Assembly: GCA_029959295.1 (NCBI GenBank)
Contig: JASCOH010000005.1
Span: 186,001-250,000 of the forward strand
Direction: 5' to 3'
Source of the DNA: Flavobacteriaceae bacterium PS02334
GTDB taxonomy: Bacteria > Bacteroidota > Bacteroidia > Flavobacteriales > Flavobacteriaceae
DNA length: 64,000 nt
Below, one piece after another: positions 1 through 64,000 of this stretch. The translations under genes and the position numbers were made by a program. Within the stretch, counting starts at the first letter, position 1, and the number at the start of each line of letters is the position of its first letter. The notes beneath the pieces are model-generated. The model saw only the letters and a list, made by a program, of their open reading frames with translations, was not told where the DNA came from and did no database searches.

Positions 1-1
1 G

Positions 2-1183
2 CTTTTTTCTCAAAATGAGTCTAATTCTCCTTATTCTTTATTTGGTCTCGGAAGTCTTTATGAGTCAAATTATGGTAGTATTCCTTCTCTTGGAGGTTCT
101 GGAGTAGCCTTGCCTACAAAGCGATTTATAAACAATTTAAATCCGGCTTCCCTAGCCTTTATTGACAGAAATAGCTTCTTATTTGATTTGGGCGGAAAGG
201 CTTCGAGTACTTCCTATAAAAATCAAGATACGAATGAAAAGAAAGATAATTTCTATTTTTCTCATATTGCTTTTGCTTCACCAATAACGTCTAAATCTGG
301 TTTTAGTTTTGCACTGAAGCCTTTTACGAATTCAACGTATGAAATAACAAATCTTGAAATTCCAATTCAAGGAACGACAGAATCTTATCTTGCTAGTATA
401 GTTGGAACAGGAGGGTTGAATGCCTTTGATTTTTCCTATGGCTATTTGCTTTCTGATAAACTTTCTGTTGGTTTTACTGGCTCGGTGTTTTTTGGTTCGA
501 TAGATGAAAAACGTACTATGGCTATTGCCGAATCTATAACTACGATTCAAGAAGAGAATAATTATCATGGTTTTCGACCAACATTAGGTGTCCAATTTTC
601 TATTGACAGCACTCTTACGATTGGAGCCACGGTCAAATTGCCAACAACTCTAGGAGGTTCTCAAGTGCGTTCTATTAGTACGATTAATAATTCGGGTACG
701 ATTGTCGTTGAAGATGAAGAAGATTATGACGTTGATAATTTTCGCCTTCCCACAGAAATAGCTTTTGGTGTCTCAAAAACTTTTAAGGATTTGAATCTTA
801 CATTGGATTATGAAAGAAAATTTTGGGGAAGCACAAATCAGTCAGATGAATTTGGAGATTTTTCAGACCAGAATAAGTTTTCTTTTGGTGCTTCCTATAT
901 GAGAAAAGGGAGGGAGATATCTTATTTAGACATGATTCAATATAATGCAGGAATAAGCTACGATACGGGGTATCTAGTTATTGATGATGAAAAAGTTCAA
1001 AATGCTGGCGTGCACATTGGACTCGGATTTCCGCTAGAAAATTTTCATTCTTTTTTAAATGTGACTTATTCTTATGGACAGCGAGGTAAGGTCAGCGAAA
1101 CATTGATAAAAGAAAACTATCATCTTTTGTCGCTTAATCTTAGTCTGGAAGGAATTTGGTTCGTTAAAAGAAAATATGACTAA
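2..1183 (+). CDS. Partial outer-membrane beta-barrel protein (FadL/OmpP1-like), 5' end outside window
   Basis: The reading frame is open from the first bases of the window to the TAA at 1181-1183, so the N-terminus and any signal peptide are missing. About 393 residues are visible. The early part reads YSLFGLGSLYES and later INNLNPASLAF, a pattern seen in Bacteroidota FadL/OmpP1-type outer-membrane proteins. The rest is alternating amphipathic strands rich in Gly, Ser, Phe and Tyr (for example SFGASYM, HIGLGFPL, LLSLNLSLEGIW). I infer an outer-membrane barrel, perhaps for hydrophobic ligands; the substrate cannot be read. It converges on murI with a 4-base overlap. A TTG at 110 is internal and is not a credible start. 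Confidence 0.7.
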   Translation, partial: LFSQNESNSPYSLFGLGSLYESNYGSIPSLGGSGVALPTKRFINNLNPASLAFIDRNSFLFDLGGKASSTSYKNQDTNEKKDNFYFSHIAFASPITSKSGFSFALKPFTNSTYEITNLEIPIQGTTESYLASIVGTGGLNAFDFSYGYLLSDKLSVGFTGSVFFGSIDEKRTMAIAESITTIQEENNYHGFRPTLGVQFSIDSTLTIGATVKLPTTLGGSQVRSISTINNSGTIVVEDEEDYDVDNFRLPTEIAFGVSKTFKDLNLTLDYERKFWGSTNQSDEFGDFSDQNKFSFGASYMRKGREISYLDMIQYNAGISYDTGYLVIDDEKVQNAGVHIGLGFPLENFHSFLNVTYSYGQRGKVSETLIKENYHLLSLNLSLEGIWFVKRKYD

Positions 1184-1959
1184 AAATCTTTTTGTATAAC
1201 AGAATATTTATGTTCTAAAATATCATCCAAAACTTCTGTATTTGCATTTGTGTAAAATACAGAAGTACTCGGCATATTGCTGTCATTTAAGACATTTTTC
1301 TGTTCAAGTAATTTCTGTGTTTGTTTGGCAACAGCTTCTCCTGAATCAATTATCTGGATGTGTTTTGGAAGTATTTCTTTTATCTGAGGAATTAGATAGG
1401 GATAGTGGCTGCAACCTAAAACTAAATAATCAATATTAGCTTCAATCATTGGTTCTAAATATTTATGCAGCAAAGAAGTCATCTCTTCAGAGTGCATCTG
1501 TCCGTCCTCAATCAATTTAACTAGATTGTAGCCGACTTGTTCAATGATCTTTGTGTCTTGGAATCTCTCTGTCGCTTTATTGAAAAGTTCGCTGTTTAGG
1601 GTTCCTTTCGTGGCAAGAATGCCTATGGTTTGCGTTTTTGAATTGTTTGCGGCAGGTTTTATTGCCGGCTCAATTCCTATAAAAGGAACGTCAAACTTTG
1701 CTCTTAATTCTTTTATTGCATTTGTAGTGGCTGTATTGCAGGCTACAACAATTATTTTTGAATTTTGCTCTAAAAGAAATTCGGTATTTTTTATGCTTAA
1801 TTCAATGATTTCCTCTTTTGATCTCTGGCCATAAGGAGCATTTTTTGTATCTGCAAGATAAATAGTATTTTCATTAGGCAATAGCTGGTGGATTTCTTTC
1901 CATATGGAAGTACCGCCTATTCCCGAATCAAAAAGTCCGATTGGTTGTGATTTTATCAT
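1180..1959 (-). CDS. murI: Glutamate racemase
   Basis: Interconverts L- and D-glutamate in the cytoplasm, supplying D-Glu for peptidoglycan. The 259 residues are the normal family length. Visible motifs are FDSGIGG (10-16), LADTKNAPYG (35-44), ACNTATTN with catalytic Cys74, and GCSHYPY with catalytic Cys183. The ATG lies at 1957-1959. It follows the ompH terminator, so murI is probably transcribed separately from the bamA/ompH genes. A TATATTTG box (1965-1972) sits only a few bases upstream, which would imply an almost leaderless message. Confidence 0.97.
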   Translation of the reverse strand: MIKSQPIGLFDSGIGGTSIWKEIHQLLPNENTIYLADTKNAPYGQRSKEEIIELSIKNTEFLLEQNSKIIVVACNTATTNAIKELRAKFDVPFIGIEPAIKPAANNSKTQTIGILATKGTLNSELFNKATERFQDTKIIEQVGYNLVKLIEDGQMHSEEMTSLLHKYLEPMIEANIDYLVLGCSHYPYLIPQIKEILPKHIQIIDSGEAVAKQTQKLLEQKNVLNDSNMPSTSVFYTNANTEVLDDILEHKYSVIQKDF

Positions 1960-1964
1960 AAAAA

Positions 1965-1972
1965 CAAATATA
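1965..1972 (-). promoter_or_regulatory. Candidate -7 element upstream of murI
   Basis: TATATTTG on the minus strand matches the Bacteroidota -7 consensus TAnnTTTG. It lies 5 bases from the murI ATG and abuts the upstream terminator hairpin. No clear TTG is seen at -33. Transcription from it would give a leaderless or nearly leaderless mRNA, so confidence is low. Confidence 0.3.
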
Positions 1973-2006
1973 AAAAAAACTGCTCAGATTGCCCGAGCAG
2001 TTTTTT
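1973..2006 (-). terminator. Rho-independent terminator downstream of ompH
   Basis: CTGCTC (1980-1985) pairs with GAGCAG (1995-2000). The stem is extended by A/T runs on both sides, giving a U-tract on the minus strand. It separates the ompH/bamA transcription unit from murI. Confidence 0.85.
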
Positions 2007-2028
2007 AAAAATATTCTTAAGTTTTTTC

Positions 2029-2532
2029 TTAGAAACCTAAATCTTTTTTCACGTCAGCAGTCAAATCTGGACCATCAGCTAAAAGAAGAGATGAACCGTC
2101 AACTACATATTGATATCCTTTTGCTTTTCCAACTTTAGCGATAGAAGCTTTAACTTTTTCTTGAATAGGTTTCAAAAGATCTTCTTCTGTTTTTGCTAAT
2201 TCTTTTTGAGCATTTTCGCCATAGTCACGAAGTCTCTTTTGCATGTCTTGAACTTCAGCTTGACGCTCTTGGTTTACTTTCTCACCAGCAGTTTCAGCTT
2301 CAGCATCATATTTTTTGATTTTTGCTTGATATTCGTCAACCATTGTTTTGTAGTCAGCGTTGTAACCTTGTTGTTTTTTTTCAAGCTGTTTTTGTCCTTC
2401 AATCATCGCAGGCATCTTTGACATTACATCCATTACATTCACGTGAGCCATTTTAGCTTGCGCGTTCATAGTTTGGCTTGCACCGATAAATAGCATTGCG
2501 GCGATTAATAGAGATTTCAATTGTTTCATCAT
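2029..2532 (-). CDS. ompH: OmpH/Skp family periplasmic chaperone
   Basis: Probable periplasmic chaperone for unfolded outer-membrane proteins delivered to BamA. The 167 residues begin with a signal peptide (about 1-25, cleavage after NAQA). The mature part has the Skp layout: a short beta strand (AHVNVMDVM), a long Lys/Glu/Gln-rich coiled-coil hairpin (about 47-120), and a C-terminal strand region GYQYVVDGSSLLLADG. It is the second of two ompH genes lying directly downstream of bamA, the arrangement expected for outer-membrane assembly genes in this phylum. It ends just before a strong terminator. Confidence 0.93.
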   Translation of the reverse strand: MMKQLKSLLIAAMLFIGASQTMNAQAKMAHVNVMDVMSKMPAMIEGQKQLEKKQQGYNADYKTMVDEYQAKIKKYDAEAETAGEKVNQERQAEVQDMQKRLRDYGENAQKELAKTEEDLLKPIQEKVKASIAKVGKAKGYQYVVDGSSLLLADGPDLTADVKKDLGF

Positions 2533-2580
2533 TTTAAAAGTATTAATAATTAATTTAGTTTTTAGTTTCTCGTTTTGTTT

Positions 2581-3654
2581 TTATTCTGCTTTTGGTTCTG
2601 TTGGAGCGCCTTTTTTCTCTTCTTTTTCTTTTTTAGCGGCTTCTCTTTCTTCTAATATCTTTTTTCTTTTTTCTTCTAAAGCAGCCTTGCGCTCCTCTAA
2701 TTTTCTTTGTCTTTCAGCAGCAACATCAGCTCTTGCTTGTTCTGCGGCTGCTTTTTTCTCTTCTGCACTTGAAGCGTTGCTGGTTGTTGCAGGTTCTTCT
2801 TTTTTAGTGCTTTCTTTTTCTACTTCTTTGCCTTTTTCAGAAGTAGTTGCGCCATCTTTGCCTTTATCTGCTTCTTCAGTTTTTGGAGCTTTTGTGCCGT
2901 TTTTCTTAGCTTCGCGCTCTGCTAAAAGCTGTGCTCTTTTTGCTTCGAATTCTTTTCTCTTTTCTGCAGCTGCAGTTTTTCTGTCTTCCAGCATTTTTGC
3001 CCTAGCTTCTTTTTTGTCTTCTAAAGCTTTCGCTCTTTCAGCAAGTTCAGGATTGTCATCAATCATGTCTTCTTTAGCTTCCTTAGAAAGTTCATCCTTG
3101 AGTTGCTTTTTGTTTAACTGCTCGCGTTTTTCAGATCTTGTCAAGGCTCTAACAACTTTGTCGCTGATATTGTGTTTCTGCGCTCCAAAAAGCATCGTCA
3201 AATCAGAAGATTTGTCAAATATAAAATCATATTTTCCTTGCTCTGCAATATCTTGGACAGCTGTGAAAACTTGATCTTGGATTGGCTTAACCAAAACTGC
3301 TTTTTGCGTAATAAGATCTCCAGTTGAACCAAATCTTTTTTGCTGGTAATCTAAAAGCATTGTTTCAAGATAGGTAATTTCCTCTTCTTTTTCTTCAATA
3401 AGCTCTTTTGTAAGCAAAACTCTTTCGGTTTTTAAATTCTCCTTAAGTTTTGTTATTTCATTTTTTTTAAGCTCTATTTCCTGCTTCCATTTTTGGGCTT
3501 TTAGCTCTAATTGGTTTTTAGCTTCGGCATAATCTGGAACTTTTTCCAAGATGTATTCCATATCGATGTATCCAATTCTAATACCGCGTGTTTGTGCTTG
3601 TAAAGCTCCTGGAAGTGCGGCTAGTAAAAATAGTATTAAAAAATGTTTTCTCAT
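2581..3654 (-). CDS. OmpH/Skp family chaperone with long charged C-terminal tail
   Basis: The chosen start is the ATG at 3654 (MRKHFLILFLLAALPG), which opens a signal peptide. A further-upstream in-frame ATG at 3711 would overlap bamA and lacks a signal peptide. The protein is 357 residues. The first 170 or so after the signal peptide match OmpH/Skp: IGYIDMEYIL, a coiled-coil hairpin, then GKYDFIFDKSS. The remaining roughly 180 residues are low-complexity Lys/Glu/Ala/Arg sequence (AEKRKEFEAKRAQLL, KAALEEKRKKILEE), probably a long charged helix. Normal Skp is about 160 residues, so the tail is an addition. It lies 40 bases after bamA and before the second ompH. The periplasmic chaperone role is inferred from family and context; the tail function is unknown. 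Confidence 0.9.
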   Translation of the reverse strand: MRKHFLILFLLAALPGALQAQTRGIRIGYIDMEYILEKVPDYAEAKNQLELKAQKWKQEIELKKNEITKLKENLKTERVLLTKELIEEKEEEITYLETMLLDYQQKRFGSTGDLITQKAVLVKPIQDQVFTAVQDIAEQGKYDFIFDKSSDLTMLFGAQKHNISDKVVRALTRSEKREQLNKKQLKDELSKEAKEDMIDDNPELAERAKALEDKKEARAKMLEDRKTAAAEKRKEFEAKRAQLLAEREAKKNGTKAPKTEEADKGKDGATTSEKGKEVEKESTKKEEPATTSNASSAEEKKAAAEQARADVAAERQRKLEERKAALEEKRKKILEEREAAKKEKEEKKGAPTEPKAE

Positions 3655-3694
3655 ATCGTTTGTTGTATTAGAAAATATCGTGCCAAATTTTTGA

Positions 3695-6250
3695 TTAAAA
3701 CTGCTGTCCAATAATGAAATGCGTTTCCCATCCGTTTTTCTGCGTACCGCCTGGAACTGGGTCGAATCCGTGACCGAAATCGATTCCTAATAATCCAAAG
3801 GCCGGCATGAAAACTCTCAATCCAAATCCTGCAGAACGTTGCAATTGAAACGGATTATATTCTTTAAAATTGTTGTAAGCCGCTCCGCCTTCTAAAAATG
3901 TTAGTGCATAAATAGAAGCAGTGTTCGCCAATGTAATCGGATATCTCAATTCTAAAGAGAATTTGTTGTAAACCGTCGAACCATCTTGCGAAGATAATGA
4001 CTGGTTTGGATAACCTCTTAACTGGATAACTTCACGTCCATCCAAAGAATAATTCGCCAATCCATCTCCTCCAAGGAAGAATCTTTCAAACGGAACTAAA
4101 CCTCTTTCTGAATTATAAGCTCCTAAGAAACCGAATTCAGCTAAAGAACGAAGGACTAATTTACCATAAACTTTTGTATAATTATCAGCTTTGAATTTAA
4201 TTTTATAATATTCTAACCATTTGAATCGCTCTTGGTCGATTTTTGATGCATCTGGTGTACGAGTAATTACTCCATTTGTATTAGTCTCTTTTTGGTATTC
4301 TTCTCTATTTTTCAAGTTCTCATAGTCAACACCATTGAAAAGCGAATAAGGCAGTGTGAATTTTCCGGTAAGGCTGAATTCAGATCCATACATCGGGAAA
4401 ATCGGGTTCAAACCTTTGTTATTTCTGCTTATTCCAATCGTATAGGCTAAGTTTCTAGAACTTCCGTCTCCAAAGGTAAATAAATTTGTGTTATAATTAT
4501 TCAAGTCATAGTATTGAAAGCTAACTGCTTGCGATAATGTGAAATAATCATCTGGCACATTCAAACGTTTTGCATATCCAACAGAAAGCGATGTGATATT
4601 AAAACTCTTGCTTCTGTCAACGTCATTGTTTCCTGAGTATAAAAATTGCTTACTGTGTGACAATGAAGTAGAGAACTGAATTGGTTTTCTACCGCCTAAC
4701 CATGGTTCTGTGAACGATAGGCTATACGTTTGGAAATAAGAGCTTCCTTGCAATCTCAATGCTAATTTTTGTCCGTCTCCCATCGGAAGCGGTTTGTAAG
4801 CATCTTTATTGAATATATTCTTGATCGAAAAGTTGTTGAACGAAAGACCTAATGTTCCGATGAAACCGCCACCGCCATAACCTCCTTGAAGTTCGATTTG
4901 GCTAGATCCTTTTTCTACTAAATGGTATTCGATATCAACTGTTCCTGCAGCCGGGTCTACATTCAAGAATTTTGGCTCAATTGCTTCCGGATCAAAGAAT
5001 CCAAGCTGTCCGATCTCACGGACTGTTCTTACCAATTGTTCTTTGCTGTATTTTTGTCCTGGTTTTGTTCTTAGCTCGCGATAAATTACTTTATCATTTG
5101 TCTTGTCATTTCCAACAACAGAAATTTTGTTGAAATAAGCCATCGGACCTTCCATAATTCTGATTTCAAAATCAATGGTATCATTGGCGGTTCTTACTTC
5201 AACAGCATTGATTGTCGAAAATAAATAACCGTTATTTTGGTATAAATTCGTAATGTCGTCGCCGTCAGGTTTTGTCTTGTCTGCAATTCTTTTTTCTAGT
5301 AAAACACCGTTGTAAACATCACCTTTCTTGATTCCGAGCATGCTGTTCAAGCCTTGGTCAGAATAGATCGTGTTTCCTAAGAATTTGATATTACCAAAAT
5401 AATATTTGTTTCCTTCTTCTACCTTGATTTTGATGGCAATAGTGTTGTTTTTTTCTTTGTAGGCAATTGAATCCGAAACTATTCGAGCGTCTCTGTATCC
5501 TTTTTCTTTGTATTTGTTGATGATTCCGGTTAAATCTTCAGTATATTTCTCCTTAATATATTTAGAGCCTTTCCAAAAACGAAGCGGAAATTTTCTCTTG
5601 GTATTTTTCATTGCGCCACGTAGCTTGGCATCTGAGAACTTCTCGTTTCCTTCAAAAACAATACTGCTGACTTTTACTTTGCTTCCTTTGTCAATATTTA
5701 CGACCATTTTCACTTCGTTCCCGGCAGTTGTGTCAGGAATGGTGTTTATAGCAACTTTCGTATTAAAGAAACCGTCTTTTTTGTATTTGTTTTCGATGTA
5801 ATTTTTTGTAGTTGTAATTAAGTTTTCATTGACAATCTTGCCTTTTGTAAGTCCGTTGTCTTTAATTAAACCTTCTACTTTTGATTTTTTGACACCTTGA
5901 ATTTTAACTTCGCTCAGCTTTGGAAGCTCGCTAATTTGCATGTCAATATAGATGCTGTCTCCATTGATTCGATTTACATAAGTATCAATTTCACTGAATA
6001 AACCAAGTTTCCACAATTTTTTAATGGCAGCACTAATTTCTTCACCAGGAACAGTAATTTTTTGGCCTTTTTGAAGTCCAGCAAAAGTGACAACGGTTTG
6101 TTCGTTATAGCTTATTTTTCCAATTACTTTAACATCAGCTAAAATATATTGTCTTCCTTCATTGAATGGTAATCTTTCTTGGGCTTTTGCTTGAAAAATG
6201 TTTCCTAAAACTAATACGGTTAAGAATAGTTTAATGCTTTTGTCTAACAT
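3695..6250 (-). CDS. bamA: Outer membrane protein assembly factor BamA
   Basis: Core of the BAM complex, which folds and inserts outer-membrane barrels. The start used is the ATG at 6250 (MLDKSIKLFLTVLVLG), 7 bases after uppS and opening a signal peptide ending QAKAQ. An in-frame start at 6382 would overlap uppS by over 100 bases and put the signal peptide inside the protein. The 851-residue product has five POTRA-like units (beginning near ADVKVIG, LSEVKIQG, VSSIVFEGN, FGNIKFLGN and FNKISVVGN). A 16-strand-type barrel follows, with the loop 6 motif LRGYPNQ and a terminal phenylalanine (IIGQQF). Flanking uppS and ompH genes agree. Confidence 0.96.
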   Translation of the reverse strand: MLDKSIKLFLTVLVLGNIFQAKAQERLPFNEGRQYILADVKVIGKISYNEQTVVTFAGLQKGQKITVPGEEISAAIKKLWKLGLFSEIDTYVNRINGDSIYIDMQISELPKLSEVKIQGVKKSKVEGLIKDNGLTKGKIVNENLITTTKNYIENKYKKDGFFNTKVAINTIPDTTAGNEVKMVVNIDKGSKVKVSSIVFEGNEKFSDAKLRGAMKNTKRKFPLRFWKGSKYIKEKYTEDLTGIINKYKEKGYRDARIVSDSIAYKEKNNTIAIKIKVEEGNKYYFGNIKFLGNTIYSDQGLNSMLGIKKGDVYNGVLLEKRIADKTKPDGDDITNLYQNNGYLFSTINAVEVRTANDTIDFEIRIMEGPMAYFNKISVVGNDKTNDKVIYRELRTKPGQKYSKEQLVRTVREIGQLGFFDPEAIEPKFLNVDPAAGTVDIEYHLVEKGSSQIELQGGYGGGGFIGTLGLSFNNFSIKNIFNKDAYKPLPMGDGQKLALRLQGSSYFQTYSLSFTEPWLGGRKPIQFSTSLSHSKQFLYSGNNDVDRSKSFNITSLSVGYAKRLNVPDDYFTLSQAVSFQYYDLNNYNTNLFTFGDGSSRNLAYTIGISRNNKGLNPIFPMYGSEFSLTGKFTLPYSLFNGVDYENLKNREEYQKETNTNGVITRTPDASKIDQERFKWLEYYKIKFKADNYTKVYGKLVLRSLAEFGFLGAYNSERGLVPFERFFLGGDGLANYSLDGREVIQLRGYPNQSLSSQDGSTVYNKFSLELRYPITLANTASIYALTFLEGGAAYNNFKEYNPFQLQRSAGFGLRVFMPAFGLLGIDFGHGFDPVPGGTQKNGWETHFIIGQQF

Positions 6251-6257
6251 TAAAATT

Positions 6258-6998
6258 TTATTTAATTTGTTCACTTGTTTTTCCAAATCTTCGTTCTCTT
6301 TTTTGATAACTAATGATAGCCTCATATAAATCTTTTTCTCTAAAGTCAGGCCACAATACATCTGTAAAGTATAATTCCGCATAAGCTATCTGCCAAAGTA
6401 GGAAATTACTGATTCTGTGTTCGCCACTGGTTCTTATTAATAAATCTACGTCAGGTAAATTTTGCGTGTAAAGATGCTGATTAATAATTGATTCGTCAAT
6501 AGCGTCTATTGAAATTATATTATTTTTAACTTTAGTGCTTATATTCTTGATTGCAGACACAATTTCTTCCCGTGAGCCATAGCTTAGCGCAAGGGTTAAG
6601 GTCATTCTGGTGTTGTTATTTGTTTCTGAAATTACGGCAGAAAGTTCCTTTTGTGCAGATTTTGGAAGCTTTTCAAAATTTCCAATAGTATTTAGTTTTA
6701 TGTTGTTGTCCTTTAGTGTTTTAAGCTCGTTTTTTAGAGATGAAATAAGCAATTTCATTAAAGTGTCAACTTCAAGCTTCGGACGGTTCCAGTTTTCAGT
6801 AGAAAAGGCGTAAAGAGTAAGATTTTCAATCCCTAATTTTGCGCAGGTTTCAACAGTTTCCCTAACAGATTTTGTGCCATTTTCATGGCCAAAAGCTCTC
6901 AATAAACCTTTTTGTTTTGCCCAACGACCATTTCCGTCCATGATGATGGCCAGATGTTTAGGGAGGTTGTCTTTGTTTATAGTTTCTAGTAAGTTCAT
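6258..6998 (-). CDS. uppS: Isoprenyl transferase (undecaprenyl diphosphate synthase)
   Basis: Condenses isopentenyl diphosphate units into the polyprenyl carrier lipid for wall and glycan synthesis. From the ATG at 6998 the protein is 246 residues, the usual family size. This start sits 1 base after the stop of the preceding gene, whereas a start at 7031 would overlap it. Visible motifs are IIMDGNGRWA with catalytic Asp21, FGHENGT, LYAFSTENW, DLLIRTSGEHR and ELYFTDVLWPDF. It is tightly packed between the DUF6089 gene and bamA and very probably co-transcribed with them. Confidence 0.96.
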   Translation of the reverse strand: MNLLETINKDNLPKHLAIIMDGNGRWAKQKGLLRAFGHENGTKSVRETVETCAKLGIENLTLYAFSTENWNRPKLEVDTLMKLLISSLKNELKTLKDNNIKLNTIGNFEKLPKSAQKELSAVISETNNNTRMTLTLALSYGSREEIVSAIKNISTKVKNNIISIDAIDESIINQHLYTQNLPDVDLLIRTSGEHRISNFLLWQIAYAELYFTDVLWPDFREKDLYEAIISYQKRERRFGKTSEQIK

Positions 6999-6999
6999 T

Positions 7000-7683
7000 T
7001 TATTCTGCACAGTAGCAAGGCTTGTTTCCAAAAGTATATGTCAAGGTAAAACCTGTAAAAACATACCAATCATTGCTATTTATATTTCCAAATCTTAATT
7101 CTTCAAAATTATCATTCTTAGGGTTGCTACCGTCAAGATTGTCCGTAAACGTATATCTTGCACCGACTTCAAATCCAAGAATTAATTTTTCTGCAATCCT
7201 CGTCTTAACGCCCACGGTCATCGGAATCGCCAATGCGCCCGTATCATAGTCTTCTTTTAACTCTTTTCCTTGAAAATAGTTCTCAGTATAAGCAAAATAA
7301 CTCAAACCAGAATAGACATATGGCGTTAATAAAAAACCAGATTCATGCAAATTAAAGTCAAAAAAATTGAATTCAAGGCCTAAAGATAATTCTTTTACGC
7401 TATTTTCAAAGTTTAAGCCTCTTTGTTTTCTGCTTGGCATGTCAGAATCGGCGTCATCTGAAGTGATTTTTCCTTGCGTATAGGAAACTCTCCAAGAGTG
7501 CCTAGGACTTTTATTCCATTTGTATAATAAACCGAAAGCGCCTTTATTTGGGGCAATGTAGTTCGTTGGACCTATATCTCCAATGTAATTATTTCCTCCA
7601 AGAAAGAGACCGATCTCGTGGATTTGTGCGTTTGAAAATGCAAAACAGAAAAAACAGAAAAAAGTTGCTATTATCCGATTCAT
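7000..7683 (-). CDS. DUF6089-type outer-membrane beta-barrel protein
   Basis: Small predicted outer-membrane barrel of 227 residues from the ATG at 7683 (MNRIIATFFCFFCFAF), giving a signal peptide ending SNAQ. A start 14 codons further upstream would lie beyond the candidate promoter at 7704. The mature part begins HEIGLFLGGNNYIGDIG and continues as alternating barrel strands, ending LTYTFGNKPCYCAE. I recognise it as the DUF6089 family, commonly encoded just before uppS and bamA in Flavobacteriia. Its function is unknown. It looks like the first gene of the uppS-bamA-ompH transcription unit. Confidence 0.82.
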   Translation of the reverse strand: MNRIIATFFCFFCFAFSNAQIHEIGLFLGGNNYIGDIGPTNYIAPNKGAFGLLYKWNKSPRHSWRVSYTQGKITSDDADSDMPSRKQRGLNFENSVKELSLGLEFNFFDFNLHESGFLLTPYVYSGLSYFAYTENYFQGKELKEDYDTGALAIPMTVGVKTRIAEKLILGFEVGARYTFTDNLDGSNPKNDNFEELRFGNINSNDWYVFTGFTLTYTFGNKPCYCAE

Positions 7684-7703
7684 TATTGGAAAAAATAAGG
7701 GTG

Positions 7704-7711
7704 CAAATATA
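7704..7711 (-). promoter_or_regulatory. Promoter -7 element for DUF6089-uppS-bamA-ompH
   Basis: TATATTTG on the minus strand matches TAnnTTTG, 20 bases upstream of the ATG at 7683. This would give a short leader. No obvious TTG at -33. Its position supports the 7683 start over the upstream one. Confidence 0.5.
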
Positions 7712-7829
7712 ATAATTATGAGCACTTTATTTTACCTAAATATTAAATATGCTTAATTTTAGGCAAATAGAGTCTCAATTCGTTTAAAATAAACGGAAGT
7801 TAAGCGCTGATAGTATGAGAAGCCCTTAT

Positions 7830-8714
7830 TTAATTTCTTCTGTCTTCCCCCCAAAGTAGCTTGCTTCGTAAAGTTTTCAAGAAGCTTTTGCCCGGAATTT
7901 CAATCATATTTATGTGGAAAGGCGTTTTTTTGATGGTTAAAACCGTGTCATTGTCGATTGATGCGATTCTAGAATCCAGCGAAACAAGATATTGTTCTTC
8001 TCTTCCGGAAACCTTTAATTTTATTTCTACATTATCAGGAATTACCAAAGGCCTTGCTGTTAAATTATGCGGTGCGATTGGCGTAATTACTAAACTTTGA
8101 GCTTCAGGAGTCAAAATTGGCCCGCCACAACTTAAAGAATATCCAGTAGAACCTGTAGGTGTAGAAATGATTAATCCGTCTGCCCAATAAGAATTTAAAT
8201 ATTCGTCATTCAAATACGTCTCGATCGTAATCATCGAAGTCGTGTCTTTTCGGCTGACAGAAATTTCATTCATGGCAAAATTCAAGCTTTCAAGCTCTGG
8301 AATGCTGGGCGAACTTTCCAAACTAATCAAAGTTCTTGGAGACAAAGTATAATTTCTGTCAATTACAAATTGCATCAATTCGTCAATATTTTCTTTTTGA
8401 ACTGTTGCTAAAAAACCAAGCCTCCCGGCATTGATTCCTAAAATCGGAATTCCTGAATTCCTGACTAAAGTTGCTGCACGCAAAATCGTTCCGTCACCAC
8501 CTATGCTGACTAAAATATCTACATCAGTTGGCAGATCATTAAAGTCATGGAAAGTAATATATTCTTTAGTGATGATTTTTTTTTCATAAAGCATCGCTAA
8601 AAAATCATCTTGAATAACCAGTTCTACATTGTTTTTATTGAAAAAGACAAAAATATCCCGAATTATTGGCTCTGTGCTGTTTTGGTAATATTGACCGTAA
8701 ATGGCTACTTTCAT
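7830..8714 (-). CDS. nadK: NAD kinase
   Basis: Phosphorylates NAD to NADP in the cytoplasm. The 294 residues match the family length. The diagnostic GGDGT motif is at 72-76 (SIGGDGTILRA), followed by GINAGRLGFLA, the conserved NE of AMNEISVSR, and the glycine-rich DGLIISTPTGSTGYSLSCGGP. The ATG is at 8712-8714. It lies between a CBS-domain gene and the DUF6089 gene, all on the minus strand. Confidence 0.96.
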   Translation of the reverse strand: MKVAIYGQYYQNSTEPIIRDIFVFFNKNNVELVIQDDFLAMLYEKKIITKEYITFHDFNDLPTDVDILVSIGGDGTILRAATLVRNSGIPILGINAGRLGFLATVQKENIDELMQFVIDRNYTLSPRTLISLESSPSIPELESLNFAMNEISVSRKDTTSMITIETYLNDEYLNSYWADGLIISTPTGSTGYSLSCGGPILTPEAQSLVITPIAPHNLTARPLVIPDNVEIKLKVSGREEQYLVSLDSRIASIDNDTVLTIKKTPFHINMIEIPGKSFLKTLRSKLLWGEDRRN

Positions 8715-8718
8715 TTTT

Positions 8719-8825
8719 TCTAATTAGATAATTTGGCAATCAGATAATTCGTTGATGAGTTGGATTTAGTAATTCGTCGCTCAAAGATAATCACCTAATT
8801 ATCTAATTCGCTAATTTTCTAATTG
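8719..8825. repeat. Intergenic AT-rich repeat (TAATTAGATAATT units)
   Basis: The nadK-CBS gap holds imperfect copies of a short unit on both sides: TAATTAGATAATTTGG and CAGATAATTCG on the left, CCTAATTATCTAATTCG and CTAATTTTCTAATTG on the right. It looks like a small degenerate intergenic repeat. No ORF or terminator is seen. Confidence 0.45.
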
Positions 8826-9485
8826 CTATATATTAAGGTATTTGTCTAAATAATCTGAACGTTCTTTTAGCGCGTTCAAATAGTTGTCTTCTTGGTGTTC
8901 TGAGATTATTTCGTAATTATATCTTCTGAAAGTTTGGATGATTTCGTTCATCGCTCCCAAAGTTATTTTTACAGTAATTTGAACTTTATCTGATTCTACA
9001 TTAGAAATGAAAAGACCCAAAATTTTGCCGTTATTGCTTTCTACAATCTGCGTAATTTGGCTCATCGAATAATCATTAATGTCTTTTTCTATAATAATAA
9101 TGCCTCCCATTTCCTTTAAAAACGGAGTTTCGTGAAAGAATTTTACAATATCGGTGATGTCATAGTAGCCTATATATTTATTGGTATCGTCTAAAACAGG
9201 AACGACGCTGGTGTGATTTCTTGCAAAAACTTCCAAAACATCCAGCCAGATCATGTTTGTTCTGGCATAAAATCCTTCTAAAGTATAGCGGTAATCAGAA
9301 ACTTTTTTGTCGGTATCAAAAGTTTCTACATCGTCAAGCGCAATACTTCCAATATAAACTCCCTCATCTAAAACCGGAAAATGTGAAAATGACAGCTCGG
9401 CAAAAAAATCTTGCACTGCCTCAATTGATTCTTCAAGGGAAATGGCCTTGATGTCGTTGTTGATGTATTCCGTAATTTCTGTCAT
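8826..9485 (-). CDS. CBS-domain protein
   Basis: A 219-residue cytoplasmic protein. Residues about 10-60 and 70-120 resemble a CBS pair (SFSHFPVLDEGVYIGSIALDDV and TSVVPVLDDTNKYIGYYDITDIV). Such pairs usually bind adenine nucleotides. The C-terminal 90 residues (IIIIEKDINDYSMSQITQIVE, VQITVKITLGAMNEIIQTF) have the strand-helix pattern of an ACT-like regulatory domain; this is my reading, not a confident family match. No enzymatic domain is present, so a ligand-sensing role is likely. It is next to nadK and divergent from pdxJ. Confidence 0.82.
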   Translation of the reverse strand: MTEITEYINNDIKAISLEESIEAVQDFFAELSFSHFPVLDEGVYIGSIALDDVETFDTDKKVSDYRYTLEGFYARTNMIWLDVLEVFARNHTSVVPVLDDTNKYIGYYDITDIVKFFHETPFLKEMGGIIIIEKDINDYSMSQITQIVESNNGKILGLFISNVESDKVQITVKITLGAMNEIIQTFRRYNYEIISEHQEDNYLNALKERSDYLDKYLNI

Positions 9486-9550
9486 AGCCTAAAGTCAATA
9501 ATCGATGCAAAATAATCAAAAAATAGCACAAAATGCCTTGTTTTACTTTG

Positions 9551-9558
9551 TATTTTTG
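9551..9558 (+). promoter_or_regulatory. Candidate -7 element for pdxJ
   Basis: TATTTTTG matches TAnnTTTG, 30 bases upstream of the pdxJ ATG at 9589. No good -33 TTG is seen at the expected spacing. Confidence 0.42.
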
Positions 9559-9588
9559 TGGTAAATAATATTCTCAAAAAGTATTCCA

Positions 9589-10302
9589 ATGACAAAATTA
9601 AGCGTAAACATAAATAAAATTGCCACTTTAAGAAACGCAAGAGGTGGAAATGTTCCTGATTTATTGCAGGTTGCAAAAGATATCGAGCGTTTCGGCGGAC
9701 AAGGAATTACGATTCATCCAAGGCCGGACGAGCGCCATATTCGCTATCAAGATGCTCGTGATTTGAAATCAATTGTCACAACAGAATTTAATATCGAAGG
9801 AAATCCGGAAAGAAAATTTATTGATTTAGTTCTGGAAGTAAAGCCGGCCCAAGTGACTTTGGTTCCAGATGCAGACGACGCAATTACTTCAAATGCAGGT
9901 TGGAACACAATAAAAAATCAAGATTATTTAAAGGAAATTATTCAGGAATTTCAAAGAAACGGAATTAGGACTTCCATTTTTGTAGATCCGGTTCTGGAAA
10001 TGATTGAAGGTGCTAAAAAAACTGGAACAGAAAGAATTGAACTATATACGGAAGCTTTCGCGCATGAATATGGTTTGGGAAATAAATCTGGAATTGATTC
10101 GTATGTAGAAGCTGCAAAATTAGCAAATGAATTAGGTTTAGGAATTAACGCAGGCCATGATTTGAGTTTAGATAATATTCAATTTTTTCAGCAGAATATT
10201 CCAGGATTGCTGGAGGTTTCAATTGGGCATGCTTTGATTTCAGAATCTATATATTTAGGATTAGAAAACGTGGTGAATATGTATCTTCAGAAGTTGAAGT
10301 AA
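9589..10302 (+). CDS. pdxJ: Pyridoxine 5'-phosphate synthase
   Basis: Last step of DXP-dependent vitamin B6 synthesis: condenses 1-deoxyxylulose 5-phosphate with 3-amino-2-oxopropyl phosphate. The 237-residue protein is the normal length. Conserved stretches are [53 protein letters not shown] and [12 protein letters not shown] with the GHALI(S/A) phosphate-binding loop near the end. The downstream hydrolase follows after 36 bases and may be co-transcribed. Confidence 0.97.
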
Positions 10303-10310
10303 TTTATAAA

Positions 10311-10332
10311 TTATAATTCATAACTCATAATT
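10311..10332. repeat. AATTCATAACTCATAA-type repeat before hydrolase start
   Basis: ATAATTCATAACTCATAATT ends 6 bases before the next ATG (10339). The same string occurs upstream of clpP (14881-14912) and inverted upstream of the GH3-family gene (21229-21254). Confidence 0.55.
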
Positions 10333-10338
10333 AAAATT

Positions 10339-11103
10339 ATGCTGTATTCAAAAATAGAAGGGGAAGGAAAACCGCTTTTAATTCTCCACGGATATTTAGG
10401 AATGTCTGATAACTGGAAAACTTTAGCGGGTCAATTTGTTTCAGAAGGATTTCAAACGCACGCTTTAGATTTAAGAAATCACGGAAGAAGTTTTCATTCC
10501 GATGAATTTACTTATGATGCCATGGTTCAAGATATTTTGGATTATTGCAAAGAAAATAATCTAGAAAAAGTTTCGATTATAGGCCATTCAATGGGAGGGA
10601 AGGTTGCGATGTTTTTTGCAACAAAATATCCAGAAATGGTAGATAAATTGATTGTGGCAGATATAGGTCCGAAATATTACAGGCCACATCATCAGGATAT
10701 CATGGCGGGATTAAACGCAGTTGATTTTTCCCAAAAACCAGACCGCTCCCAAGTTGAAGAAATCTTAAAACAGTACATTCCTGATTTTGGAACTCGACAA
10801 TTTTTGATGAAAAGTTTGTATTGGGTCGAGCCGGGTCAGCTTGGCTTCAGATTTAATTTGCCAGTTTTTAATGAGAAAATTGATAATATTGGACAAGTGC
10901 TTCCTGAAAATGCAATTTTTGAAAAACCAACGCTGTTTTTAAAAGGAGGGAATTCAAATTATATAAAAGAAGAGGATTTTGAACTGATAAGACATCATTT
11001 TCCAAATTCTGAGATTAAAACAATTCCAAATGCGGGGCACTGGCTTCATGCTGAAAACCCAAAAGATTTTTACCAAGAATCGATTTCTTATTTATTAAAA
11101 TAA
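10339..11103 (+). CDS. Alpha/beta-fold hydrolase (YbfF-like esterase)
   Basis: A 254-residue cytoplasmic alpha/beta hydrolase. Seen are the oxyanion region LLILHGYLG (14-22), the nucleophile elbow GHSMGG with Ser84, ADIGPKYY after it, and the C-terminal catalytic His in PNAGHWLHAENP. The overall pattern is that of YbfF-type acyl-CoA/carboxyl esterases. The natural substrate is unknown. It probably shares a transcript with pdxJ and is followed by a strong terminator. Confidence 0.88.
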   Translation: MLYSKIEGEGKPLLILHGYLGMSDNWKTLAGQFVSEGFQTHALDLRNHGRSFHSDEFTYDAMVQDILDYCKENNLEKVSIIGHSMGGKVAMFFATKYPEMVDKLIVADIGPKYYRPHHQDIMAGLNAVDFSQKPDRSQVEEILKQYIPDFGTRQFLMKSLYWVEPGQLGFRFNLPVFNEKIDNIGQVLPENAIFEKPTLFLKGGNSNYIKEEDFELIRHHFPNSEIKTIPNAGHWLHAENPKDFYQESISYLLK

Positions 11104-11116
11104 AAATTGAAATAAA

Positions 11117-11147
11117 AAAAATCCCTTTCTGAAAAGAAAGGGATTTT
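11117..11147. terminator. Bidirectional terminator between hydrolase and T9SS BNR gene
   Basis: AAATCCCTTTCT pairs with AGAAAGGGATTT around a GAAA loop, with A/T runs on both sides. It serves two convergent genes. Confidence 0.88.
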
Positions 11148-11168
11148 TGCATTTATAAAAATTGCTAA

Positions 11169-12521
11169 TTATTTTTTAGCGAATTTGATTGTTTCAGTAG
11201 CTCCTAAATCGTTAGTAACTTGTAAAACATACATTCCTGTTTTTAAAGAAGAAACATTGATAGCAACTTCAGTTTGTGCAGAGAAATCTTGGTTTAATAC
11301 TTGTTTTCCTAAGATGTCAAATGCAACAACTTTGCTGATGCTAGCTCCTTTTAAGTTTAAAATGTTGTTAGCAGGGTTTGGGTAAGCAACAATTTTAGTT
11401 TGGTTGTTTTTTACGTCATTTACGCCTAACGTACCAGTAAATTTGTAAATTCCACCTTCTAAGTTAGCATCAACAAATCCTCCAGCCCAACCTGTAGATA
11501 TGTTTGCAAAAGCAACTCCAGTTTTTTGTTGAACATTAGCATTTCCTTGGGTTGTAGTTTCAATTACCGTCCAAGTAGTTGCGTTATCAGTACTAAATCC
11601 AGAATAGAAAACATAAGGGCTAGCTGCTGTTCCAGCTCCAGTTCTGCCTGTGCCTACTAAAGTTGTTGTTCCAGGTACATATGCCATAGTTGTATATGGT
11701 GCTGTATAGCTAACTCCTGACGTCCATGTAGTTCCGCCATTTGTGGTTTTGTACAAAGTATTTGTTGTTCCAACTGTCCCGATAAGAATACCATTGTTGC
11801 TATCGCTAAAATAAATTCTTCCAGAAGCAGCTGTTGAGCCAAAATCCGTAATTGGGGTAGCTAATTTTGTCCAAGTTGCACCTTGGTCTGTTGTTCTGTA
11901 AAGCCTACCTTGATTTGTTACAAACCAAAAAGAATTTCCAGCGCCAACATTTCCGCCATTGTATCCGTATTCGTCAGAATTTTCTGGTGCAGGCGTTGCT
12001 ACTGGAGTCCATGTTGTTCCTCCGTCTGTTGTTCTATATACTTCAAAAGAACCATTTATTGGATCTCCTTCGGTTATACCAACATTTGCATTAAAAAAGT
12101 GAACTACGTTGAAAAATGACGCGGCACCATTATATGCTGTAGAATTTTGACGTACCCAAACAGTTCCGCCATCTGATGTTTTCCAAACCCCACCTTTACC
12201 TGCTGTAGGTGATACCGCTCCAACCCAAGCAGTTGTGGCATTTACAGCTGAGATATTTGTCATTTCAAGAGTTGAATTCCCTAAAGAAACAGTACCTGGA
12301 ATCCAGTTTGTTCCGCCATCAGTAGTTCTTGTAAAATCTTGTAAATTTAAATCGTTTACTGAACCGTCATATCCTAAAGCCCAGACAGTGCTTGCGTCAA
12401 TCACTTGAAAGTCTTTAACGCCTTCAGATTCACTTATGAAATTTGTGTTTTGCTTTGTCCATTGCGCATTCATCACGCCAGAAACGGCTAAAAATGCTGA
12501 AAGAAGTAATGTTTTTTTCAT
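11169..12521 (-). CDS. T9SS type A sorting-domain protein with BNR/Asp-box repeats
   Basis: Secreted protein of 450 residues from the ATG at 12521 (MKKTLLLSAFLAVSGVMNAQ, a signal peptide). A start 12 codons upstream would overlap the -7 box. The body carries repeated Asp-box-like motifs: TTDGGTNW, TSDGGTVW, TTDGGTTW, TTDQGATW and TTNGGTTW. This is typical of BNR/Ycf48-like beta-propellers. The C-terminal 75 or so residues are a type A sorting domain (AYPNPANNILNLKG, VAFDILGKQVLNQ, LKTGMYVLQVTND, ending KFAKK). I infer export across the outer membrane by T9SS and probable surface attachment. No hydrolase catalytic motif is evident, so the role is unknown. Confidence 0.9.
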   Translation of the reverse strand: MKKTLLLSAFLAVSGVMNAQWTKQNTNFISESEGVKDFQVIDASTVWALGYDGSVNDLNLQDFTRTTDGGTNWIPGTVSLGNSTLEMTNISAVNATTAWVGAVSPTAGKGGVWKTSDGGTVWVRQNSTAYNGAASFFNVVHFFNANVGITEGDPINGSFEVYRTTDGGTTWTPVATPAPENSDEYGYNGGNVGAGNSFWFVTNQGRLYRTTDQGATWTKLATPITDFGSTAASGRIYFSDSNNGILIGTVGTTNTLYKTTNGGTTWTSGVSYTAPYTTMAYVPGTTTLVGTGRTGAGTAASPYVFYSGFSTDNATTWTVIETTTQGNANVQQKTGVAFANISTGWAGGFVDANLEGGIYKFTGTLGVNDVKNNQTKIVAYPNPANNILNLKGASISKVVAFDILGKQVLNQDFSAQTEVAINVSSLKTGMYVLQVTNDLGATETIKFAKK

Positions 12522-12554
12522 GATTATATTTTTTTTAGTTTTAGTAATGAATTT

Positions 12555-12562
12555 CAAAGATA
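12555..12562 (-). promoter_or_regulatory. Candidate -7 element for T9SS BNR protein
   Basis: TATCTTTG on the minus strand matches TAnnTTTG, 33 bases upstream of the ATG at 12521. It overlaps the alternative upstream start, supporting the shorter protein. Confidence 0.45.
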
Positions 12563-12668
12563 AAAAAAGATTTATAATATTCTATTTCTATTTTTATTTT
12601 TTGTATAATTTAACATTGATTGAAATATTTATTACATTTATAGCTTGTAAAAATAATAAGTAGGGATA

Positions 12669-13037
12669 ATGAATATAATAATCAGAATTTTTTTGACGGC
12701 GGTACTAGTAATGATCATTGCGCATTTTTTGCCAGGAATAGCACTTCAAGGCAGTCATGGTGTTTCTTCGGGCAATTTTATGACCGCAATTTATGTGGCA
12801 ATTGTTCTAGGCCTTTTGAACTTATTTATTAAGCCGATATTAGTGTTATTAACGCTTCCAGTTACGTTTTTTACTTTCGGATTATTCCTTCTGGTTATTA
12901 ATGCGCTGATTATTATGTTGTGTGCTAGACTAGTTGACGGCTTTGCGGTTGAAAACTTTTTAACTGCGCTTTTATTCAGCTTGATTCTGTCTATTTCGCA
13001 GTCAATTGTTTTCTCTCTAACTGGCGGTGATAAGTAA
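12669..13037 (+). CDS. YvlD-like (DUF360) four-TM membrane protein, 'phage holin family'
   Basis: A 122-residue integral membrane protein with four hydrophobic segments (about 2-20, 37-58, 62-90, 98-118). The core NLFIKPILVLLTLPVTFFTF is characteristic of the YvlD/DUF360 family, often labelled phage holin superfamily IV. No prophage genes are nearby, so this is an ordinary chromosomal member of unknown function in the inner membrane. It is a single gene between the T9SS BNR gene (divergent) and tig. Confidence 0.85.
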   Translation: MNIIIRIFLTAVLVMIIAHFLPGIALQGSHGVSSGNFMTAIYVAIVLGLLNLFIKPILVLLTLPVTFFTFGLFLLVINALIIMLCARLVDGFAVENFLTALLFSLILSISQSIVFSLTGGDK

Positions 13038-13104
13038 TTCAGCAAATTTGATAGCAATAACATATTGGTTTTGTTAATCCTATATTAATACATTAACGTA
13101 AAAC

Positions 13105-13135
13105 TTGGTTGGGTTGTAAAAATGTTATAATTTTG
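13105..13135 (+). promoter_or_regulatory. Promoter of tig (-33 TTG, -7 TAATTTTG)
   Basis: TTG at 13105-13107 is followed after 20 bases by TAATTTTG at 13128-13135. This is the Bacteroidota sigma-ABfr-type spacing and consensus. It lies 25 bases upstream of the tig ATG. Confidence 0.62.
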
Positions 13136-13160
13136 CAACCCAATTTTAGTATGTAAAAAA

Positions 13161-14483
13161 ATGAATATTACAAGAAATAATGTTGACGCTTTAAATGCGG
13201 TTGTAACAGTTGAGATCTCTAAAGCAGATTATGCTCCACAAGTTGATAAAGTTTTAAAAAATCACTTGAAAAACGCTAGCATTCCTGGATTTAGAAAAGG
13301 TGCGGTTCCAATGAGTCTTATCCAAAAACAATATGGAAAAGCGGTTTTACTAGAAGAAGTAAACAAAGTATTACAAGACAACTTAGGAAAATATATAGCT
13401 TCACAAAAATTAGATTTGTTAGGAAATCCAGTTCCTGTGCAAAAAGAAATCGATTGGGACCAAGAAGATTTTTCTTTTGATTTTGAACTAGGAATTGCTC
13501 CAGAATTTGAAGTAAATTTAGAGGCTAAAAACGACGTGGTTCTTTACAAAATCACGGCTGACGATAAAATGTTGAACGACCAAGTGGAACGTATTCAAAA
13601 ACAATACGGAAAACTGATTTCGCAAGACACAGTGGAAGAAAGTTTTGACGTAACTGGAACTTTCAGAAACGAAGAAAAAGGAATCGAAAGCCCGGCAACT
13701 TTTGCTTTGGATATTTTCAAAGACAAAAAAACTGCAAAGAAATTCATCGGTAAAAAAGTTGGCGATGTGGTGACTTTGAACACAAAAGGGTTGTTTGACG
13801 ACGACCACAAATTAATGGATTACTTAAAAGTAGACCACGATGACGTTCATGGTTTAGATATCGATGTAGACTTTACAATCGAAGAAATCAACGCTACAGA
13901 ATTGGCAGAATTGAATCAAGAATTATTCGACAAATTGTTCGGAGAAGGAAACGTAACTTCTGTGGAGCAATTGAAAGAAAAAATCAAAGAAGATGCTGAA
14001 ACGCAATTCGCTTCTCAAGCAGACCAAAAATTCTTGAATGACGTTACGGCTTCCTTATTAGAAACTACAAAATTCGACCTTCCGGCTTCATTCTTGAAAA
14101 AATGGATTCAAACTGTGGGTGAAACTCCGTTGACTCCAGGGCAGGCAGAAGAAGAATACGCACGTTCTGAAAACGGTTTGCGTTACCAATTAATCGAAGG
14201 AAAAGTTTTGGCTCAAAACAATCTTCAAATCACTTTTGAAGACTTAAAAGCATACACTTCTGACGTAATCAAAAAACAAATGGCACAGTTTGGTCAAATG
14301 AACCCAACAGAAGCTGACGTGGAAGGAATCGTGGCAAGAGTGCTTTCAAACCAAGAAGAAGTAAAAAGACTTTCGCAACAAGTAATGAGCGAAAAAATGC
14401 TAAACTTGTTCAAAGAGAAAATCAACGCAAAAACAAAAGAAGTTTCTTACGAAGAATTTATCAAAGAAATGTACGGAGAATAA
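13161..14483 (+). CDS. tig: Trigger factor (ribosome-associated chaperone)
   Basis: Ribosome-bound chaperone for nascent chains; the family also has prolyl isomerase activity. It is 440 residues, near the usual length. The N-terminal ribosome-binding signature is present (IPGFRKGAVPMSLIQKQYG, about 42-60). The middle region (about 155-250) is a weakly conserved FKBP-like domain, as is usual in Bacteroidota, and the rest is the helical C-terminal arm domain. The gene order tig-clpP-clpX is classical. A good promoter precedes it and a terminator follows, so it is probably monocistronic. Confidence 0.95.
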   Translation: MNITRNNVDALNAVVTVEISKADYAPQVDKVLKNHLKNASIPGFRKGAVPMSLIQKQYGKAVLLEEVNKVLQDNLGKYIASQKLDLLGNPVPVQKEIDWDQEDFSFDFELGIAPEFEVNLEAKNDVVLYKITADDKMLNDQVERIQKQYGKLISQDTVEESFDVTGTFRNEEKGIESPATFALDIFKDKKTAKKFIGKKVGDVVTLNTKGLFDDDHKLMDYLKVDHDDVHGLDIDVDFTIEEINATELAELNQELFDKLFGEGNVTSVEQLKEKIKEDAETQFASQADQKFLNDVTASLLETTKFDLPASFLKKWIQTVGETPLTPGQAEEEYARSENGLRYQLIEGKVLAQNNLQITFEDLKAYTSDVIKKQMAQFGQMNPTEADVEGIVARVLSNQEEVKRLSQQVMSEKMLNLFKEKINAKTKEVSYEEFIKEMYGE

Positions 14484-14512
14484 TTTTGTATTGAAAATTC
14501 ATTATACTTAAG

Positions 14513-14545
14513 GCGTCAAAATTAATAGTTTTGGCGCTCTTTTAT
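14513..14545 (+). terminator. Terminator downstream of tig
   Basis: GCGTCAAAA (14513-14521) pairs with TTTTGGCGC (14529-14537) with one G-T pair, followed by TCTTTTATTT. Confidence 0.75.
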
Positions 14546-14617
14546 TTGAAGCTTTTCCGGCTTTTCGTTTCAAGTTTTTTTATGAAAACCTTTTTTTGCA
14601 AGAATAAAAAAGAGCTT

Positions 14618-14690
14618 CCGCTGGTCGCTTTTTTTCTTCAGCAAAAAATAGGCCTCCCTTAAAAAAAGCTTTTCACTGCAATCCGGGCTA
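14618..14690 (+). repeat. Degenerate copy of the CCCGCT/GGGGCTA hairpin module
   Basis: CCGCT at 14618-14622 and ATCCGGGCTA at 14681-14690 match the ends of the modules at 37047-37185 and 44488-44613. The middle is diverged and the distal GTCGATAA box is absent. Confidence 0.4.
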
Positions 14691-14880
14691 AAAATCGAAT
14701 TGACATATTTAAGAATAATAAGAATTCGTTTCACAATTTGCACGAACTTTGTTATCTTTAAAAATAGAATTGAAAAATAAAGTTGTGAGGACTTGTTTCA
14801 AGAATTATAGAGATCCTTCCTTCGTCAGGATGACAAGATTGTGATTAAACTGAATACTGAAACTAGAAACTGCCAACTGA

Positions 14881-14912
14881 AATTCATAACTCATAACTTA
14901 TAACTCATAATT
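14881..14912. repeat. AACTCATAA-type direct repeats before clpP
   Basis: AATTCATAACTCATAACTTA followed by TAACTCATAATT, three copies of ATAACT(C/T)ATAA, ending 5 bases before the clpP ATG at 14918. Same family as 10311-10332. Confidence 0.55.
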
Positions 14913-14917
14913 TAACT

Positions 14918-15577
14918 ATGGACTACGGTAAAGAATTTAAAAAATTTGCTACAAAGCACCACGGTGTAAATAGTATGTATTACGATAAAATCGTAAGCAG
15001 CATGACACCATATATCATCGAAGAAAGACAATTAAATGTATCGCAATTAGACGTTTTTTCACGTTTGATGATGGACAGAATCATTTTCCTTGGAACAGGA
15101 GTTGACGATCATATCGCCAATATCATCCAAGCACAACTATTATTTTTAGAAAGCGTTGACTCTGCAAAAGATGTTCAGATTTATATCAATTCTCCAGGCG
15201 GAAGCGTTTACGCAGGATTAGGTATTTATGACACAATGCAATACATCAAACCAGACGTAGCAACAATCTGTACAGGAATGGCGGCGTCGATGGGAGCTGT
15301 TTTGCTTTGCGCTGGAGCGGAAGGAAAACGTTCGGCTTTGCCACATTCAAGAGTAATGATTCACCAACCATCTGGTGGCGCGCAAGGCGTTGCAACAGAT
15401 ATGGAAATCAACTTACGCGAAATGTTGAAGTTGAAAGAAGAATTATACGAAATCATCTCGAAGCATTCAGGACAATCTTTTGAAAGAGTTCACAAAGATT
15501 CAGAAAGAGATTACTGGATGAAAGCTGATGAAGCGAAAGAATACGGAATGATTGATGAAGTATTGAGAAGAAGTTAA
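14918..15577 (+). CDS. clpP: ATP-dependent Clp protease proteolytic subunit
   Basis: Serine peptidase forming the tetradecameric chamber that degrades substrates fed by ClpX. The 219 residues include the triad Ser124 (GMAASMGAVLL), His149 (MIHQPSGGAQG) and Asp198 (SERDYWM). Triad spacing is identical to E. coli ClpP (97/122/171). The first 25 residues or so may be a propeptide or N-terminal extension. clpX follows 104 bases later, with a perfect inverted repeat in the gap. Confidence 0.97.
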   Translation: MDYGKEFKKFATKHHGVNSMYYDKIVSSMTPYIIEERQLNVSQLDVFSRLMMDRIIFLGTGVDDHIANIIQAQLLFLESVDSAKDVQIYINSPGGSVYAGLGIYDTMQYIKPDVATICTGMAASMGAVLLCAGAEGKRSALPHSRVMIHQPSGGAQGVATDMEINLREMLKLKEELYEIISKHSGQSFERVHKDSERDYWMKADEAKEYGMIDEVLRRS

Positions 15578-15596
15578 AAAAAGAGTTACTAAGTCG

Positions 15597-15652
15597 CTAA
15601 GTTGCAAAGTCAAATTTGAAAGTAAATTACGATCAGAAACTTTGCAACTTAG
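15597..15652. repeat. Inverted repeat between clpP and clpX (CTAAGTTGCAAAGT)
   Basis: CTAAGTTGCAAAGT (15597-15610) and its exact complement ACTTTGCAACTTAG (15639-15652) form a perfect 14-base palindrome with a 28-base spacer. CCTTTGCAACTTTGCAACT direct repeats follow. There is no T-run, so it is not a standard terminator. It belongs with the ACTTTGCG family seen at 44-48 kb. Confidence 0.65.
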
Positions 15653-15681
15653 TACCTTTGCAACTTTGCAACTAAATAAAT

Positions 15682-16914
15682 ATGGCTAAAGAAGTATTAG
15701 AGTGTTCTTTTTGTGGAAGGAAAAAGCCAGAAACAAATCTGTTGATTGCAGGAATTGACGCGCACATTTGCGACAAATGCATCGAACAGGCGCACGGAAT
15801 TGTTATTGAAGAATTAAAACAAAACAAAAAAGGCAACATGTCTTCTGATTTAGTTTTGCAAAAGCCAAAAGAAATCAGAGCCTTTCTTGATAAGTACGTA
15901 ATTGGGCAAGACCAGACTAAAAAAGTAATGTCAGTTGCTGTTTACAATCACTACAAACGTTTAATGCAACAGCAATTAGACGATGAAGTGGAAATCGAGA
16001 AAAGCAATATCATCATGGTTGGACAAACTGGAACAGGAAAAACATTGGTGGCAAAAACCATCGCAAAAATGTTAGACGTTCCTTTGGCAATCGTTGATGC
16101 GACTGTTTTGACAGAAGCGGGCTACGTTGGAGAAGATGTGGAAAGCATTCTGACAAGATTGCTTCAAGCAGCAGATTATGACGTGGCAAAAGCCGAAAGA
16201 GGAATCGTTTTCATCGATGAGATTGATAAAATTGCTAGAAAAAGCGATAATCCGTCGATAACAAGAGACGTTTCTGGAGAAGGCGTACAGCAAGCTTTAC
16301 TGAAATTATTGGAAGGAACGGTTGTAAATGTACCGCCAAAAGGCGGAAGAAAGCATCCAGACCAAAAATTCGTGGAAGTAAACACGCAAAACATTTTGTT
16401 CATCGCAGGTGGTGCTTTTGACGGAATTGAAAGAATTATTTCAAAACGTCTGAACCGTCAAGCTGTCGGATATTCGTCTTCAAAAAATGTAGATAATATT
16501 GACAAAGACAATTTGTTGCAATATATCATTCCAAAAGACATCAAAGATTTCGGATTGATTCCAGAAATTATTGGTCGTCTTCCAGTGTTGACGCACATGG
16601 ATCCTCTGGATAGAGAAACATTGAGAGCCATTTTGACAGAGCCTAAAAATGCTTTAATCAAACAATACCAAAAGCTTTTTGCGATGGACGAAGTTGATTT
16701 CACCATTTCAAACGAAGCTTTGGATTATGTTGTCGATAAAGCTTTAGAATACAAACTAGGAGCTCGTGGACTTCGTTCGTTATGCGAAGCAATCTTGACT
16801 GACGCTATGTATGACTTGCCAAGTTCAGACCACAAAGAATTGACAATTGATGAAGATTATGCTAAAAATGCTTTAGATAAAAATCTATTGCAGCGTTTGA
16901 AAGCGGCGTCTTAA
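15682..16914 (+). CDS. clpX: ATP-dependent Clp protease ATP-binding subunit ClpX
   Basis: AAA+ unfoldase that recognises, unfolds and threads proteins into ClpP. The 410 residues begin with a C4 zinc-binding domain (Cys8, Cys11, Cys30, Cys33). The Walker A GQTGTGKT is at 114-121, Walker B FIDEID at 177-182, with pore loop AGYVGED and the IGF-like region nearby. It ends in the usual small AAA+ subdomain ([22 protein letters not shown]). It lies downstream of clpP, followed by a bidirectional terminator. Confidence 0.98.
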
Positions 16915-16930
16915 TTGAAATTATAAAAAC

Positions 16931-16960
16931 AAAAAATCCCGATTCTCATCGGGATTTTTT
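16931..16960. terminator. Terminator downstream of clpX
   Basis: AAAAAATCCCGAT pairs with ATCGGGATTTTTT around a TCTC loop. Strong in both directions. Confidence 0.9.
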
Positions 16961-16968
16961 GTTTCTTT

Positions 16969-17042
16969 TTGCCACAGATTAAAATTAAAAGAATTAAATG
17001 GATTGATTTTAGAATCTGTGAAAATCCTTTAATCTGTGGCAA
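16969..17042. repeat. CACAGATT palindromic intergenic repeat, copy 1
   Basis: TTGCCACAGATTAAA (16969-16983) and its exact complement (17028-17042) bracket a 44-base AT-rich core. The same two 15-base arms occur at 59660-59733. It sits between convergent clpX and the barrel gene. Confidence 0.75.
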
Positions 17043-17050
17043 ACTATTTA

Positions 17051-17100
17051 GCCATAAATTCACGAATTGATTTGTGTGAATTCGAGCACAATTCGTGGCA
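17051..17100. repeat. Second palindrome (CACGAATTG) next to CACAGATT copy 1
   Basis: CACGAATTG (17061-17069) and CAATTCGTG (17089-17097) are exact complements, flanked by GCCATAAATT and GGCAAAATT. It resembles the CACAGATT element in size and in the GCCA/TGGC ends. Confidence 0.55.
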
Positions 17101-17105
17101 AAATT

Positions 17106-19565
17106 TTAAAGTCCTTTACCACCTTCTTTAACTTTCTCAACATCAATATTAGTATTTTCAGTTTTCAGTTTTAAGTTTCCAAAGTTATATGTCAACGAAA
17201 TTCTGAAAGTTCTAGAATCTTGTTTTTCGTAAAAGTTTGTTCTCAAATTTTTACCTTCAATAGAAGCATTTACTTCATTTACGTTAAAAATATCAAAGCA
17301 GTGAACGCCTAATTTTAGCTTTTTATCCATGAAATCTTTGTTGAAAGAAATGTCAAATTGCTGAATCGGCTTTTCAATTCTATAAATTTCCCAATTTCCT
17401 TTTGGTAGGAAGAAATAGTTCATATTATTCACAATTCCCCACGGAAGATTAATTTGCGACTGCATGCTGAAATTTACCATTCCTTTATTTTCAAAAGTGA
17501 AATCATAACCTTCGATATCCGTTTTTACGTAGCCGATATTCATATAGATATAATTCATTTTTTCAATCTCATTCATGCGTTTTCCAAATTCTTCTTTGCT
17601 TTTAAAGAAATAATCCAACGGAATCGGGAAAGACAAATAAGCGCTGAAAGTCTTGATTTTATCAAACGATGCAAAAGTTCTATTGCTTACCAATTCACCA
17701 TCTTCGGCACTAAAAAGAAATTGCGTGTCATCTTTTGCAACCGTGTAATTTGCCCCTAAATTCACATATTGAAACGCAGAAATCTTGAAAGCATAATTGT
17801 CAAAATAAATGGGTTGCAAGGCAATGTTTCCTACAGAAGTATTATATCTGTTGAAGTTGGAATTGTTGTTAGGGTCAATTCTGTAGTAACCGGGCTGTGA
17901 CACTTTTTTAGAATACGAAGTGCTGATGTTTATTTGTTCCGTAGCTTGATACAAAATACTAGCGTTTGGATAAAATCTAGAATTATTGAATTCAATCTTA
18001 TCGGCAACAGTGCTTGCTTCTCGCTTCACGTCAAAATTTTCAAAACGAATTCCAGCTGTGAAATTGAACTTTTTATATTTTTGCCTAGCTTCTGCATAAA
18101 ACGCTAAATTATGTTCTGTGTAATCAAAATCTATTTCTGATTCATACAATCCTGATCCAAAAATAGCATCATTATCGGCCTCAAAATTATATTTCCCTAA
18201 GTTTTTTACATCAGTTGTATTGTATTTTCCTCCTGTATTGATAGAAAATCCAAGCTTCTCAAAAGGAATTGCAAAATCATATTTCAAGTAATAATTAGTC
18301 AGTCCAAAATCAATATCTGAATTATTGAAAGTATAATTGTTGTTCTCAAAAGAAGTTGATTCGCTCAAAGGCGTTCTGTCAAAAACATTGGTGTAAGCAG
18401 TGATATCAAATGTTCTTCCCAAAGTGTCCAGCTTCGTTTTATACTGCAAACTTAACTCATGATTGTTTGCCTTTGATTTAGAAATTCCCTTATTTTCGAA
18501 ATTAATGGTGTTGTTAAGCGTAGAACTTTCATTATCATTTCTATCGCTGGAAAGACTCATGTTGTAATTAAAAAGGACGTTCGATTTCTCAGATAATTTA
18601 TAATTCAAACCCGTTCTCCAATATACATTTCTAAAAGTCTGATGGTCAAAACTTTCCTGATTAAGTTGAATTGGAGGATTGAAAAAAGTAAATTCCTGTC
18701 CGTTTTTGTTTCTATTTTCTCCTTCAATATAATTTACGCCAACCATCGTCTGCCAGCTCAAATTATTTTCTTTTCCGTTTAAAAGAATCTGCGGACTCGG
18801 TTTTTGGTATTTGTTGAAGTTGTAATTCATATTAAAACTCGCATTGATACCTTTCATTTTCTTGCCATTCGTAATAATATTGATGATCGAACCGCTGGCA
18901 TTGGCATCATAAGAAGCACCCGGATCATAAATAAGTTCGATTTTTTCAATAGAATTCGCAGGAAGACTGTTCAAATAATTTTGCAAATCTGTTCCAGATA
19001 AATTGCTTGGCGCGCCGTCGATGTAAACCACAACGCCTTTTCCGTTCAAAGTAAGTCCGCCAGCCGGAGAAGTCACTACGCCGGGAAGTTTTTTTACCGC
19101 TTCATAAGTTGTGCCGCTGTTCAACAAACCATTTTCTTTGATGCTGATCGTCGTTTTGTCAGATTCAACTTTCATGTATTGGCGCTGGTTTCCATAAACG
19201 GTAACTTCGCTCAAGTCATTCGTTTTGTCAGATAAAGTGACAGATTGGATAATTTTCGTTTTGTTTTCTGGCGTAATTTCAAAATCTAATTTTGTTCCTT
19301 TAATATTCAAGCCTGAAATTGTAAAGGAATATTTTCCCAAAGCAAGATTTTTTGTCAGTGTAAATTTACAGCCAACGCTTTGGTAAGTACCGATTTTTGT
19401 CTTTTTGCCGTCTTCGATTTTTTCTAATAGAATTTCTCTTTCAGCCACATCATTTTCGCAAGCTACAGCATTTAAAGTGCTGTTTAATTCTATGTAAGTC
19501 GGCGATTGTTGGGCAAATGCAAAACTGCTTAAAGTGAAAGCAACTGCAATTAATAGTGATTTCAT
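17106..19565 (-). CDS. TonB-dependent-receptor-like outer membrane beta-barrel family protein
   Basis: An 819-residue predicted outer-membrane protein. A signal peptide (1-19, ending FAFAQ) is followed by a carboxypeptidase-regulatory-like beta-sandwich (about 20-115). A plug-like domain comes next (about 118-230; SEVTVYGNQRQ, VKKLPGVVTSPAGGLTLNGK, YIDGAPSNLSG, IELIYDPGASYDANASGSI), then a long barrel of the OMP_b-brl_3 type. The C-terminus extends beyond the last barrel strands (NFGNLKLKTENTN) with a charged tail. The substrate is unknown. It is a single gene ending near palindromic repeats. Confidence 0.88.
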   Translation of the reverse strand: MKSLLIAVAFTLSSFAFAQQSPTYIELNSTLNAVACENDVAEREILLEKIEDGKKTKIGTYQSVGCKFTLTKNLALGKYSFTISGLNIKGTKLDFEITPENKTKIIQSVTLSDKTNDLSEVTVYGNQRQYMKVESDKTTISIKENGLLNSGTTYEAVKKLPGVVTSPAGGLTLNGKGVVVYIDGAPSNLSGTDLQNYLNSLPANSIEKIELIYDPGASYDANASGSIINIITNGKKMKGINASFNMNYNFNKYQKPSPQILLNGKENNLSWQTMVGVNYIEGENRNKNGQEFTFFNPPIQLNQESFDHQTFRNVYWRTGLNYKLSEKSNVLFNYNMSLSSDRNDNESSTLNNTINFENKGISKSKANNHELSLQYKTKLDTLGRTFDITAYTNVFDRTPLSESTSFENNNYTFNNSDIDFGLTNYYLKYDFAIPFEKLGFSINTGGKYNTTDVKNLGKYNFEADNDAIFGSGLYESEIDFDYTEHNLAFYAEARQKYKKFNFTAGIRFENFDVKREASTVADKIEFNNSRFYPNASILYQATEQINISTSYSKKVSQPGYYRIDPNNNSNFNRYNTSVGNIALQPIYFDNYAFKISAFQYVNLGANYTVAKDDTQFLFSAEDGELVSNRTFASFDKIKTFSAYLSFPIPLDYFFKSKEEFGKRMNEIEKMNYIYMNIGYVKTDIEGYDFTFENKGMVNFSMQSQINLPWGIVNNMNYFFLPKGNWEIYRIEKPIQQFDISFNKDFMDKKLKLGVHCFDIFNVNEVNASIEGKNLRTNFYEKQDSRTFRISLTYNFGNLKLKTENTNIDVEKVKEGGKGL

Positions 19566-19643
19566 TTTGATTGATTTGATTGATGATATCTATCAGACTG
19601 TTAAAATGAAATTTTGTTACAAAGAATTTACAAAAAATTTAAA

Positions 19644-19672
19644 AAGAAAAATCCTGCTCAGAAAGCAGGATT
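19644..19672 (-). terminator. Terminator downstream of the GH3-family gene
   Basis: AATCCTGCT (19650-19658) pairs with AGCAGGATT (19664-19672). The U-tract lies on the minus strand. Confidence 0.8.
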
Positions 19673-19687
19673 GAAAAGTAAGTGTTT

Positions 19688-21217
19688 TTAAAATTCAGAA
19701 ATTTCTAAATTCATTTCTAATAATTCTTCCAAATAATTCCTTTGATTAGATAATCTAGGAATCTTATGTTGACCGCCCAATTTATCTTGTTCTTTCAGCC
19801 AATCATAAAATAAATTAGCTCTCGCGACATTCAAAATCAAGGGATTTAAAGTCATGTTATTGTAACGTTTTGCTTCGTAATCAGAATTTAAGGATTGCAA
19901 TGTATCGTCTAAAATTTGCCTAAAATCTGCAACATTTTCAGGAGGACTTTTAAATTCGATCATCCATTCGTGCGCGCCTTTTTCTCTTCCTTCCATAAAA
20001 ACAGGAGCAACAGTATAATCGATGACTTCAGAATTGGTCAATTTGCAAGCTTTGGCAATTGCCTTGTCCGTATTCTCGACAATTAATTCTTCACCAAAGA
20101 CATTAATGTGGTGTTTTGTTCTGCCGCTCACGCGAATTCTATACGGATTTAAAGAGGTGAATCGAACGGTGTCGCCAATCATATAACGCCACAAACCGGC
20201 ATTTGTGGTAATAACGATTGCATAATTTTTGTTCAATTCCACTTCCGATAAACGAACAACTTTTTGATTTGGAGTTCCAAAAGTATCCATCGGAATAAAT
20301 TCATAGAAAATTCCGTAGTCTAACATCAGCAATAAATCGCTTGAATTGTTGAGGTCCTGGATGGCAAAAAATCCTTCGGAAGCATTGTAAATTTCATAAT
20401 ATTGAAAGCCAGAACCAGGAAGTATCTTTTTATATTGGTCGCGATACGGTTCAAAACTCACGCCACCGTGGAAATAAACTTCCAGATTTGGCCAGATTTC
20501 CAAAAGATTTCCTTTGCCTGTTGCTTCTAAAGTTTTGTTCATCAAAACCAGCATCCACGACGGAACTCCAGCAAAACTCGTCACATTTTCATGAATTGTT
20601 TCGTTGATAATCGCCGGAATTTTGGTTTCCCATTCGCTCATCAACGACACTTTATTGCTTGGCGTACTGCTGAATTCGGCCCAAATTGGCATATTGTCAA
20701 TCAAAATCGCTGACAAATCGCCGAAGAAAGTATTATTGTCTTCATACAATTGTTTACTTCCGCCTAATCGAAGGCTTTTTCCAGTAAACAATTGCGATTC
20801 TTCATTATTATTTAGGTACAAACTCAACAAATCCTTGCTTGCATTATAATGGCAATTTTGCAAAGATTCATTGCTCACGGGAATAAATTTGCTCTTGGAA
20901 TTAGTTGTTCCGCTTGATTTTGCAAACCATTTTATCGGCGTGTTCCAAAAAACATTCTGCTCGCCAGTTCGCGTTCTTTCGATCAAAGGTTCAATGTCTT
21001 CATAAGTGGAAACAGGAACTCTTTCAATAAATTCTTTGTAGGATTTTATAGAAGAATAATCGTATTGCTTGCCAATGACAGTATGTTCTGCCGTTCGAAT
21101 CAAGTTTAAAAGCAATTCTTCCTGAACCTCATTTGGGTATTTGAGGAACAATTCAATCTGGTGGATTCTCTTTTTTAAGAACCACGTTGCCACCGAATTG
21201 ATTATTGGTAACGCCAT
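19688..21217 (-). CDS. GH3 auxin-responsive promoter family protein (acyl-adenylating enzyme-like)
   Basis: A 509-residue cytoplasmic protein of the GH3 superfamily, relatives of firefly luciferase-type acyl-adenylating enzymes. In plants these conjugate amino acids to hormones. The ATP-binding loop SSGTTNSKSKFIPVS is clear, as are YNASEGFFAIQD, the WRYMIGDTVRFTSLNPYRI region and GRTKHHINVFGEELIVEN. The bacterial substrate is unknown. It stands alone with its own terminator, divergent from DUF2797. Confidence 0.9.
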   Translation of the reverse strand: MALPIINSVATWFLKKRIHQIELFLKYPNEVQEELLLNLIRTAEHTVIGKQYDYSSIKSYKEFIERVPVSTYEDIEPLIERTRTGEQNVFWNTPIKWFAKSSGTTNSKSKFIPVSNESLQNCHYNASKDLLSLYLNNNEESQLFTGKSLRLGGSKQLYEDNNTFFGDLSAILIDNMPIWAEFSSTPSNKVSLMSEWETKIPAIINETIHENVTSFAGVPSWMLVLMNKTLEATGKGNLLEIWPNLEVYFHGGVSFEPYRDQYKKILPGSGFQYYEIYNASEGFFAIQDLNNSSDLLLMLDYGIFYEFIPMDTFGTPNQKVVRLSEVELNKNYAIVITTNAGLWRYMIGDTVRFTSLNPYRIRVSGRTKHHINVFGEELIVENTDKAIAKACKLTNSEVIDYTVAPVFMEGREKGAHEWMIEFKSPPENVADFRQILDDTLQSLNSDYEAKRYNNMTLNPLILNVARANLFYDWLKEQDKLGGQHKIPRLSNQRNYLEELLEMNLEISEF

Positions 21218-21228
21218 TTTTTAGGTTT

Positions 21229-21254
21229 GAGTTATGTTTTTTGAGTTATGAATT
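21229..21254. repeat. Inverted AACTCATAA-type repeat upstream of the GH3-family gene
   Basis: On the minus strand this reads AATTCATAACTC then a second CATAACTC, ending 11 bases before the ATG at 21217. It is the same string and placement as at 10311 and 14881. Confidence 0.5.
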
Positions 21255-21357
21255 TCTAACTTTACCAAAAATAGGAAAAAATTATCGAAAGTTTTATGAC
21301 AAATATCATAAAGCACTTGTCATAAATCTGAAATCCAAAATCATAAATTAATTCACA

Positions 21358-22155
21358 ATGCAATACGAAGGTGTTCTTTCAAAAATGGAAACAGAATTCG
21401 GATCTCCGATTCAATATTATCTGACTTTTGAAAATAGTTTTTTGAACGTAAATCAGGCTTTGAACAAATATATCGAAATCAGCTTTCAAGGCTATCAATG
21501 CTTAAATTGTTCCAAGAAGAAAAAGATTTTCCGTCAAGGATTTTGCTACGATTGTTTTTATAGCAGTCCGGCGGTTGGTGATTGGATTATGCGTCCAGAA
21601 TTAAGCACGGCACATTTGGGAATTGCTGACCGCGATTTAGATTATGAAACGCGCGTTCAATTGACGCCACACGTGGTTTATCTGGCGTTGTCAAGCGACG
21701 TAAAAGTAGGAGTGACGCGCAAAACACAGGTTCCCACAAGATGGATTGACCAAGGTGCTTGCGAAGCAGTTTCTGTCGTGGAAGTACCAAATCGCTACTT
21801 GGCGGGAATTACCGAAGTCGCTTTAAAAAATCATTTTGTAGATAAAACCAACTGGCGAAAAATGCTTCAGAACGAAGTTTTAGATATGGATATGTTGAAT
21901 GAAAAAGCACGTGTTTTCGACTTTCTGCCCGAAGAAGTGAAGCAATATTTTAATGCTGATTTGGATGAACATTTTGTGATGAATTATCCGGTTTTGCAAC
22001 ATCCGAAGAAAGTCACGGGATTGAATTTAGACAAAACACCAAACTTCGCCGGGAAATTAGTCGGAATAAAAGGCCAATATTTAATCTTTGAAGACGGAAC
22101 TGTTTTTAACGTGAGAAGCTTTGAAGGCTATGTCGTCGGAATGAATATCATATAA
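21358..22155 (+). CDS. DUF2797 family protein
   Basis: A 265-residue protein with a four-Cys zinc-ribbon-like cluster near residues 48-66 (CLNCSKKKKIF, CYDCFY). A segment VVYLALSSDVKVGVTRK with later RWIDQGA resembles the GIY-YIG fold core. The family (DUF2797) is conserved in bacteria, but I know of no assigned function. Nucleic-acid binding or cleavage is an inference from the zinc ribbon plus the GIY-YIG-like strand. It is a single gene, followed by a bidirectional terminator. Confidence 0.8.
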   Translation: MQYEGVLSKMETEFGSPIQYYLTFENSFLNVNQALNKYIEISFQGYQCLNCSKKKKIFRQGFCYDCFYSSPAVGDWIMRPELSTAHLGIADRDLDYETRVQLTPHVVYLALSSDVKVGVTRKTQVPTRWIDQGACEAVSVVEVPNRYLAGITEVALKNHFVDKTNWRKMLQNEVLDMDMLNEKARVFDFLPEEVKQYFNADLDEHFVMNYPVLQHPKKVTGLNLDKTPNFAGKLVGIKGQYLIFEDGTVFNVRSFEGYVVGMNII

Positions 22156-22197
22156 AAAACAAAGCCTGCAAATTTAAATTGCAGGCTTTGTTTTTTG
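22155..22197. terminator. Bidirectional terminator between DUF2797 and AsmA genes
   Basis: AACAAAGCCTGCAA pairs with TTGCAGGCTTTGTT, flanked by A and T runs. It serves convergent genes. Confidence 0.92.
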
Positions 22198-22203
22198 GAG
22201 TAA

Positions 22204-24789
22204 TTACTCTTTTTTCTTTTTATTGAACAGACCTTTAATTCCTTCAGTCACTTTATTTTTTACATCTTCCTTTGGAGTTGTGGTTGTGGTTTTTGTCGTG
22301 TCTTTTGGCTTATTTCCGCCTAAAAGATTTCCTAAAGCGCTGGTTCCTTGATTGATTAATTTGTCTTTTTGAGATTTAACCAATTCCGTTGCCAGTTTTG
22401 TAATCGCTTGCTGCATATCCGTAGAAACTTTTGGATTTTTAAAATTTCCGGTAAGAATCGCCGTTACCGGAATGTTTTCCAATTTGCTAGCTTCTGCAGG
22501 AGTCAATTTTGCAATCAATTTGTTAGCATCAGTTCCTAAATATTTCGCAGGAACATCAAATTTGATATTGTAATTCATCGTTTGGTCAAAACCATGCTGG
22601 CCACCAACATTTACTTTAATATCCTGGTATTTTATATCAAAAGGCTTAACATTTACTTTTCCATCTTTAAAAGTAAGATTCGCTTTCAAATCATTCAGGT
22701 TTAATTTTGAAAGATCAATGAATTTTACACTTTCGTCTAATTTATTCAAAACCGTCGAATTCTTAGAATTGATCGTAGTTGAAAGCAATTGGCCAAATAA
22801 ATCTCCTGACAAAGTATTCAAATCAGGCGTCATTTCTTTAGGATCTAAAAATCCTGAAAGATTAATTTTTGAGTTCAATTTTCCGTTAATCGCATCAGCA
22901 ATCGGGGCGATTTTTTTCAACATGTCCAATTGCGTAAACGTTTGGTTGATATCCACAGTTGAAAGCCCTAAATCCATGGTGAAAGTCGGTTTTGCAGTCT
23001 TTGTAGAAACATTTCCGTTTGCGGTAATCAATCCGTTGAAAATTGAAGTTTTGATATTTTGCAAAGTTACCGCTTCGTCTTTCACGATGATTTTTCCTGA
23101 CACATCTTTCAAATTCAAATTGTCATAAACCACAGTATTTGCTGAAGCGTTCAAAGTCACATTAATCAACTTCGGAATTTTCACAGCTTCCGTCGTAGTC
23201 GTTTTATTATTTACCGTAGTTTCAGTTTTCGTCATAAAATCAGATACCAAAAACTGGTTTGATTTCATCGTAAAGTTTCCTCGCAATTCTTGGTTTTTGA
23301 AAGCATAGCCTAAGAAATTTTCCAAAGTTCCATTAACTTTCAAATCTGTTTTTCCTGTTGTCACATCCAATTGTTTCAAGTCAATTTTTTGGTTTGAAAA
23401 TTGGGCAATGGCCGTATTGATGGCATACGCTTTTTTATCGGCATCAACATATTTGAAACCAGTAATGCTAGCGTTTCCAGAAGCTTGAATGTTTTGATAA
23501 TTGTTAGTTTCCACCGATTTCATGTCAAATTTCGTAGCAACATCCGCTTTTAAAATACCAGAAAGTGGCGTGTCTAATTTCACAGGATACGCTTTTGAAA
23601 CATTCGATAAATTAATGGTTCCGTTTAATTTTGCATCTACCAACGGATTATCCATAATATTTCTCACATTCGCTTTTGCATTAAAAACATCTTGGTCAAT
23701 CCTGAAAGATAATTTGTCTAAATTGACATAAGTGTCCTTCATATTTCCAGTTTCATTGATGATTTTAGTATCAATAATGATATTGTCAACTGATTTTGGA
23801 AGATCTGGATATTTGAACGAGGCATTGTTTGAAGCAATTTCTAAGTTGAATTTTGGAATCGTAGTTTCAGTCAAAGTTCCTTTCGCAAAACCGGAAACTT
23901 TAAAGTCTCCCGTCGTTTTTACATTGGCCAAATTTCCAGCATAAGCTTCTGGAATCACACCCAAAAAGTTTTTGAAAGAAGAAGTCGGCGTCTTAAAAGT
24001 CAGGTCATATTCTTGGCCTTCTTCCTTCATTTGGATAAATCCGTTGAATTCTAAAGGCAATTGATTAATCAATGCTTTGTTGTCTTTAAAAGTATATTTG
24101 CTGTTTTCTAAATCAATTCCTAAAACTGCGGTCAAATCTAATTTTACATTTTTCATGTAATTCGTTTTGTCCATATCCAAAGAAACTTTTGCAGTAGTTT
24201 TTGTATCCAAATCTAATTTCGAAGCGGCGAAGTTTCCTTTTCCTGTATGATTTAAACTATCGATAACCATTTTTACTTTAGAGCGCTCGTCAAAATAGGT
24301 GAAACGAAGGTTTTCAATTTCATAATTCTGAATATTCATAGCAAAAGGCTTGCTTTTTGAATCATCCTTTTTTTCTTTATCGTCCTTGATTGCAATATCA
24401 AAATTGCCCAATCCATTCTTGTCGAAAAGAATATTTACGACAGCATTTTTAGAAGAAAATGATTCCAAGTTCATTGGTTCGCCGTCTCCTTTAAATAATT
24501 CTTTGATTGACATTTTTAAATTAACTTCCCCAGAATAAAACAAAGTATCGCCTGCAAATGGCGCTTTATTGATAATGCTTAATTTATCAATTGTCACATT
24601 AGCTTTCGGGAAACTCTTGAACAAACTCAAGTCTACATCTTCAAATGCAACTTTTGCATCTACATTTTCATTAATGGATTTTACTACGAGTTCTTTGATT
24701 TTATCCTTAAAAAGGAATGGCGCCGCAAACAAGGCAACGATTAAAACTAGCAAAAAAATACCTACGGCTTTTAAAATTTTCTTTAACAT
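22204..24789 (-). CDS. AsmA-like protein
   Basis: An 861-residue envelope protein with one N-terminal membrane anchor (about 4-28). Long repetitive beta-strand sequence typical of the AsmA/TamB/YhdP group follows (VNLKMSIKELF, KLNGTINLSNVS, INGKLNSKINLSGF, VKPFDIKYQDIKVNVGG). It ends in a Lys/Thr-rich tail. Family members are thought to form beta-groove bridges carrying phospholipid between inner and outer membranes. That role here is inferred from family only. Single gene; the convergent terminator is shared with DUF2797. Confidence 0.88.
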   Translation of the reverse strand: MLKKILKAVGIFLLVLIVALFAAPFLFKDKIKELVVKSINENVDAKVAFEDVDLSLFKSFPKANVTIDKLSIINKAPFAGDTLFYSGEVNLKMSIKELFKGDGEPMNLESFSSKNAVVNILFDKNGLGNFDIAIKDDKEKKDDSKSKPFAMNIQNYEIENLRFTYFDERSKVKMVIDSLNHTGKGNFAASKLDLDTKTTAKVSLDMDKTNYMKNVKLDLTAVLGIDLENSKYTFKDNKALINQLPLEFNGFIQMKEEGQEYDLTFKTPTSSFKNFLGVIPEAYAGNLANVKTTGDFKVSGFAKGTLTETTIPKFNLEIASNNASFKYPDLPKSVDNIIIDTKIINETGNMKDTYVNLDKLSFRIDQDVFNAKANVRNIMDNPLVDAKLNGTINLSNVSKAYPVKLDTPLSGILKADVATKFDMKSVETNNYQNIQASGNASITGFKYVDADKKAYAINTAIAQFSNQKIDLKQLDVTTGKTDLKVNGTLENFLGYAFKNQELRGNFTMKSNQFLVSDFMTKTETTVNNKTTTTEAVKIPKLINVTLNASANTVVYDNLNLKDVSGKIIVKDEAVTLQNIKTSIFNGLITANGNVSTKTAKPTFTMDLGLSTVDINQTFTQLDMLKKIAPIADAINGKLNSKINLSGFLDPKEMTPDLNTLSGDLFGQLLSTTINSKNSTVLNKLDESVKFIDLSKLNLNDLKANLTFKDGKVNVKPFDIKYQDIKVNVGGQHGFDQTMNYNIKFDVPAKYLGTDANKLIAKLTPAEASKLENIPVTAILTGNFKNPKVSTDMQQAITKLATELVKSQKDKLINQGTSALGNLLGGNKPKDTTKTTTTTPKEDVKNKVTEGIKGLFNKKKKE

Positions 24790-24943
24790 GATGATAATTA
24801 TTTGTTTGGCGAAATTATAACAAAAATCAAACCGATTTACTTAATTAAAACATAAAAAGTTAATTAGTCAGTTTTTAAGAGATAAAATGATTCAGATAAG
24901 AAATAAAAAAAATTGGAGTACTTGTGCTCCGATTTTCTGTGAT

Positions 24944-26707
24944 TTATTTGATGTTTATTTCAAAAGGCATCAGCGCTTGCATTCCTTTTTGAGCGCTCAT
25001 TCTTCGAATTTGTTCAATCATTTGGTAATTTTCTTCGCCAACTTCTTCCTTAATAAAGGATTCTTTTGACTGCATGAAAGGCATTCCTCCGAAAAGTGAG
25101 GCAAAATCTTTTTCATATTCTGGATAATTTTTAGTCTTGTATTTTTTTAATTTCACCATTTCGGCAGCCGCTTTTATGGCATCATCCATTCCTCCAATTT
25201 TATCTACAAGACCAATTTTTAATGCATCCGCTCCAGTCCAAACTCTTCCTTGCGCAATGGCATCAACTTGCTCAAATTTCATTTTTCTTCCAGTCGCGAC
25301 ACGAGTTACAAAGACATTGTAGATGTTTTCTACACTTTCTTGAATCGTATTTTTTGTATTATCATCTAAAGGAGTAAAAATGCTGTAACCCGCCGCATTT
25401 TGGTGCGTTTTAACTTGTTCGGTATGAATTCCTATATTATTGGTAAGTTTTGTAATATTAGGAAGCGTTCCAAAAACTCCGATAGAACCTGTAATCGTAG
25501 TTTCTTCAGCATAAATTTTACTAGCATTGCAGGCAATATAATAACCTCCCGAAGCCGCAAGATTTCCCATAGAAACTACAACTGGCTTCACTTTTTTAGT
25601 CAATTCAATTTCTCTCCAAATCAGGTCAGAAGTCAATGCGCTTCCGCCCGGACTGTCGATTCTCAAAACAATTGCTTTCACATTTTTGTCTTTTCTGGCT
25701 TCTTGAAGTGAACGTCGCATTGAGCCTTCACCAACGATATTTACATCGCCTTCGCCAGTCAAAATCATACCTTGAGCGTAGATAATTGCAATTGTTCCGT
25801 CACCAGAAGATTTTGAAGAAGTCGCCACATTGTGCGCATAATCAATAATATCGACTGTATTATAATCTTCCTCTTTTTTCACTTTCAGCGCTTTTCGAAT
25901 TCCGTTGTGGTATTCGTCTTCATAAGCTACTTTGTCCACCAATTTCTCTGCTTTTGCCATTTCTGGAGTTCTAGCTAATAATCCATTGGCAATTTCATTC
26001 AGTCTTTCTACAGAAATTTTTCTGCTTTTTGAAATATCTTTCGCTACTGAATTCCAAATTGAGTTCAATAAAGCGGTTGTCTGCTCGCGGTTTGCCTCGC
26101 TCATTTCATTGGCAAGATAAGGTTCTACGGCACTTTTATATTTTCCGTGACGAATAACTTCCATCTTCACACCAGTTTTTTCTTGGAAATCTTTGTAGAA
26201 CATCACTTCCGAAGAAAGTCCTTTGAAATCCATTTCTCCAACCGGATTTAAGTAAATTGTGTCAGCCACAGAATTCAGATAATATTCTTTCTGCGTAAAA
26301 GAATTGGCATACGCAACCACAAACTTTCCTGATTTTTTGAAATCTTCCAATTTGTCGCGAAGTGCTTTGCTTTGTGCCATTCCGATTAAGGAAGTATTGT
26401 TTAAGATAGAAATTCCTTTGATTTTATCGTCCGTTTTTGCAGCGTCGATGGCATTGATAATATCTGAAAGTCCGTTTGTTTTTTCTTCATTCAGGAAGCT
26501 GAAATCTTCATATAAAAATTTTCCAGCATAATCATTTGTTACTTCTTCCAAATTAAGTTCAATGACAGAGTTGCTTTTTACAGAAACTTGCTTCGAATCA
26601 TCGCCACTTCCGAAAATCAGGGCGATAAAAATAAATCCAACAAAAATTATGATTAAAAAAACGAAAAGCCCAATTACTGTCGAAAGTATGTTCTTTAAAA
26701 AATTCAT
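24944..26707 (-). CDS. sppA: Signal peptide peptidase SppA (67K type)
   Basis: Membrane-anchored serine protease that degrades cleaved signal peptides. It is 587 residues, with one N-terminal TM segment (about 8-33) and two tandem S49 domains. The catalytic Lys191 is in GKYKSAVEPY and the catalytic Ser386 in NLAASGGYYIA, with DSPGGSALTSD before it. Lys and Ser come from the two halves as in E. coli SppA (209/409). It is divergent from the folK fusion. Confidence 0.96.
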   Translation of the reverse strand: MNFLKNILSTVIGLFVFLIIIFVGFIFIALIFGSGDDSKQVSVKSNSVIELNLEEVTNDYAGKFLYEDFSFLNEEKTNGLSDIINAIDAAKTDDKIKGISILNNTSLIGMAQSKALRDKLEDFKKSGKFVVAYANSFTQKEYYLNSVADTIYLNPVGEMDFKGLSSEVMFYKDFQEKTGVKMEVIRHGKYKSAVEPYLANEMSEANREQTTALLNSIWNSVAKDISKSRKISVERLNEIANGLLARTPEMAKAEKLVDKVAYEDEYHNGIRKALKVKKEEDYNTVDIIDYAHNVATSSKSSGDGTIAIIYAQGMILTGEGDVNIVGEGSMRRSLQEARKDKNVKAIVLRIDSPGGSALTSDLIWREIELTKKVKPVVVSMGNLAASGGYYIACNASKIYAEETTITGSIGVFGTLPNITKLTNNIGIHTEQVKTHQNAAGYSIFTPLDDNTKNTIQESVENIYNVFVTRVATGRKMKFEQVDAIAQGRVWTGADALKIGLVDKIGGMDDAIKAAAEMVKLKKYKTKNYPEYEKDFASLFGGMPFMQSKESFIKEEVGEENYQMIEQIRRMSAQKGMQALMPFEINIK

Positions 26708-26733
26708 AGTATTCTTTTTATTTTATAAGTCCG

Positions 26734-26741
26734 CAAAATTA
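26734..26741 (-). promoter_or_regulatory. Candidate -7 element for sppA
   Basis: TAATTTTG on the minus strand matches TAnnTTTG, 26 bases upstream of the ATG at 26707. Confidence 0.45.
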
Positions 26742-26790
26742 GGGAATTGTTACAGTTTTAGATAATATTAACGGGTTAGAATTTTGTTTC

Positions 26791-26879
26791 ACCGCAGATT
26801 ACTTCGTCTATTCGCCCTTTGGTCTCGGGTCGCAGATTTTCTTTTTTGTCAAAGTTTTAAATAAATAAAAATCTGCGGT
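26791..26879. repeat. CACAGATT-family palindromic repeat, copy with CCGCAGATT arms
   Basis: ACCGCAGATT (26791-26800) and AATCTGCGGT (26870-26879) are exact complements around a 69-base core. The core includes GGTCTCGGGTCGCAGATT, an internal third copy of the arm. It lies between divergent sppA and folK. Confidence 0.65.
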
Positions 26880-26963
26880 AAACTAAAATTGTGGATAACC
26901 TTTTTTTCCAAGTTGCATTCTGACATTAATTTCTGAAATTCTTTTCCTTAATTTGCATTTACT

Positions 26964-28106
26964 ATGAAAATACAGCACCAAGTTATAATTTCTATCGGAA
27001 GCAATCAGGGCGAAAGGCTTGAAAACATTGAGAATTCCATTAAAATGGTTCATCAAGAAATCGGCACCGTGATTCGTGTTTCCAAGCTTTATGAAACGCC
27101 GTCTTGGGGTTTTGAAAGCGATGCATTTTATAATTGTGCGCTTTTGGTTCATACTTGTAAAGCTGCAGAAGAGGTTTTGCAAGGCATTTTTAAGGTAGAA
27201 GAAAAGCTTGGAAGAATTCGAAATTCGGGTGAAGGTTATCAAGCGCGAACCATTGATGTAGACATAATTTCTTTTGATGAAGAAATTATTGAAACTGAAA
27301 ATCTAATTGTCCCGCATCCGCGGATGCAAGATCGCAAGTTTGTGCTTCTGCCAATGAAAGATTTGAAAACAGATTTTGTACATCCAATTTTGAACAAGAA
27401 TATTTCTGAATTGATCAACCATTGCCAAGATGATTCGGAGTGTAAAATTGTTTCAGATTTAAAATCTCCAATTGCAAAATATACTTTTGACCGATTTAAT
27501 TACATCGCCATTGAAGGAAATATTGGCGCAGGAAAAACAACTTTGACGCACAAAATTGCCGAAGATTTTAATGCCAAAACAGTTTTGGAAGGTTTTGCAG
27601 ATAATCCGTTTTTGCCGAAATTTTACAAAGATCAGGCGCGATATGCCTTTCCGTTAGAAATGTCTTTTTTGGCCGATCGATATCAGCAATTATCGCATGA
27701 TTTGGCACAATTTGACTTGTTTAAAGATTTTATCGTAGCCGATTATCATATCTTTAAATCATTGATTTTTGCAAAAGTAACGCTTGGCGAAGACGAATAT
27801 CGCTTGTATAAAACGCTTTTTGATATAATTTACAAGGAAATGAAAAAGCCAGATTTGTATGTTTATTTATATCAAAATACAGAGCGACTTTTAGAAAATA
27901 TAAAACGCAGGGGAAGATCTTACGAACAAGAAATTCCAGCAGAATATTTAGATAAAATCAACCGAGGCTATTTAGATTATATAAAATCCCAAACGGATTT
28001 AAACGTATTAATAATCGATGTTTCGGAGAAAGATTTCGTAAAAAATCAAGAAGATTATTTAGCGATTTTGGAAGAAATTCAAAGCAACGCTTTTTTATCG
28101 CACTAA
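26964..28106 (+). CDS. folK: HPPK (FolK) fused to deoxynucleoside kinase
   Basis: A 380-residue two-domain enzyme. Residues about 5-135 are 6-hydroxymethyl-7,8-dihydropterin pyrophosphokinase of folate synthesis (SIGSNQGERLENI, YETPSWGF, and RTIDVDII with metal-binding Asp98 and Asp100). Residues about 178-376 are a deoxynucleoside kinase-like domain with P-loop GNIGAGKTT (185-193), EGFADNPFLPKFY, DRY and the lid KRRGRSYEQEI. The fusion links folate and deoxynucleotide salvage in one chain. It recurs in Bacteroidota. It converges on the T9SS type B gene with a 12-base overlap. Confidence 0.93.
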   Translation: MKIQHQVIISIGSNQGERLENIENSIKMVHQEIGTVIRVSKLYETPSWGFESDAFYNCALLVHTCKAAEEVLQGIFKVEEKLGRIRNSGEGYQARTIDVDIISFDEEIIETENLIVPHPRMQDRKFVLLPMKDLKTDFVHPILNKNISELINHCQDDSECKIVSDLKSPIAKYTFDRFNYIAIEGNIGAGKTTLTHKIAEDFNAKTVLEGFADNPFLPKFYKDQARYAFPLEMSFLADRYQQLSHDLAQFDLFKDFIVADYHIFKSLIFAKVTLGEDEYRLYKTLFDIIYKEMKKPDLYVYLYQNTERLLENIKRRGRSYEQEIPAEYLDKINRGYLDYIKSQTDLNVLIIDVSEKDFVKNQEDYLAILEEIQSNAFLSH

Positions 28107-30233
28107 CGAAAAATGGCCTTTCACTTCAGGAAGCGTTTCGTCGATTTTCAAGACATACCAATAATCAGTTGCCGGCAAGGTTTTTCCGTTTAAAGTTCCA
28201 TTCCAAATTGGATTTGAGCGACTCAATTGCGTAATCAGTTTTCCATATCGGTCAAAAATCGAAACTTTTGCTTGCGGATAAGATAACATTCCTTCCACAT
28301 TCCAGAAATCATTGTAAGAATCATTGTTTGGAGAAAAGAATTTTGGAGCAATAATCACAATGAATTTTTCTTTGTCGATGCCGCAATTATTTTTTACATA
28401 AGCCATATGCAGACCGCTTGAAACTTCCGTAAAAATATTTGAAACTTGATAATTTACGCCGTCAATTGAATATAAAAAATCGCCTTGATTAATTGTGTTT
28501 ATCGTAATTGTTCTTTCTTTAACTTTAATAGTGCTGATTTCTGGAATGGAAATTTCATTGACTGTAAAAGTTTTTGCAAACGAACAATTGTCGGTTGTTG
28601 TCATCGTAACGGTATAAATTCCAGCAGAATCAATATCTAAATATTCTGTAATTTCTCCGTCAGGCCAATCATATGCAACTCCGGTAATTCCTGCATGTAA
28701 ACGAATTGTACTGTTTTCGCATATCGAATTAATTTCATCACTCACATTTGGAACAGGAAAAACTGTTGCCGTAACCGCAGTTCTAGTTGGAGAAACACAG
28801 CCGTTATTTATGGCTTCCGCATAAAAAGTCGTGGTTGAATTTAAAGAGGGCGTATTAAAAGTACTTCCTGAACTGATTGCAGTACCGCCAGTCAAATTAG
28901 CAAACCACTGAATGTTTCCAACAGATGCCGTTGCTTCCAAAGTCACAGTTCCCGAATCGCAAATTGTTCCAGAAATTGAAGAAACTATACTCGGAATTTC
29001 ATTTATTGTTGCCGTGACCAAAGTTCTTGTCGATGTTGGACACAAATTGTTGTAAGCGTCAACATAATAAGGAGTAGTCGTGGAAATTGTCGGAGTTGTA
29101 AAAGTCGTTCCGGTTGCCAGAGGAATTCCGCCAGTCGCAACATCATACCAAGTTATTGTACCGCCAGAAGCTGTTGCTGTCAAAGTCATGCTTCCTGAAC
29201 CGCAAGCTGAATTTCCTGTGGTGTTTGTGATTTGAGGAATAAAAATTGTCGTGCTTGTTGAAATCTGTAAAACGGGGTCGCCAAGCGTTCCGCCATATTC
29301 CACGATATAGCCTTTTGGTTGGTAGTCTCCATTGGAATCACCGCCAAGTTTAAGATCATTCCAAGAGCCGGGAATTCCAACTCCAGGTGCTGTAATGTGT
29401 GCATAATCTTCGTCGTTGCCAGTGTTATTTGGTTCACCGTTATTCCAAAAAGCAAAACTTGGGGACGAACCGTTTGGACCGCCATTCCAGAAAACTTGTC
29501 CGTTTTCAGGACCTGAAGCCCATTTCCAAACGCCTTCTGTTTCTTCGTCCGTTCCAGCAATCCATCCGGTTCCAGAGGCTTGTTCTCCAATTAAAATTGC
29601 TTCATCCATTGCTGTTATTGTTGCCAAATACCCTTGTAATCCATAATATGTACTGGTTTCTGCAGCAGTTTTAGCGTTGGTCCAAGAAATACCCAGCGAG
29701 GGAATGTATTGGTAATAATGACCATTTGAAGGAAGATAATTTGCCTGGCCAACCGTAATCGAAAATGTTCGTGTTCCCGAAGGATTTGCATTATTATTCG
29801 AATAAACTACATCTTCAATCGCATTTACAAAATCGTCATAGGGAACAATTCCGCCAGTCGGATTTTGCAAAGTAAGTTTTCCGTTACTTTGATTCCACGA
29901 GCCAGTAATATTTGGGTGTGTCCCCGTCAATGTAAGTAAATCTTGCCCGTTGACATATCCAGAAGAAATTTGGATGTAAATTGCATTGGTTCCGATTTCT
30001 GTCGGATCATGTGTAATTGACATCGAAGTCACAATATTTACAGCGCTTCCTGCACAATACATTTGATTTCCTGTTGCAGAAAGAATTGGCGCTGTAGCCA
30101 AAATAGAATTGAAATTTTTACTTAAAATAAAAGGTAGCGGATTTCTGTCTATTGGATTTGCATTTAATACAATATGAGAAAAAATAACAAAAAACAGTAG
30201 TGAAATTTTATAAGGGAAACACAAATTATTCAT
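28095..30233 (-). CDS. T9SS type B sorting-domain protein with C-type lectin domain
   Basis: A 712-residue exported protein. A signal peptide (about 1-25) is followed by a Ser/Thr-rich region, then a C-type lectin-like domain (about 171-314) with WIAGTDEETEGVWKW, the calcium/sugar motif EPN (267-269) and WND (291-293). Two or three Ig-like repeats follow (FTTPTISTTTPYYVDAYNN; FNTPSLNSTTTFYAEAINN). The C-terminal gliding/CHU_C type B sorting domain (about 630-712) starts FFSPNNDSYNDFW. I infer surface display or secretion by T9SS and possible glycan binding. Type B substrates usually need a dedicated SprF-like partner, none of which is encoded here. Confidence 0.9.
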   Translation of the reverse strand: MNNLCFPYKISLLFFVIFSHIVLNANPIDRNPLPFILSKNFNSILATAPILSATGNQMYCAGSAVNIVTSMSITHDPTEIGTNAIYIQISSGYVNGQDLLTLTGTHPNITGSWNQSNGKLTLQNPTGGIVPYDDFVNAIEDVVYSNNNANPSGTRTFSITVGQANYLPSNGHYYQYIPSLGISWTNAKTAAETSTYYGLQGYLATITAMDEAILIGEQASGTGWIAGTDEETEGVWKWASGPENGQVFWNGGPNGSSPSFAFWNNGEPNNTGNDEDYAHITAPGVGIPGSWNDLKLGGDSNGDYQPKGYIVEYGGTLGDPVLQISTSTTIFIPQITNTTGNSACGSGSMTLTATASGGTITWYDVATGGIPLATGTTFTTPTISTTTPYYVDAYNNLCPTSTRTLVTATINEIPSIVSSISGTICDSGTVTLEATASVGNIQWFANLTGGTAISSGSTFNTPSLNSTTTFYAEAINNGCVSPTRTAVTATVFPVPNVSDEINSICENSTIRLHAGITGVAYDWPDGEITEYLDIDSAGIYTVTMTTTDNCSFAKTFTVNEISIPEISTIKVKERTITINTINQGDFLYSIDGVNYQVSNIFTEVSSGLHMAYVKNNCGIDKEKFIVIIAPKFFSPNNDSYNDFWNVEGMLSYPQAKVSIFDRYGKLITQLSRSNPIWNGTLNGKTLPATDYWYVLKIDETLPEVKGHFSLVR

Positions 30234-30278
30234 TCGCTAAAAGTATTTAAATTTCTGAATAATTCCAATGCGAATTCC

Positions 30279-30809
30279 TTAAAAACGAAGCTTTTGGAAT
30301 AAATCCCAAACTACGATTCCAGCACTTACCGAAATATTTAGTGAATGTTTTGTTCCTAACTGCGGAATTTCAATCACGCCATCGCAAATCGCAACGGCTT
30401 CCTGAGAAACACCTTTGACTTCGTTTCCAAAAACCAACGCGTATTTTTTATTTTCTTCCGGAGAAAAATTTTGGAGAAAAATCGAATTTTCCACTTGCTC
30501 AATAGCCAAAACTGAAATGTTTTCCTGCTTTAAATTTTGGATAACTTCCAAAACATCTTTGGCATATTCCCAAGAAACAGTTTCTGTCGCGCCCAAAGCA
30601 GTTTTGTGAATTTCCTTATTCGGAGGAACTGCAGTAATTCCGCACAAATAAATCTTCTCGATTAAAAACGCATCTGCCGTTCTGAAAACCGAACCGATGT
30701 TGTGCAAACTTCTGATATCGTCCAAGATAATGATGATTGGCGTTTTGTCGGCTTGCTTAAAATCTTCGACGGTTTTTCTTTCAAGTTCACTGTTGGCAAG
30801 TTTTCTCAT
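30279..30809 (-). CDS. TrmH/SpoU family RNA methyltransferase (SPOUT)
   Basis: A 176-residue SAM-dependent 2'-O-ribose methyltransferase of the knotted SPOUT fold. Motif 1 NIGSVFRTADAF, motif 2 LVFGNEVKGVS and motif 3 EIPQLGTKHSLNISVSAGI are all intact. It lacks the N-terminal substrate-binding domain of RlmB types, so it is a minimal form. Whether the target is tRNA or rRNA cannot be read. It is divergent from mutS, with a 65-base gap. Confidence 0.93.
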   Translation of the reverse strand: MRKLANSELERKTVEDFKQADKTPIIIILDDIRSLHNIGSVFRTADAFLIEKIYLCGITAVPPNKEIHKTALGATETVSWEYAKDVLEVIQNLKQENISVLAIEQVENSIFLQNFSPEENKKYALVFGNEVKGVSQEAVAICDGVIEIPQLGTKHSLNISVSAGIVVWDLFQKLRF

Positions 30810-30846
30810 AAATGCGGATGCAATAATTTTAGTTTTTTTACTTTAG

Positions 30847-30854
30847 CAAAAATA
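30847..30854 (-). promoter_or_regulatory. Candidate -7 element for the SPOUT methyltransferase
   Basis: TATTTTTG on the minus strand matches TAnnTTTG, 37 bases upstream of the ATG at 30809. Confidence 0.42.
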
Positions 30855-30874
30855 ATTTAAAATTCCGAAATCCC

Positions 30875-33481
30875 TTGGCCTCGAAAGATAAAACTCCCAA
30901 AGAAACGCCTTTAATGAAGCAATACAACGAAATCAAAAGGAAATATCCTGATGCTTGCCTGTTGTTTAGAGTCGGAGATTTTTACGAAACCTTTGGTGAA
31001 GATGCCGTTCGCGCGTCGAAAATCCTCGGAATTACGTTGACAAAAAGAGGCGCGGGTTCTGAAACCGAGACGGCTTTGGCTGGTTTTCCACATCATTCTA
31101 TTAATACCTATTTGCCAAAATTGGTAAAAGCCGGACTTCGTGTTGCGATTTGCGACCAACTTGAAGATCCAAAAATGACCAAAACCATCGTGAAACGTGG
31201 CGTAACCGAATTGGTGACTCCAGGAGTTTCTATGAATGATGAGGTTTTGCAATCCAAATCAAATAATTTCTTGGCGTCGATTTACTTCGGAAAAAGAATC
31301 ATCGGAATTTCGTTTTTGGATGTTTCCACCGGAGAATTTTTGACCGCACAAGGAAATGAAGAATATATCGATAAGTTGCTCCAAAATTTCAGTCCGAGTG
31401 AAGTTTTGGTTCCAAAGCAAAACAAGGGCGATTTTAAGGAAGCTTTTGGTGAAGATTACCACAGTTTTTACTTAGAAGATTGGATTTACAAGGAAGATTA
31501 TGCTTTTGAAACGCTTACTAATCATTTCCAAACCAACTCATTAAAAGGTTTTGGAATTGAAGAATTGCAAGAAGGAATCATTGCTTCGGGAGCGATTTTG
31601 TATTATTTGGGAGAAACGCAACATAATAAAGTACAACATATTACTGCAATTCAGAGAATTGCGGAAGACGCATACGTTTGGATGGACCGATTTACGATTC
31701 GAAATTTAGAATTGTATCACAGTTATAATCCGAATGCGGTGACGCTTTTGGACGTGATTGACAGAACGCTTTCGCCAATGGGAGGAAGACTTTTGAAACG
31801 CTGGCTGGCTTTGCCGTTGAAAGATTTGCATAAAATTCAAGGGCGTCACAACGTAGTTTCGTACTTGAAAGAAAATCCGGATGTCTTAAAAAGTATTCAA
31901 TATCAGATAAAACAGATTTCTGATTTGGAACGTTTGATTTCTAAAATTGCTACCGGAAAAGTTTCTCCAAGGGAAGTTGTGTATTTGAAAGATTCCTTGG
32001 ATGCCATAATTCCGATAAAATCGTTGGCTTTGGAAAGTAAAAACGAAGCGGTAAAAATCATCGGAGATAGTCTGCACAGTTGTGATTTATTACGAGAAAA
32101 AATCAAGACGACATTGAATCCAGATTCGCCTGTTTCTATCAACAAAGGAAATGCGATTGCTCGTGGCGTTCATCCTGAATTGGACGAATTGCGCGATATT
32201 TCTAACACTGGAAAAGAATATTTGGAAGGAATTGAAAAGCGTGAATCTGAGAAAACAGGAATTTCTTCGTTGAAAATTTCGTTTAATAATGTCTTCGGAT
32301 ATTACATCGAAGTTCGAAATACGCACAAAGATAAAGTTCCGGCAGAATGGATCAGAAAGCAGACTTTGGTCAATGCCGAACGTTACATTACGGAAGAATT
32401 AAAAGAATACGAATCAAAAATTTTAGGAGCAGAAGAGAAAATCCATCAGTTGGAAAGTCAGCTTTTTGAGCAATTGGTGGTTTGGATTTCTACGTATATC
32501 AAGCCAGTTCAGCTGAATGCAAATTTGGTGGCGCAGTTGGATTGCCTGACTTCGTTCACGCAACTGGCGAATGAAAATAACTATGTCTGCCCGATTTTAG
32601 ACGATACTTTTGAATTGGAAATCAAAAACGGACGCCATCCGGTGATTGAAAAACAATTACCTGTTGGAGTTCCATATATTGCGAATGACGTTTATTTAGA
32701 CAGAGAAACCCAGCAATTGATTATGATTACAGGGCCGAATATGTCAGGTAAATCGGCAATCTTGCGACAAACGGCTTTGATTGTTTTATTGGCACAGATG
32801 GGAAGTTTTGTTCCTGCGGAAAGCGTTCGAATGGGAATCATTGACAAGATTTTTACCAGAGTAGGAGCTTCCGATAATATTTCGATGGGTGAATCTACTT
32901 TTATGGTGGAAATGAACGAAACGGCTTCCATCTTGAATAATTTATCGGATAGAAGTTTGGTTTTATTGGATGAAATTGGTCGAGGAACAAGTACGTATGA
33001 CGGAATTTCCATAGCGTGGGCAATTGCCGAATATTTGCACGAACATCCGGGAAGGCCGAAAACATTGTTTGCGACGCATTATCATGAATTGAACGAAATG
33101 AGCGATATTTTGGAACGAATCCAGAATTATAATGTTTCGGTAAAAGAATTAAAAGACAACGTTTTGTTTATCCGAAAATTGGTAAAAGGCGGAAGTGCTC
33201 ACAGTTTCGGAATTCACGTAGCAAAAATGGCGGGAATGCCACAAACGGTAATTCAGAAAGCACAAAAACTTCTGAAGAAACTAGAAAAAGATCATTCAGG
33301 TGAAGCTTTGAACGGAATCAAATCTGAAAAAGACGATATGCAAATGAGCTTTTTCAATCTTGATGATCCGCTTTTGGAAGAGATAAAAGAGGAAATTTTA
33401 AGTTTAGATATCAATACTTTGACCCCAGTGGAAGCTTTGATGAAGCTGAATGAAATCAAAAGAATGCTGACGAAGAAGTAA
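30875..33481 (+). CDS. mutS: DNA mismatch repair protein MutS
   Basis: Recognises mismatches and small loops and recruits MutL. It is 868 residues from a TTG start at 30875. With this start the mismatch wedge GDFYE falls at Phe36-x-Glu38, the same numbering as E. coli MutS, and the conserved KETPLMKQY region is kept. The first in-frame ATG (Met14) would trim it. Also visible are the Walker [22 protein letters not shown], Walker [17 protein letters not shown] and FATHYHEL. No mutL is nearby. Confidence 0.96.
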
Positions 33482-33546
33482 TTTGGTTTTAAAGAATACG
33501 TTATCAGAAAGTTATATTTTTTATTCAATTTTTTTCTCGAAAGTAC

Positions 33547-33576
33547 TTGTGTAATTGAATTAATGTATTAAATTTG
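33547..33576 (+). promoter_or_regulatory. Promoter of the tRNA-Gly/tRNA-Leu unit
   Basis: TTG (33547-33549), a 19-base spacer, then TAAATTTG (33569-33576): a full Bacteroidota -33/-7 pair. It lies about 46 bases before the mature tRNA-Gly. Confidence 0.65.
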
Positions 33577-33622
33577 CATCCGCAATACGGTTCAAGTGTT
33601 GTCGTTCTTACAAATAGAAAAT

Positions 33623-33695
33623 GCGAAAATAGCTCAGTTGGTAGAGCGCGACCTTGCCAAGGTCGAGGTCGCGGGTTCGAGCCCCGTTTTTCGCT
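33623..33695 (+). tRNA. tRNA-Gly (GCC)
   Basis: A 73-nt cloverleaf: acceptor GCGAAAA/TTTTCGC, D arm GCTC...GAGC, anticodon stem CGACC/GGTCG with loop TTGCCAA (anticodon GCC), T loop TTCGAGC, discriminator T. CCA is not encoded. tRNA-Leu follows 29 bases later. Confidence 0.97.
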
Positions 33696-33724
33696 CAACA
33701 TCTTTTACTACTTTTAAGTAGAAT

Positions 33725-33810
33725 GCTCGGATGGTGAAATTGGTAGACACGCTGGACTTAAAATCCAGTGAACAGCAATGTTCGTGCGGGTTCAAGTCCC
33801 GCTCTGAGTA
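33725..33810 (+). tRNA. tRNA-Leu (TAA)
   Basis: An 86-nt class II tRNA with a long variable arm. Acceptor GCTCGGA/TCTGAGT, anticodon stem CTGGA/TCCAG with loop CTTAAAA (anticodon TAA), T stem GCGGG/CCCGC, discriminator A. Shares the transcription unit with tRNA-Gly(GCC). Confidence 0.96.
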
Positions 33811-33811
33811 C

Positions 33812-33845
33812 AAAAGCTCGTAATGAAAATTACGGGCTTTTTTTA
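33812..33845 (+). terminator. Terminator after tRNA-Leu
   Basis: AAAGCTCGTAAT pairs with ATTACGGGCTTT around GAAA, followed by a T-run. Confidence 0.85.
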
Positions 33846-33883
33846 TTTGCAATAATTTCTAGAATAAAAAATTACAAAACTTT

Positions 33884-34231
33884 ATGGGTGCATTTGTTAT
33901 TACTAAAAAAGATGAAGATCATTATAAGTTCGTTTATACATCTAGAAAAGGCAAGATCGTGTTTTCGAGCTCGTCTTATGAATTAAAAATGGATATTGAA
34001 GAAGATATTGAGCTAATTAAAAAAAATGCAGAAACGGCTTTCTGTATGAAGTTTAAAACCTCAAGCGGGAAGTTTTTTTACAGGCTTATCATTAATGACA
34101 AAGTATATGCGACAAGCAGAAAATTCAATACGGTTTTGCGTCTTGAAAAAGGAGTTGCTGAAGTGCGACTTTATGTCCCAAAAGCAGAAACTCTTGATTT
34201 TACCGGTGCAGATATTTTCGCAGATTTATAG
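33884..34231 (+). CDS. YegP-like DUF1508 domain protein
   Basis: A 115-residue small cytoplasmic protein. The N-terminal half (YKFVYTSRKGKIVFSSSSYE, about 14-33) matches the DUF1508/YegP unit, which normally reads FxFxLKAANGQVILxS and is often duplicated. A second, weaker copy can be seen in the C-terminal half (SGKFFYRLIINDKVYATSRKF). Function is unknown. It is followed by a terminator shared with the convergent lipoprotein gene. Confidence 0.75.
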   Translation: MGAFVITKKDEDHYKFVYTSRKGKIVFSSSSYELKMDIEEDIELIKKNAETAFCMKFKTSSGKFFYRLIINDKVYATSRKFNTVLRLEKGVAEVRLYVPKAETLDFTGADIFADL

Positions 34232-34255
34232 ACTTTCAATTTTTGAATTTTAGGC

Positions 34256-34290
34256 ATAAAAAAACCCCGCTAAAAGCGAGGTTATTTTTT
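34256..34290. terminator. Bidirectional terminator between YegP-like and lipoprotein genes
   Basis: AACCCCGC (34263-34270) pairs with GCGAGGTT (34275-34282) with one mismatch, flanked by A and T runs. Confidence 0.82.
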
Positions 34291-34304
34291 TACTCTTTTG
34301 CTAA

Positions 34305-34523
34305 TTATTGTTTAGCTGGAGTTTCAGTTTTAACTTCTTCAGTTTTAACTTCTTCAGTTTTAACTGTGTCAGCAACTGGAGCAGCTTCTTCAACTGGAGC
34401 AACTTCTTCAACTGGAGTTTCAGTAGTTGTAGTTTCAGTTGTAGTTTCTTCTTTTGCAGTTTCTTTACAAGAAACGAAAGCCAATGTAGCAACAAGAGCT
34501 AAGCTTAATACGATTTTTTTCAT
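34305..34523 (-). CDS. Small low-complexity lipoprotein
   Basis: A 72-residue predicted lipoprotein. The signal peptide MKKIVLSLALVATLAFVSC gives a lipobox with Cys19. The mature 53 residues are almost only Thr, Glu, Val, Ala and Pro, with short tandem units (VKTEE twice; PVEEVAP/PVEEAAP; TTTET). A strong -7 box and terminator frame it, so it is a real gene despite its composition. The function is unknown; a flexible, acidic, membrane-tethered peptide is inferred. No homologous domain is recognised. Confidence 0.8.
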   Translation of the reverse strand: MKKIVLSLALVATLAFVSCKETAKEETTTETTTTETPVEEVAPVEEAAPVADTVKTEEVKTEEVKTETPAKQ

Positions 34524-34559
34524 CTTACTAAATTATAAAGGTTAATTATTAATTCGGAG

Positions 34560-34567
34560 CAAAGATA
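34560..34567 (-). promoter_or_regulatory. Candidate -7 element for the small lipoprotein
   Basis: TATCTTTG on the minus strand matches TAnnTTTG, 36 bases upstream of the ATG at 34523. Confidence 0.48.
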
Positions 34568-34775
34568 TAAATTTTTTAATATCTTAAAATATTTAAAGGA
34601 ATTTTTTTTAAAGTTTTTTTGCATGCAACAATTCAATGAAATCAAGTGTTTTAGCGGGTTTTGTTCTTTGATAAAACCAACTTTGAATGTCTGATCAAGT
34701 CTTACTTTATTAATTTCTAAAAATAAGGCGCTAAGTTTTCGCTAATTCTGAAATTTTTAATGTGAAAAATGTCAA

Positions 34776-36917
34776 TTATTTCTTTCCGCCAACGATCTTC
34801 ATTTCGTCAATTAATCGTTTTGCTCCCGCATATTTATCGATAATAAACAAAACATAGCGCATGTCGACCATGATATTTCTGCAAATCGCCGGATCATAAA
34901 AAATATCGCTCATCGTTCCTTCCCAAACGCGGTCAAAATTCAACCCAATTAAGTTTCCTTTTGCATCAATTGCCGGACTTCCAGAGTTACCTCCAGTTGT
35001 GTGATTTGTGCCTATGAAATTCACTGGTAATTTACCGTCTTTTCCATATTGGCCATAATCTTTCTTATTATATAGATCGATTAACTTCGCAGGAACATCA
35101 AATTCATAATCACCAGGAATGTATTTTTCCATCACGCCTTCCAAATATGTCGTGTGGTCATAACTCACGGCATCATTCGGATTGTAACCTTTTACTTTTC
35201 CATAAGTTACTCTCAAAGTACTGTTTGCATCAGGGAAGATTCGAGCTTCTTTCGGACTCAATTCCAAAATTCCTTTCATATACGTTCTTTGCAACGCAAC
35301 AATTCTTAAGTTGATTTCATCATATTTTGGAGCTACTTCTTTTAAATAAACATCTGCCATTGATTTTACCAATTGAAAACCTTTGTCAGCATTGATTTTA
35401 GCCAAAACTGTTTTGGTATCGCCAGAAAGTAATTCTTTGAATTTTTCATAGCTTGTCAATTTCGACTGGCTATAAATTTCAGCAGTCAATTTCTTGAAAT
35501 CTGCATTTTTCAAATTCGCAGGCAAAAATTGCTGAGGTGATTTTGTCGCATACAATTCAATTAACTGCTCAAACACTTTTTCATCTACAGAAGCATTGAA
35601 ATCTTTGTAGAATTCACCCATTCCTGAAGACAAATTATTCTTTCTGTCGGTGAAAGATTGCTCGCCTCTCAAATTGTAAATTTGCTCTAATTGGTATAAC
35701 TTATAAGCAGTTGCAAGTAATTCAGTATTACGCATAACCACTTCCATAAAATAATCTCTGCTCAAAGCATACGGAGCAATTTCATTATAATTCTTTTGAA
35801 AATCTACAAAAAGATTTCCGTATTCTGCTTGTTTTCCAGCTTTTGAAACTTTTGCTAAAAAATCTTTTTCAAAGTTTTTCTTGATTTCAACCGCATTAGA
35901 TTTTTTCAAACCTTTTGTTTCGCCAATCCATTTCTTCCAATAATTTGCAATTCCAGCATATTTTGAAGCGTATTGAATCTTGATCGCATTGTCTTTTCTC
36001 ATAAATCCGTCGGCTACTTTTAAAGCTTTGTCGCGAATTTCTATTTTCGCAGGATTCAAGCTGTTCACGATTTGCTCCACCGCAACAGAAGGCAAATATT
36101 CAGTCGTTCTTCCAGGATAGCCAAAAACTAGCGTGAAGTCATTTTCTTCCACACCTTTTATAGAAACTGGCAAAAAGTGCTTCGGTTTGTAAGGAACATT
36201 GTCTTTTGAATACGCCGCCGGACGGTTATTTTTATCAGCATAAATTCTGAATAACGAAAAGTCTCCGGTGTGTCTTGGCCAAACCCAGTTGTCAGTATCC
36301 GAGCCAAATTTTCCGATAGAAGAAGGCGGAGCGCCTACCAAACGAACGTCTTTATAACTTTCAATTACGAACAAAATGTATTGATTTCCCTCATAAAAAG
36401 TACGGATTCTATTCTCTTGCCAAGTTTCTTTTGGAAGCGATTTTGTCAACGAAGAAATATTCTCCTGAATCTTTTTCTGCTTGTCCGCTTCCGAAGAAAT
36501 TCCTGAAACCCCGTTTAAAACTTGCGTCGTTACATCTTCAATTTTTACGATAAAAGTCACTTCCAGGTCTTCATTTGGCAATTCTTCTTCCAAAGATTTT
36601 GCCCAAAAACCATCTGTCAAATAATCATGTTCCACAGAAGAATGGTTTTGAATCTGGCCAAAACCACAATGGTGATTCGTCAGCAAAAGTCCTTGGTCAG
36701 AAATCACTTCAGACGTGCAACCGCCGTTAAACTGCGGTACCGCGTCTTTCAAACTTGATTTATTCACGTCATAAATGTCAGACGCTTTCATTTTCATCCC
36801 CAGATTTTTCATCTCCGTCTCGTTCATCCCTTTCAAAAGCGAAGGAATCCACATGCCACCTTGCTGTGCATAAGCAGGCAGAACCAATAAAAGGACAAGA
36901 AGTCTTAAAAATTTCAT
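34776..36917 (-). CDS. S46 family dipeptidyl-peptidase, DPP11-like
   Basis: A periplasmic serine exopeptidase releasing N-terminal dipeptides. It is 713 residues with a signal peptide (1-18). Catalytic motifs are LTNHHCGFG (His82/83), SDTDNWVWPRHTGDF (Asp), and GGNSGSP with nucleophile Ser645. Residue +18 from that serine is Arg663 (NFDRVWEG). In this family, Arg at this place marks DPP11 (Asp/Glu-specific at P1) and Gly marks DPP7 (hydrophobic), so acidic P1 preference is predicted. It is a single gene with no obvious partner. Confidence 0.93.
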   Translation of the reverse strand: MKFLRLLVLLLVLPAYAQQGGMWIPSLLKGMNETEMKNLGMKMKASDIYDVNKSSLKDAVPQFNGGCTSEVISDQGLLLTNHHCGFGQIQNHSSVEHDYLTDGFWAKSLEEELPNEDLEVTFIVKIEDVTTQVLNGVSGISSEADKQKKIQENISSLTKSLPKETWQENRIRTFYEGNQYILFVIESYKDVRLVGAPPSSIGKFGSDTDNWVWPRHTGDFSLFRIYADKNNRPAAYSKDNVPYKPKHFLPVSIKGVEENDFTLVFGYPGRTTEYLPSVAVEQIVNSLNPAKIEIRDKALKVADGFMRKDNAIKIQYASKYAGIANYWKKWIGETKGLKKSNAVEIKKNFEKDFLAKVSKAGKQAEYGNLFVDFQKNYNEIAPYALSRDYFMEVVMRNTELLATAYKLYQLEQIYNLRGEQSFTDRKNNLSSGMGEFYKDFNASVDEKVFEQLIELYATKSPQQFLPANLKNADFKKLTAEIYSQSKLTSYEKFKELLSGDTKTVLAKINADKGFQLVKSMADVYLKEVAPKYDEINLRIVALQRTYMKGILELSPKEARIFPDANSTLRVTYGKVKGYNPNDAVSYDHTTYLEGVMEKYIPGDYEFDVPAKLIDLYNKKDYGQYGKDGKLPVNFIGTNHTTGGNSGSPAIDAKGNLIGLNFDRVWEGTMSDIFYDPAICRNIMVDMRYVLFIIDKYAGAKRLIDEMKIVGGKK

Positions 36918-37046
36918 ATAATAGTATTGAAGTTTATAGTGCCCGCAAGTTACAATTTTTGGCCAAAACCCTCAATTATTTAACGAATCGCTAATTTTAG
37001 AGTTTTTTTTGAAGCGAAACTTCAGGTATTTTCAGCCATTGCAATT

Positions 37047-37185
37047 CCCGCTGAAGTGACTCGCTTTGTACCAGCTTTTATGGCTGGCACAAGAGCTCAG
37101 ACAATCACATCATCGGGGCTATTTGAGAAAGTGTATTGAATTGTTGGAAACGCCAGTCCCAATCTTTGTCGATAAACGTTGTCAA
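37047..37185 (+). repeat. CCCGCT/GGGGCTA hairpin module, copy 1
   Basis: CCCGCT (37047-37052), a hairpin TGTACCAGC/GCTGGCACA (37067-37091), ATCGGGGCTATTT (37112-37124), then TTTGTCGATAAACGTTGTCAA (37165-37185; split as TTTGTCGATAAAC + GTTGTCAA). The same ordered boxes with near-equal spacing occur at 44488-44613, where the hairpin sequence differs. Confidence 0.65.
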
Positions 37186-37186
37186 T

Positions 37187-37214
37187 CCTAACTGGTTTTC
37201 AAAAACCTGTTAGG
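37187..37214. repeat. Inverted repeat CCTAACTGGTTTT
   Basis: CCTAACTGGTTTT (37187-37199) pairs with AAAACCTGTTAGG (37202-37214) with one mismatch and a 2-base loop. There is no U-run, so it is unlikely to be a terminator. Confidence 0.55.
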
Positions 37215-37315
37215 TATTAGGAAGGAAATCCGCGCCAATCCTTTTTATCCGCCAAGATCCGCGTTCAAAAAAAAACTAACAAGAGAAGCGTCTGTTAGAA
37301 AATCGCCATTCAAAA

Positions 37316-37759
37316 TCAAACTTTCAATTTCATTAATTTCCGATTGTGGATCACAAAATCTTTAGATAAATAAAGTTTTTGAGCAATTTCGTTGTGACCT
37401 TCAACTTCCAAATAAATAATTTTTAAGGAAAGAGAAACCGCTTCTTTGTGAATAAAATCCAAAGCTAATTTTCCAATTCCTTTTCCGCGAGCTTTCGAAG
37501 AAATATACAATTCATCCAAAAACGCAATCGTTCCTTTATATTCAAAACTGAAAACAAAAGTCAGGATCACATAACCCGCAATTTCTCCATCAGCGTAAAT
37601 CAGCCAGCATCTTCCGAAATGTGGATTTTTTAAAAATTCTAGAAACAAATCTTTTGAAATCGCAACATCAATCGGGTAATTGTCAATGGCATAAAATTCC
37701 TGCATCATTGAAACGATTGTTTCGATATCTGAAGTTTGTAAGGGTTTGAAGTGAGTCAT
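37316..37759 (-). CDS. GNAT family N-acetyltransferase
   Basis: A 147-residue acetyl-CoA-dependent acyltransferase from the ATG at 37759. A start seven codons earlier adds only a Lys-rich stretch. The fold markers are AGYVILTFVFS (strand 4), FLDELYISSKARGKGIGKLAL (acetyl-CoA pyrophosphate loop RGKGIG) and LEVEGHNEIAQKLYLSKDF. The substrate is unknown. It is preceded by the purT/DUF6370 terminator, so it is probably independent. Confidence 0.88.
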   Translation of the reverse strand: MTHFKPLQTSDIETIVSMMQEFYAIDNYPIDVAISKDLFLEFLKNPHFGRCWLIYADGEIAGYVILTFVFSFEYKGTIAFLDELYISSKARGKGIGKLALDFIHKEAVSLSLKIIYLEVEGHNEIAQKLYLSKDFVIHNRKLMKLKV

Positions 37760-37842
37760 TTTTTTATTTTTCTTTACCAATAAATAGAAATTTTATAAGA
37801 ATAATTTTTTCTTAAGAATTACAAATTTTCCACTTCTAAATT

Positions 37843-37867
37843 AAAAAAGCGCCTATTTCTAGACGCT
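37843..37867 (-). terminator. Terminator downstream of the DUF6370 gene
   Basis: AGCGCCTA (37848-37855) pairs with TAGACGCT (37860-37867) with one mismatch. The U-run lies on the minus strand. Confidence 0.7.
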
Positions 37868-37872
37868 CAAAA

Positions 37873-38202
37873 TTATTTTTTCTTCCCTTTTTTCTCAGGC
37901 AATAACTTAAAAGAACTAGCCACAAATCGATCATTTTTGATTTCGCCAGTAACTTCTGCCTGGCGTACTTTAGAACAGAAACCGTCTGCGCCGTGAGAAT
38001 CGCCGTGGTCGTCAATTTTAGTACCGTCAACGAAGTAAGGCTTTCCGTCAATTTTCACTGCCAAAGAACAGCCTTTGCCCTTCATGCCGAAGTTGCACTG
38101 TCCGCAAGAAGCTTCGACAACTTCAGGTTTCGTGATTTTTTTATCCTGTGCATTTGCTCCAAAAGCTAGAAACAAAAATGCGATTGCAAGTATTTTTTTC
38201 AT
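37873..38202 (-). CDS. DUF6370 family secreted cysteine-containing protein
   Basis: A 109-residue protein with a signal peptide (1-19, ending GANAQ). Four cysteines follow in the mature part (Cys33, Cys36, Cys45, Cys76): ASCGQCNFGMKGKGC and GADGFCSKV. There is an HGDSHG stretch between, and a Lys-rich C-terminus. I recognise the DUF6370 family; no function is known. The CxxC and nearby His residues suggest metal or redox chemistry in the periplasm, an inference. It starts 3 bases after purT and is followed by a terminator, so the two are co-transcribed. Confidence 0.8.
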   Translation of the reverse strand: MKKILAIAFLFLAFGANAQDKKITKPEVVEASCGQCNFGMKGKGCSLAVKIDGKPYFVDGTKIDDHGDSHGADGFCSKVRQAEVTGEIKNDRFVASSFKLLPEKKGKKK

Positions 38203-38205
38203 GAT

Positions 38206-39369
38206 TTAATAGTTTACAGTTATCAATTTGGCGGCCTCTTTTGCACGCTCCACAATTTCTTCAATCGGCGTTTCCAAAGTATCAGAAGCCAAGGCAACAG
38301 CCATTCTTCGATAAGGTCTCGTCGTAGGTTTTCCAAAAATTCTGAAATCAGTTTTTGCTAGTCCTGCAATTTTTTCCAAACCCTCATAACTCGGATTTGT
38401 AGAATTCTCGGAAGCCAAAACTACAGCACTAGCTCCGAATTTTTCCAACGTAATTTCAAAAATCGGAAGGCTCAAAATCGCACGAAGGTGCAATTCGAAT
38501 TCGTTAAAGTTTTGCGTTCCTGCTAAAGTCACCATTCCGGTATCGTGCGGTCTTGGAGACAATTCAGAGAAATAAACGCCATCATCTGCCAGGAAAAATT
38601 CAACGCCAAAAAGTCCCGCGCCACCAAGAGCTTCAGTTACTTTCTCCGCCATATCTTGCGCTTCGAACAAATCTTTGTCTGAAATTCTAGCCGGTTGCCA
38701 GCTTTCTTGGTAATCGCCGCGTTCTTGTCTGTGTCCAATCGGAGCGCAAAACAACGTCGGATTATTGTTTTGGGTAACCGTCAAAAGCGTGATTTCGGAA
38801 TTAAATTTCACGAAAGCTTCTACAATTACTTCCACAACATCGCCACGAGAACCTTCCACGGCATAATTCCAAGCTCTTTCGATATCGTCTGGCGTTTTGA
38901 TAGTCGATTGTCCTTTTCCTGAAGAAGACATTAAAGGTTTCACTACGCACGGAATCCCGACTTCTTTCACGGCATTTTGAAGTTCTTCAGATGAGGTCGC
39001 GTATCGGTAATTGGCGGTTTTTAAGCCTAATTCCTTAGAAGCCAAATCACGAATCGCTTTTCTGTTCATCGTAAAATTCGCCGCCTTCGCGGAAGGAACT
39101 ACCGTGATTCCCTTTTTTTCATAATCATAAAAACGCTCGGTACGAATCGCTTCAATCTCAGGAACGATGAAATCTGGTTTATGCTTCGCTACGATTTTAT
39201 CCAAAGCTTCGCCGTCAAGCATATTGATGACTTCAAAACCGTGTGCCACTTGCATTGCCGGTGCGTTTTCATAACTGTCAACAGCAATCACGGTCTGCCC
39301 GATGCGCTGTGCAGCGATTACAAATTCTTTTCCTAATTCTCCCGAACCGAGTAATAGTATTTTTGACAT
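38206..39369 (-). CDS. purT: Formate-dependent phosphoribosylglycinamide formyltransferase
   Basis: ATP-grasp enzyme of purine synthesis: GAR + formate + ATP to formyl-GAR. It has 387 residues from the ATG at 39369 ([16 protein letters not shown], the family N-terminus). A start seven codons earlier is not supported. Visible are [23 protein letters not shown] (ATP-grasp loop), [41 protein letters not shown] and [15 protein letters not shown]. It is the first gene of a two-gene unit with DUF6370. Confidence 0.97.
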
Positions 39370-39384
39370 TTTCTTTAATTTTTG

Positions 39385-39438
39385 AACCATTAAGGAATTA
39401 AGAAAAATTAAGGAATTGAACGTAATTCCTCAATGGTT
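39385..39438. repeat. AACCATTAAG-type palindromic repeat, short copy
   Basis: AACCATTAAGGAATT (39385-39399) and AATTCCTCAATGGTT (39424-39438) pair at 14 of 15 positions. A longer member of the family is at 45831-45947. Confidence 0.6.
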
Positions 39439-39456
39439 TAACTTTTATATTTTAAA

Positions 39457-39486
39457 TCAAAAAAGCCCCAAGTTTCCTTGAGGCTC
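39457..39486 (-). terminator. Terminator downstream of the aminotransferase
   Basis: AGCCCCAAG (39464-39472) pairs with CTTGAGGCT (39477-39485) with one mismatch. The U-run lies on the minus strand. Confidence 0.8.
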
Positions 39487-39496
39487 ATCTTTATAT

Positions 39497-40681
39497 TTAA
39501 GCTAAAGCTTCTTTGATTCTCTTCAAGGCTTCCGTTAAAATTTCTTCGCTTGTTGCGTAAGAAAAACGAATGCAGTTTGGATTTCCAAAAGCGTCTCCGG
39601 TTACAGTCGCCACATTTGCTTCTGCCAAAAGATACATGGAAAAATCATCAGCATTTTTGATTTCGGTTCCTCGCAACGTTTTTCCGAAGTAAGAAGAAAC
39701 GTCTGGGAAAACATAAAAAGCACCTTCAGGAACATTCAATTTTAATCCCGGAATATCGTTAATCAAACGAACAACCAAATCTCTGCGGCCTTTGAAAGCA
39801 GCAACCATATCATTCAAAACACTTGGGTCAGCGTCAACAGCAGTAATCGTAGCTCTTTGCGCGATAGAATTTGCACCGCTCGTTACTTGTCCTTGCATTT
39901 TTGTACACGCTTTTGCAATAAATTCTGGCGCTCCGATATAACCGATTCTCCAACCTGTCATTGCGAAAGCTTTTGCCACTCCGTTTACGGTAATTGTTCT
40001 GTCAAACATTCCTGGAATCGAAGCGATACTGCAGAAAGTACCTGAGAAATTGATGTGTTCGTAGATTTCATCGGCTACGACAAAGATGTTTGGATATTTC
40101 TCCAAAACTTTTGACAAAGCAGTCAATTCTTCACGGCTGTAAACAGAACCACTTGGATTACAAGGAGAACTGTACCAGATCATTTTTGTCTTTGGCGTAA
40201 TCGCAGCTTCCAATTGTTCTGGCGTAATTTTAAAATCACTTTCCACAGAAGTAGGCACTTCTACCGGAACACCGCCAGACATTTTTACGATTTCAAAATA
40301 GCTAACCCAGTAAGGCGCCGGAAGAATTACTTCGTCGCCGTCATTTAGCATTACTTGGGCGATATTGTATAAAGATTGTTTTGCACCAGTTGAAACCACT
40401 ACGTTTGCTGGTTTGTACTCTAAATTATTATCTCTTTTAAATTTTCTGCAAATAGCCTCTTTTAATTCAGCGTATCCGTCAACTGGAGAATAAGTGCTGT
40501 AGTTTTCGTCGATGGCTTTCTTTGCCGCTTCTTTGATGAAATCTGGCGTGTTGAAATCTGGCTCGCCTAAACTTAAGCTGATAATGTCTTTTCCTTGTGC
40601 TTTTAATTCTCTTGCCAATGCTGCCATTGCCAAGGTTTGTGAAGTTGATAAGCTGTTAATTCTATCCGATAAATGGTTCAT
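39497..40681 (-). CDS. PLP-dependent aminotransferase (aspartate aminotransferase type I-beta-like)
   Basis: A 394-residue fold-type I aminotransferase. PLP Lys237 lies in VAKAFAMTGWRIGY. Asp204 and Tyr207 are in VADEIYEH, SSPCNPSGSVYS carries the conserved Asn, and the substrate carboxylate Arg is in NCIRFSYATS. The N-terminus (SLSLGEPDFNTPDFIKEAA) is typical of bacterial class I-beta aspartate/prephenate aminotransferases. Substrate specificity cannot be fixed from sequence alone. Single gene with its own terminator. Confidence 0.92.
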   Translation of the reverse strand: MNHLSDRINSLSTSQTLAMAALARELKAQGKDIISLSLGEPDFNTPDFIKEAAKKAIDENYSTYSPVDGYAELKEAICRKFKRDNNLEYKPANVVVSTGAKQSLYNIAQVMLNDGDEVILPAPYWVSYFEIVKMSGGVPVEVPTSVESDFKITPEQLEAAITPKTKMIWYSSPCNPSGSVYSREELTALSKVLEKYPNIFVVADEIYEHINFSGTFCSIASIPGMFDRTITVNGVAKAFAMTGWRIGYIGAPEFIAKACTKMQGQVTSGANSIAQRATITAVDADPSVLNDMVAAFKGRRDLVVRLINDIPGLKLNVPEGAFYVFPDVSSYFGKTLRGTEIKNADDFSMYLLAEANVATVTGDAFGNPNCIRFSYATSEEILTEALKRIKEALA

Positions 40682-40718
40682 TGAATAAGGGTTTGTTGTT
40701 TATGGGTTTTGTAGTTAA

Positions 40719-41813
40719 TTATGCCATTGCAGGATTTTGTCCTAAATCTCTCAAGTGTTTGAAGTGAGCAATAACGGCACCTCGCATCGTTTTAAATTCG
40801 TGATATGGAAGGTTGCATTCTTTAGCTGTTTCTTTCACAATTTCAGCAATCTTGCCATAATGAACGTGGCTGATGTGCGGGAAAATATGGTGCTCAATTT
40901 GGTGGTTCAATCCGCCGGTAAACCAGTTTACGATTTTGTTTTTCGGAGCAAAATTCGCAGTGGTATATAATTGGTGAATGGCCCAAGTATTTTCAATTTC
41001 GCCTTCTTCATTCGGAACCGGATTTGTAGTTTCATCCACAACATGCGCCAATTGGAAAACGATACTTAAAATTAAACCAGCAGTATAATGCATTACAAAA
41101 AAACCGATCAAAACTTTCCACCAAGTAATTCCAATAATCATCGGAAGTACTAACCAAACCGAAACATAAATGATTTTTGTAATTACCAAAACCGTCCATA
41201 ATTTGGTAGGACTTTGTGGTTCTCCATATGATAATTTTCTTTTCAAATACGCTTTCATTTGCTTAAAATCAGTAGTCAACGCCCAGTTGAAAGTCAGTAA
41301 TCCATAAAGAAAAACAGAATAATAATGTTGGAATTTATGGAAACGGTGCCATTCTGCTTCCTGTGTAAAACGGATGATTCTTCCCGCATCTAAATCTTCG
41401 TCGTGACCGTGAATGTTGGTATAAGTATGATGCAAAACATTGTGCTGTACTTGCCAATTGTGAACATTTCCGGCTAAGATATAAATGCTGCCGCCCATAA
41501 ATTTGTTCAGCCAAGTTTTATTAGAGTATGAACCGTGATTTCCATCGTGCATTACGTTCATACCAACGCCTGCCATCCCAATTCCGATAACAATTGAAAG
41601 TAGAAGCATTACCCAGAAAGGCATTTCTAAAGTTAGAATTAAAAAGTAAGGCGTCAAGAAAAGCACAAACATGATTACTGCTTTTAAGTGCAGTTTCCAG
41701 TTTCCAGTTTTTTTGATATTATTTTCCTTAAAGTAATTGTTCACGCGAGAATTCAGCGTCCTGAAAAACTTTAGGCTGTCTTGCTTAGAAAATGTTGGTA
41801 TTGTGGTATTCAT
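40719..41813 (-). CDS. Membrane fatty acid desaturase (acyl-CoA/acyl-lipid type)
   Basis: A 364-residue integral membrane di-iron desaturase from the ATG at 41813; the upstream alternative is a TTG. Three histidine boxes are intact: HDGNHGS, HNVLHHTYTN and HQIEHHIFPH. Hydrophobic segments flank the first box and fill the middle (VIMFVLFLTPYFLILTLE; WTVLVITKIIYVSVWLVLP). The HxxxHH third box with Gln (NHQIEHH) is typical of front-end (delta-5/6-like) desaturases, though it lacks a fused cytochrome b5. It probably tunes membrane fluidity. Divergent from rsmG. Confidence 0.92.
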   Translation of the reverse strand: MNTTIPTFSKQDSLKFFRTLNSRVNNYFKENNIKKTGNWKLHLKAVIMFVLFLTPYFLILTLEMPFWVMLLLSIVIGIGMAGVGMNVMHDGNHGSYSNKTWLNKFMGGSIYILAGNVHNWQVQHNVLHHTYTNIHGHDEDLDAGRIIRFTQEAEWHRFHKFQHYYSVFLYGLLTFNWALTTDFKQMKAYLKRKLSYGEPQSPTKLWTVLVITKIIYVSVWLVLPMIIGITWWKVLIGFFVMHYTAGLILSIVFQLAHVVDETTNPVPNEEGEIENTWAIHQLYTTANFAPKNKIVNWFTGGLNHQIEHHIFPHISHVHYGKIAEIVKETAKECNLPYHEFKTMRGAVIAHFKHLRDLGQNPAMA

Positions 41814-41845
41814 AGGTAATTTATAATTATTCAAAATAGATATTT

Positions 41846-41853
41846 CAAAGATA
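41846..41853 (-). promoter_or_regulatory. Candidate -7 element for the desaturase
   Basis: TATCTTTG on the minus strand matches TAnnTTTG, 32 bases upstream of the ATG at 41813. It lies back to back with the rsmG promoter. Confidence 0.48.
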
Positions 41854-41911
41854 AATATTATTGTATAATGAAAACGCAGGAAAAGGTTAAAAATTTCAAT
41901 TCGAAAATCAT

Positions 41912-41919
41912 TACTTTTG
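41912..41919 (+). promoter_or_regulatory. Candidate -7 element for rsmG
   Basis: TACTTTTG matches TAnnTTTG, 14 bases upstream of the ATG at 41934. It lies downstream of an in-frame ATG at 41868, favouring the later start. Confidence 0.48.
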
Positions 41920-41933
41920 TTAAAAAATTTAAA

Positions 41934-42563
41934 ATGGAAGAAATCCTAAAATATTTCCCTAATCTAACTGATATTCAGAAGCAACAGTTTGAAATATTAG
42001 AGGAATTATACCAAGATTGGAACGCTAAAATCAACGTTATTTCGCGCAAAGATATCGATGAATTATATACAAAGCACGTGCTTCATTCGCTTGCAATTGC
42101 AAAAATTCAAGAATTTGAACCCGGAACTTATGTTTTAGACGTAGGAACTGGCGGTGGTTTCCCAGGAATTCCGTTAGCAATATTATTCCCAGAAACTAGA
42201 TTTTATCTTATTGATGTGATTGCAAAAAAGATAAAAGTGGTTCAAGCTGTTGCAGAAGCATTAGAATTGAAAAACGTAAAAGCAGAACAAATCAGAGCAG
42301 AAAACATAAAAGGCGATTTCGATTTCATTGTAAGCCGCGCCGTAACCAATATGCCAGATTTCGTTTCTTGGGTTAAAGATAAAATCAAAAAACAAAACAA
42401 GCACGAACTTAAAAACGGAATTTTATATTTAAAAGGAGGCGATTTGACAGAAGAATTAAAAGACTTCCCAAAAGCTACAGAATATAATATTTCAGAATTT
42501 TTCGACAATGAATTCTTTGAAACTAAAAAGGTTGTTCATTTGCCTTTGAAGTTTAAAGTATAA
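41934..42563 (+). CDS. rsmG: 16S rRNA (guanine527-N7)-methyltransferase
   Basis: SAM-dependent methylase of G527 in 16S rRNA (loss gives low-level streptomycin resistance in other bacteria). It has 209 residues from the ATG at 41934 (MEEILKYFPNLTDIQ), the usual length. A start at 41868 would add 22 residues upstream of the likely promoter. Motifs: NVISRKD, HVLHSLAI, SAM loop LDVGTGGGFPGIPLA, LIDVIAKK, VSRAVTNMP and YLKGG. The stop codon overlaps the start of a palindromic repeat. Confidence 0.96.
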   Translation: MEEILKYFPNLTDIQKQQFEILEELYQDWNAKINVISRKDIDELYTKHVLHSLAIAKIQEFEPGTYVLDVGTGGGFPGIPLAILFPETRFYLIDVIAKKIKVVQAVAEALELKNVKAEQIRAENIKGDFDFIVSRAVTNMPDFVSWVKDKIKKQNKHELKNGILYLKGGDLTEELKDFPKATEYNISEFFDNEFFETKKVVHLPLKFKV

Positions 42564-42631
42564 CACAGATTTCACAAATTTCCACAGATTAAAATCACAA
42601 AGAATCTTTGCCAATCTGTTAAATCTGTGTT
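42562..42631. repeat. CACAGATT palindromic intergenic repeat, copy 2
   Basis: AACACAGATTT (42562-42572) and AAATCTGTGTT (42621-42631) are exact complements around a 48-base core, with a further CCACAGATT inside. The left arm begins inside the rsmG stop codon. Confidence 0.7.
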
Positions 42632-42637
42632 CAAATA

Positions 42638-42669
42638 AAAAGCCGAATCTAAATTTAGATTCGGCTTTT
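42638..42669. terminator. Bidirectional terminator between rsmG and pruA
   Basis: A perfect 32-base palindrome: AAAAGCCGAATCTAAA directly followed by its complement, with A and T runs outside. It serves convergent genes. Confidence 0.88.
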
Positions 42670-42712
42670 CTATTCTCAATGATTCATAAATCACAGATCT
42701 AAAATCATAAAT

Positions 42713-44341
42713 TTACTCTCCAAGAAAAGGATATCTATAATCCACCGGAGTAATAAAAGTCTCTTTGATAGTTCTCGGAGAAACCCAACGCAACAAGTTC
42801 AATGCAGAACCCGCTTTGTCATTGGTTCCCGAAGCCCTTGCGCCACCAAATGGTTGCATCCCAACAACAGCGCCAGTTGGCTTGTCATTGATGTAGAAGT
42901 TTCCGGCACAGTTTTCCAATGCTTTTGTCGCTTCTGCAACAGCATATCTGTCTTTGCTGAAAATCGCTCCAGTCAACGCATATTCAGAAGTTTCGTCAAC
43001 CAATTTCAATGTTTCAGACCATTTTGAATCTTCATAAACATAAATTGTCATCACCGGTCCGAACAATTCCGTTTCCATCGTTTTGTACTTTGGATTCGTA
43101 GTTACGATTACCGTTGGCTCAATGAAATATCCAACATACTTGTCATAATTTCCACCCACGATAATTTCCGCGTCAGCGTCATTTTTCGCTTGGTCAATAT
43201 AACTTGCCAATTTATCAAAAGAACCTTCGTGAATAACCGCCGTGACAAAGTTTCCTAAATCTTCCGGAGAACCCATTTTCATAGATTTCACATCCGTGAT
43301 AATTTGTTGCTTCACGTCGCCCCAAAGGCTTTGCGGAATGTAAGCTCTTGAAGCCGCAGAACATTTCTGCCCTTGAAATTCAAAAGCACCACGAACAATT
43401 CCTGTCGAAACCTGTTTCGCATTCGCACTCGGATGCGCGATGATAAAATCTTTACCGCCAGTTTCTCCAACGATTCTTGGATATGTTTTATAATGGCTGA
43501 TTTTTGTTCCGATTTTTCCCCAAATATCTTTAAATACGTGAGTCGAACCTGTAAAGTGAATTCCAGCAAAATCACGGCTGTCTAAAACAGTATCCGTAAT
43601 CATTTGAGCATCACCAAAAACCACGTTGATAACTCCATCCGGAACACCAGCTTCCTTAAAAATATCAATAATAATTTTTGCAGAAAAAACTTGGCTGTCG
43701 CTTGGTTTCCAAACCACAACGTTCCCCATCATCGCCGCGCTTGCAGGAAGATTTCCGGCAATTGCAGTAAAGTTGAACGGCGTAATCGCATACACAAAAC
43801 CTTCCAACGGACGGTATTCCACGCGATTCCACATTGTTGAATCAGAATTTGGCTGATCGTCATAAATCTGCGTCATATATTCCACGTTAAAACGCAAGAA
43901 GTCAATGAATTCGCAGGCTGCATCGATTTCAGCTTGGTGTACATTTTTAGATTGTCCCACCATTGTTGCCGCATTTATTCTAGCTCTATATGGTCCGGCA
44001 ACCAATTCAGCCGCTTTTAAAAATATCGCCGCTCTTTGTTCCCAAGGCGTTGCAGACCAAGCTTTTCTAGCTTCCAAAGCATTTGCAATCGCTTTTTCAA
44101 CGTGTGCTTTTTCAGCCAAGTGATACGTTCCCACCACGTGTTTATGGTCGTGCGGTGCTGTAATATTTTTTGTGTTTCCCGTCTTGATTTCCTCGCTTCC
44201 AATGTACAACGGAACATCAATTTTCGAATTCCACATTGTTTTATAAGCATCCAGAACCGCTTTTCGTTCTGGAGTATTTGGTGCGTACGATTTTACCGGC
44301 TCATTAACCGCATTCGGTACGTGAAAAATTCCTTTTGGCAT
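42713..44341 (-). CDS. pruA: L-glutamate gamma-semialdehyde (P5C) dehydrogenase
   Basis: Second step of proline degradation: oxidises glutamate-5-semialdehyde/P5C to glutamate with NAD. It is 542 residues, the size of stand-alone P5CDH. Catalytic Glu293 (VGETGGKDF) and Cys327 (FQGQKCSAASRAY) are seen, with the NAD-binding AITPFNFTAIAGNLP and FTGSTHVF, and GGARASGTNDKAG near the end. No proline dehydrogenase gene lies beside it. A promoter precedes it. Confidence 0.96.
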   Translation of the reverse strand: MPKGIFHVPNAVNEPVKSYAPNTPERKAVLDAYKTMWNSKIDVPLYIGSEEIKTGNTKNITAPHDHKHVVGTYHLAEKAHVEKAIANALEARKAWSATPWEQRAAIFLKAAELVAGPYRARINAATMVGQSKNVHQAEIDAACEFIDFLRFNVEYMTQIYDDQPNSDSTMWNRVEYRPLEGFVYAITPFNFTAIAGNLPASAAMMGNVVVWKPSDSQVFSAKIIIDIFKEAGVPDGVINVVFGDAQMITDTVLDSRDFAGIHFTGSTHVFKDIWGKIGTKISHYKTYPRIVGETGGKDFIIAHPSANAKQVSTGIVRGAFEFQGQKCSAASRAYIPQSLWGDVKQQIITDVKSMKMGSPEDLGNFVTAVIHEGSFDKLASYIDQAKNDADAEIIVGGNYDKYVGYFIEPTVIVTTNPKYKTMETELFGPVMTIYVYEDSKWSETLKLVDETSEYALTGAIFSKDRYAVAEATKALENCAGNFYINDKPTGAVVGMQPFGGARASGTNDKAGSALNLLRWVSPRTIKETFITPVDYRYPFLGE

Positions 44342-44378
44342 ACTTTTTTAATTTAAGAATTATCAAATTTTTGCACAG

Positions 44379-44386
44379 CAAAGATA
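44379..44386 (-). promoter_or_regulatory. Candidate -7 element for pruA
   Basis: TATCTTTG on the minus strand matches TAnnTTTG, 37 bases upstream of the ATG at 44341. Confidence 0.5.
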
Positions 44387-44487
44387 CAAAACCAATTAGA
44401 TTAATAAACGATTTACCATTTCAATAACAATTCTCGAATTTTTCTTTTCCCGAAGCAAAAACGCAAAATACATTTTTTAATCGGGGT

Positions 44488-44613
44488 CCCGCTTTCTGCA
44501 GTAGCTTTTCTCCGAAAACGGAAGAAAAGGCTACTGCCACCAATCGGGGCTATTTCCAAAGGTCATTTCCTTCTTTAAGCTTTTGAACCAATATTGTCGA
44601 TAACCGCTGTCAA
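44488..44613 (+). repeat. CCCGCT/GGGGCTA hairpin module, copy 2
   Basis: CCCGCT (44488-44493), a strong hairpin CAGTAGCTTTTCT/AGAAAAGGCTACTG (44499-44536, one bulge, inner TCCG/CGGA), ATCGGGGCTATTT (44543-44555), then TTGTCGATAACC followed by GCTGTCAA (44594-44613). The box order and spacing match copy 1 at 37047-37185, while the hairpin differs. Confidence 0.68.
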
Positions 44614-44616
44614 AAA

Positions 44617-44706
44617 AACTTTGCACCTTTGTAGCTTTGTGAGCAAACATTTGAAAGTCTTCCAAAACTTTGCGAAAATCTTAGCGCCCTTTGAGTTAAA
44701 TAAACA
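44617..44706 (+). repeat. ACTTTGCG/TTAGCG repeat leader before exonuclease gene
   Basis: Contains ACTTTGCACCTTTGTAGCTT, AAACTTTGCGAAAATCTTAG followed by CGCCCTTTGAG, and TTAAATAAA. Same word set as the leaders at 45860-45920 and 47591-47710. Confidence 0.55.
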
Positions 44707-44778
44707 AAAGTTAAACTTCCCACAATTCCTTTCCAAACAAAAAAATCAAATCTTAAATTTATATACAAGACTATAAAA

Positions 44779-45831
44779 ATGAAAGAACCACTTTTAGCAT
44801 TCAACGACAAAGGAATTTATTGCCAGCAAGCCGACGTCTATCTCGACCCGTGGCGACCTGTCACGAACGCTATTATAACCCACGGCCACGCTGACCATTC
44901 CCGTTGGGGGCATAAAAATTACATCACGCACCATACAAATGTGCCGATTATAAAACACCGACTTGGACCAATAAACGTAACCGGAAAAGATTGGAACGAA
45001 ACCTTCACAATCAATGGTGTGAAATTCTCCCTTCATCCAGCAGGCCACATTATCGGTTCAGCCCAAATAAGAGTAGAATACAAAGGTGAAGTCTGGGTTT
45101 TTACGGGCGATTACAAAACCGAAGACGACGGAATTTCAACACCATACGAAGTAGTAAAATGCCACGCTTTTATCACAGAATGTACTTTTGGATTACCCGC
45201 TTTCAAATGGACACCGCAAGCCGAAGTAATGACCGACATCAACAATTGGTGGGCAGAAAACCGAGCCGACGGAAAAACGTCTGTATTATTTGGTTATTCA
45301 CTGGGAAAAGCACAACGACTTTTAAAATATTTAGACACCGGTATCGGAAAAATATACACTCACGGAGCCATCGAAAATATGACTGAAGTCCTACGGCCGA
45401 TGGTCCATTTTCCGCCAACCACAAGAATCACTAGGGAAACCAAAAAAGAAGATTTATTAGGAAGCATCGTTCTCGCACCGCCTAGTGCCCACGGAAGCAC
45501 GTGGATACGGAAAATGACACCGTATGTAACAGGTTCTGCAAGTGGCTGGATGGCTTTTCGTGGCGCAAGAAGAAGACGTGCCGTTGACAGAGGTTTTGTA
45601 TTAAGCGACCATTGCGATTGGACAGGTTTGTTAGAAAGTATCAAAGCCACAGGAGCCGAAAAAATAATTTGCACGCATGGATATTCTGATATTTTCTCAA
45701 AGTATTTGATCGAGTTGGGATACGATGCCAGAACCGCCAACACCCAATATGAAGGCGAATCTGGCGAAATGAATGCCAAGATGGAGGAAGAAGAAAGTGA
45801 TAAAAATCAAGAAGAGAACAATAAAATTTAA
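44779..45831 (+). CDS. Ligase-associated DNA exonuclease (metallo-beta-lactamase/beta-CASP)
   Basis: A 350-residue metal-dependent nuclease related to SNM1/Artemis-type beta-CASP enzymes. The MBL motif HGHADH is at residues 35-40, with HPAGHIIGSAQ, FTGDYKTE, LFGYSLGKAQR and SDHCDW as later metal and active-site motifs. It ends in a Glu-rich tail. It is the first of four genes (exonuclease, ligase, helicase, PdeM) that form the known ligase-associated DNA repair cluster. A role in end-processing is inferred from that association. Confidence 0.92.
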   Translation: MKEPLLAFNDKGIYCQQADVYLDPWRPVTNAIITHGHADHSRWGHKNYITHHTNVPIIKHRLGPINVTGKDWNETFTINGVKFSLHPAGHIIGSAQIRVEYKGEVWVFTGDYKTEDDGISTPYEVVKCHAFITECTFGLPAFKWTPQAEVMTDINNWWAENRADGKTSVLFGYSLGKAQRLLKYLDTGIGKIYTHGAIENMTEVLRPMVHFPPTTRITRETKKEDLLGSIVLAPPSAHGSTWIRKMTPYVTGSASGWMAFRGARRRRAVDRGFVLSDHCDWTGLLESIKATGAEKIICTHGYSDIFSKYLIELGYDARTANTQYEGESGEMNAKMEEEESDKNQEENNKI

Positions 45832-45947
45832 ACCATTAAGATATTAAGTTTCATTAAAGCATAGCGTAAAATACTTTTAAAACTTTGCGAGAACCTTTGT
45901 GTTCTTCGCGTTTAAAAAACTTAATTTTTCTTAATCACTTAATGGTT
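45831..45947. repeat. AACCATTAAG palindromic repeat, long copy with nested ACTTTGCG unit
   Basis: AACCATTAAGATATTAAG (45831-45848) and CTTAATCACTTAATGGTT (45930-45947) pair at 16 of 18 positions across 117 bases, filling nearly the whole exonuclease-ligase gap. An ACTTTGCG...CTTCGCGTTTAAA unit (45860-45920) lies inside. Confidence 0.65.
45860..45920 (+). repeat. ACTTTGCG repeat leader before ligase gene
   Basis: GCATAGCGTAAAATACTTT, AAACTTTGCGAGAACCTTTG and CTTCGCGTTTAAAAAACTT, nested in the AACCATTAAG palindrome upstream of the ligase ATG (45961). Confidence 0.52.
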
Positions 45948-45960
45948 CAAAAAGATAAAT

Positions 45961-47562
45961 ATGAAAAACTTTGCCGAACTTATAAAAGCTCTAGACAGTT
46001 CCAACAAGACGTCGGTCAAAGTTGACGCGCTTACCAATTACTTTAAAAATGCCAGCGATGAAGATAAAGTCTGGACAATCGCCATTCTTTCGCATCGTCG
46101 TCCGCCACGACCTGTTAATACCACTTTGTTACGATTATGGGCAAATGAATTGGCTAATATTCCGCTTTGGTTGTTCGAAGAAAGCTATCATATCGTTGGC
46201 GATTTGGCCGAAACAATAGCACTCGTAATTCCGACTACAAAAGAACATTCCGAAAAAAGCTTGACAGAATATCTGCAAGAAATCATCGCCTTAAAAAAGA
46301 AAACCGACGAAGAAAAAAGAGACTATCTTCATGAAAATTGGTTAGCATTAAATTATTACGAGCGCTTTGTATTCACCAAATTAATCACCGGAAGTTTCAG
46401 AATTGGTGTCAGCCAAAAGTTGATGACAAGAGCACTTTCAAAAGCTGAAAATATCGAAGAAGATGCTTTGGCGTATAAGTTAATGGGTGATTGGAATCCG
46501 AATACCATCAGTTTTCAAGAATTGATTTTGGATGAAAAAAGCAGTGATTATCTCTCGAAACCGTATCCCTTTTATTTGGCCTATCCTATTGAAGGCGAGG
46601 TATCCAACCTAGGAAACCCCGAAGACTGGAGTGCCGAACACAAATGGGACGGAATTCGTTCGCAAACCATCATCCGTGACAATGAAATTTATGTATGGAG
46701 TCGAGGAGAGGAATTAGTCACAGACAAATATCCAGAGTTTGCTTCCTTCATCGGAGTTGTTCCAGACGGAACGGTAATCGATGGAGAAATCCTTCCTTTT
46801 CTAAACGGAGAAATAGGAACCTTCAATGATTTACAAACCCGAATTGGCAGGAAAACAGTCTCACAAGCCATCTTGAAAAACTCTCCAGTTGTTATTCGGG
46901 CTTATGATTTGTTGGAATGGAAAGGCGAAGATATTCGGAACAAACCATTCGAAGAAAGACGTATTTTATTAGAAAATTTATACGAAGAAATTAAAGATAA
47001 GAATATTCCGCTTCAACTTTCAGAACGGGTCACGTTTTCCACTTGGGAAGAAGTTGCAGAAGAAAGAATCCGTTCTAGAGAAATGAAAAGCGAAGGGTTG
47101 ATGCTGAAAAGAAAAGATTCTCCTTATTTAGTCGGAAGAAAAAAAGGCGATTGGTGGAAATGGAAAATAGAACCTTTAACTATCGATGCTGTTCTGACAT
47201 ATGCCATGCGAGGTCACGGAAGACGATCAAATTTATTTACTGATTACACTTTTGCCTTATGGCAAGATAACGAAAACGGCGAGCGCGAATTAGTGACTTT
47301 CGCAAAAGCGTATTCCGGATTAACAGATTCAGAATTTAGAATGGTTGATGATTTTATAAAGAAAAATACGCTCGAACGTTTTGGTCCGGTTAGAAGTGTG
47401 ACGCCAAAATTGGTTTTTGAAATCGGCTTTGAAGGAATCGCACTTTCCAACAGACATAAAAGCGGAATCGCTACACGTTTTCCAAGAATCTTAAGATGGC
47501 GAATAGATAAGAAAATTGAGGAGGCGAATTCTATCGAAGATTTGAAAAGTATGATTGTTTGA
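45961..47562 (+). CDS. ATP-dependent DNA ligase (ligase-associated repair cluster)
   Basis: Seals DNA nicks with ATP. It is 533 residues: an N-terminal DNA-binding domain (about 1-200), then the nucleotidyltransferase domain with motif I EHKWDGIRSQ (adenylated Lys228), DGEILPF, SEGLMLKRKDSPY and WWKWK, then an OB-fold domain (LVTFAKAYSGLTDSEF). Bacteria already carry NAD-dependent LigA, so this is a dedicated repair ligase. It is the second gene of the exonuclease-ligase-helicase-PdeM cluster. Confidence 0.95.
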   Translation: MKNFAELIKALDSSNKTSVKVDALTNYFKNASDEDKVWTIAILSHRRPPRPVNTTLLRLWANELANIPLWLFEESYHIVGDLAETIALVIPTTKEHSEKSLTEYLQEIIALKKKTDEEKRDYLHENWLALNYYERFVFTKLITGSFRIGVSQKLMTRALSKAENIEEDALAYKLMGDWNPNTISFQELILDEKSSDYLSKPYPFYLAYPIEGEVSNLGNPEDWSAEHKWDGIRSQTIIRDNEIYVWSRGEELVTDKYPEFASFIGVVPDGTVIDGEILPFLNGEIGTFNDLQTRIGRKTVSQAILKNSPVVIRAYDLLEWKGEDIRNKPFEERRILLENLYEEIKDKNIPLQLSERVTFSTWEEVAEERIRSREMKSEGLMLKRKDSPYLVGRKKGDWWKWKIEPLTIDAVLTYAMRGHGRRSNLFTDYTFALWQDNENGERELVTFAKAYSGLTDSEFRMVDDFIKKNTLERFGPVRSVTPKLVFEIGFEGIALSNRHKSGIATRFPRILRWRIDKKIEEANSIEDLKSMIV

Positions 47563-47590
47563 GTGAGGAAAGAGTAATTAGCCAAAAGGC

Positions 47591-47710
47591 AATAGCTTTT
47601 GCAACTTTGCGAGAAAACAAAACATAGATTTCACAAATTAACACAGATTTTTAGCACCAAAGCTTAGCGACCTTTGCGAAAAACTTAGCGCACTTTGCGT
47701 TTAAATAAAT
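47591..47710 (+). repeat. ACTTTGCG/TTAGCG repeat leader before helicase gene
   Basis: Contains GCAACTTTGCGAGAAAACA, a half copy of the CACAGATT element (AACATAGATTTCACAAATTA then ACACAGATT), and CTTAGCGACCTTTGCG followed by CTTAGCGCACTTTGCG and TTTAAATAAA. It ends at the helicase ATG. Confidence 0.58.
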
Positions 47711-47711
47711 T

Positions 47712-50171
47712 ATGAACAGAGAACAACTTTTTAACCTAGCAAGCGACTGGTTCCACCAACAAGGATGGAAGCCATTTCCTTTCCAAACTCAAACTTGGAC
47801 GGCATTCTTGCAAGGTAAAAACGGCCTGCTAAATGCTCCAACAGGAAGTGGAAAAACCTACGCCTTATGGTTGCCGATTGTTCTCGATTATATCAAAAAA
47901 AATCCGGATTATAAAGAAAAGCACAAACCCGGATTAAAGGCAATCTGGATCACACCTTTACGGGCACTTTCGGTAGAAATCAAGCAATCTGCAGAACGTG
48001 TCGTGAATGATTTAGGAACACAAATGACTGTCGGGATTCGCTCAGGCGATACATCGGCAAGTGAACGAGCCAAGCAAAAAGGCAAGATGCCCGATTTGTT
48101 GGTTACGACTCCCGAAAGTTTGCAATTGCTTTTGGCTTCCAAAGGTTATGAGAAAACGTTCAAGGATTGTTCAGCAATTGTCATTGATGAATGGCACGAA
48201 TTATTGGGAACAAAACGTGGCGTTCAAACCGAATTGGCTTTATCCAGATTAAAAAAAATCGCTCCGAATATGCGAATTTGGGGAATTTCAGCAACCATTG
48301 GAAATTTGCAACAAGCACAAGAAGTTCTACTCGGAATTGATTCTGAAGCGTATCAGAATTCGGTCTTAATTAAAGCAATTATTAATAAAAAAATAAACGT
48401 TATTTCGATAATTCCAGACAAGATGGAAACCTATCCGTGGCGAGGCCACATGGGTTTGCATTTGATTGATGAGGTAGCAAAAATCATCAAACAAAGCCGA
48501 ACGACGTTGCTTTTTACGAATGTCCGTTCGGCTTGTGAAATCTGGTTTCAACGGTTATTGGAAAAATATCCAGAATTTGCTGGCGAAATGGCCATGCACC
48601 ACGGAAGCATCAACCGCGAAACCCGACTTTGGGTAGAACAGGCGATTCGTGATGAAGAATTGAAAGTGGTGGTGTGTACCTCAAGTTTGGATCTGGGTGT
48701 CGATTTTGCGCCAGTGGAAACCATCATTCAAGTTGGTGGTCCGAAAGGCGTTGCTCGGTTTTTACAACGTGCAGGAAGAAGTGGTCACCAACCCGGAAAA
48801 GAAAGTACTATTTATTTTCTGGCCACACATTCCATTGAATTGATTGAAGCTTCCGCCTTGAAAAAAGCAGTTGAAAATACGGTTGTTGAAGACCGAGTGC
48901 CCTATTTGAACAGTTGGGATGTCTTGGTGCAATACCTAAATACATTAGCAGTTTCCGACGGATTTTTTCCTGATGAAATTTACGAAGAAGTAAAAGGAAC
49001 GTTTTGTTATCAAGCGATGACAAAGGAAAACTGGAAATGGATTTTGAATTTTATTGTCAACGGAAGCCAAAGTTTGCAAGCCTACGACGAATATAAAAAA
49101 GTAGAAATTGAGGAAGATGGGCGTTTTAAAATCAACAGCCGAATGATTGCCATGCATCACCGAATGCAGATTGGAACGATTGTGAGTGATGCGACTCTGA
49201 ATGTGAAATTCATGGGGGGCGGTTTCATCGGGACGATTGAAGAATGGTTTATATCCAAATTAAATCCGGGCGATACTTTTACTTTCGGTGGAAAAAAATT
49301 AGAATTGTACCGTATCAAAAATATGCAAGTCTTGGTTAAAAAAGCCGATCCGACGAAGAAATCAAGATTAGTAAGTTGGATGGGAGGAAGGACGGCACTT
49401 TCGGCACAAATGAGCGAACTGTTGCGTCAAGAGTTATATCGTGCAAATACAACTGATTTATCTCCAGAATTAAAGGCTTTGCAGCCGATGTTTAAAAGAC
49501 AGCGAAAAGAATCTATTGTCCCAAATTCGGATGAGTTTCTAATTGAAACTTTTAAAACAAGAGAAGGTTTTCACGCCATTTTTTATCCGTTTGAAGGACG
49601 ATTTGTTCATGAAGCTTTGGCCAGTTTGTTGGCCTATCGAATCAGTTTGCTTTCGCCGATAAGTTTTTCGTTGGCCTATAACGATTATGGTTTCGAACTG
49701 CTTTCTGACCAAGAAATTAACATGCAGGAAGTATTAGACAACAATCTTTTCTCGACAGATTATGTACATTCTGATTTGCAGAAAAGTTTGAACGCGACTG
49801 AAATGGCCCGAAGAAAATTCCGAGATATTGCAGTAATTGCAGGTTTGGTTTTTACAGGTTTTCCAGGAAAGATGATCAAGACGAAACATTTACAGAGCGG
49901 TTCGCAATTGCTGTTTGAAGTTTTCAGGGATTATGAACCCGAGAATTTATTGTTTCAGCAAGCGTATCGCGAAACTTTTGAACATCAATTGGAAGAAGGC
50001 CGATTGTTATTGGCTTTGGAACGAATTGCGAATCAAGAAATAGCTTGGAAAAAATGCGAAAAGCCAACACCTTTCAGTTTTCCAATAATTACTGATAGGC
50101 TTCGTGAAAAATTATCAAGCGAAACTTTGGCAGAACGTATTAAAAAAATGACAGCTTCGTATATGAAGTAA
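47712..50171 (+). CDS. Ligase-associated DEXH-box DNA helicase (Lhr-core-like)
   Basis: An 819-residue superfamily 2 ATP-dependent helicase with Lhr-type core. Walker A APTGSGKT is at 42-49, Walker B DEWH at 159-162, motif III SATIGN, a helicase C domain with TSSLDLGVDF, and motif VI RAGRSGHQPG. A winged-helix and Lhr-core extension of about 400 residues follows. It probably translocates 3' to 5' on single-stranded DNA. It is the third gene of the four-gene repair cluster, and PdeM starts 14 bases after it. Confidence 0.95.
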   Translation: MNREQLFNLASDWFHQQGWKPFPFQTQTWTAFLQGKNGLLNAPTGSGKTYALWLPIVLDYIKKNPDYKEKHKPGLKAIWITPLRALSVEIKQSAERVVNDLGTQMTVGIRSGDTSASERAKQKGKMPDLLVTTPESLQLLLASKGYEKTFKDCSAIVIDEWHELLGTKRGVQTELALSRLKKIAPNMRIWGISATIGNLQQAQEVLLGIDSEAYQNSVLIKAIINKKINVISIIPDKMETYPWRGHMGLHLIDEVAKIIKQSRTTLLFTNVRSACEIWFQRLLEKYPEFAGEMAMHHGSINRETRLWVEQAIRDEELKVVVCTSSLDLGVDFAPVETIIQVGGPKGVARFLQRAGRSGHQPGKESTIYFLATHSIELIEASALKKAVENTVVEDRVPYLNSWDVLVQYLNTLAVSDGFFPDEIYEEVKGTFCYQAMTKENWKWILNFIVNGSQSLQAYDEYKKVEIEEDGRFKINSRMIAMHHRMQIGTIVSDATLNVKFMGGGFIGTIEEWFISKLNPGDTFTFGGKKLELYRIKNMQVLVKKADPTKKSRLVSWMGGRTALSAQMSELLRQELYRANTTDLSPELKALQPMFKRQRKESIVPNSDEFLIETFKTREGFHAIFYPFEGRFVHEALASLLAYRISLLSPISFSLAYNDYGFELLSDQEINMQEVLDNNLFSTDYVHSDLQKSLNATEMARRKFRDIAVIAGLVFTGFPGKMIKTKHLQSGSQLLFEVFRDYEPENLLFQQAYRETFEHQLEEGRLLLALERIANQEIAWKKCEKPTPFSFPIITDRLREKLSSETLAERIKKMTASYMK

Positions 50172-50185
50172 TTTAGAATTTATAA

Positions 50186-50830
50186 ATGACAATTACCATA
50201 AAAATAAAATCCCAAACTTTCATCCTGCATCCAAGCGGGGCTTTGTTTTGGGAAGATAGAAAAGCGCTTTTAATTTCGGATGTTCATCTTGGGAAGGTTT
50301 CGCATTTCAGGAAACATGGTGTGGCGATTCCGAATAATGCAGTTTCTAAAAATTTTCAAAGATTGACGGATGTTGTAGATTATTTTGACCCAGAAAGTGT
50401 CGTTTTTCTTGGCGATTTATTTCATAGTTCAAAAAACAGCGAATGGAATTTATTTGTAGAATGGTCGGACTGTTGTGTGGCAGAAATCATCCTGATTGCA
50501 GGAAACCACGATATTATCGCCAAAGAAAATTATGATAAAATTGATGTGAAAGTGTTCAAGGAATTAGAAATCGACGGTTTTCTTTTGACGCATCATCCGA
50601 CAGAAAAGGAAGATTTTTTTAATTTTTCAGGACACATTCATCCCGGAGTTGAACTGAGAGGTTTTGGCGGACATCACATTAAACTGCCTTGTTTTTTTCA
50701 GAAACAAAATCAGATGATTTTGCCGGCTTTTGGAGAATTTACGGGAAAGTATATCATGCTTCCTGAAGAAAATGATTTGGTTTATGCAATAACAAAAGAG
50801 GAAGTTATTTTGGTGGGGAAACGTCAATGA
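50186..50830 (+). CDS. pdeM: Ligase-associated DNA nuclease PdeM (metallophosphoesterase)
   Basis: A calcineurin-like metallophosphoesterase of 214 residues. Metal-ligand motifs are SDVHLGK (Asp32, His34), GDLFHS (Asp77), GNHD (Asn107-His108-Asp109) and GHIHPG. Homologues in this gene set have manganese-dependent DNA nuclease activity. It is the last gene of the exonuclease-ligase-helicase-PdeM cluster and is certainly co-transcribed with the helicase (14-base gap). Confidence 0.94.
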   Translation: MTITIKIKSQTFILHPSGALFWEDRKALLISDVHLGKVSHFRKHGVAIPNNAVSKNFQRLTDVVDYFDPESVVFLGDLFHSSKNSEWNLFVEWSDCCVAEIILIAGNHDIIAKENYDKIDVKVFKELEIDGFLLTHHPTEKEDFFNFSGHIHPGVELRGFGGHHIKLPCFFQKQNQMILPAFGEFTGKYIMLPEENDLVYAITKEEVILVGKRQ

Positions 50831-50890
50831 CAATTTCAAAAGTCAATTTCAATGCTTTGAATTTTGACATTGAAGTTGATATTGAAAATT

Positions 50891-51277
50891 TTAATTTAGG
50901 GCAAAAGGAGCGCTCAATTTAAAATTCGGAACAATAACTCTGAAGCTTCTTGTTGAGGTAAAATTGATCATATTGAAATAACCTTTCATAGCTCCGAAAG
51001 GAGAAGAAAGCAAACAGCCAGAACTGTAAGTGTGTGATTCTCCAGGTTTTAAAACGGGTTTTTTGCCTATAACGCCTTCGCCGTCAACGATTTCTTTGTC
51101 GTTTAAAGAATCAAAAATTTCCCAGTGGCGCGACATTAATTGCACTGAATCTTTGGAGTGATTCTCAATGGTAATCTCATAACTGAAGGCAAAATGAATC
51201 TTGTAGTTCTTGAAGTAAGTACCTTCAAAACTAGTCAAGACTGAAATCTTAATGCCCCTTGTTATTTGTGTAACCAT
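50891..51277 (-). CDS. apaG: ApaG (CO2+/MG2+ efflux protein-like) domain protein
   Basis: A 128-residue protein, the normal ApaG length, from the ATG at 51277. A start 9 codons upstream would lie beyond the -7 box. Conserved elements are FAFSYEITIENHSKDSVQL, SRHWEIFDS, VDGEGVIGKKPVLKPGES, TYSSGCLLSSPFGAMKGYF and the C-terminal strand. ApaG is a fibronectin-like cytoplasmic beta-sandwich whose biochemical role is still unclear. A single gene convergent with pdeM. Confidence 0.93.
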   Translation of the reverse strand: MVTQITRGIKISVLTSFEGTYFKNYKIHFAFSYEITIENHSKDSVQLMSRHWEIFDSLNDKEIVDGEGVIGKKPVLKPGESHTYSSGCLLSSPFGAMKGYFNMINFTSTRSFRVIVPNFKLSAPFALN

Positions 51278-51293
51278 AATTACTTTAATGTTC

Positions 51294-51301
51294 CAAAAGT
51301 A
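51294..51301 (-). promoter_or_regulatory. Candidate -7 element for apaG
   Basis: TACTTTTG on the minus strand matches TAnnTTTG, 16 bases upstream of the ATG at 51277. Confidence 0.5.
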
Positions 51302-51381
51302 CAAATTTTTGCTGTCCCTTTGGGTTTTTACTGTATAAAATTTACTTAAAGGTTTTAAAAACAGTTTTTTAGACTAACAAT

Positions 51382-52632
51382 TTAGTTTATAATGTTTTCT
51401 GAAGTTGCAATTCCTCTTCCCACGACTCTGTCATATCTTTCATTCATTCCTCGATAATATACAATTACCTGGTAATCATTTAAAGTTTGGTAAAAATTGC
51501 CGTCAACTGCATTTTCATGATCGATTTTTCCAGCTTTATTTGCGATTACATATTGATAGTTTGTAAATCCTTGCTTGATGACCAACGCCTTTTCATATTT
51601 TCCGGTTTTGGTGTTGAAATCCATCTTGTTTTCCTCTCCCAAAGCATAATTATTGAACATTCCGTTGATGTAAATATTGTCTTTTCCGAAATAAGCCGGA
51701 GCGTCTAAAATGAAAAATACCCAAGCATAATCAGCTTCCACTTCATTATTCTGGACGTTGAAATTGTTAACCAAAAAATTTCCGTTAATATCTGGGTTAT
51801 AAGTATAGACTTGATTTCCACGCGCCTGATTTATATACAAATGCGAATGGTAAAGCTCTTTTGATTCCACATAATTTACGTTATTGGCATTTCCTCGGAT
51901 GTCTTTATTCTCGAAATATAAAAACTCATTTCCTCCCCAAAATTGGGTTTCCTTGTCATATTTGTAAATCAGGTCATTTCCAAGGGTATATTGGGGCTTG
52001 ATGTTATTGATTACATTGTTCATCTGGCCATTTTGCATTAATGTCACTTTCACGCTTTGCAACGGATTTATGAAGGTAATGTTGCTAGATTTTACAGCAA
52101 AATCAAGGTTGTGCATGAAATTAATAGTCTTGATATCACGAGATCTTTTTATCTGAAGCGGCACGCTAACCATATCTTCAAACAAGATAAATTTTCTGGA
52201 AAAAACAACTTCTCTGTCTTCATTCAAAATTTTCAGCATATAATTTCCTGTGACTCTAAACTGCGTGAATTTATTGGGAAAAGAAAGTCTGTAATGAGAG
52301 TACAATTGCAAAGTATTAAAAGAGTTTTCATAATCCTGAATTCTTTGATTGTCAAATCCTTGGATGTATTCGCTTTTAACCAATTGCGACGGCGTCCAGT
52401 TGTAATCACAATGGCTTATTTCATAATAATAATTGGCTTCATTTCCATATAAATCATCAAATTGAAGCTGAAAAGAGTCATTCAAATTAAAAACAGGAAC
52501 GGCATTTTGTCCATTTTGAATGAAAGTTACCGTCTTGATATTAAACGGAGGCGCCACTTCTGTCAACGCTTGTGCACTGGAAAAATTATATATAAGAAAG
52601 CTGAAAAAGACGAATAGATAGTTCTTGTTCAT
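51382..52632 (-). CDS. Type IX secretion system plug protein (DUF5103)
   Basis: A 416-residue protein with a signal peptide (1-20, ending SSAQA). The sequence (FNIKTVTFIQNGQNAVPVFNL, CDYNWTPSQLVKSEYIQGFD, YSHYRLSFPNKFTQF, YAWVFFILDAP) matches the DUF5103 family. A member of this family was found as the plug that closes the periplasmic side of the SprA translocon in T9SS. I therefore call it the plug; assignment is by family recognition only. It has its own promoter, and T9SS substrates are encoded in this window at 11.2 and 28.1 kb. Confidence 0.85.
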   Translation of the reverse strand: MNKNYLFVFFSFLIYNFSSAQALTEVAPPFNIKTVTFIQNGQNAVPVFNLNDSFQLQFDDLYGNEANYYYEISHCDYNWTPSQLVKSEYIQGFDNQRIQDYENSFNTLQLYSHYRLSFPNKFTQFRVTGNYMLKILNEDREVVFSRKFILFEDMVSVPLQIKRSRDIKTINFMHNLDFAVKSSNITFINPLQSVKVTLMQNGQMNNVINNIKPQYTLGNDLIYKYDKETQFWGGNEFLYFENKDIRGNANNVNYVESKELYHSHLYINQARGNQVYTYNPDINGNFLVNNFNVQNNEVEADYAWVFFILDAPAYFGKDNIYINGMFNNYALGEENKMDFNTKTGKYEKALVIKQGFTNYQYVIANKAGKIDHENAVDGNFYQTLNDYQVIVYYRGMNERYDRVVGRGIATSENIIN

Positions 52633-52657
52633 GTGAAGGAAATTATTTTTTATATAA

Positions 52658-52665
52658 CAAATATA
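52658..52665 (-). promoter_or_regulatory. Candidate -7 element for the T9SS plug gene
   Basis: TATATTTG on the minus strand matches TAnnTTTG, 25 bases upstream of the ATG at 52632. Confidence 0.5.
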
Positions 52666-52751
52666 AGCTATTTTAATTGTGCGAGAATTATGCCAAATTC
52701 ATGTTTTCATTAGATTATTACTAAAATCATCAATAAGAGTAAATTTCGTGC

Positions 52752-52781
52752 ATAAAAAAACCTGATGAAAATCAGGCTTAA
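52752..52781 (-). terminator. Terminator downstream of the methyltransferase
   Basis: CCTGAT (52761-52766) pairs with ATCAGG (52771-52776) around GAAA. The U-run (seven T) lies on the minus strand. Confidence 0.85.
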
Positions 52782-52785
52782 TTTC

Positions 52786-53553
52786 TTAGTTTTTATAGCA
52801 AACTGGAATGATTTCTCCCTTCGCCAAACAATATCTTTCTACTAATTCGTAGTCTAATTTCTTCGTATAATCTTCTTCAATTACGGAAAATCCGATACTT
52901 CTTAATTTCTCAAAATAGTCTCTCCCATAAACACGAACGTGGTCGTATTGTCCAAAAATCCTTGCTCTTTCTTTTTGATCCGTAATTGTATTGTCTTCAA
53001 AAGTTCTCTCGCGATTCAAATCTTGCGGAATCTGAAAAATCCCCATTCCGCCAGGTTTCAAGACGCGATATAATTCTTGCATTGCCTTTGTGTCATCCGG
53101 AATATGCTCTAAAACATGGTTGCACAAAATCACGTCATAGGAATTGTCTTCAAAAGGCAAATCGCAAATATCAGCTTTCACATCCGCCAACGGCGAAAAT
53201 AAATCTGTAGTCGTATACTCTAGATTTTTCTGTTTTCTAAACAATTTATAAAAAGCCTGTTCTGGAGCAAAGTGCAAGACTTTTTTCGGAGCTGTAAAAA
53301 AATCAGTCTCCTTATTTAAATATAGCCAAAGCAAACGGTGTCTTTCCAATGATAAAGTACTCGGCGACAAAACATTATTGCGCTGTGTTCCATATCCGTA
53401 AGGCAAGAAATTCTTAAAACTTCTCCCATCAATCGGATCAGTATATTTTTTTCCCTTCAAGGCAAAAGCCAAAACTGGACGAATCACATAACTCAGCCGA
53501 ATTAATATTGGGCGAGGAATTGTATTGAGGATGAATTTAAAAAGTTTCTTCAT
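52786..53553 (-). CDS. Class I SAM-dependent methyltransferase
   Basis: A 255-residue methyltransferase of the Methyltransf_11 type. VLHFAPEQAFYKLF stands where the SAM-binding glycine loop is expected, and TTDLFSP is the acidic end of strand 2. DICDLPFEDNSYDVILCNHVLEHI and RVLKPGGMGIFQIP are the classical strand 4/5 motifs. The N-terminal 60 residues hold a basic region and FLPYGYG. The substrate is unknown. Its ATG overlaps the map stop codon (TAATG), so the two are translationally coupled. Confidence 0.88.
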   Translation of the reverse strand: MKKLFKFILNTIPRPILIRLSYVIRPVLAFALKGKKYTDPIDGRSFKNFLPYGYGTQRNNVLSPSTLSLERHRLLWLYLNKETDFFTAPKKVLHFAPEQAFYKLFRKQKNLEYTTTDLFSPLADVKADICDLPFEDNSYDVILCNHVLEHIPDDTKAMQELYRVLKPGGMGIFQIPQDLNRERTFEDNTITDQKERARIFGQYDHVRVYGRDYFEKLRSIGFSVIEEDYTKKLDYELVERYCLAKGEIIPVCYKN

Positions 53554-54374
53554 TATGAAATTACCAAAGGTATTCTCCTAAACTCATCTTCTTCATTACT
53601 CTCAATCCCCAAAGCCTTATAAATATAAGCAAAAGTTGAAAGCAATTCAGGTTTTCCGTCGATTAAAGCCACGTCATGTTCAAAATGGGCACTCGGTTTT
53701 CCGTCGGCCGTTAAAATTGTCCAGCCGTCTTTTAACTGTCGTATATTTCTAGTTCCCATATTAATCATCGGCTCAATTGCGACAACCATTCCTTCTATAA
53801 ACATTTTTCCGCGACCGCGTTTTCCATAATTTGGCATTTCAGGATCTTCGTGCATTTTTTGTCCCAAACCGTGTCCTACCAACTCACGAACCACGCCATA
53901 TCCGTGCGCTTCTGTATATTTTTGAATTGCATTTCCAACATCTTCCACGCGGTTTCCTGCTTTGAATTCACGGATTCCGACATACAAAGATTCTTTTGTA
54001 ACCTGCAATAATTTTTTAACTTCCGGAGCCACTTCTCCTATTTCAAAAGAATAGGCGTGGTCGCCATGATAGCCATTTTTAAAAGCACCGCAATCTACAG
54101 AAATTACGTCGCCACTTTCCAAAGGTTTGTCATTCGGAATTCCGTGTACAACCTGCGCATTCGGACTCATGCAAAGTGAATTAGGGAAATCATAAAGTCC
54201 CAAAAAACTCGGAACTGCGCCATGATCTCTGATGAATTCTTCTGCTAATTTGTCTAAATATAAAGTCGTCACGCCAGGCTTGATTTCGCCTGCAATCATT
54301 CCTAAAGTCTTCGAAACGATCAGAGCACTTTCGCGCATCAGCTCAATTTCTTCTCTGGTTTTTTGGATAATCAT
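53553..54374 (-). CDS. map: Type I methionine aminopeptidase
   Basis: Removes the N-terminal methionine from nascent proteins. It is 273 residues. His77 (QVVHGIP) and the metal ligands Asp94 (SVDCG), Asp105 (YHGDHA), His168 (VGHGLGQ) and Glu201 (AIEPMI) have the spacing of E. coli MetAP, and EHDV near the end supplies the last Glu. A promoter precedes it, and the downstream methyltransferase overlaps it by 1 base. Confidence 0.97.
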   Translation of the reverse strand: MIIQKTREEIELMRESALIVSKTLGMIAGEIKPGVTTLYLDKLAEEFIRDHGAVPSFLGLYDFPNSLCMSPNAQVVHGIPNDKPLESGDVISVDCGAFKNGYHGDHAYSFEIGEVAPEVKKLLQVTKESLYVGIREFKAGNRVEDVGNAIQKYTEAHGYGVVRELVGHGLGQKMHEDPEMPNYGKRGRGKMFIEGMVVAIEPMINMGTRNIRQLKDGWTILTADGKPSAHFEHDVALIDGKPELLSTFAYIYKALGIESNEEDEFRRIPLVIS

Positions 54375-54392
54375 AATTCAAAATTTGAAATG

Positions 54393-54400
54393 CAAAAGTA
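54393..54400 (-). promoter_or_regulatory. Candidate -7 element for map
   Basis: TACTTTTG on the minus strand matches TAnnTTTG, 18 bases upstream of the ATG at 54374. Confidence 0.5.
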
Positions 54401-54500
54401 CACATTTTTTATAAATTTTTTTCTGGAGCCTTTCTTAAGAATTTTTGGCAGAATTAAATATAAATAGCTAAATTCTGCTTGCATTAAAATTATTTCAAAT

Positions 54501-54534
54501 AAAAATGCCTGTCAGAAAAAAATCCCAACAGGCA
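54501..54534 (-). terminator. Terminator downstream of gpmI
   Basis: TGCCTGT (54506-54512) pairs with ACAGGCA (54528-54534) across a 15-base loop. A U-rich run (five T) lies on the minus strand. Confidence 0.65.
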
Positions 54535-54553
54535 AAATATCTTTACTTAAAAT

Positions 54554-56071
54554 CTATAATAAAGAATGTCTAGTCATCGCTTCTGGTTTTTCAACACCTA
54601 GTAAAGCTAAAATCGTAGGAGCGATATCGCCCAAAACGCCATCGTTAATATGTTTCAAATCTTTATCAACTAAAATAATCGGCACAGGATTCGTTGTGTG
54701 TGCTGTATTTGGGCTTCCGTCAGGATTTATCATTGTTTCGCAGTTTCCATGATCGGCGATTACGATAGTAGTATAACCGTGTGCCAAAGCTGTCGTAATT
54801 ACTTTTTCAGCACACTTATCAACTGCTTCACAAGCTTTTATCGCAGCTTCCATGACGCCTGTATGTCCGACCATGTCGCCGTTTGCAAAATTCAAGCATA
54901 CAAAATCAACTTCTTCTTTTTCCAATTCAGGAACCAAAGCATCAGCCAATTCAAAAGCGCTCATTTCGGGCTGTAAATCATAAGTTGCAACCTTTGGAGA
55001 ATTTTTTAAGATTCGAGATTCGCCCACAAACGGCGCTTCTCTTCCGCCAGAAAAGAAAAATGTCACGTGCGGATATTTCTCGGTTTCTGCAATTCGGATC
55101 TGTTTCTTTCCGTTTTTCTCTAAAACTTCGCCTAGAGTTTCGGTAATATTGTCTTTGTCATAAATTACGTGCATTCCCACAAAACTGTCATCATAATTAG
55201 TCATTGTCACATAATACAAATTCAATTTGTGCATATTTTGCTCGTGGCAATCATTCTGGGTAAGCACTTCTGTTAATTGTCTGCCGCGGTCAGTTCTGAA
55301 ATTGAAGAAAACTACAACGTCATCATTTTTAAGCGTCGCAATCGCATTATTATCGTTGTCAACCATCACGATCGGTTCGATAAATTCATCTGTCACATCA
55401 TTTTTATAGCAGTCTTGAATCGAACTTACCGCATTTTGAGAAGGTGTTCCAGTTCCGTTTACCAATAAATCGTATGCTTTTTTTACTCTTTCCCAGCGCT
55501 TGTCGCGATCCATTGCAAAATAGCGTCCTATTACAGAAGCCAATTTTGCAGTCGTGTTTTCCATGTGATTTTCTATTTCCGAAATAAAACGAACTCCAGA
55601 TCTCGGATCTACATCGCGTCCGTCAGTAAATGCGTGAACAAAAACTTTTTGCAATCCTGCCTCTTGTGAGGCATCGATCAAGCCTTTCAAATGTTCGATG
55701 TGAGAATGAACGCCTCCGTCAGAAACTAATCCTAAAAAGTGAACGCTTTTATTGTTTTCTTTGGCATAAGCAAAAGCATCGGCAAGTGCTTTTTCCTTAC
55801 TTAAAGTTTTGTTTTCTACCGCCAAATTGATCTTAACCAAATCTTGATAAATAATTCTTCCGGCACCAAGATTCATGTGCCCCACTTCAGAATTTCCCAT
55901 CTGGCCTTCAGGAAGTCCAACATTTAAGCCATCCGTTCGAAGCGAAGCATTTGCATATTTTGTATATAAACTATTGATGAAAGGAATGTTTGCATTGTCA
56001 ATTGCGGAAACTTTTGGATCTGGAGATTTTCCCCATCCGTCCAAAATCATTAGGATAACTTTTTTATTCAT
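54554..56071 (-). CDS. gpmI: 2,3-bisphosphoglycerate-independent phosphoglycerate mutase
   Basis: Interconverts 3- and 2-phosphoglycerate in glycolysis with two Mn ions. It is 505 residues from the ATG at 56071 (MNKKVILMILDGWG). A start 17 codons earlier lacks support. The phosphoserine is Ser61 in EGQMGNSEVGHMNLGAG. Metal motifs include LDGWG, HAFTDGRDVDPRSG, FANGDMVGHTG and VIADHGNCE. Single gene with a clear promoter and terminator. Confidence 0.96.
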   Translation of the reverse strand: MNKKVILMILDGWGKSPDPKVSAIDNANIPFINSLYTKYANASLRTDGLNVGLPEGQMGNSEVGHMNLGAGRIIYQDLVKINLAVENKTLSKEKALADAFAYAKENNKSVHFLGLVSDGGVHSHIEHLKGLIDASQEAGLQKVFVHAFTDGRDVDPRSGVRFISEIENHMENTTAKLASVIGRYFAMDRDKRWERVKKAYDLLVNGTGTPSQNAVSSIQDCYKNDVTDEFIEPIVMVDNDNNAIATLKNDDVVVFFNFRTDRGRQLTEVLTQNDCHEQNMHKLNLYYVTMTNYDDSFVGMHVIYDKDNITETLGEVLEKNGKKQIRIAETEKYPHVTFFFSGGREAPFVGESRILKNSPKVATYDLQPEMSAFELADALVPELEKEEVDFVCLNFANGDMVGHTGVMEAAIKACEAVDKCAEKVITTALAHGYTTIVIADHGNCETMINPDGSPNTAHTTNPVPIILVDKDLKHINDGVLGDIAPTILALLGVEKPEAMTRHSLL

Positions 56072-56159
56072 GATGCTAAAATATTTCGATAAATCATTCT
56101 GTTCTTTCAATAAACCATCCAATTATTGGATTTTTGTAGGCATAAAAGAACCTGTTTTG

Positions 56160-56187
56160 CAAATTTAATCATTTAATTTTCCTTCAA
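56160..56187 (-). promoter_or_regulatory. Promoter of gpmI
   Basis: On the minus strand TTG (56185-56187), a 17-base spacer, then TAAATTTG (56160-56167). A complete Bacteroidota -33/-7 pair implying a leader of about 80 bases. Confidence 0.6.
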
Positions 56188-56452
56188 CCGCTAATATTTT
56201 CTGAAATTTATTTTTGTTTAAATCGTTTTTATTTCTCTGTAAGAATAAAGCAGGTGAAGGATTGAAAACAGTAATGATAAGGTGTTTTTAAAATTCTTAC
56301 AAAGAATCAATTTAGATGTAAGAAAAGAATATAATATATAGATATTCAATAGTTTGGCAATATTATTGCCTTATTTGCGTTATTAAATGTGTATCTCAAA
56401 AATTTACCGAAATCGTTTTTTGTTAAAAAATGCAATTTTAAGATACTGAAAT

Positions 56453-56482
56453 TTTGATAGTTAATATTTTTTAATACTTTTG
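56453..56482 (+). promoter_or_regulatory. Promoter of the YkuD_2 L,D-transpeptidase
   Basis: TTTG (56453-56456), an 18-base spacer, then TACTTTTG (56475-56482). A complete -33/-7 pair about 40 bases before the ATG at 56523. Confidence 0.62.
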
Positions 56483-56522
56483 GCTTTCCCCCGGTGTCAA
56501 AATTTTAACCCAAACATTTTCA

Positions 56523-57233
56523 ATGATTTATAAGATTTTACCTGTATTGATGTTTTTTTGCTCAACATTTACCACAAATGGAAGCAAAACGGAAACTCCA
56601 AAAAAATTAATAGCGGCAACTTCAAAATCTGCATTCGAGATGAAAGCAGAATCAATTTACAGCAGCTTACATTCTAATAATCTCACTCTTCCAAAGATGG
56701 AGAGTTTTGCAAAAGCACTTCAAGGTTTTTACAATTTGAAGGAAAAAGGAATTGTTACAAAAAATATTTTAACGTTGGTTGATTTTAGCCTTTCTTCAAA
56801 CACAAAGCGTTTGTGGATCATTGATATGTCAACAAACACAGTACTTTACAATTCACTTGTAGCGCACGGAAGAAATACGGGCGAAGAATTTGCAAATGCA
56901 TTTTCAAATGCAGGTTCCTCTTTTAAAAGCAGTTTAGGCTTTTATGCAACAGGTGAAGTTTACCAAGGAAAACACGGACTTTCGCTTCGTCTTGACGGAT
57001 TGGAAAGAGGAATAAATGACAATGCAAGAAGCAGAGCCGTTGTAATTCACGGAGCTGATTATGTGTCAGAATCATTTATCAAAAGCCAAGGAAGATTAGG
57101 CAGAAGCCAAGGCTGTCCGGCACTTCCAGTTGGAATTACTAAAGAAATCATCAACTTGATTAAAGACAAATCTTGCCTTTTCATCTATCATCCTTCAATG
57201 AACTACCAAGCACAGACTAAATTATTGTCTTAA
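56523..57233 (+). CDS. Murein L,D-transpeptidase catalytic domain family protein (YkuD_2 type)
   Basis: A 236-residue secreted protein with an N-terminal signal sequence (about 1-20). The catalytic region has His176 (VVIHGADYVS) and Cys198 (RSQGCPALP), matching the YkuD_2 (PF13645-like) form of L,D-transpeptidase rather than the classical HxGT...SHGC form. Preceding strands LTLVDFSLSSNTKRLWIID support this. It probably makes 3-3 cross-links or attaches proteins to peptidoglycan. The last 12 bases overlap the convergent YcbB-like gene. Confidence 0.92.
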   Translation: MIYKILPVLMFFCSTFTTNGSKTETPKKLIAATSKSAFEMKAESIYSSLHSNNLTLPKMESFAKALQGFYNLKEKGIVTKNILTLVDFSLSSNTKRLWIIDMSTNTVLYNSLVAHGRNTGEEFANAFSNAGSSFKSSLGFYATGEVYQGKHGLSLRLDGLERGINDNARSRAVVIHGADYVSESFIKSQGRLGRSQGCPALPVGITKEIINLIKDKSCLFIYHPSMNYQAQTKLLS

Positions 57234-58802
57234 TTTGGCATAAAGCGAAGCATCGAGATCATAAATATCTGGTGTGAAATAAAGCAAACCCTTATCGCTC
57301 CAAGCGGTCCAATATAACTGATGAATAAAAATGTCACTTTTGAAGGTGGCATTTTTTGTTTTTTCAGTCTTCAAGGTTTCCGTGATTTTCTCCACATTCC
57401 AATTCTTTTTGTCGTCTAAAAGATATTCGGTCAATTCTAGCGGATCTTGAACTCTGACGCAACCTGAACTTAAAGAACGGTCGGTTTTTTCGAAATATTC
57501 CTTGTGATTGGTGTCGTGAAGATATACGGAGAAATTATTAGGAAAGATGATTTTAACCATTCCCAAAGAATTGTAAGTTCCCGGACTTTGAACATAACGG
57601 TATTTTTTGGCATTCGCCGGATTCCAGCTCCACGGATTCACTTCTTTGCCTTGCTGGTTGTAAATCGTAATGTTTTTTCCTTTCAGGTAATTTCGATTTT
57701 TCATCATCGACGGAATAATATCTTCCTTTAATATAGTAGGGGGAACCGTCCAAGTTGGGTTGAAAACGGCGTAAGATAACTTCGAAGAAAGAATCGGCGT
57801 TTTTCTAGCAGCCGTCCCCACAATCACATTGTGCGTTCTCGTCGTGTCGCTTTTAAAAACGGTTCGCAACTTATATTCTGGAATATTTACGATAATATAA
57901 TGCTCGCCCATTTCTTTTGGAAACCATCTCCAGCGCTCCATATTGGCGATAATTTGTTTTTTTCGGATGTCTTTTGAAACGTTTAATTGTGCTAAAGTTC
58001 CTTTTCCAATAATTCCATCGGGTTCTAAACCGTGGCGAAGCTGAAATTTCTTGACCGCATTTTGAGTTTCGGCATCATATAAATTTGTAAATGCCTGCGG
58101 ATTTTTCAAGTCGTTCCAATACGCAAGTCTTTTTTTGATTGAAATAAAAGTTTTGCTGGTGTCATTTGGCTTTAAATTTCGAAGAAACTCAATGTTTTTC
58201 AAAGTGTCTTCTGGAAATTGATTGATCAAAACCAAGGCATTTTCCAGTCTTTTATAAACAGGATGATTCGGTTTTGCCTTTTCTATAATTGTTGACAGCG
58301 AATCTTTTTGCAAAGCATCAGAAATATTTTTGTGACTATCTGATTTTGCTATTTTTAAATCCCAATCATCATATAATTTCTTCGGATTTAATTTTCCGAA
58401 AGACAAATCTGAAATATATTTTTCAAGAGAAGTGGTCAGCAATAAGTCATAATCTGTGATTTCTTTTTCAGAAAGCGAATCGATTCTTTTCTCGTTTGCC
58501 AAGATTTTTGAAAGCTGATAATCTTCCGGATTTAAGCCTTCTTTTTCTGCATTTGCAATGGCTTCAGCGGCGGTTTTTCTTTTTTCTGCCGTATTCCAAA
58601 CACTGCAAAATCCGTTGAGCTTATAAAAAGAATAAAGCGGTTTGTTTTTTAATAAAGCAACAGAATCCATTGAGCCAGTTGGTGTTTCGGTCTTGAATTC
58701 TTGATTTAAAAATGATTTGTTTGTCTGCGATACAATAAATTTTTTCTCCGCGCAAGCAGAAAATAGAAGGACCAGAATAATAGAAGAGTAATATTTATAC
58801 AT
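57222..58802 (-). CDS. L,D-transpeptidase, YcbB/LdtD-like lipoprotein
   Basis: A 526-residue periplasmic enzyme with a lipobox (LLFSAC, Cys17). It has an N-terminal scaffold domain (about 60-240), a peptidoglycan-binding repeat (DAETQNAVKKFQLRHGLEPDG), then a YkuD domain (from about 290, MGEHYIIVNIPEYKLR) with catalytic Cys448 (DRSLSSGCVRV) and His in YLHDTNHKEYF. The order matches E. coli LdtD, and the lipid anchor suggests a membrane-tethered form. It lies next to the different YkuD_2 enzyme and is convergent with it. Confidence 0.93.
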   Translation of the reverse strand: MYKYYSSIILVLLFSACAEKKFIVSQTNKSFLNQEFKTETPTGSMDSVALLKNKPLYSFYKLNGFCSVWNTAEKRKTAAEAIANAEKEGLNPEDYQLSKILANEKRIDSLSEKEITDYDLLLTTSLEKYISDLSFGKLNPKKLYDDWDLKIAKSDSHKNISDALQKDSLSTIIEKAKPNHPVYKRLENALVLINQFPEDTLKNIEFLRNLKPNDTSKTFISIKKRLAYWNDLKNPQAFTNLYDAETQNAVKKFQLRHGLEPDGIIGKGTLAQLNVSKDIRKKQIIANMERWRWFPKEMGEHYIIVNIPEYKLRTVFKSDTTRTHNVIVGTAARKTPILSSKLSYAVFNPTWTVPPTILKEDIIPSMMKNRNYLKGKNITIYNQQGKEVNPWSWNPANAKKYRYVQSPGTYNSLGMVKIIFPNNFSVYLHDTNHKEYFEKTDRSLSSGCVRVQDPLELTEYLLDDKKNWNVEKITETLKTEKTKNATFKSDIFIHQLYWTAWSDKGLLYFTPDIYDLDASLYAKLRQ

Positions 58803-58879
58803 AGTAAAGGCGTGAATTCTTATATGAAGGTAGTAAAATTTGAGTATAAATGATTCTCATTTAGAGAACTTTTTGTATT

Positions 58880-59317
58880 TTAAAATCTCTTGAACATGAC
58901 AAAATGTTTTCCGATATCGCCGATGTCAAATGGTTGCCCGATGATTTCATATCCTAATTTTTGATAAAACGGAACCGCAATTTCGCGCGCATTAAACCAA
59001 ACTAAATCACCATTTCTGTTTTTTGCATTGCTTTCAGCATAATTTACCAGCTTTTCTCCAATTCCTTTTTTCTGAAAATTGGACAAAACTGCCATGCCTC
59101 GCAATTGAAATTGTTCTTTTTCTTCGAATAAATCTGAATTTGATTGGAATAAAGAAGCGATTCCTGCTAGATTTTCATCTTCAAAATAACCAAAGTGTTT
59201 TGTGGTTTCTAAATTATCGCCATCAAAATGACAAGTTTCAATATTTTTTCCGGGTCTTAAAACAGGCTGTCTAACCGAAAATGTCTCCAAAGTCGTAATC
59301 TCTTTAATCGAATGCAT
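58880..59317 (-). CDS. GNAT family N-acetyltransferase
   Basis: A 145-residue acetyltransferase. GNAT markers are GYFEDENLAGIASLF, QLRGMAVLSNFQKKGIGEKLV (acetyl-CoA loop QKKGIG), GDLVWFNAREIAVPFYQKLGYEIIG and the last strand HFVMFKRF. It resembles small-molecule GNATs with the N-terminal VRQPVLRPG segment. The substrate is unknown. It stands alone between the L,D-transpeptidase gene and tRNA-Gly. Confidence 0.88.
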   Translation of the reverse strand: MHSIKEITTLETFSVRQPVLRPGKNIETCHFDGDNLETTKHFGYFEDENLAGIASLFQSNSDLFEEKEQFQLRGMAVLSNFQKKGIGEKLVNYAESNAKNRNGDLVWFNAREIAVPFYQKLGYEIIGQPFDIGDIGKHFVMFKRF

Positions 59318-59444
59318 GATTTTTTTTAAATTTTTCTTCTTTAATTTTTTAAGATAACAATTTCATAATAAAAAGATTATGCCTGAAATTGTCTTATTTT
59401 GCAAAGATCGGCAAAAAAAAGTTGCAAATTTTTTTAAAAAAAAC

Positions 59445-59476
59445 TTGCAACAAAGAAATCTTTTGACGTATATTTG
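59445..59476 (+). promoter_or_regulatory. Promoter of tRNA-Gly (TCC)
   Basis: TTG (59445-59447), a 21-base spacer, then TATATTTG (59469-59476). This promoter lies 12 bases before the mature tRNA. Confidence 0.62.
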
Positions 59477-59488
59477 CACCGTTGAAAC

Positions 59489-59561
<73 letters not shown>

Positions 59562-59569
59562 CTTAGAGC

Positions 59570-59605
59570 AAAAACCTCAGTTGAAAAGCTGAGGTTTTTT
59601 TTTAT
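59570..59605 (+). terminator. Terminator downstream of tRNA-Gly (TCC)
   Basis: AAAACCTCAG (59571-59580) pairs with CTGAGGTTTT (59589-59598), followed by a T-run. Confidence 0.88.
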
Positions 59606-59659
59606 ATTGGTTTTTATTTCTACGGATGACTTAAAAGAAATAATAGCAAGAAATTAGTT

Positions 59660-59733
59660 TTGCCACAGATTAAAAAGAATTTCACGGATTTTTCAAGTAT
59701 AAAAATCATTTTTAATCCTTTAATCTGTGGCAA
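59660..59733. repeat. CACAGATT palindromic intergenic repeat, copy 3
   Basis: TTGCCACAGATTAAA (59660-59674) and its exact complement (59719-59733) are the same 15-base arms as at 16969-17042, 43 kb away. The core differs. It lies between tRNA-Gly and convergent pepE. Confidence 0.75.
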
Positions 59734-59740
59734 TTTCTAT

Positions 59741-60448
59741 TTATTTCAAATTACTCAAATCACTTCCAGTTTCTAATTCTTCAGGAGTCTGGTTTTGCTT
59801 AAAAAGTCTTGCTGGCAAATCTCCTTTTAAAATAATTTTATCACCTTTTACATCAAGCCAGCTTCCTTCGCGAAGTCCCAAAACAGGCAGGCTGTTAAAC
59901 GAATGAAATTCTTTGATTCGCGTTTCGCGCGTTTCGCCCATGTGTTTTGAATTCAAATCTGGATCTAAATAATGCGGATTCAAATTAAACGGAATCAATC
60001 CCAAAGTCTGAAAGCTCGGCGGATAAATAATCGGCATGTCGTTCGTGGTTTGCATCGTCAAGCCTGTAATATTGCTTCCCGCGCTGGTTCCTAAATAAGG
60101 AATTCCGTTTTTTACGGCGTCAGCCAAAACCTGCATGACTTTATTTTTATACAATTGGAAAACTAAAAGAAAAGTATTTCCGCCTCCCGTAAAAATTCCT
60201 TCAGCAGAATTAATCGCTTCTGTCGGATTTTCAAATTCATGAATTCCTTTGACTTCGATATTTATTTTGGCAAAAGCGTCGCTTACTTTTTTAGTATAAT
60301 CTTCATGTGAAATTCCGCTTGGCCTTGCATACGGAATAAAAAGTATGGTTTTTGCATCCTTAAAATGATTGGAAAGTTCAGGCAAAAGATAGTCCAGATA
60401 AGCTCCGTTGTGAAGCGTGGAAGTACTTGCAATAATTAGGTTTTTCAT
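59741..60448 (-). CDS. pepE: Dipeptidase E (S51 family alpha-aspartyl dipeptidase)
   Basis: Cytoplasmic serine dipeptidase that cleaves N-terminal Asp dipeptides. It is 235 residues. The catalytic Ser122 (LGTSAGSN), Asp137 (TTNDMP) and His159 (NPHYLDPD) are all offset by +2 from E. coli PepE (120/135/157). IFTGGGNTF is the other conserved segment. Single gene; the next gene is the divergent paralog array. Confidence 0.94.
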   Translation of the reverse strand: MKNLIIASTSTLHNGAYLDYLLPELSNHFKDAKTILFIPYARPSGISHEDYTKKVSDAFAKINIEVKGIHEFENPTEAINSAEGIFTGGGNTFLLVFQLYKNKVMQVLADAVKNGIPYLGTSAGSNITGLTMQTTNDMPIIYPPSFQTLGLIPFNLNPHYLDPDLNSKHMGETRETRIKEFHSFNSLPVLGLREGSWLDVKGDKIILKGDLPARLFKQNQTPEELETGSDLSNLK

Positions 60449-60547
60449 TTCTTGATTTTTGGAAAGGTAAAGTTACGAAGCTTTCAAATTTTAATTCATA
60501 TAAATCAGCAATTTACAATTAACAGAATTTTAGTACCTCATTGGCAA

Positions 60548-60555
60548 TAAATTTG
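60548..60555 (+). promoter_or_regulatory. Candidate -7 element for the tandem paralog array
   Basis: TAAATTTG matches TAnnTTTG, 46 bases upstream of the ATG at 60602. It is the only clear promoter before a run of overlapping genes. Confidence 0.45.
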
Positions 60556-60601
60556 GAAGATCATCGAATATTTTTACCGCAAGCAAACTCCCCCAGTGTA
60601 A

Positions 60602-61354
60602 ATGCAAAAAATTGTACCGTTTTTTATTTTCGTCATGGCGATAACTTCATCGCAAGCGCAGACTCCTGAAAGAAAATTTCTGAAAGGAAAAGTGACTGCG
60701 CGCACTTCTGATCTGGAAGGGATTTATGTCATCAACAAAACTGCCGAGAAAGAAACCGTGACCAAAGAAGGCGGTTATTATACGATTATGGCAAAACCTG
60801 GCGATTCCTTAATGTTTGCTTCCATCGAATTCAAAGGGAAAACGGTTGCTGTAGATTCGACACATTTTGGCCAAGAAATGCTTATTACAAAATTGGAAAC
60901 CATGGTGAACCAGCTTGACGAAGTAATGGTGATTCAATACAAAGATATCAATGCCTATTCATTAGGAATTCTGACTAAAAAAGCAAAATCATATACGCCT
61001 GCGGAAAGAAAATTGCTGACTGCGACTGGCGTTGATCCAAAGATTGGCTTGAATTCTTCTTTTGGAGTTGATCCGTTGTTGAATTTATTTTCAGGAAGGA
61101 CTGCAATGCTTAAAAAGGAATTGGAGGTTGAAAAGAAAGAAAATTGGATTGATAAATTAGAAAATTTATACGACGAAAAATACTTGACAGAAAAACTTAA
61201 GATTCCTGCAGCATATATTAAAGGATTTTTGTTCTATATTGTAGAAAATGAACATTTCGTTAAAACATTGAGCGCTAAAGATAAAACTGCAAATAATTTT
61301 CTCTTGGTGCAATTGGCCGAAAAATACCTCAAAACTATAGAAAATGAAAAATAA
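60602..61354 (+). CDS. Array paralog A: secreted carboxypeptidase-regulatory-like protein
   Basis: First of at least five tandem paralogs. It is 250 residues with a signal peptide (about 1-20, ending SSQAQ). Residues about 25-100 are a beta-sandwich resembling the CarboxypepD_reg domain at the N-terminus of SusC/TonB receptors. They are followed by VNQLDEVMVIQYKDINAYSL, which looks like the first plug strand. No barrel follows. Instead a conserved tail reads YTPAERKLLTA, SGRTAMLKKELEVEKKE, YDEKYLTEKLKIPAAYIKGF and AEKYLKTIENEK. Function is unknown. The next gene starts inside the last four codons. Confidence 0.85.
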   Translation: MQKIVPFFIFVMAITSSQAQTPERKFLKGKVTARTSDLEGIYVINKTAEKETVTKEGGYYTIMAKPGDSLMFASIEFKGKTVAVDSTHFGQEMLITKLETMVNQLDEVMVIQYKDINAYSLGILTKKAKSYTPAERKLLTATGVDPKIGLNSSFGVDPLLNLFSGRTAMLKKELEVEKKENWIDKLENLYDEKYLTEKLKIPAAYIKGFLFYIVENEHFVKTLSAKDKTANNFLLVQLAEKYLKTIENEK

Positions 61355-62078
61355 TCTCTTTTTATTATTGCTGCTTATTTCTCAATTGTCTTTCTCTCAG
61401 GCGAAAGACAAGCTGATGACTGGAAAAATTAATACTTTGCAAGTGGCTCCTGATGGCGTAGAAGTCATTAATATGACAACTAAAAAAACTACAAAATCTA
61501 ATGCTTTGGGAAAATTTTCGCTTTATGCAAAAACTGGAGACGTTATCGTTTTTTCTAGTCCTAATTTTGAATATGCGAAGAAAACAATTACTTCAAGTGA
61601 ATTTTCTGCGGGAACATTTGCGGTTTCCATGATTCCAAAAGTGACCGAATTAGAAGAAGTTGTAGTTCAAAAAGATGAAAAATTAGTGCATTCAGAGCTT
61701 TTCGACAATGCAAAAGAATATACGGTTGCAGAAAGAAGATTGCAAACCGGCGCAAGAGCTACACGGTTAAATCAAGGCTTAGAAATCAGCAATGATGCCA
61801 TTATCAACGCAATTTCAGGAAAATCAAAAAGGCTTCGTAAAGAGCTGGCCATCGAGAAAAAAGAATCGTATATGGAGCAAATCGAAGATACTTATGCTGA
61901 TGACTATTACACAAAAAGCTTAGGAATCGAAAAAGATTATGTCGCTGGTTTTAAGTATTTTATTGTAGAAGATGCGGCATTTATAAAAACGCTTGAAACT
62001 AGAAATAAAATTGCAATGGATGCCACGCTTTTGGAATTGGCACAGGAATACAAACAGCTTTTAGCCAATGAGAAATAA
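61344..62078 (+). CDS. Array paralog B: secreted carboxypeptidase-regulatory-like protein
   Basis: The 244 residues have a signal peptide (ending LSFSQA) and the same layout as paralog A: beta-sandwich (GKINTLQVAPDGVEVINMTTK), plug-like strand (TELEEVVVQKDEK), then the tail with YTVAERRLQTG, ISGKSKRLRKELAIEKKE, YADDYYTKSLGIEKDYVAGF and AQEYKQLLANEK. It is the most diverged member (VQKDEKLVHSEL where others have Lys-Tyr-Asn-Ile-Asn-Ala). The start ATG overlaps the paralog A stop by 11 bases. Function is unknown. Confidence 0.83.
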   Translation: MKNNLFLLLLLISQLSFSQAKDKLMTGKINTLQVAPDGVEVINMTTKKTTKSNALGKFSLYAKTGDVIVFSSPNFEYAKKTITSSEFSAGTFAVSMIPKVTELEEVVVQKDEKLVHSELFDNAKEYTVAERRLQTGARATRLNQGLEISNDAIINAISGKSKRLRKELAIEKKESYMEQIEDTYADDYYTKSLGIEKDYVAGFKYFIVEDAAFIKTLETRNKIAMDATLLELAQEYKQLLANEK

Positions 62079-62829
62079 CTACTTTCTCATTTTCTTCATT
62101 TCTTTTAGCACTATCATTTTCTCGCAGTCAAAAGAAAAAATGATTCACGGCAAAATTATTGCGCCGATAAATAACACTTCCGGAATTAACGTAATGAATC
62201 TTGTCAACGAAAAGTCAGCATTGACGGATGCTAACGGCGAATTTTATATTTTAGCAAAAGTGGACGATCTTCTTATTTTATCTTCTGAAAATTTTGAATA
62301 TAAGAGAAAATTGATCCAAGAAGAAGATTTTGGTGCGAAAATTGTTACGATTGAAATGATTCCAAAACTAGGGCAATTGGAGGAAGTGGTAATTACAAAA
62401 TACCAAAATTTTAATGCCGTAGATTTAGGAATTCTTTCAAAACCAGCCAAAGAATATACGCCTGCAGAAAGAAGACTGAAAACTGCTGGCGATTTTAAGC
62501 CGATTCATCTTTTAGGAATTTTAGGCGGAAGCTTACCGATTGATCCAATTTTGAATGCAATTAATGGAAGGACAAAAAGGCTGAAAAAAGAAATAAGCAT
62601 TGAGAAAAGAGAATTTAGGTTGCAAGAAATAGAAGATTTATATGACAATAATTTCTATGTTCAGACTTTAAAAATACCAACAGAATATATCATGGGTTTC
62701 AAATATTTTTTAACGGAAGACGAGGATTTTGCAACTTTATTGCTTGCAAAAAACAAACCTTCGATTGAAATGCATGTGGTCAAGTCAGCAGAAGATTATC
62801 TAAAAATAATTGCTGATGAAAGGGAATAA
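62068..62829 (+). CDS. Array paralog C: secreted carboxypeptidase-regulatory-like protein
   Basis: The 253 residues have a signal peptide (ending IIFSQ) and the array layout. The sandwich reads MIHGKIIAPINNTSGINVMN, with NLVNEKSALTDANGEFYILA as in D and E. The plug-like strand is GQLEEVVITKYQNFNAVDLG; the tail has YTPAERRLKTA, INGRTKRLKKEISIEKRE, YDNNFYVQTLKIPTEYIMGF and EDYLKIIADERE. It overlaps B by 11 bases. Closest to paralog D by eye. Function is unknown. Confidence 0.84.
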   Translation: MRNNYFLIFFISFSTIIFSQSKEKMIHGKIIAPINNTSGINVMNLVNEKSALTDANGEFYILAKVDDLLILSSENFEYKRKLIQEEDFGAKIVTIEMIPKLGQLEEVVITKYQNFNAVDLGILSKPAKEYTPAERRLKTAGDFKPIHLLGILGGSLPIDPILNAINGRTKRLKKEISIEKREFRLQEIEDLYDNNFYVQTLKIPTEYIMGFKYFLTEDEDFATLLLAKNKPSIEMHVVKSAEDYLKIIADERE

Positions 62830-63562
62830 ATTAGTTTTTTTTTTCTTGCTTTTTTACGGAATTACTTTTTCCCAAGAAAAGATGATTCACGTCAAAATTA
62901 CCGCTAACGGAAATGACGCAGAAGGAATCAATGTCGTAAATCTTGTCAATGAAAAGTCTGCAAAATCAGATGCTAAAGGCGAATTTCAGATTTTGGCAAA
63001 GGCAGATGACTTGTTAGTTTTATCTTCAGAAAGATTTGAATACAAGCGAAAAATTATCAGCGAAGATGATTTGAAGTCTAAAGTAATTACAATACAAATG
63101 ACTCCGAAACCCGGACAATTAGACGAAGTTGTGATTACAAAATACAGAAATATAAATGCGGTAGATTTGGGAATTTTATCAAAACCAGCTAAAGAATATA
63201 CGCCGGCGGAAAGAAGATTGAAAACCGCTTCTTCCTATGATTTAACCGTCGGGACTTATACTTCAGTCAGTTTAGACGCCATCATAAATTCAATTTCTGG
63301 AAGAACGGCAATGCTGAAAAAAGAACTGGAAGTTGAAAGAAAAGAAATTGCAAGAGAAAGGCTTTTGTCGATTTTTGACGAAGAATATTTTACTGAAAAA
63401 TTAAAAATTCCTTCAGATTACGTCAAGGGATTCCAGTATTTTGTAGTTGAAGATGAAAAATTCAGGCAAGTTCTGAAGTCTAAAGATAAAATTGCACAGG
63501 AAATTTTGATAAATAAACTAGCCACAGATTACCTTAAAATATTGGGCGATGAAAAAAAATAA
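62816..63562 (+). CDS. Array paralog D: secreted carboxypeptidase-regulatory-like protein
   Basis: The start is the ATG at 62816 (MKGNKLVFFFLLFYGITFSQ), giving a signal peptide and 248 residues. An upstream in-frame TTG at 62810 is less likely. Layout as in C: MIHVKITANGNDAEGINVVN, GQLDEVVITKYRNINAVDLG, YTPAERRLKTA, ISGRTAMLKKELEVERKE, FDEEYFTEKLKIPSDYVKGF and TDYLKILGDEKK. Its tail is closer to A, its middle closer to C, hinting at recombination between copies. It overlaps C by 14 bases. Function is unknown. Confidence 0.84.
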   Translation: MKGNKLVFFFLLFYGITFSQEKMIHVKITANGNDAEGINVVNLVNEKSAKSDAKGEFQILAKADDLLVLSSERFEYKRKIISEDDLKSKVITIQMTPKPGQLDEVVITKYRNINAVDLGILSKPAKEYTPAERRLKTASSYDLTVGTYTSVSLDAIINSISGRTAMLKKELEVERKEIARERLLSIFDEEYFTEKLKIPSDYVKGFQYFVVEDEKFRQVLKSKDKIAQEILINKLATDYLKILGDEKK

Positions 63563-64000
63563 TCTTCTTTTTCTATTGCTGATTTTTCAGAATGCTTTTT
63601 CCCAAGAAAAAATGATTCACGGACAAATTTTCGGAATGGGAAATAGTGTCGAAGGAATTAATATTGTAAATCTTGTCAATGAAAAATCGGCAATTTCTGA
63701 TGCAAGAGGAGAATTCCATATTCTTGCAAAGCCAGATGACATGCTGATTTTTTCGGCCATGACTTTTGAATACAAACGCAGAATAATTGTGCCGGAAGAC
63801 ATGCGTTCGTCACTTTTGGTAATTTCGTTAGAGCCAAAGCCAAATCAGTTGGAAGAAGTTGTAATCACCAAATATGTGAATATAAATGCAGTGGATTTGG
63901 GAATTATAAAAAAGCATATAAAAGAGCCGACGCCAGCAGAAAGAAGATTAAATTCTGCGAGATCAGGAATTATTACGGGTTTGATTAATAGCATAAATGG
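63549..64000 (+). CDS. Array paralog E (partial, runs off the window)
   Basis: A fifth copy starts at the ATG at 63549, overlapping D by 14 bases, and is open to the last base (about 150 codons). It shows the signal peptide (ending NAFSQ), MIHGQIFGMGNSVEGINIVN, NLVNEKSAISDARGEFHILA, NQLEEVVITKYVNINAVDLG and TPAERRLNSARSG. The C-terminal tail lies outside the window. Function is unknown; more copies may follow. Confidence 0.85.
   Translation, partial: MKKNNLLFLLLIFQNAFSQEKMIHGQIFGMGNSVEGINIVNLVNEKSAISDARGEFHILAKPDDMLIFSAMTFEYKRRIIVPEDMRSSLLVISLEPKPNQLEEVVITKYVNINAVDLGIIKKHIKEPTPAERRLNSARSGIITGLINSIN

Follow-up and report, generated by a model that had tools for sequence, protein, structure and literature searches.

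BamA is essential and is an antibiotic target. BamP and its homologues are already known: BamP, described in 2025, is a subunit of the BAM complex with a loop in the lateral seam of BamA, an N-terminal domain that binds POTRA domains 4 and 5 of BamA, and C-terminal helices placed between POTRA1 and BamD (PMC12611786). According to the portions of that report available to us, Flavobacterium johnsoniae (bamA, Fjoh_1690; bamP, Fjoh_1771) has BamP and three homologues, and cells without all four BamP proteins become sensitive to darobactin. Removal of bamP-P3 on top of bamP4 has an additive darobactin effect, and this deletion includes BamP itself. In the same portions, the BamA pull-downs cover BamP and BamP4, not the proteins called T-type below, and BamP2 and BamP3 are not appreciably expressed on rich medium.

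We compared these proteins with a tandem array in Flavobacteriaceae bacterium PS02334. The array lies at the end of a window of 64,000 nucleotides, the whole stretch of DNA that was analysed, which also contains bamA. The features are as follows.

60602..61354, + strand: gene 1, T1-type BamP paralog of 250 aa; loop type L by manual labelling; NF053692 (BamP) E 5.6e-28, 98 bits; 9n2d_E E 8.2e-12
60929..61096, + strand: gene 1 interdomain loop, from the LDEV motif to SGRT, with TPAERKL at 60995-61015 (alignment)
61344..62078, + strand: gene 2, T2-type BamP paralog, 244 aa; NF053692 E 4.8e-23; loop outside the named types, with a similar loop in F. microcysteis
62068..62829, + strand: gene 3, T2-type BamP paralog, 253 aa; loop type K; NF053692 E 1.9e-22; AlphaFold2 model
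62392..62565, + strand: gene 3 interdomain loop (alignment and AlphaFold2 model)
62488..62547, + strand: gene 3 K cassette, GDFKPIHLLGILGGSLPIDP (cassette typing and comparison of cassette and backbone identity)
62810..63562, + strand: gene 4, T2-type BamP paralog, 250 aa; TTG start as listed; loop outside the named types
63134..63298, + strand: gene 4 interdomain loop, with TPAERRL at 63200-63220 (alignment and structure model)
63549..64000, + strand: gene 5, T2-type BamP paralog, cut by the window edge (to 64271 equivalent; L002:5550-6272); 240 aa in the contig; short loop type S; NF053692 E 3.1e-28
3695..6382, - strand: bamA, the presumed partner barrel, 54 kb from the array in the same window; TIGR03303 321.7 bits, above the cut-off of 297.15

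By their ORF coordinates, adjacent array genes overlap by 11-20 bases, all five on the + strand. Gene 5 runs past the window end; it is complete in the contig (240 aa) and the next gene encodes a 165-aa DUF6702 protein, so that the array consists of exactly five genes, which settles a copy number that the initial annotation could give only as a minimum. Full-length alignment of all five proteins gave 31-41% identity to gene 1 and 34 invariant columns, several of them in the TPAER region, and the tail motifs pointed out earlier, TPAER(R/K)L and SGRTxxLKKE, are present in every copy. Read by eye, each N-terminus resembles a signal peptide ending near 'Q' ('...SQ' or '...AQ'), and a lipobox cysteine is absent from all five; as read from these N-termini, the proteins are predicted to be periplasmic. 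The observation of five consecutive secreted paralogs is thus confirmed. The suggestion that they might be pieces of one frameshifted protein is ruled out by five full ORFs, each with its own start, stop and signal-peptide-like N-terminus, and by the high dS between paralogs.

To what family do the proteins belong? The NCBIfam model NF053692, 'BamP', matches all five genes (E 1.9e-22 to 3.1e-28) and beats the SusC model in each of the four complete genes. The PDB match is to the BamP chain of the F. johnsoniae BAM complex, 9n2d_E (phmmer E 8.2e-12 for gene 1, 3.9e-5 for gene 4), whereas Pfam CarbopepD_reg_2 matches genes 1-4 below its cut-off (20.2-30.5 bits against 32.2). The N-terminal carboxypeptidase-regulatory-like domain has the BamP fold, as well as the fold of a SusC N-terminal extension (NTE), and the earlier recognition of a SusC-like N-terminus with no barrel behind it therefore stands: the proteins have 240-253 aa, too few for a TonB/SusC plug and 22-strand barrel, and a Pfam match to the Plug domain is absent from the four complete genes. 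The (L)(D/E)EV(V/M) motif, previously read as a plug-like strand, falls directly after the final strand in the model of the N-terminal domain (NTD) and opens the linker; there is no separate plug domain.

The remainder, once taken for a novel tail, divides into a loop and a C-terminal domain (CTD) that is helical in the gene 3 and gene 4 structure models. The CTD is homologous to that of BamP, with a profile probability of 97.1 against 2.7 for the best of 30 column shuffles. This homology is one of sequence profiles: the 9n2d_E model holds 146 residues, the fold alignment spans its residues 22-103, and VIA structure comparison with whole proteins as query returned no match for the C-terminal helices. 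The loop, in contrast, has no detectable similarity to that of BamP (profile probability 0.1); its consensus differs and the conserved barrel contacts of BamP's interdomain loop were not found in it. Identification of the tail with a known domain, which the initial annotation had named as a reason to abandon its interpretation, therefore holds for the helices and fails for the loop. With scores of 80-99 bits against the curated equivalog cut-off of 230, the array proteins are not BamP itself, nor do they carry BamP's loop, and a profile search of the whole window genome found no protein above that cut-off. In the broad sense, by sequence, N-terminal fold, C-terminal profile and locus, they are BamP-family proteins, and the remark that no function had been described for such genes no longer applies, as their architecture matches that of BamP.

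The array also occupies the bamP locus. Flanking genes were compared by reading ORFs, with PepE, DUF6702 and bamA named by profile matches. In F. johnsoniae, bamP is flanked by the same genes as the array, an L,D-transpeptidase-like gene and PepE on one side, then DUF6702, M1 peptidase, TatA and PAP2. Downstream of the array the DUF6702 gene is followed by a gene for a 751-aa protein that weakly matches aminopeptidase N and then by TatA-like and PAP2-like ORFs. The 751-aa protein was read as an M1-type peptidase, and the TatA-like and PAP2-like assignments likewise come from reading ORFs. F. microcysteis (L029) has five T-type genes and no bamP at the same locus. The window genome has its best BamP-like protein away from the array, on C33 (174 bits), and a BamP4-like protein on C11. 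The F. johnsoniae genome (G520), which encodes a protein 100% identical to 9n2d_E, contains four BamP-sized proteins among its 26 T-profile matches at E <= 1e-8 (150 of 180 first-look candidates scored). Two are T-type genes in tandem with bamP at 2050630-2052842, and the fourth gene is at 2874538. By elimination among these four, the two T genes most likely correspond to the published BamP2 and BamP3, and the solitary gene at 2874538 to BamP4.

A tree of 146 rows (145 fetched sequences and 9n2d_E) resolves the classes T1 (27), T2 (49), canonical P (17), a long P-like class PL (12) and Q (35), with six rows outside. Window gene 1 falls in T1 and genes 2-5 in T2; the Q class, to which the C33-type protein belongs, is absent from F. 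johnsoniae. With a query built from the window's own five genes, a manual count gave at least one T gene in 38 of 41 genus genomes at E <= 1e-40, and in that table every genome other than the window genome, with its five, has at most three. Across the Flavobacteriaceae the T profile matches 94 of 149 genomes at E <= 1e-30 (manual count) and 134 at E <= 1e-20, where near relatives pass as well; in a phylum sample, matches occurred in 27 of 247 genomes, 26 in Flavobacteriaceae and one outside. Canonical BamP was found in 117 of 398 genus genomes at E <= 1e-60.

The array copies are old. Where estimable, dS between window paralogs is 0.98-3.3. Within genes 3, 4 and 5 the NTD is 59-69% identical, with dS of 1.2-3.3 and dN of 0.23-0.35, and is under purifying selection, whereas the CTD is 23-40% identical with inestimable dS; the N- and C-terminal halves apparently differ in history. 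With dS high or inestimable, there is no support for a recent amplification or gene conversion of the array.

The loop differs from that of BamP but is itself conserved. By mean pairwise ungapped identity, the T1 and T2 loops (0.53 and 0.49) exceed their folded domains (NTD, 0.40 and 0.37; CTD, 0.48 and 0.39), the canonical P loop is about as conserved as its folded domains (0.48 against 0.51 and 0.49), and the Q-class loop is less so (0.25 against about 0.50). A constant segment, approximately NAxxLGIxxKxQKxYTPAERRLxTA, leads to a tip that varies and has between a few and about 20 residues, and then to DPLLNxISGRTxMLKKE. We typed the tips of 159 T proteins (profile score >=130 bits, length >=205, from 275 distinct BamP-like sequences) by explicit pattern rules, with a manual change of label in eight rows, seven to L and one (L029:8823) to 'other'; they sort into recurring types, and about 25 lie outside any type. 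Among 300 K-type pairs the 20-residue tip is 0.70 identical, against 0.34 for the NTD and 0.28 for the CTD. Between gene 3 and a protein of a different genus (L130), identity is 0.90 in the tip and 0.22 and 0.15 elsewhere.

Tip types were also counted within genomes. The counts that follow are descriptive, since the permutations ignore shared ancestry, short fetched loci leave some genome sets incomplete, and assignment to T1 or T2 used the distances to anchor sequences in a FastTree tree: among 19 genomes with at least two T2 genes (44 genes), exactly one K was present in 17 and two K in none (6 of 20,000 permutations as good), and no named type was repeated within a T2 set (0 against 8.2 expected; 0 of 20,000 permutations), untyped rows, including window genes 2 and 4, having been left out. 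When T1 is counted too, two genomes repeat a type, with two S in L024 and two L in L029.

One account of this pattern is that Flavobacterium genomes maintain several plugs for the BamA seam, all built on one chassis and tipped with discrete cassettes, one per type among the T2 genes. Old recombination would have reshuffled the POTRA-binding domain, most clearly for K, and selection would keep the set of tips; the set would act as a repertoire countering seam-binding inhibitors, or let the outer-membrane insertase switch between modes. We hold this only tentatively and consider it rather doubtful. Another account, for which we see a modest chance, is that the cassettes represent only ancient groups of orthologs, the apparent mosaic being an artefact of short proteins whose tree is poorly resolved, and that loop variety is under no special selection. 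On the loop-free backbone tree the K label requires 13 changes over 86 rows and is scattered but not random: shuffled labels average 21.8 changes, and not one of 500 shuffles gets down to 13, which fits clustering by descent. Most inner branches of the tree are weak (23 of 83 starred); nonetheless, the well-supported branches alone force at least seven K changes. Among 121 genus T sequences (score >=200, from 58 genome keys), K is near random on the NTD tree, with 15 changes where shuffled labels average 16.9, and takes 10 changes on the CTD tree (shuffled 17.0), whereas S (NTD, 15 against 37.2 shuffled; CTD, 11 against 36.8) and N (6 against 28.4; 8 against 28.6) follow the trees much better, in favour of ortholog groups. 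It is mainly K that supports cassette exchange. Against plain descent, window genes 3 and 4 share 69% identity in the NTD and 37% in the CTD and carry different tips. Recent transfer of the K cassette between species is unsupported: third-position identity is 0.40 in the cassette and 0.51 in the backbone, which gives no sign of recent exchange and agrees with old ortholog groups.

What would such proteins do? The five are probably periplasmic accessory BAM subunits of the BamP family that act as alternative plugs of BamA, guarding or tuning its seam. The N-terminal sandwich would dock on POTRA4/5, as in BamP, and the helical CTD would reach POTRA1/BamD, while the interdomain loop, with TPAERRL, may enter the BamA barrel and exit at the lateral seam; because the T loop shows no detectable similarity to the BamP loop, identical threading is not to be assumed. 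The array would then supply a choice of plugs, distinguished most clearly by their loop tips, and a single BamA could receive different seam-blocking loops as conditions vary. A likely benefit would be protection of the seam against inhibitors such as darobactin, or an altered resting state or substrate exchange. That different loops give different BAM states or protection is suggested by the published darobactin result together with the conserved tips. The earlier idea that the proteins cap or partner a barrel survives in this form, with a change of barrel: as architecture and CTD match BamP, the likely barrel is BamA and not a TonB receptor.

The partner could instead be one of the two further Omp85 proteins of the window genome, which encodes three including BamA. 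T-type proteins would then plug a TamL, TamL2 or TamA-like barrel, all three of which are reported for F. johnsoniae in the available text of PMC12045153, and the loop, unrelated to that of BamP despite homology of both folded domains, would have changed with the partner. We judge this unlikely. In F. johnsoniae the T genes form one overlapping tandem with bamP, and in other genera a T gene adjoins a gene scoring as P, Q or PL in 22 of the best-matching 28 fetched loci, some of these margins over T being small. The additive darobactin effect of the bamP-P3 deletion points to BamA, with BamP itself among the proteins removed, and five different loops exceed three Omp85 proteins. That the proteins are stand-alone SusC-type NTE modules partnering, capping or competing with TonB-dependent receptors is very improbable: the SusC-like fold of the N-terminus speaks for it, but the BamP match is stronger both in sequence and by VIA and also spans the CTD, the array sits at the bamP locus, and no receptor-like gene adjoins it among the ORFs read.

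In the freely accessible journal literature searched, we found no paper beyond PMC12611786 that treats these genes, and no account of the T class as a family-wide type, of a five-gene array without bamP, or of tip cassettes unrepeated among one genome's T2 genes; the available text of PMC12578637 and PMC13067283 does not mention BamP. Genes overlooked by the curated BamP model, as they score far below its cut-off, can now be named as the T class, which also predicts the nature of two little-studied F. johnsoniae proteins, BamP2 and BamP3. Should T-type proteins be alternative seam plugs of BamA, the most important surface of the insertase would be covered in this family by a small repertoire of loops and not by one; the reason for the resistance of these bacteria to seam-binding compounds, and the existence of interchangeable BAM states, would then become open to test.

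Compared with known systems, the array shares with SusC NTE domains (9hfj, 6ytc) the fold of the first 80 mature residues; unlike them, its proteins have no plug or barrel to follow, and their remainder matches BamP. BamP4 of F. johnsoniae (by elimination G520:C1:2874538), whose likely counterpart in the window genome is G000:C11:703807 (L009), is BamP-like but, unlike the array, solitary and with a different loop; the window-genome gene adjoins ORFs read as a DEAD-box helicase and a TrmH-type methyltransferase. BamP2 and BamP3, as identified by elimination, belong to the same T1 and T2 classes and occupy the same position, upstream of bamP, but as two copies with loop types N and S, where the array has L, untyped, K, untyped and S. 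BamP itself (Fjoh_1771; PDB 9n2d/9n2e; NF053692) has the same signal peptide, CarboxypepD_reg-like NTD, long interdomain loop and helical CTD, at the same locus with the same flanking genes. The array differs from it in an unrelated loop sequence, in scores of 80-99 bits where the BamP cut-off is 230, and in its five tandem copies.

Upstream of the first gene of the array of secreted BamP paralogs (60602-61354, + strand) lies an element that resembles the Bacteroidota -7 consensus, TAnnTTTG. No -33 TTG was seen by eye at the usual spacing from it. This element and two genes related to outer-membrane assembly are placed in the window as follows:

60548-60555, -7-like element TAAATTTG, upstream of gene 1
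3695-6382, - strand, bamA
2029-2532, - strand, Skp-like chaperone gene (43 bits, under the cut-off of its model)

The array is separated from bamA and the Skp-like gene by 54 kb, all within the window, and the genome encodes two Omp85 proteins besides BamA. It also encodes a solitary, secreted-looking protein of 150 aa, which consists of a CarbopepD_reg domain and little else:

G000:C1:30146-30436 (locus L011:1495-1947), solitary 150-aa protein

Tandem triplets of Q-class BamP-like proteins, with highly variable loops, occur in several Flavobacterium species (L033-L043, e.g. L041:7977-10200). In F. microcysteis, the SGRT segment of the loop region has been lost from the final gene of the array (L029:8844-9530). 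In the phylum sample, one T-type match fell beyond the family of the window genome (G256:C22:26445-27191, E 6.4e-42), possibly reflecting transfer or contamination.

Arrays of longer proteins were found in Maribacter and other Flavobacteriaceae:

L046:5817-13370, L044 and L048, tandem arrays of ~600-aa CarbopepD_reg proteins

These proteins are too short to be full receptors. One of the three copies scanned (L046:7998-9740) carries the Plug domain of TonB receptors, and TPR matches were under cut-off. The initial annotation had described the window array as a receptor N-terminus without the barrel, a description better fitted by these arrays of ~600-aa proteins.
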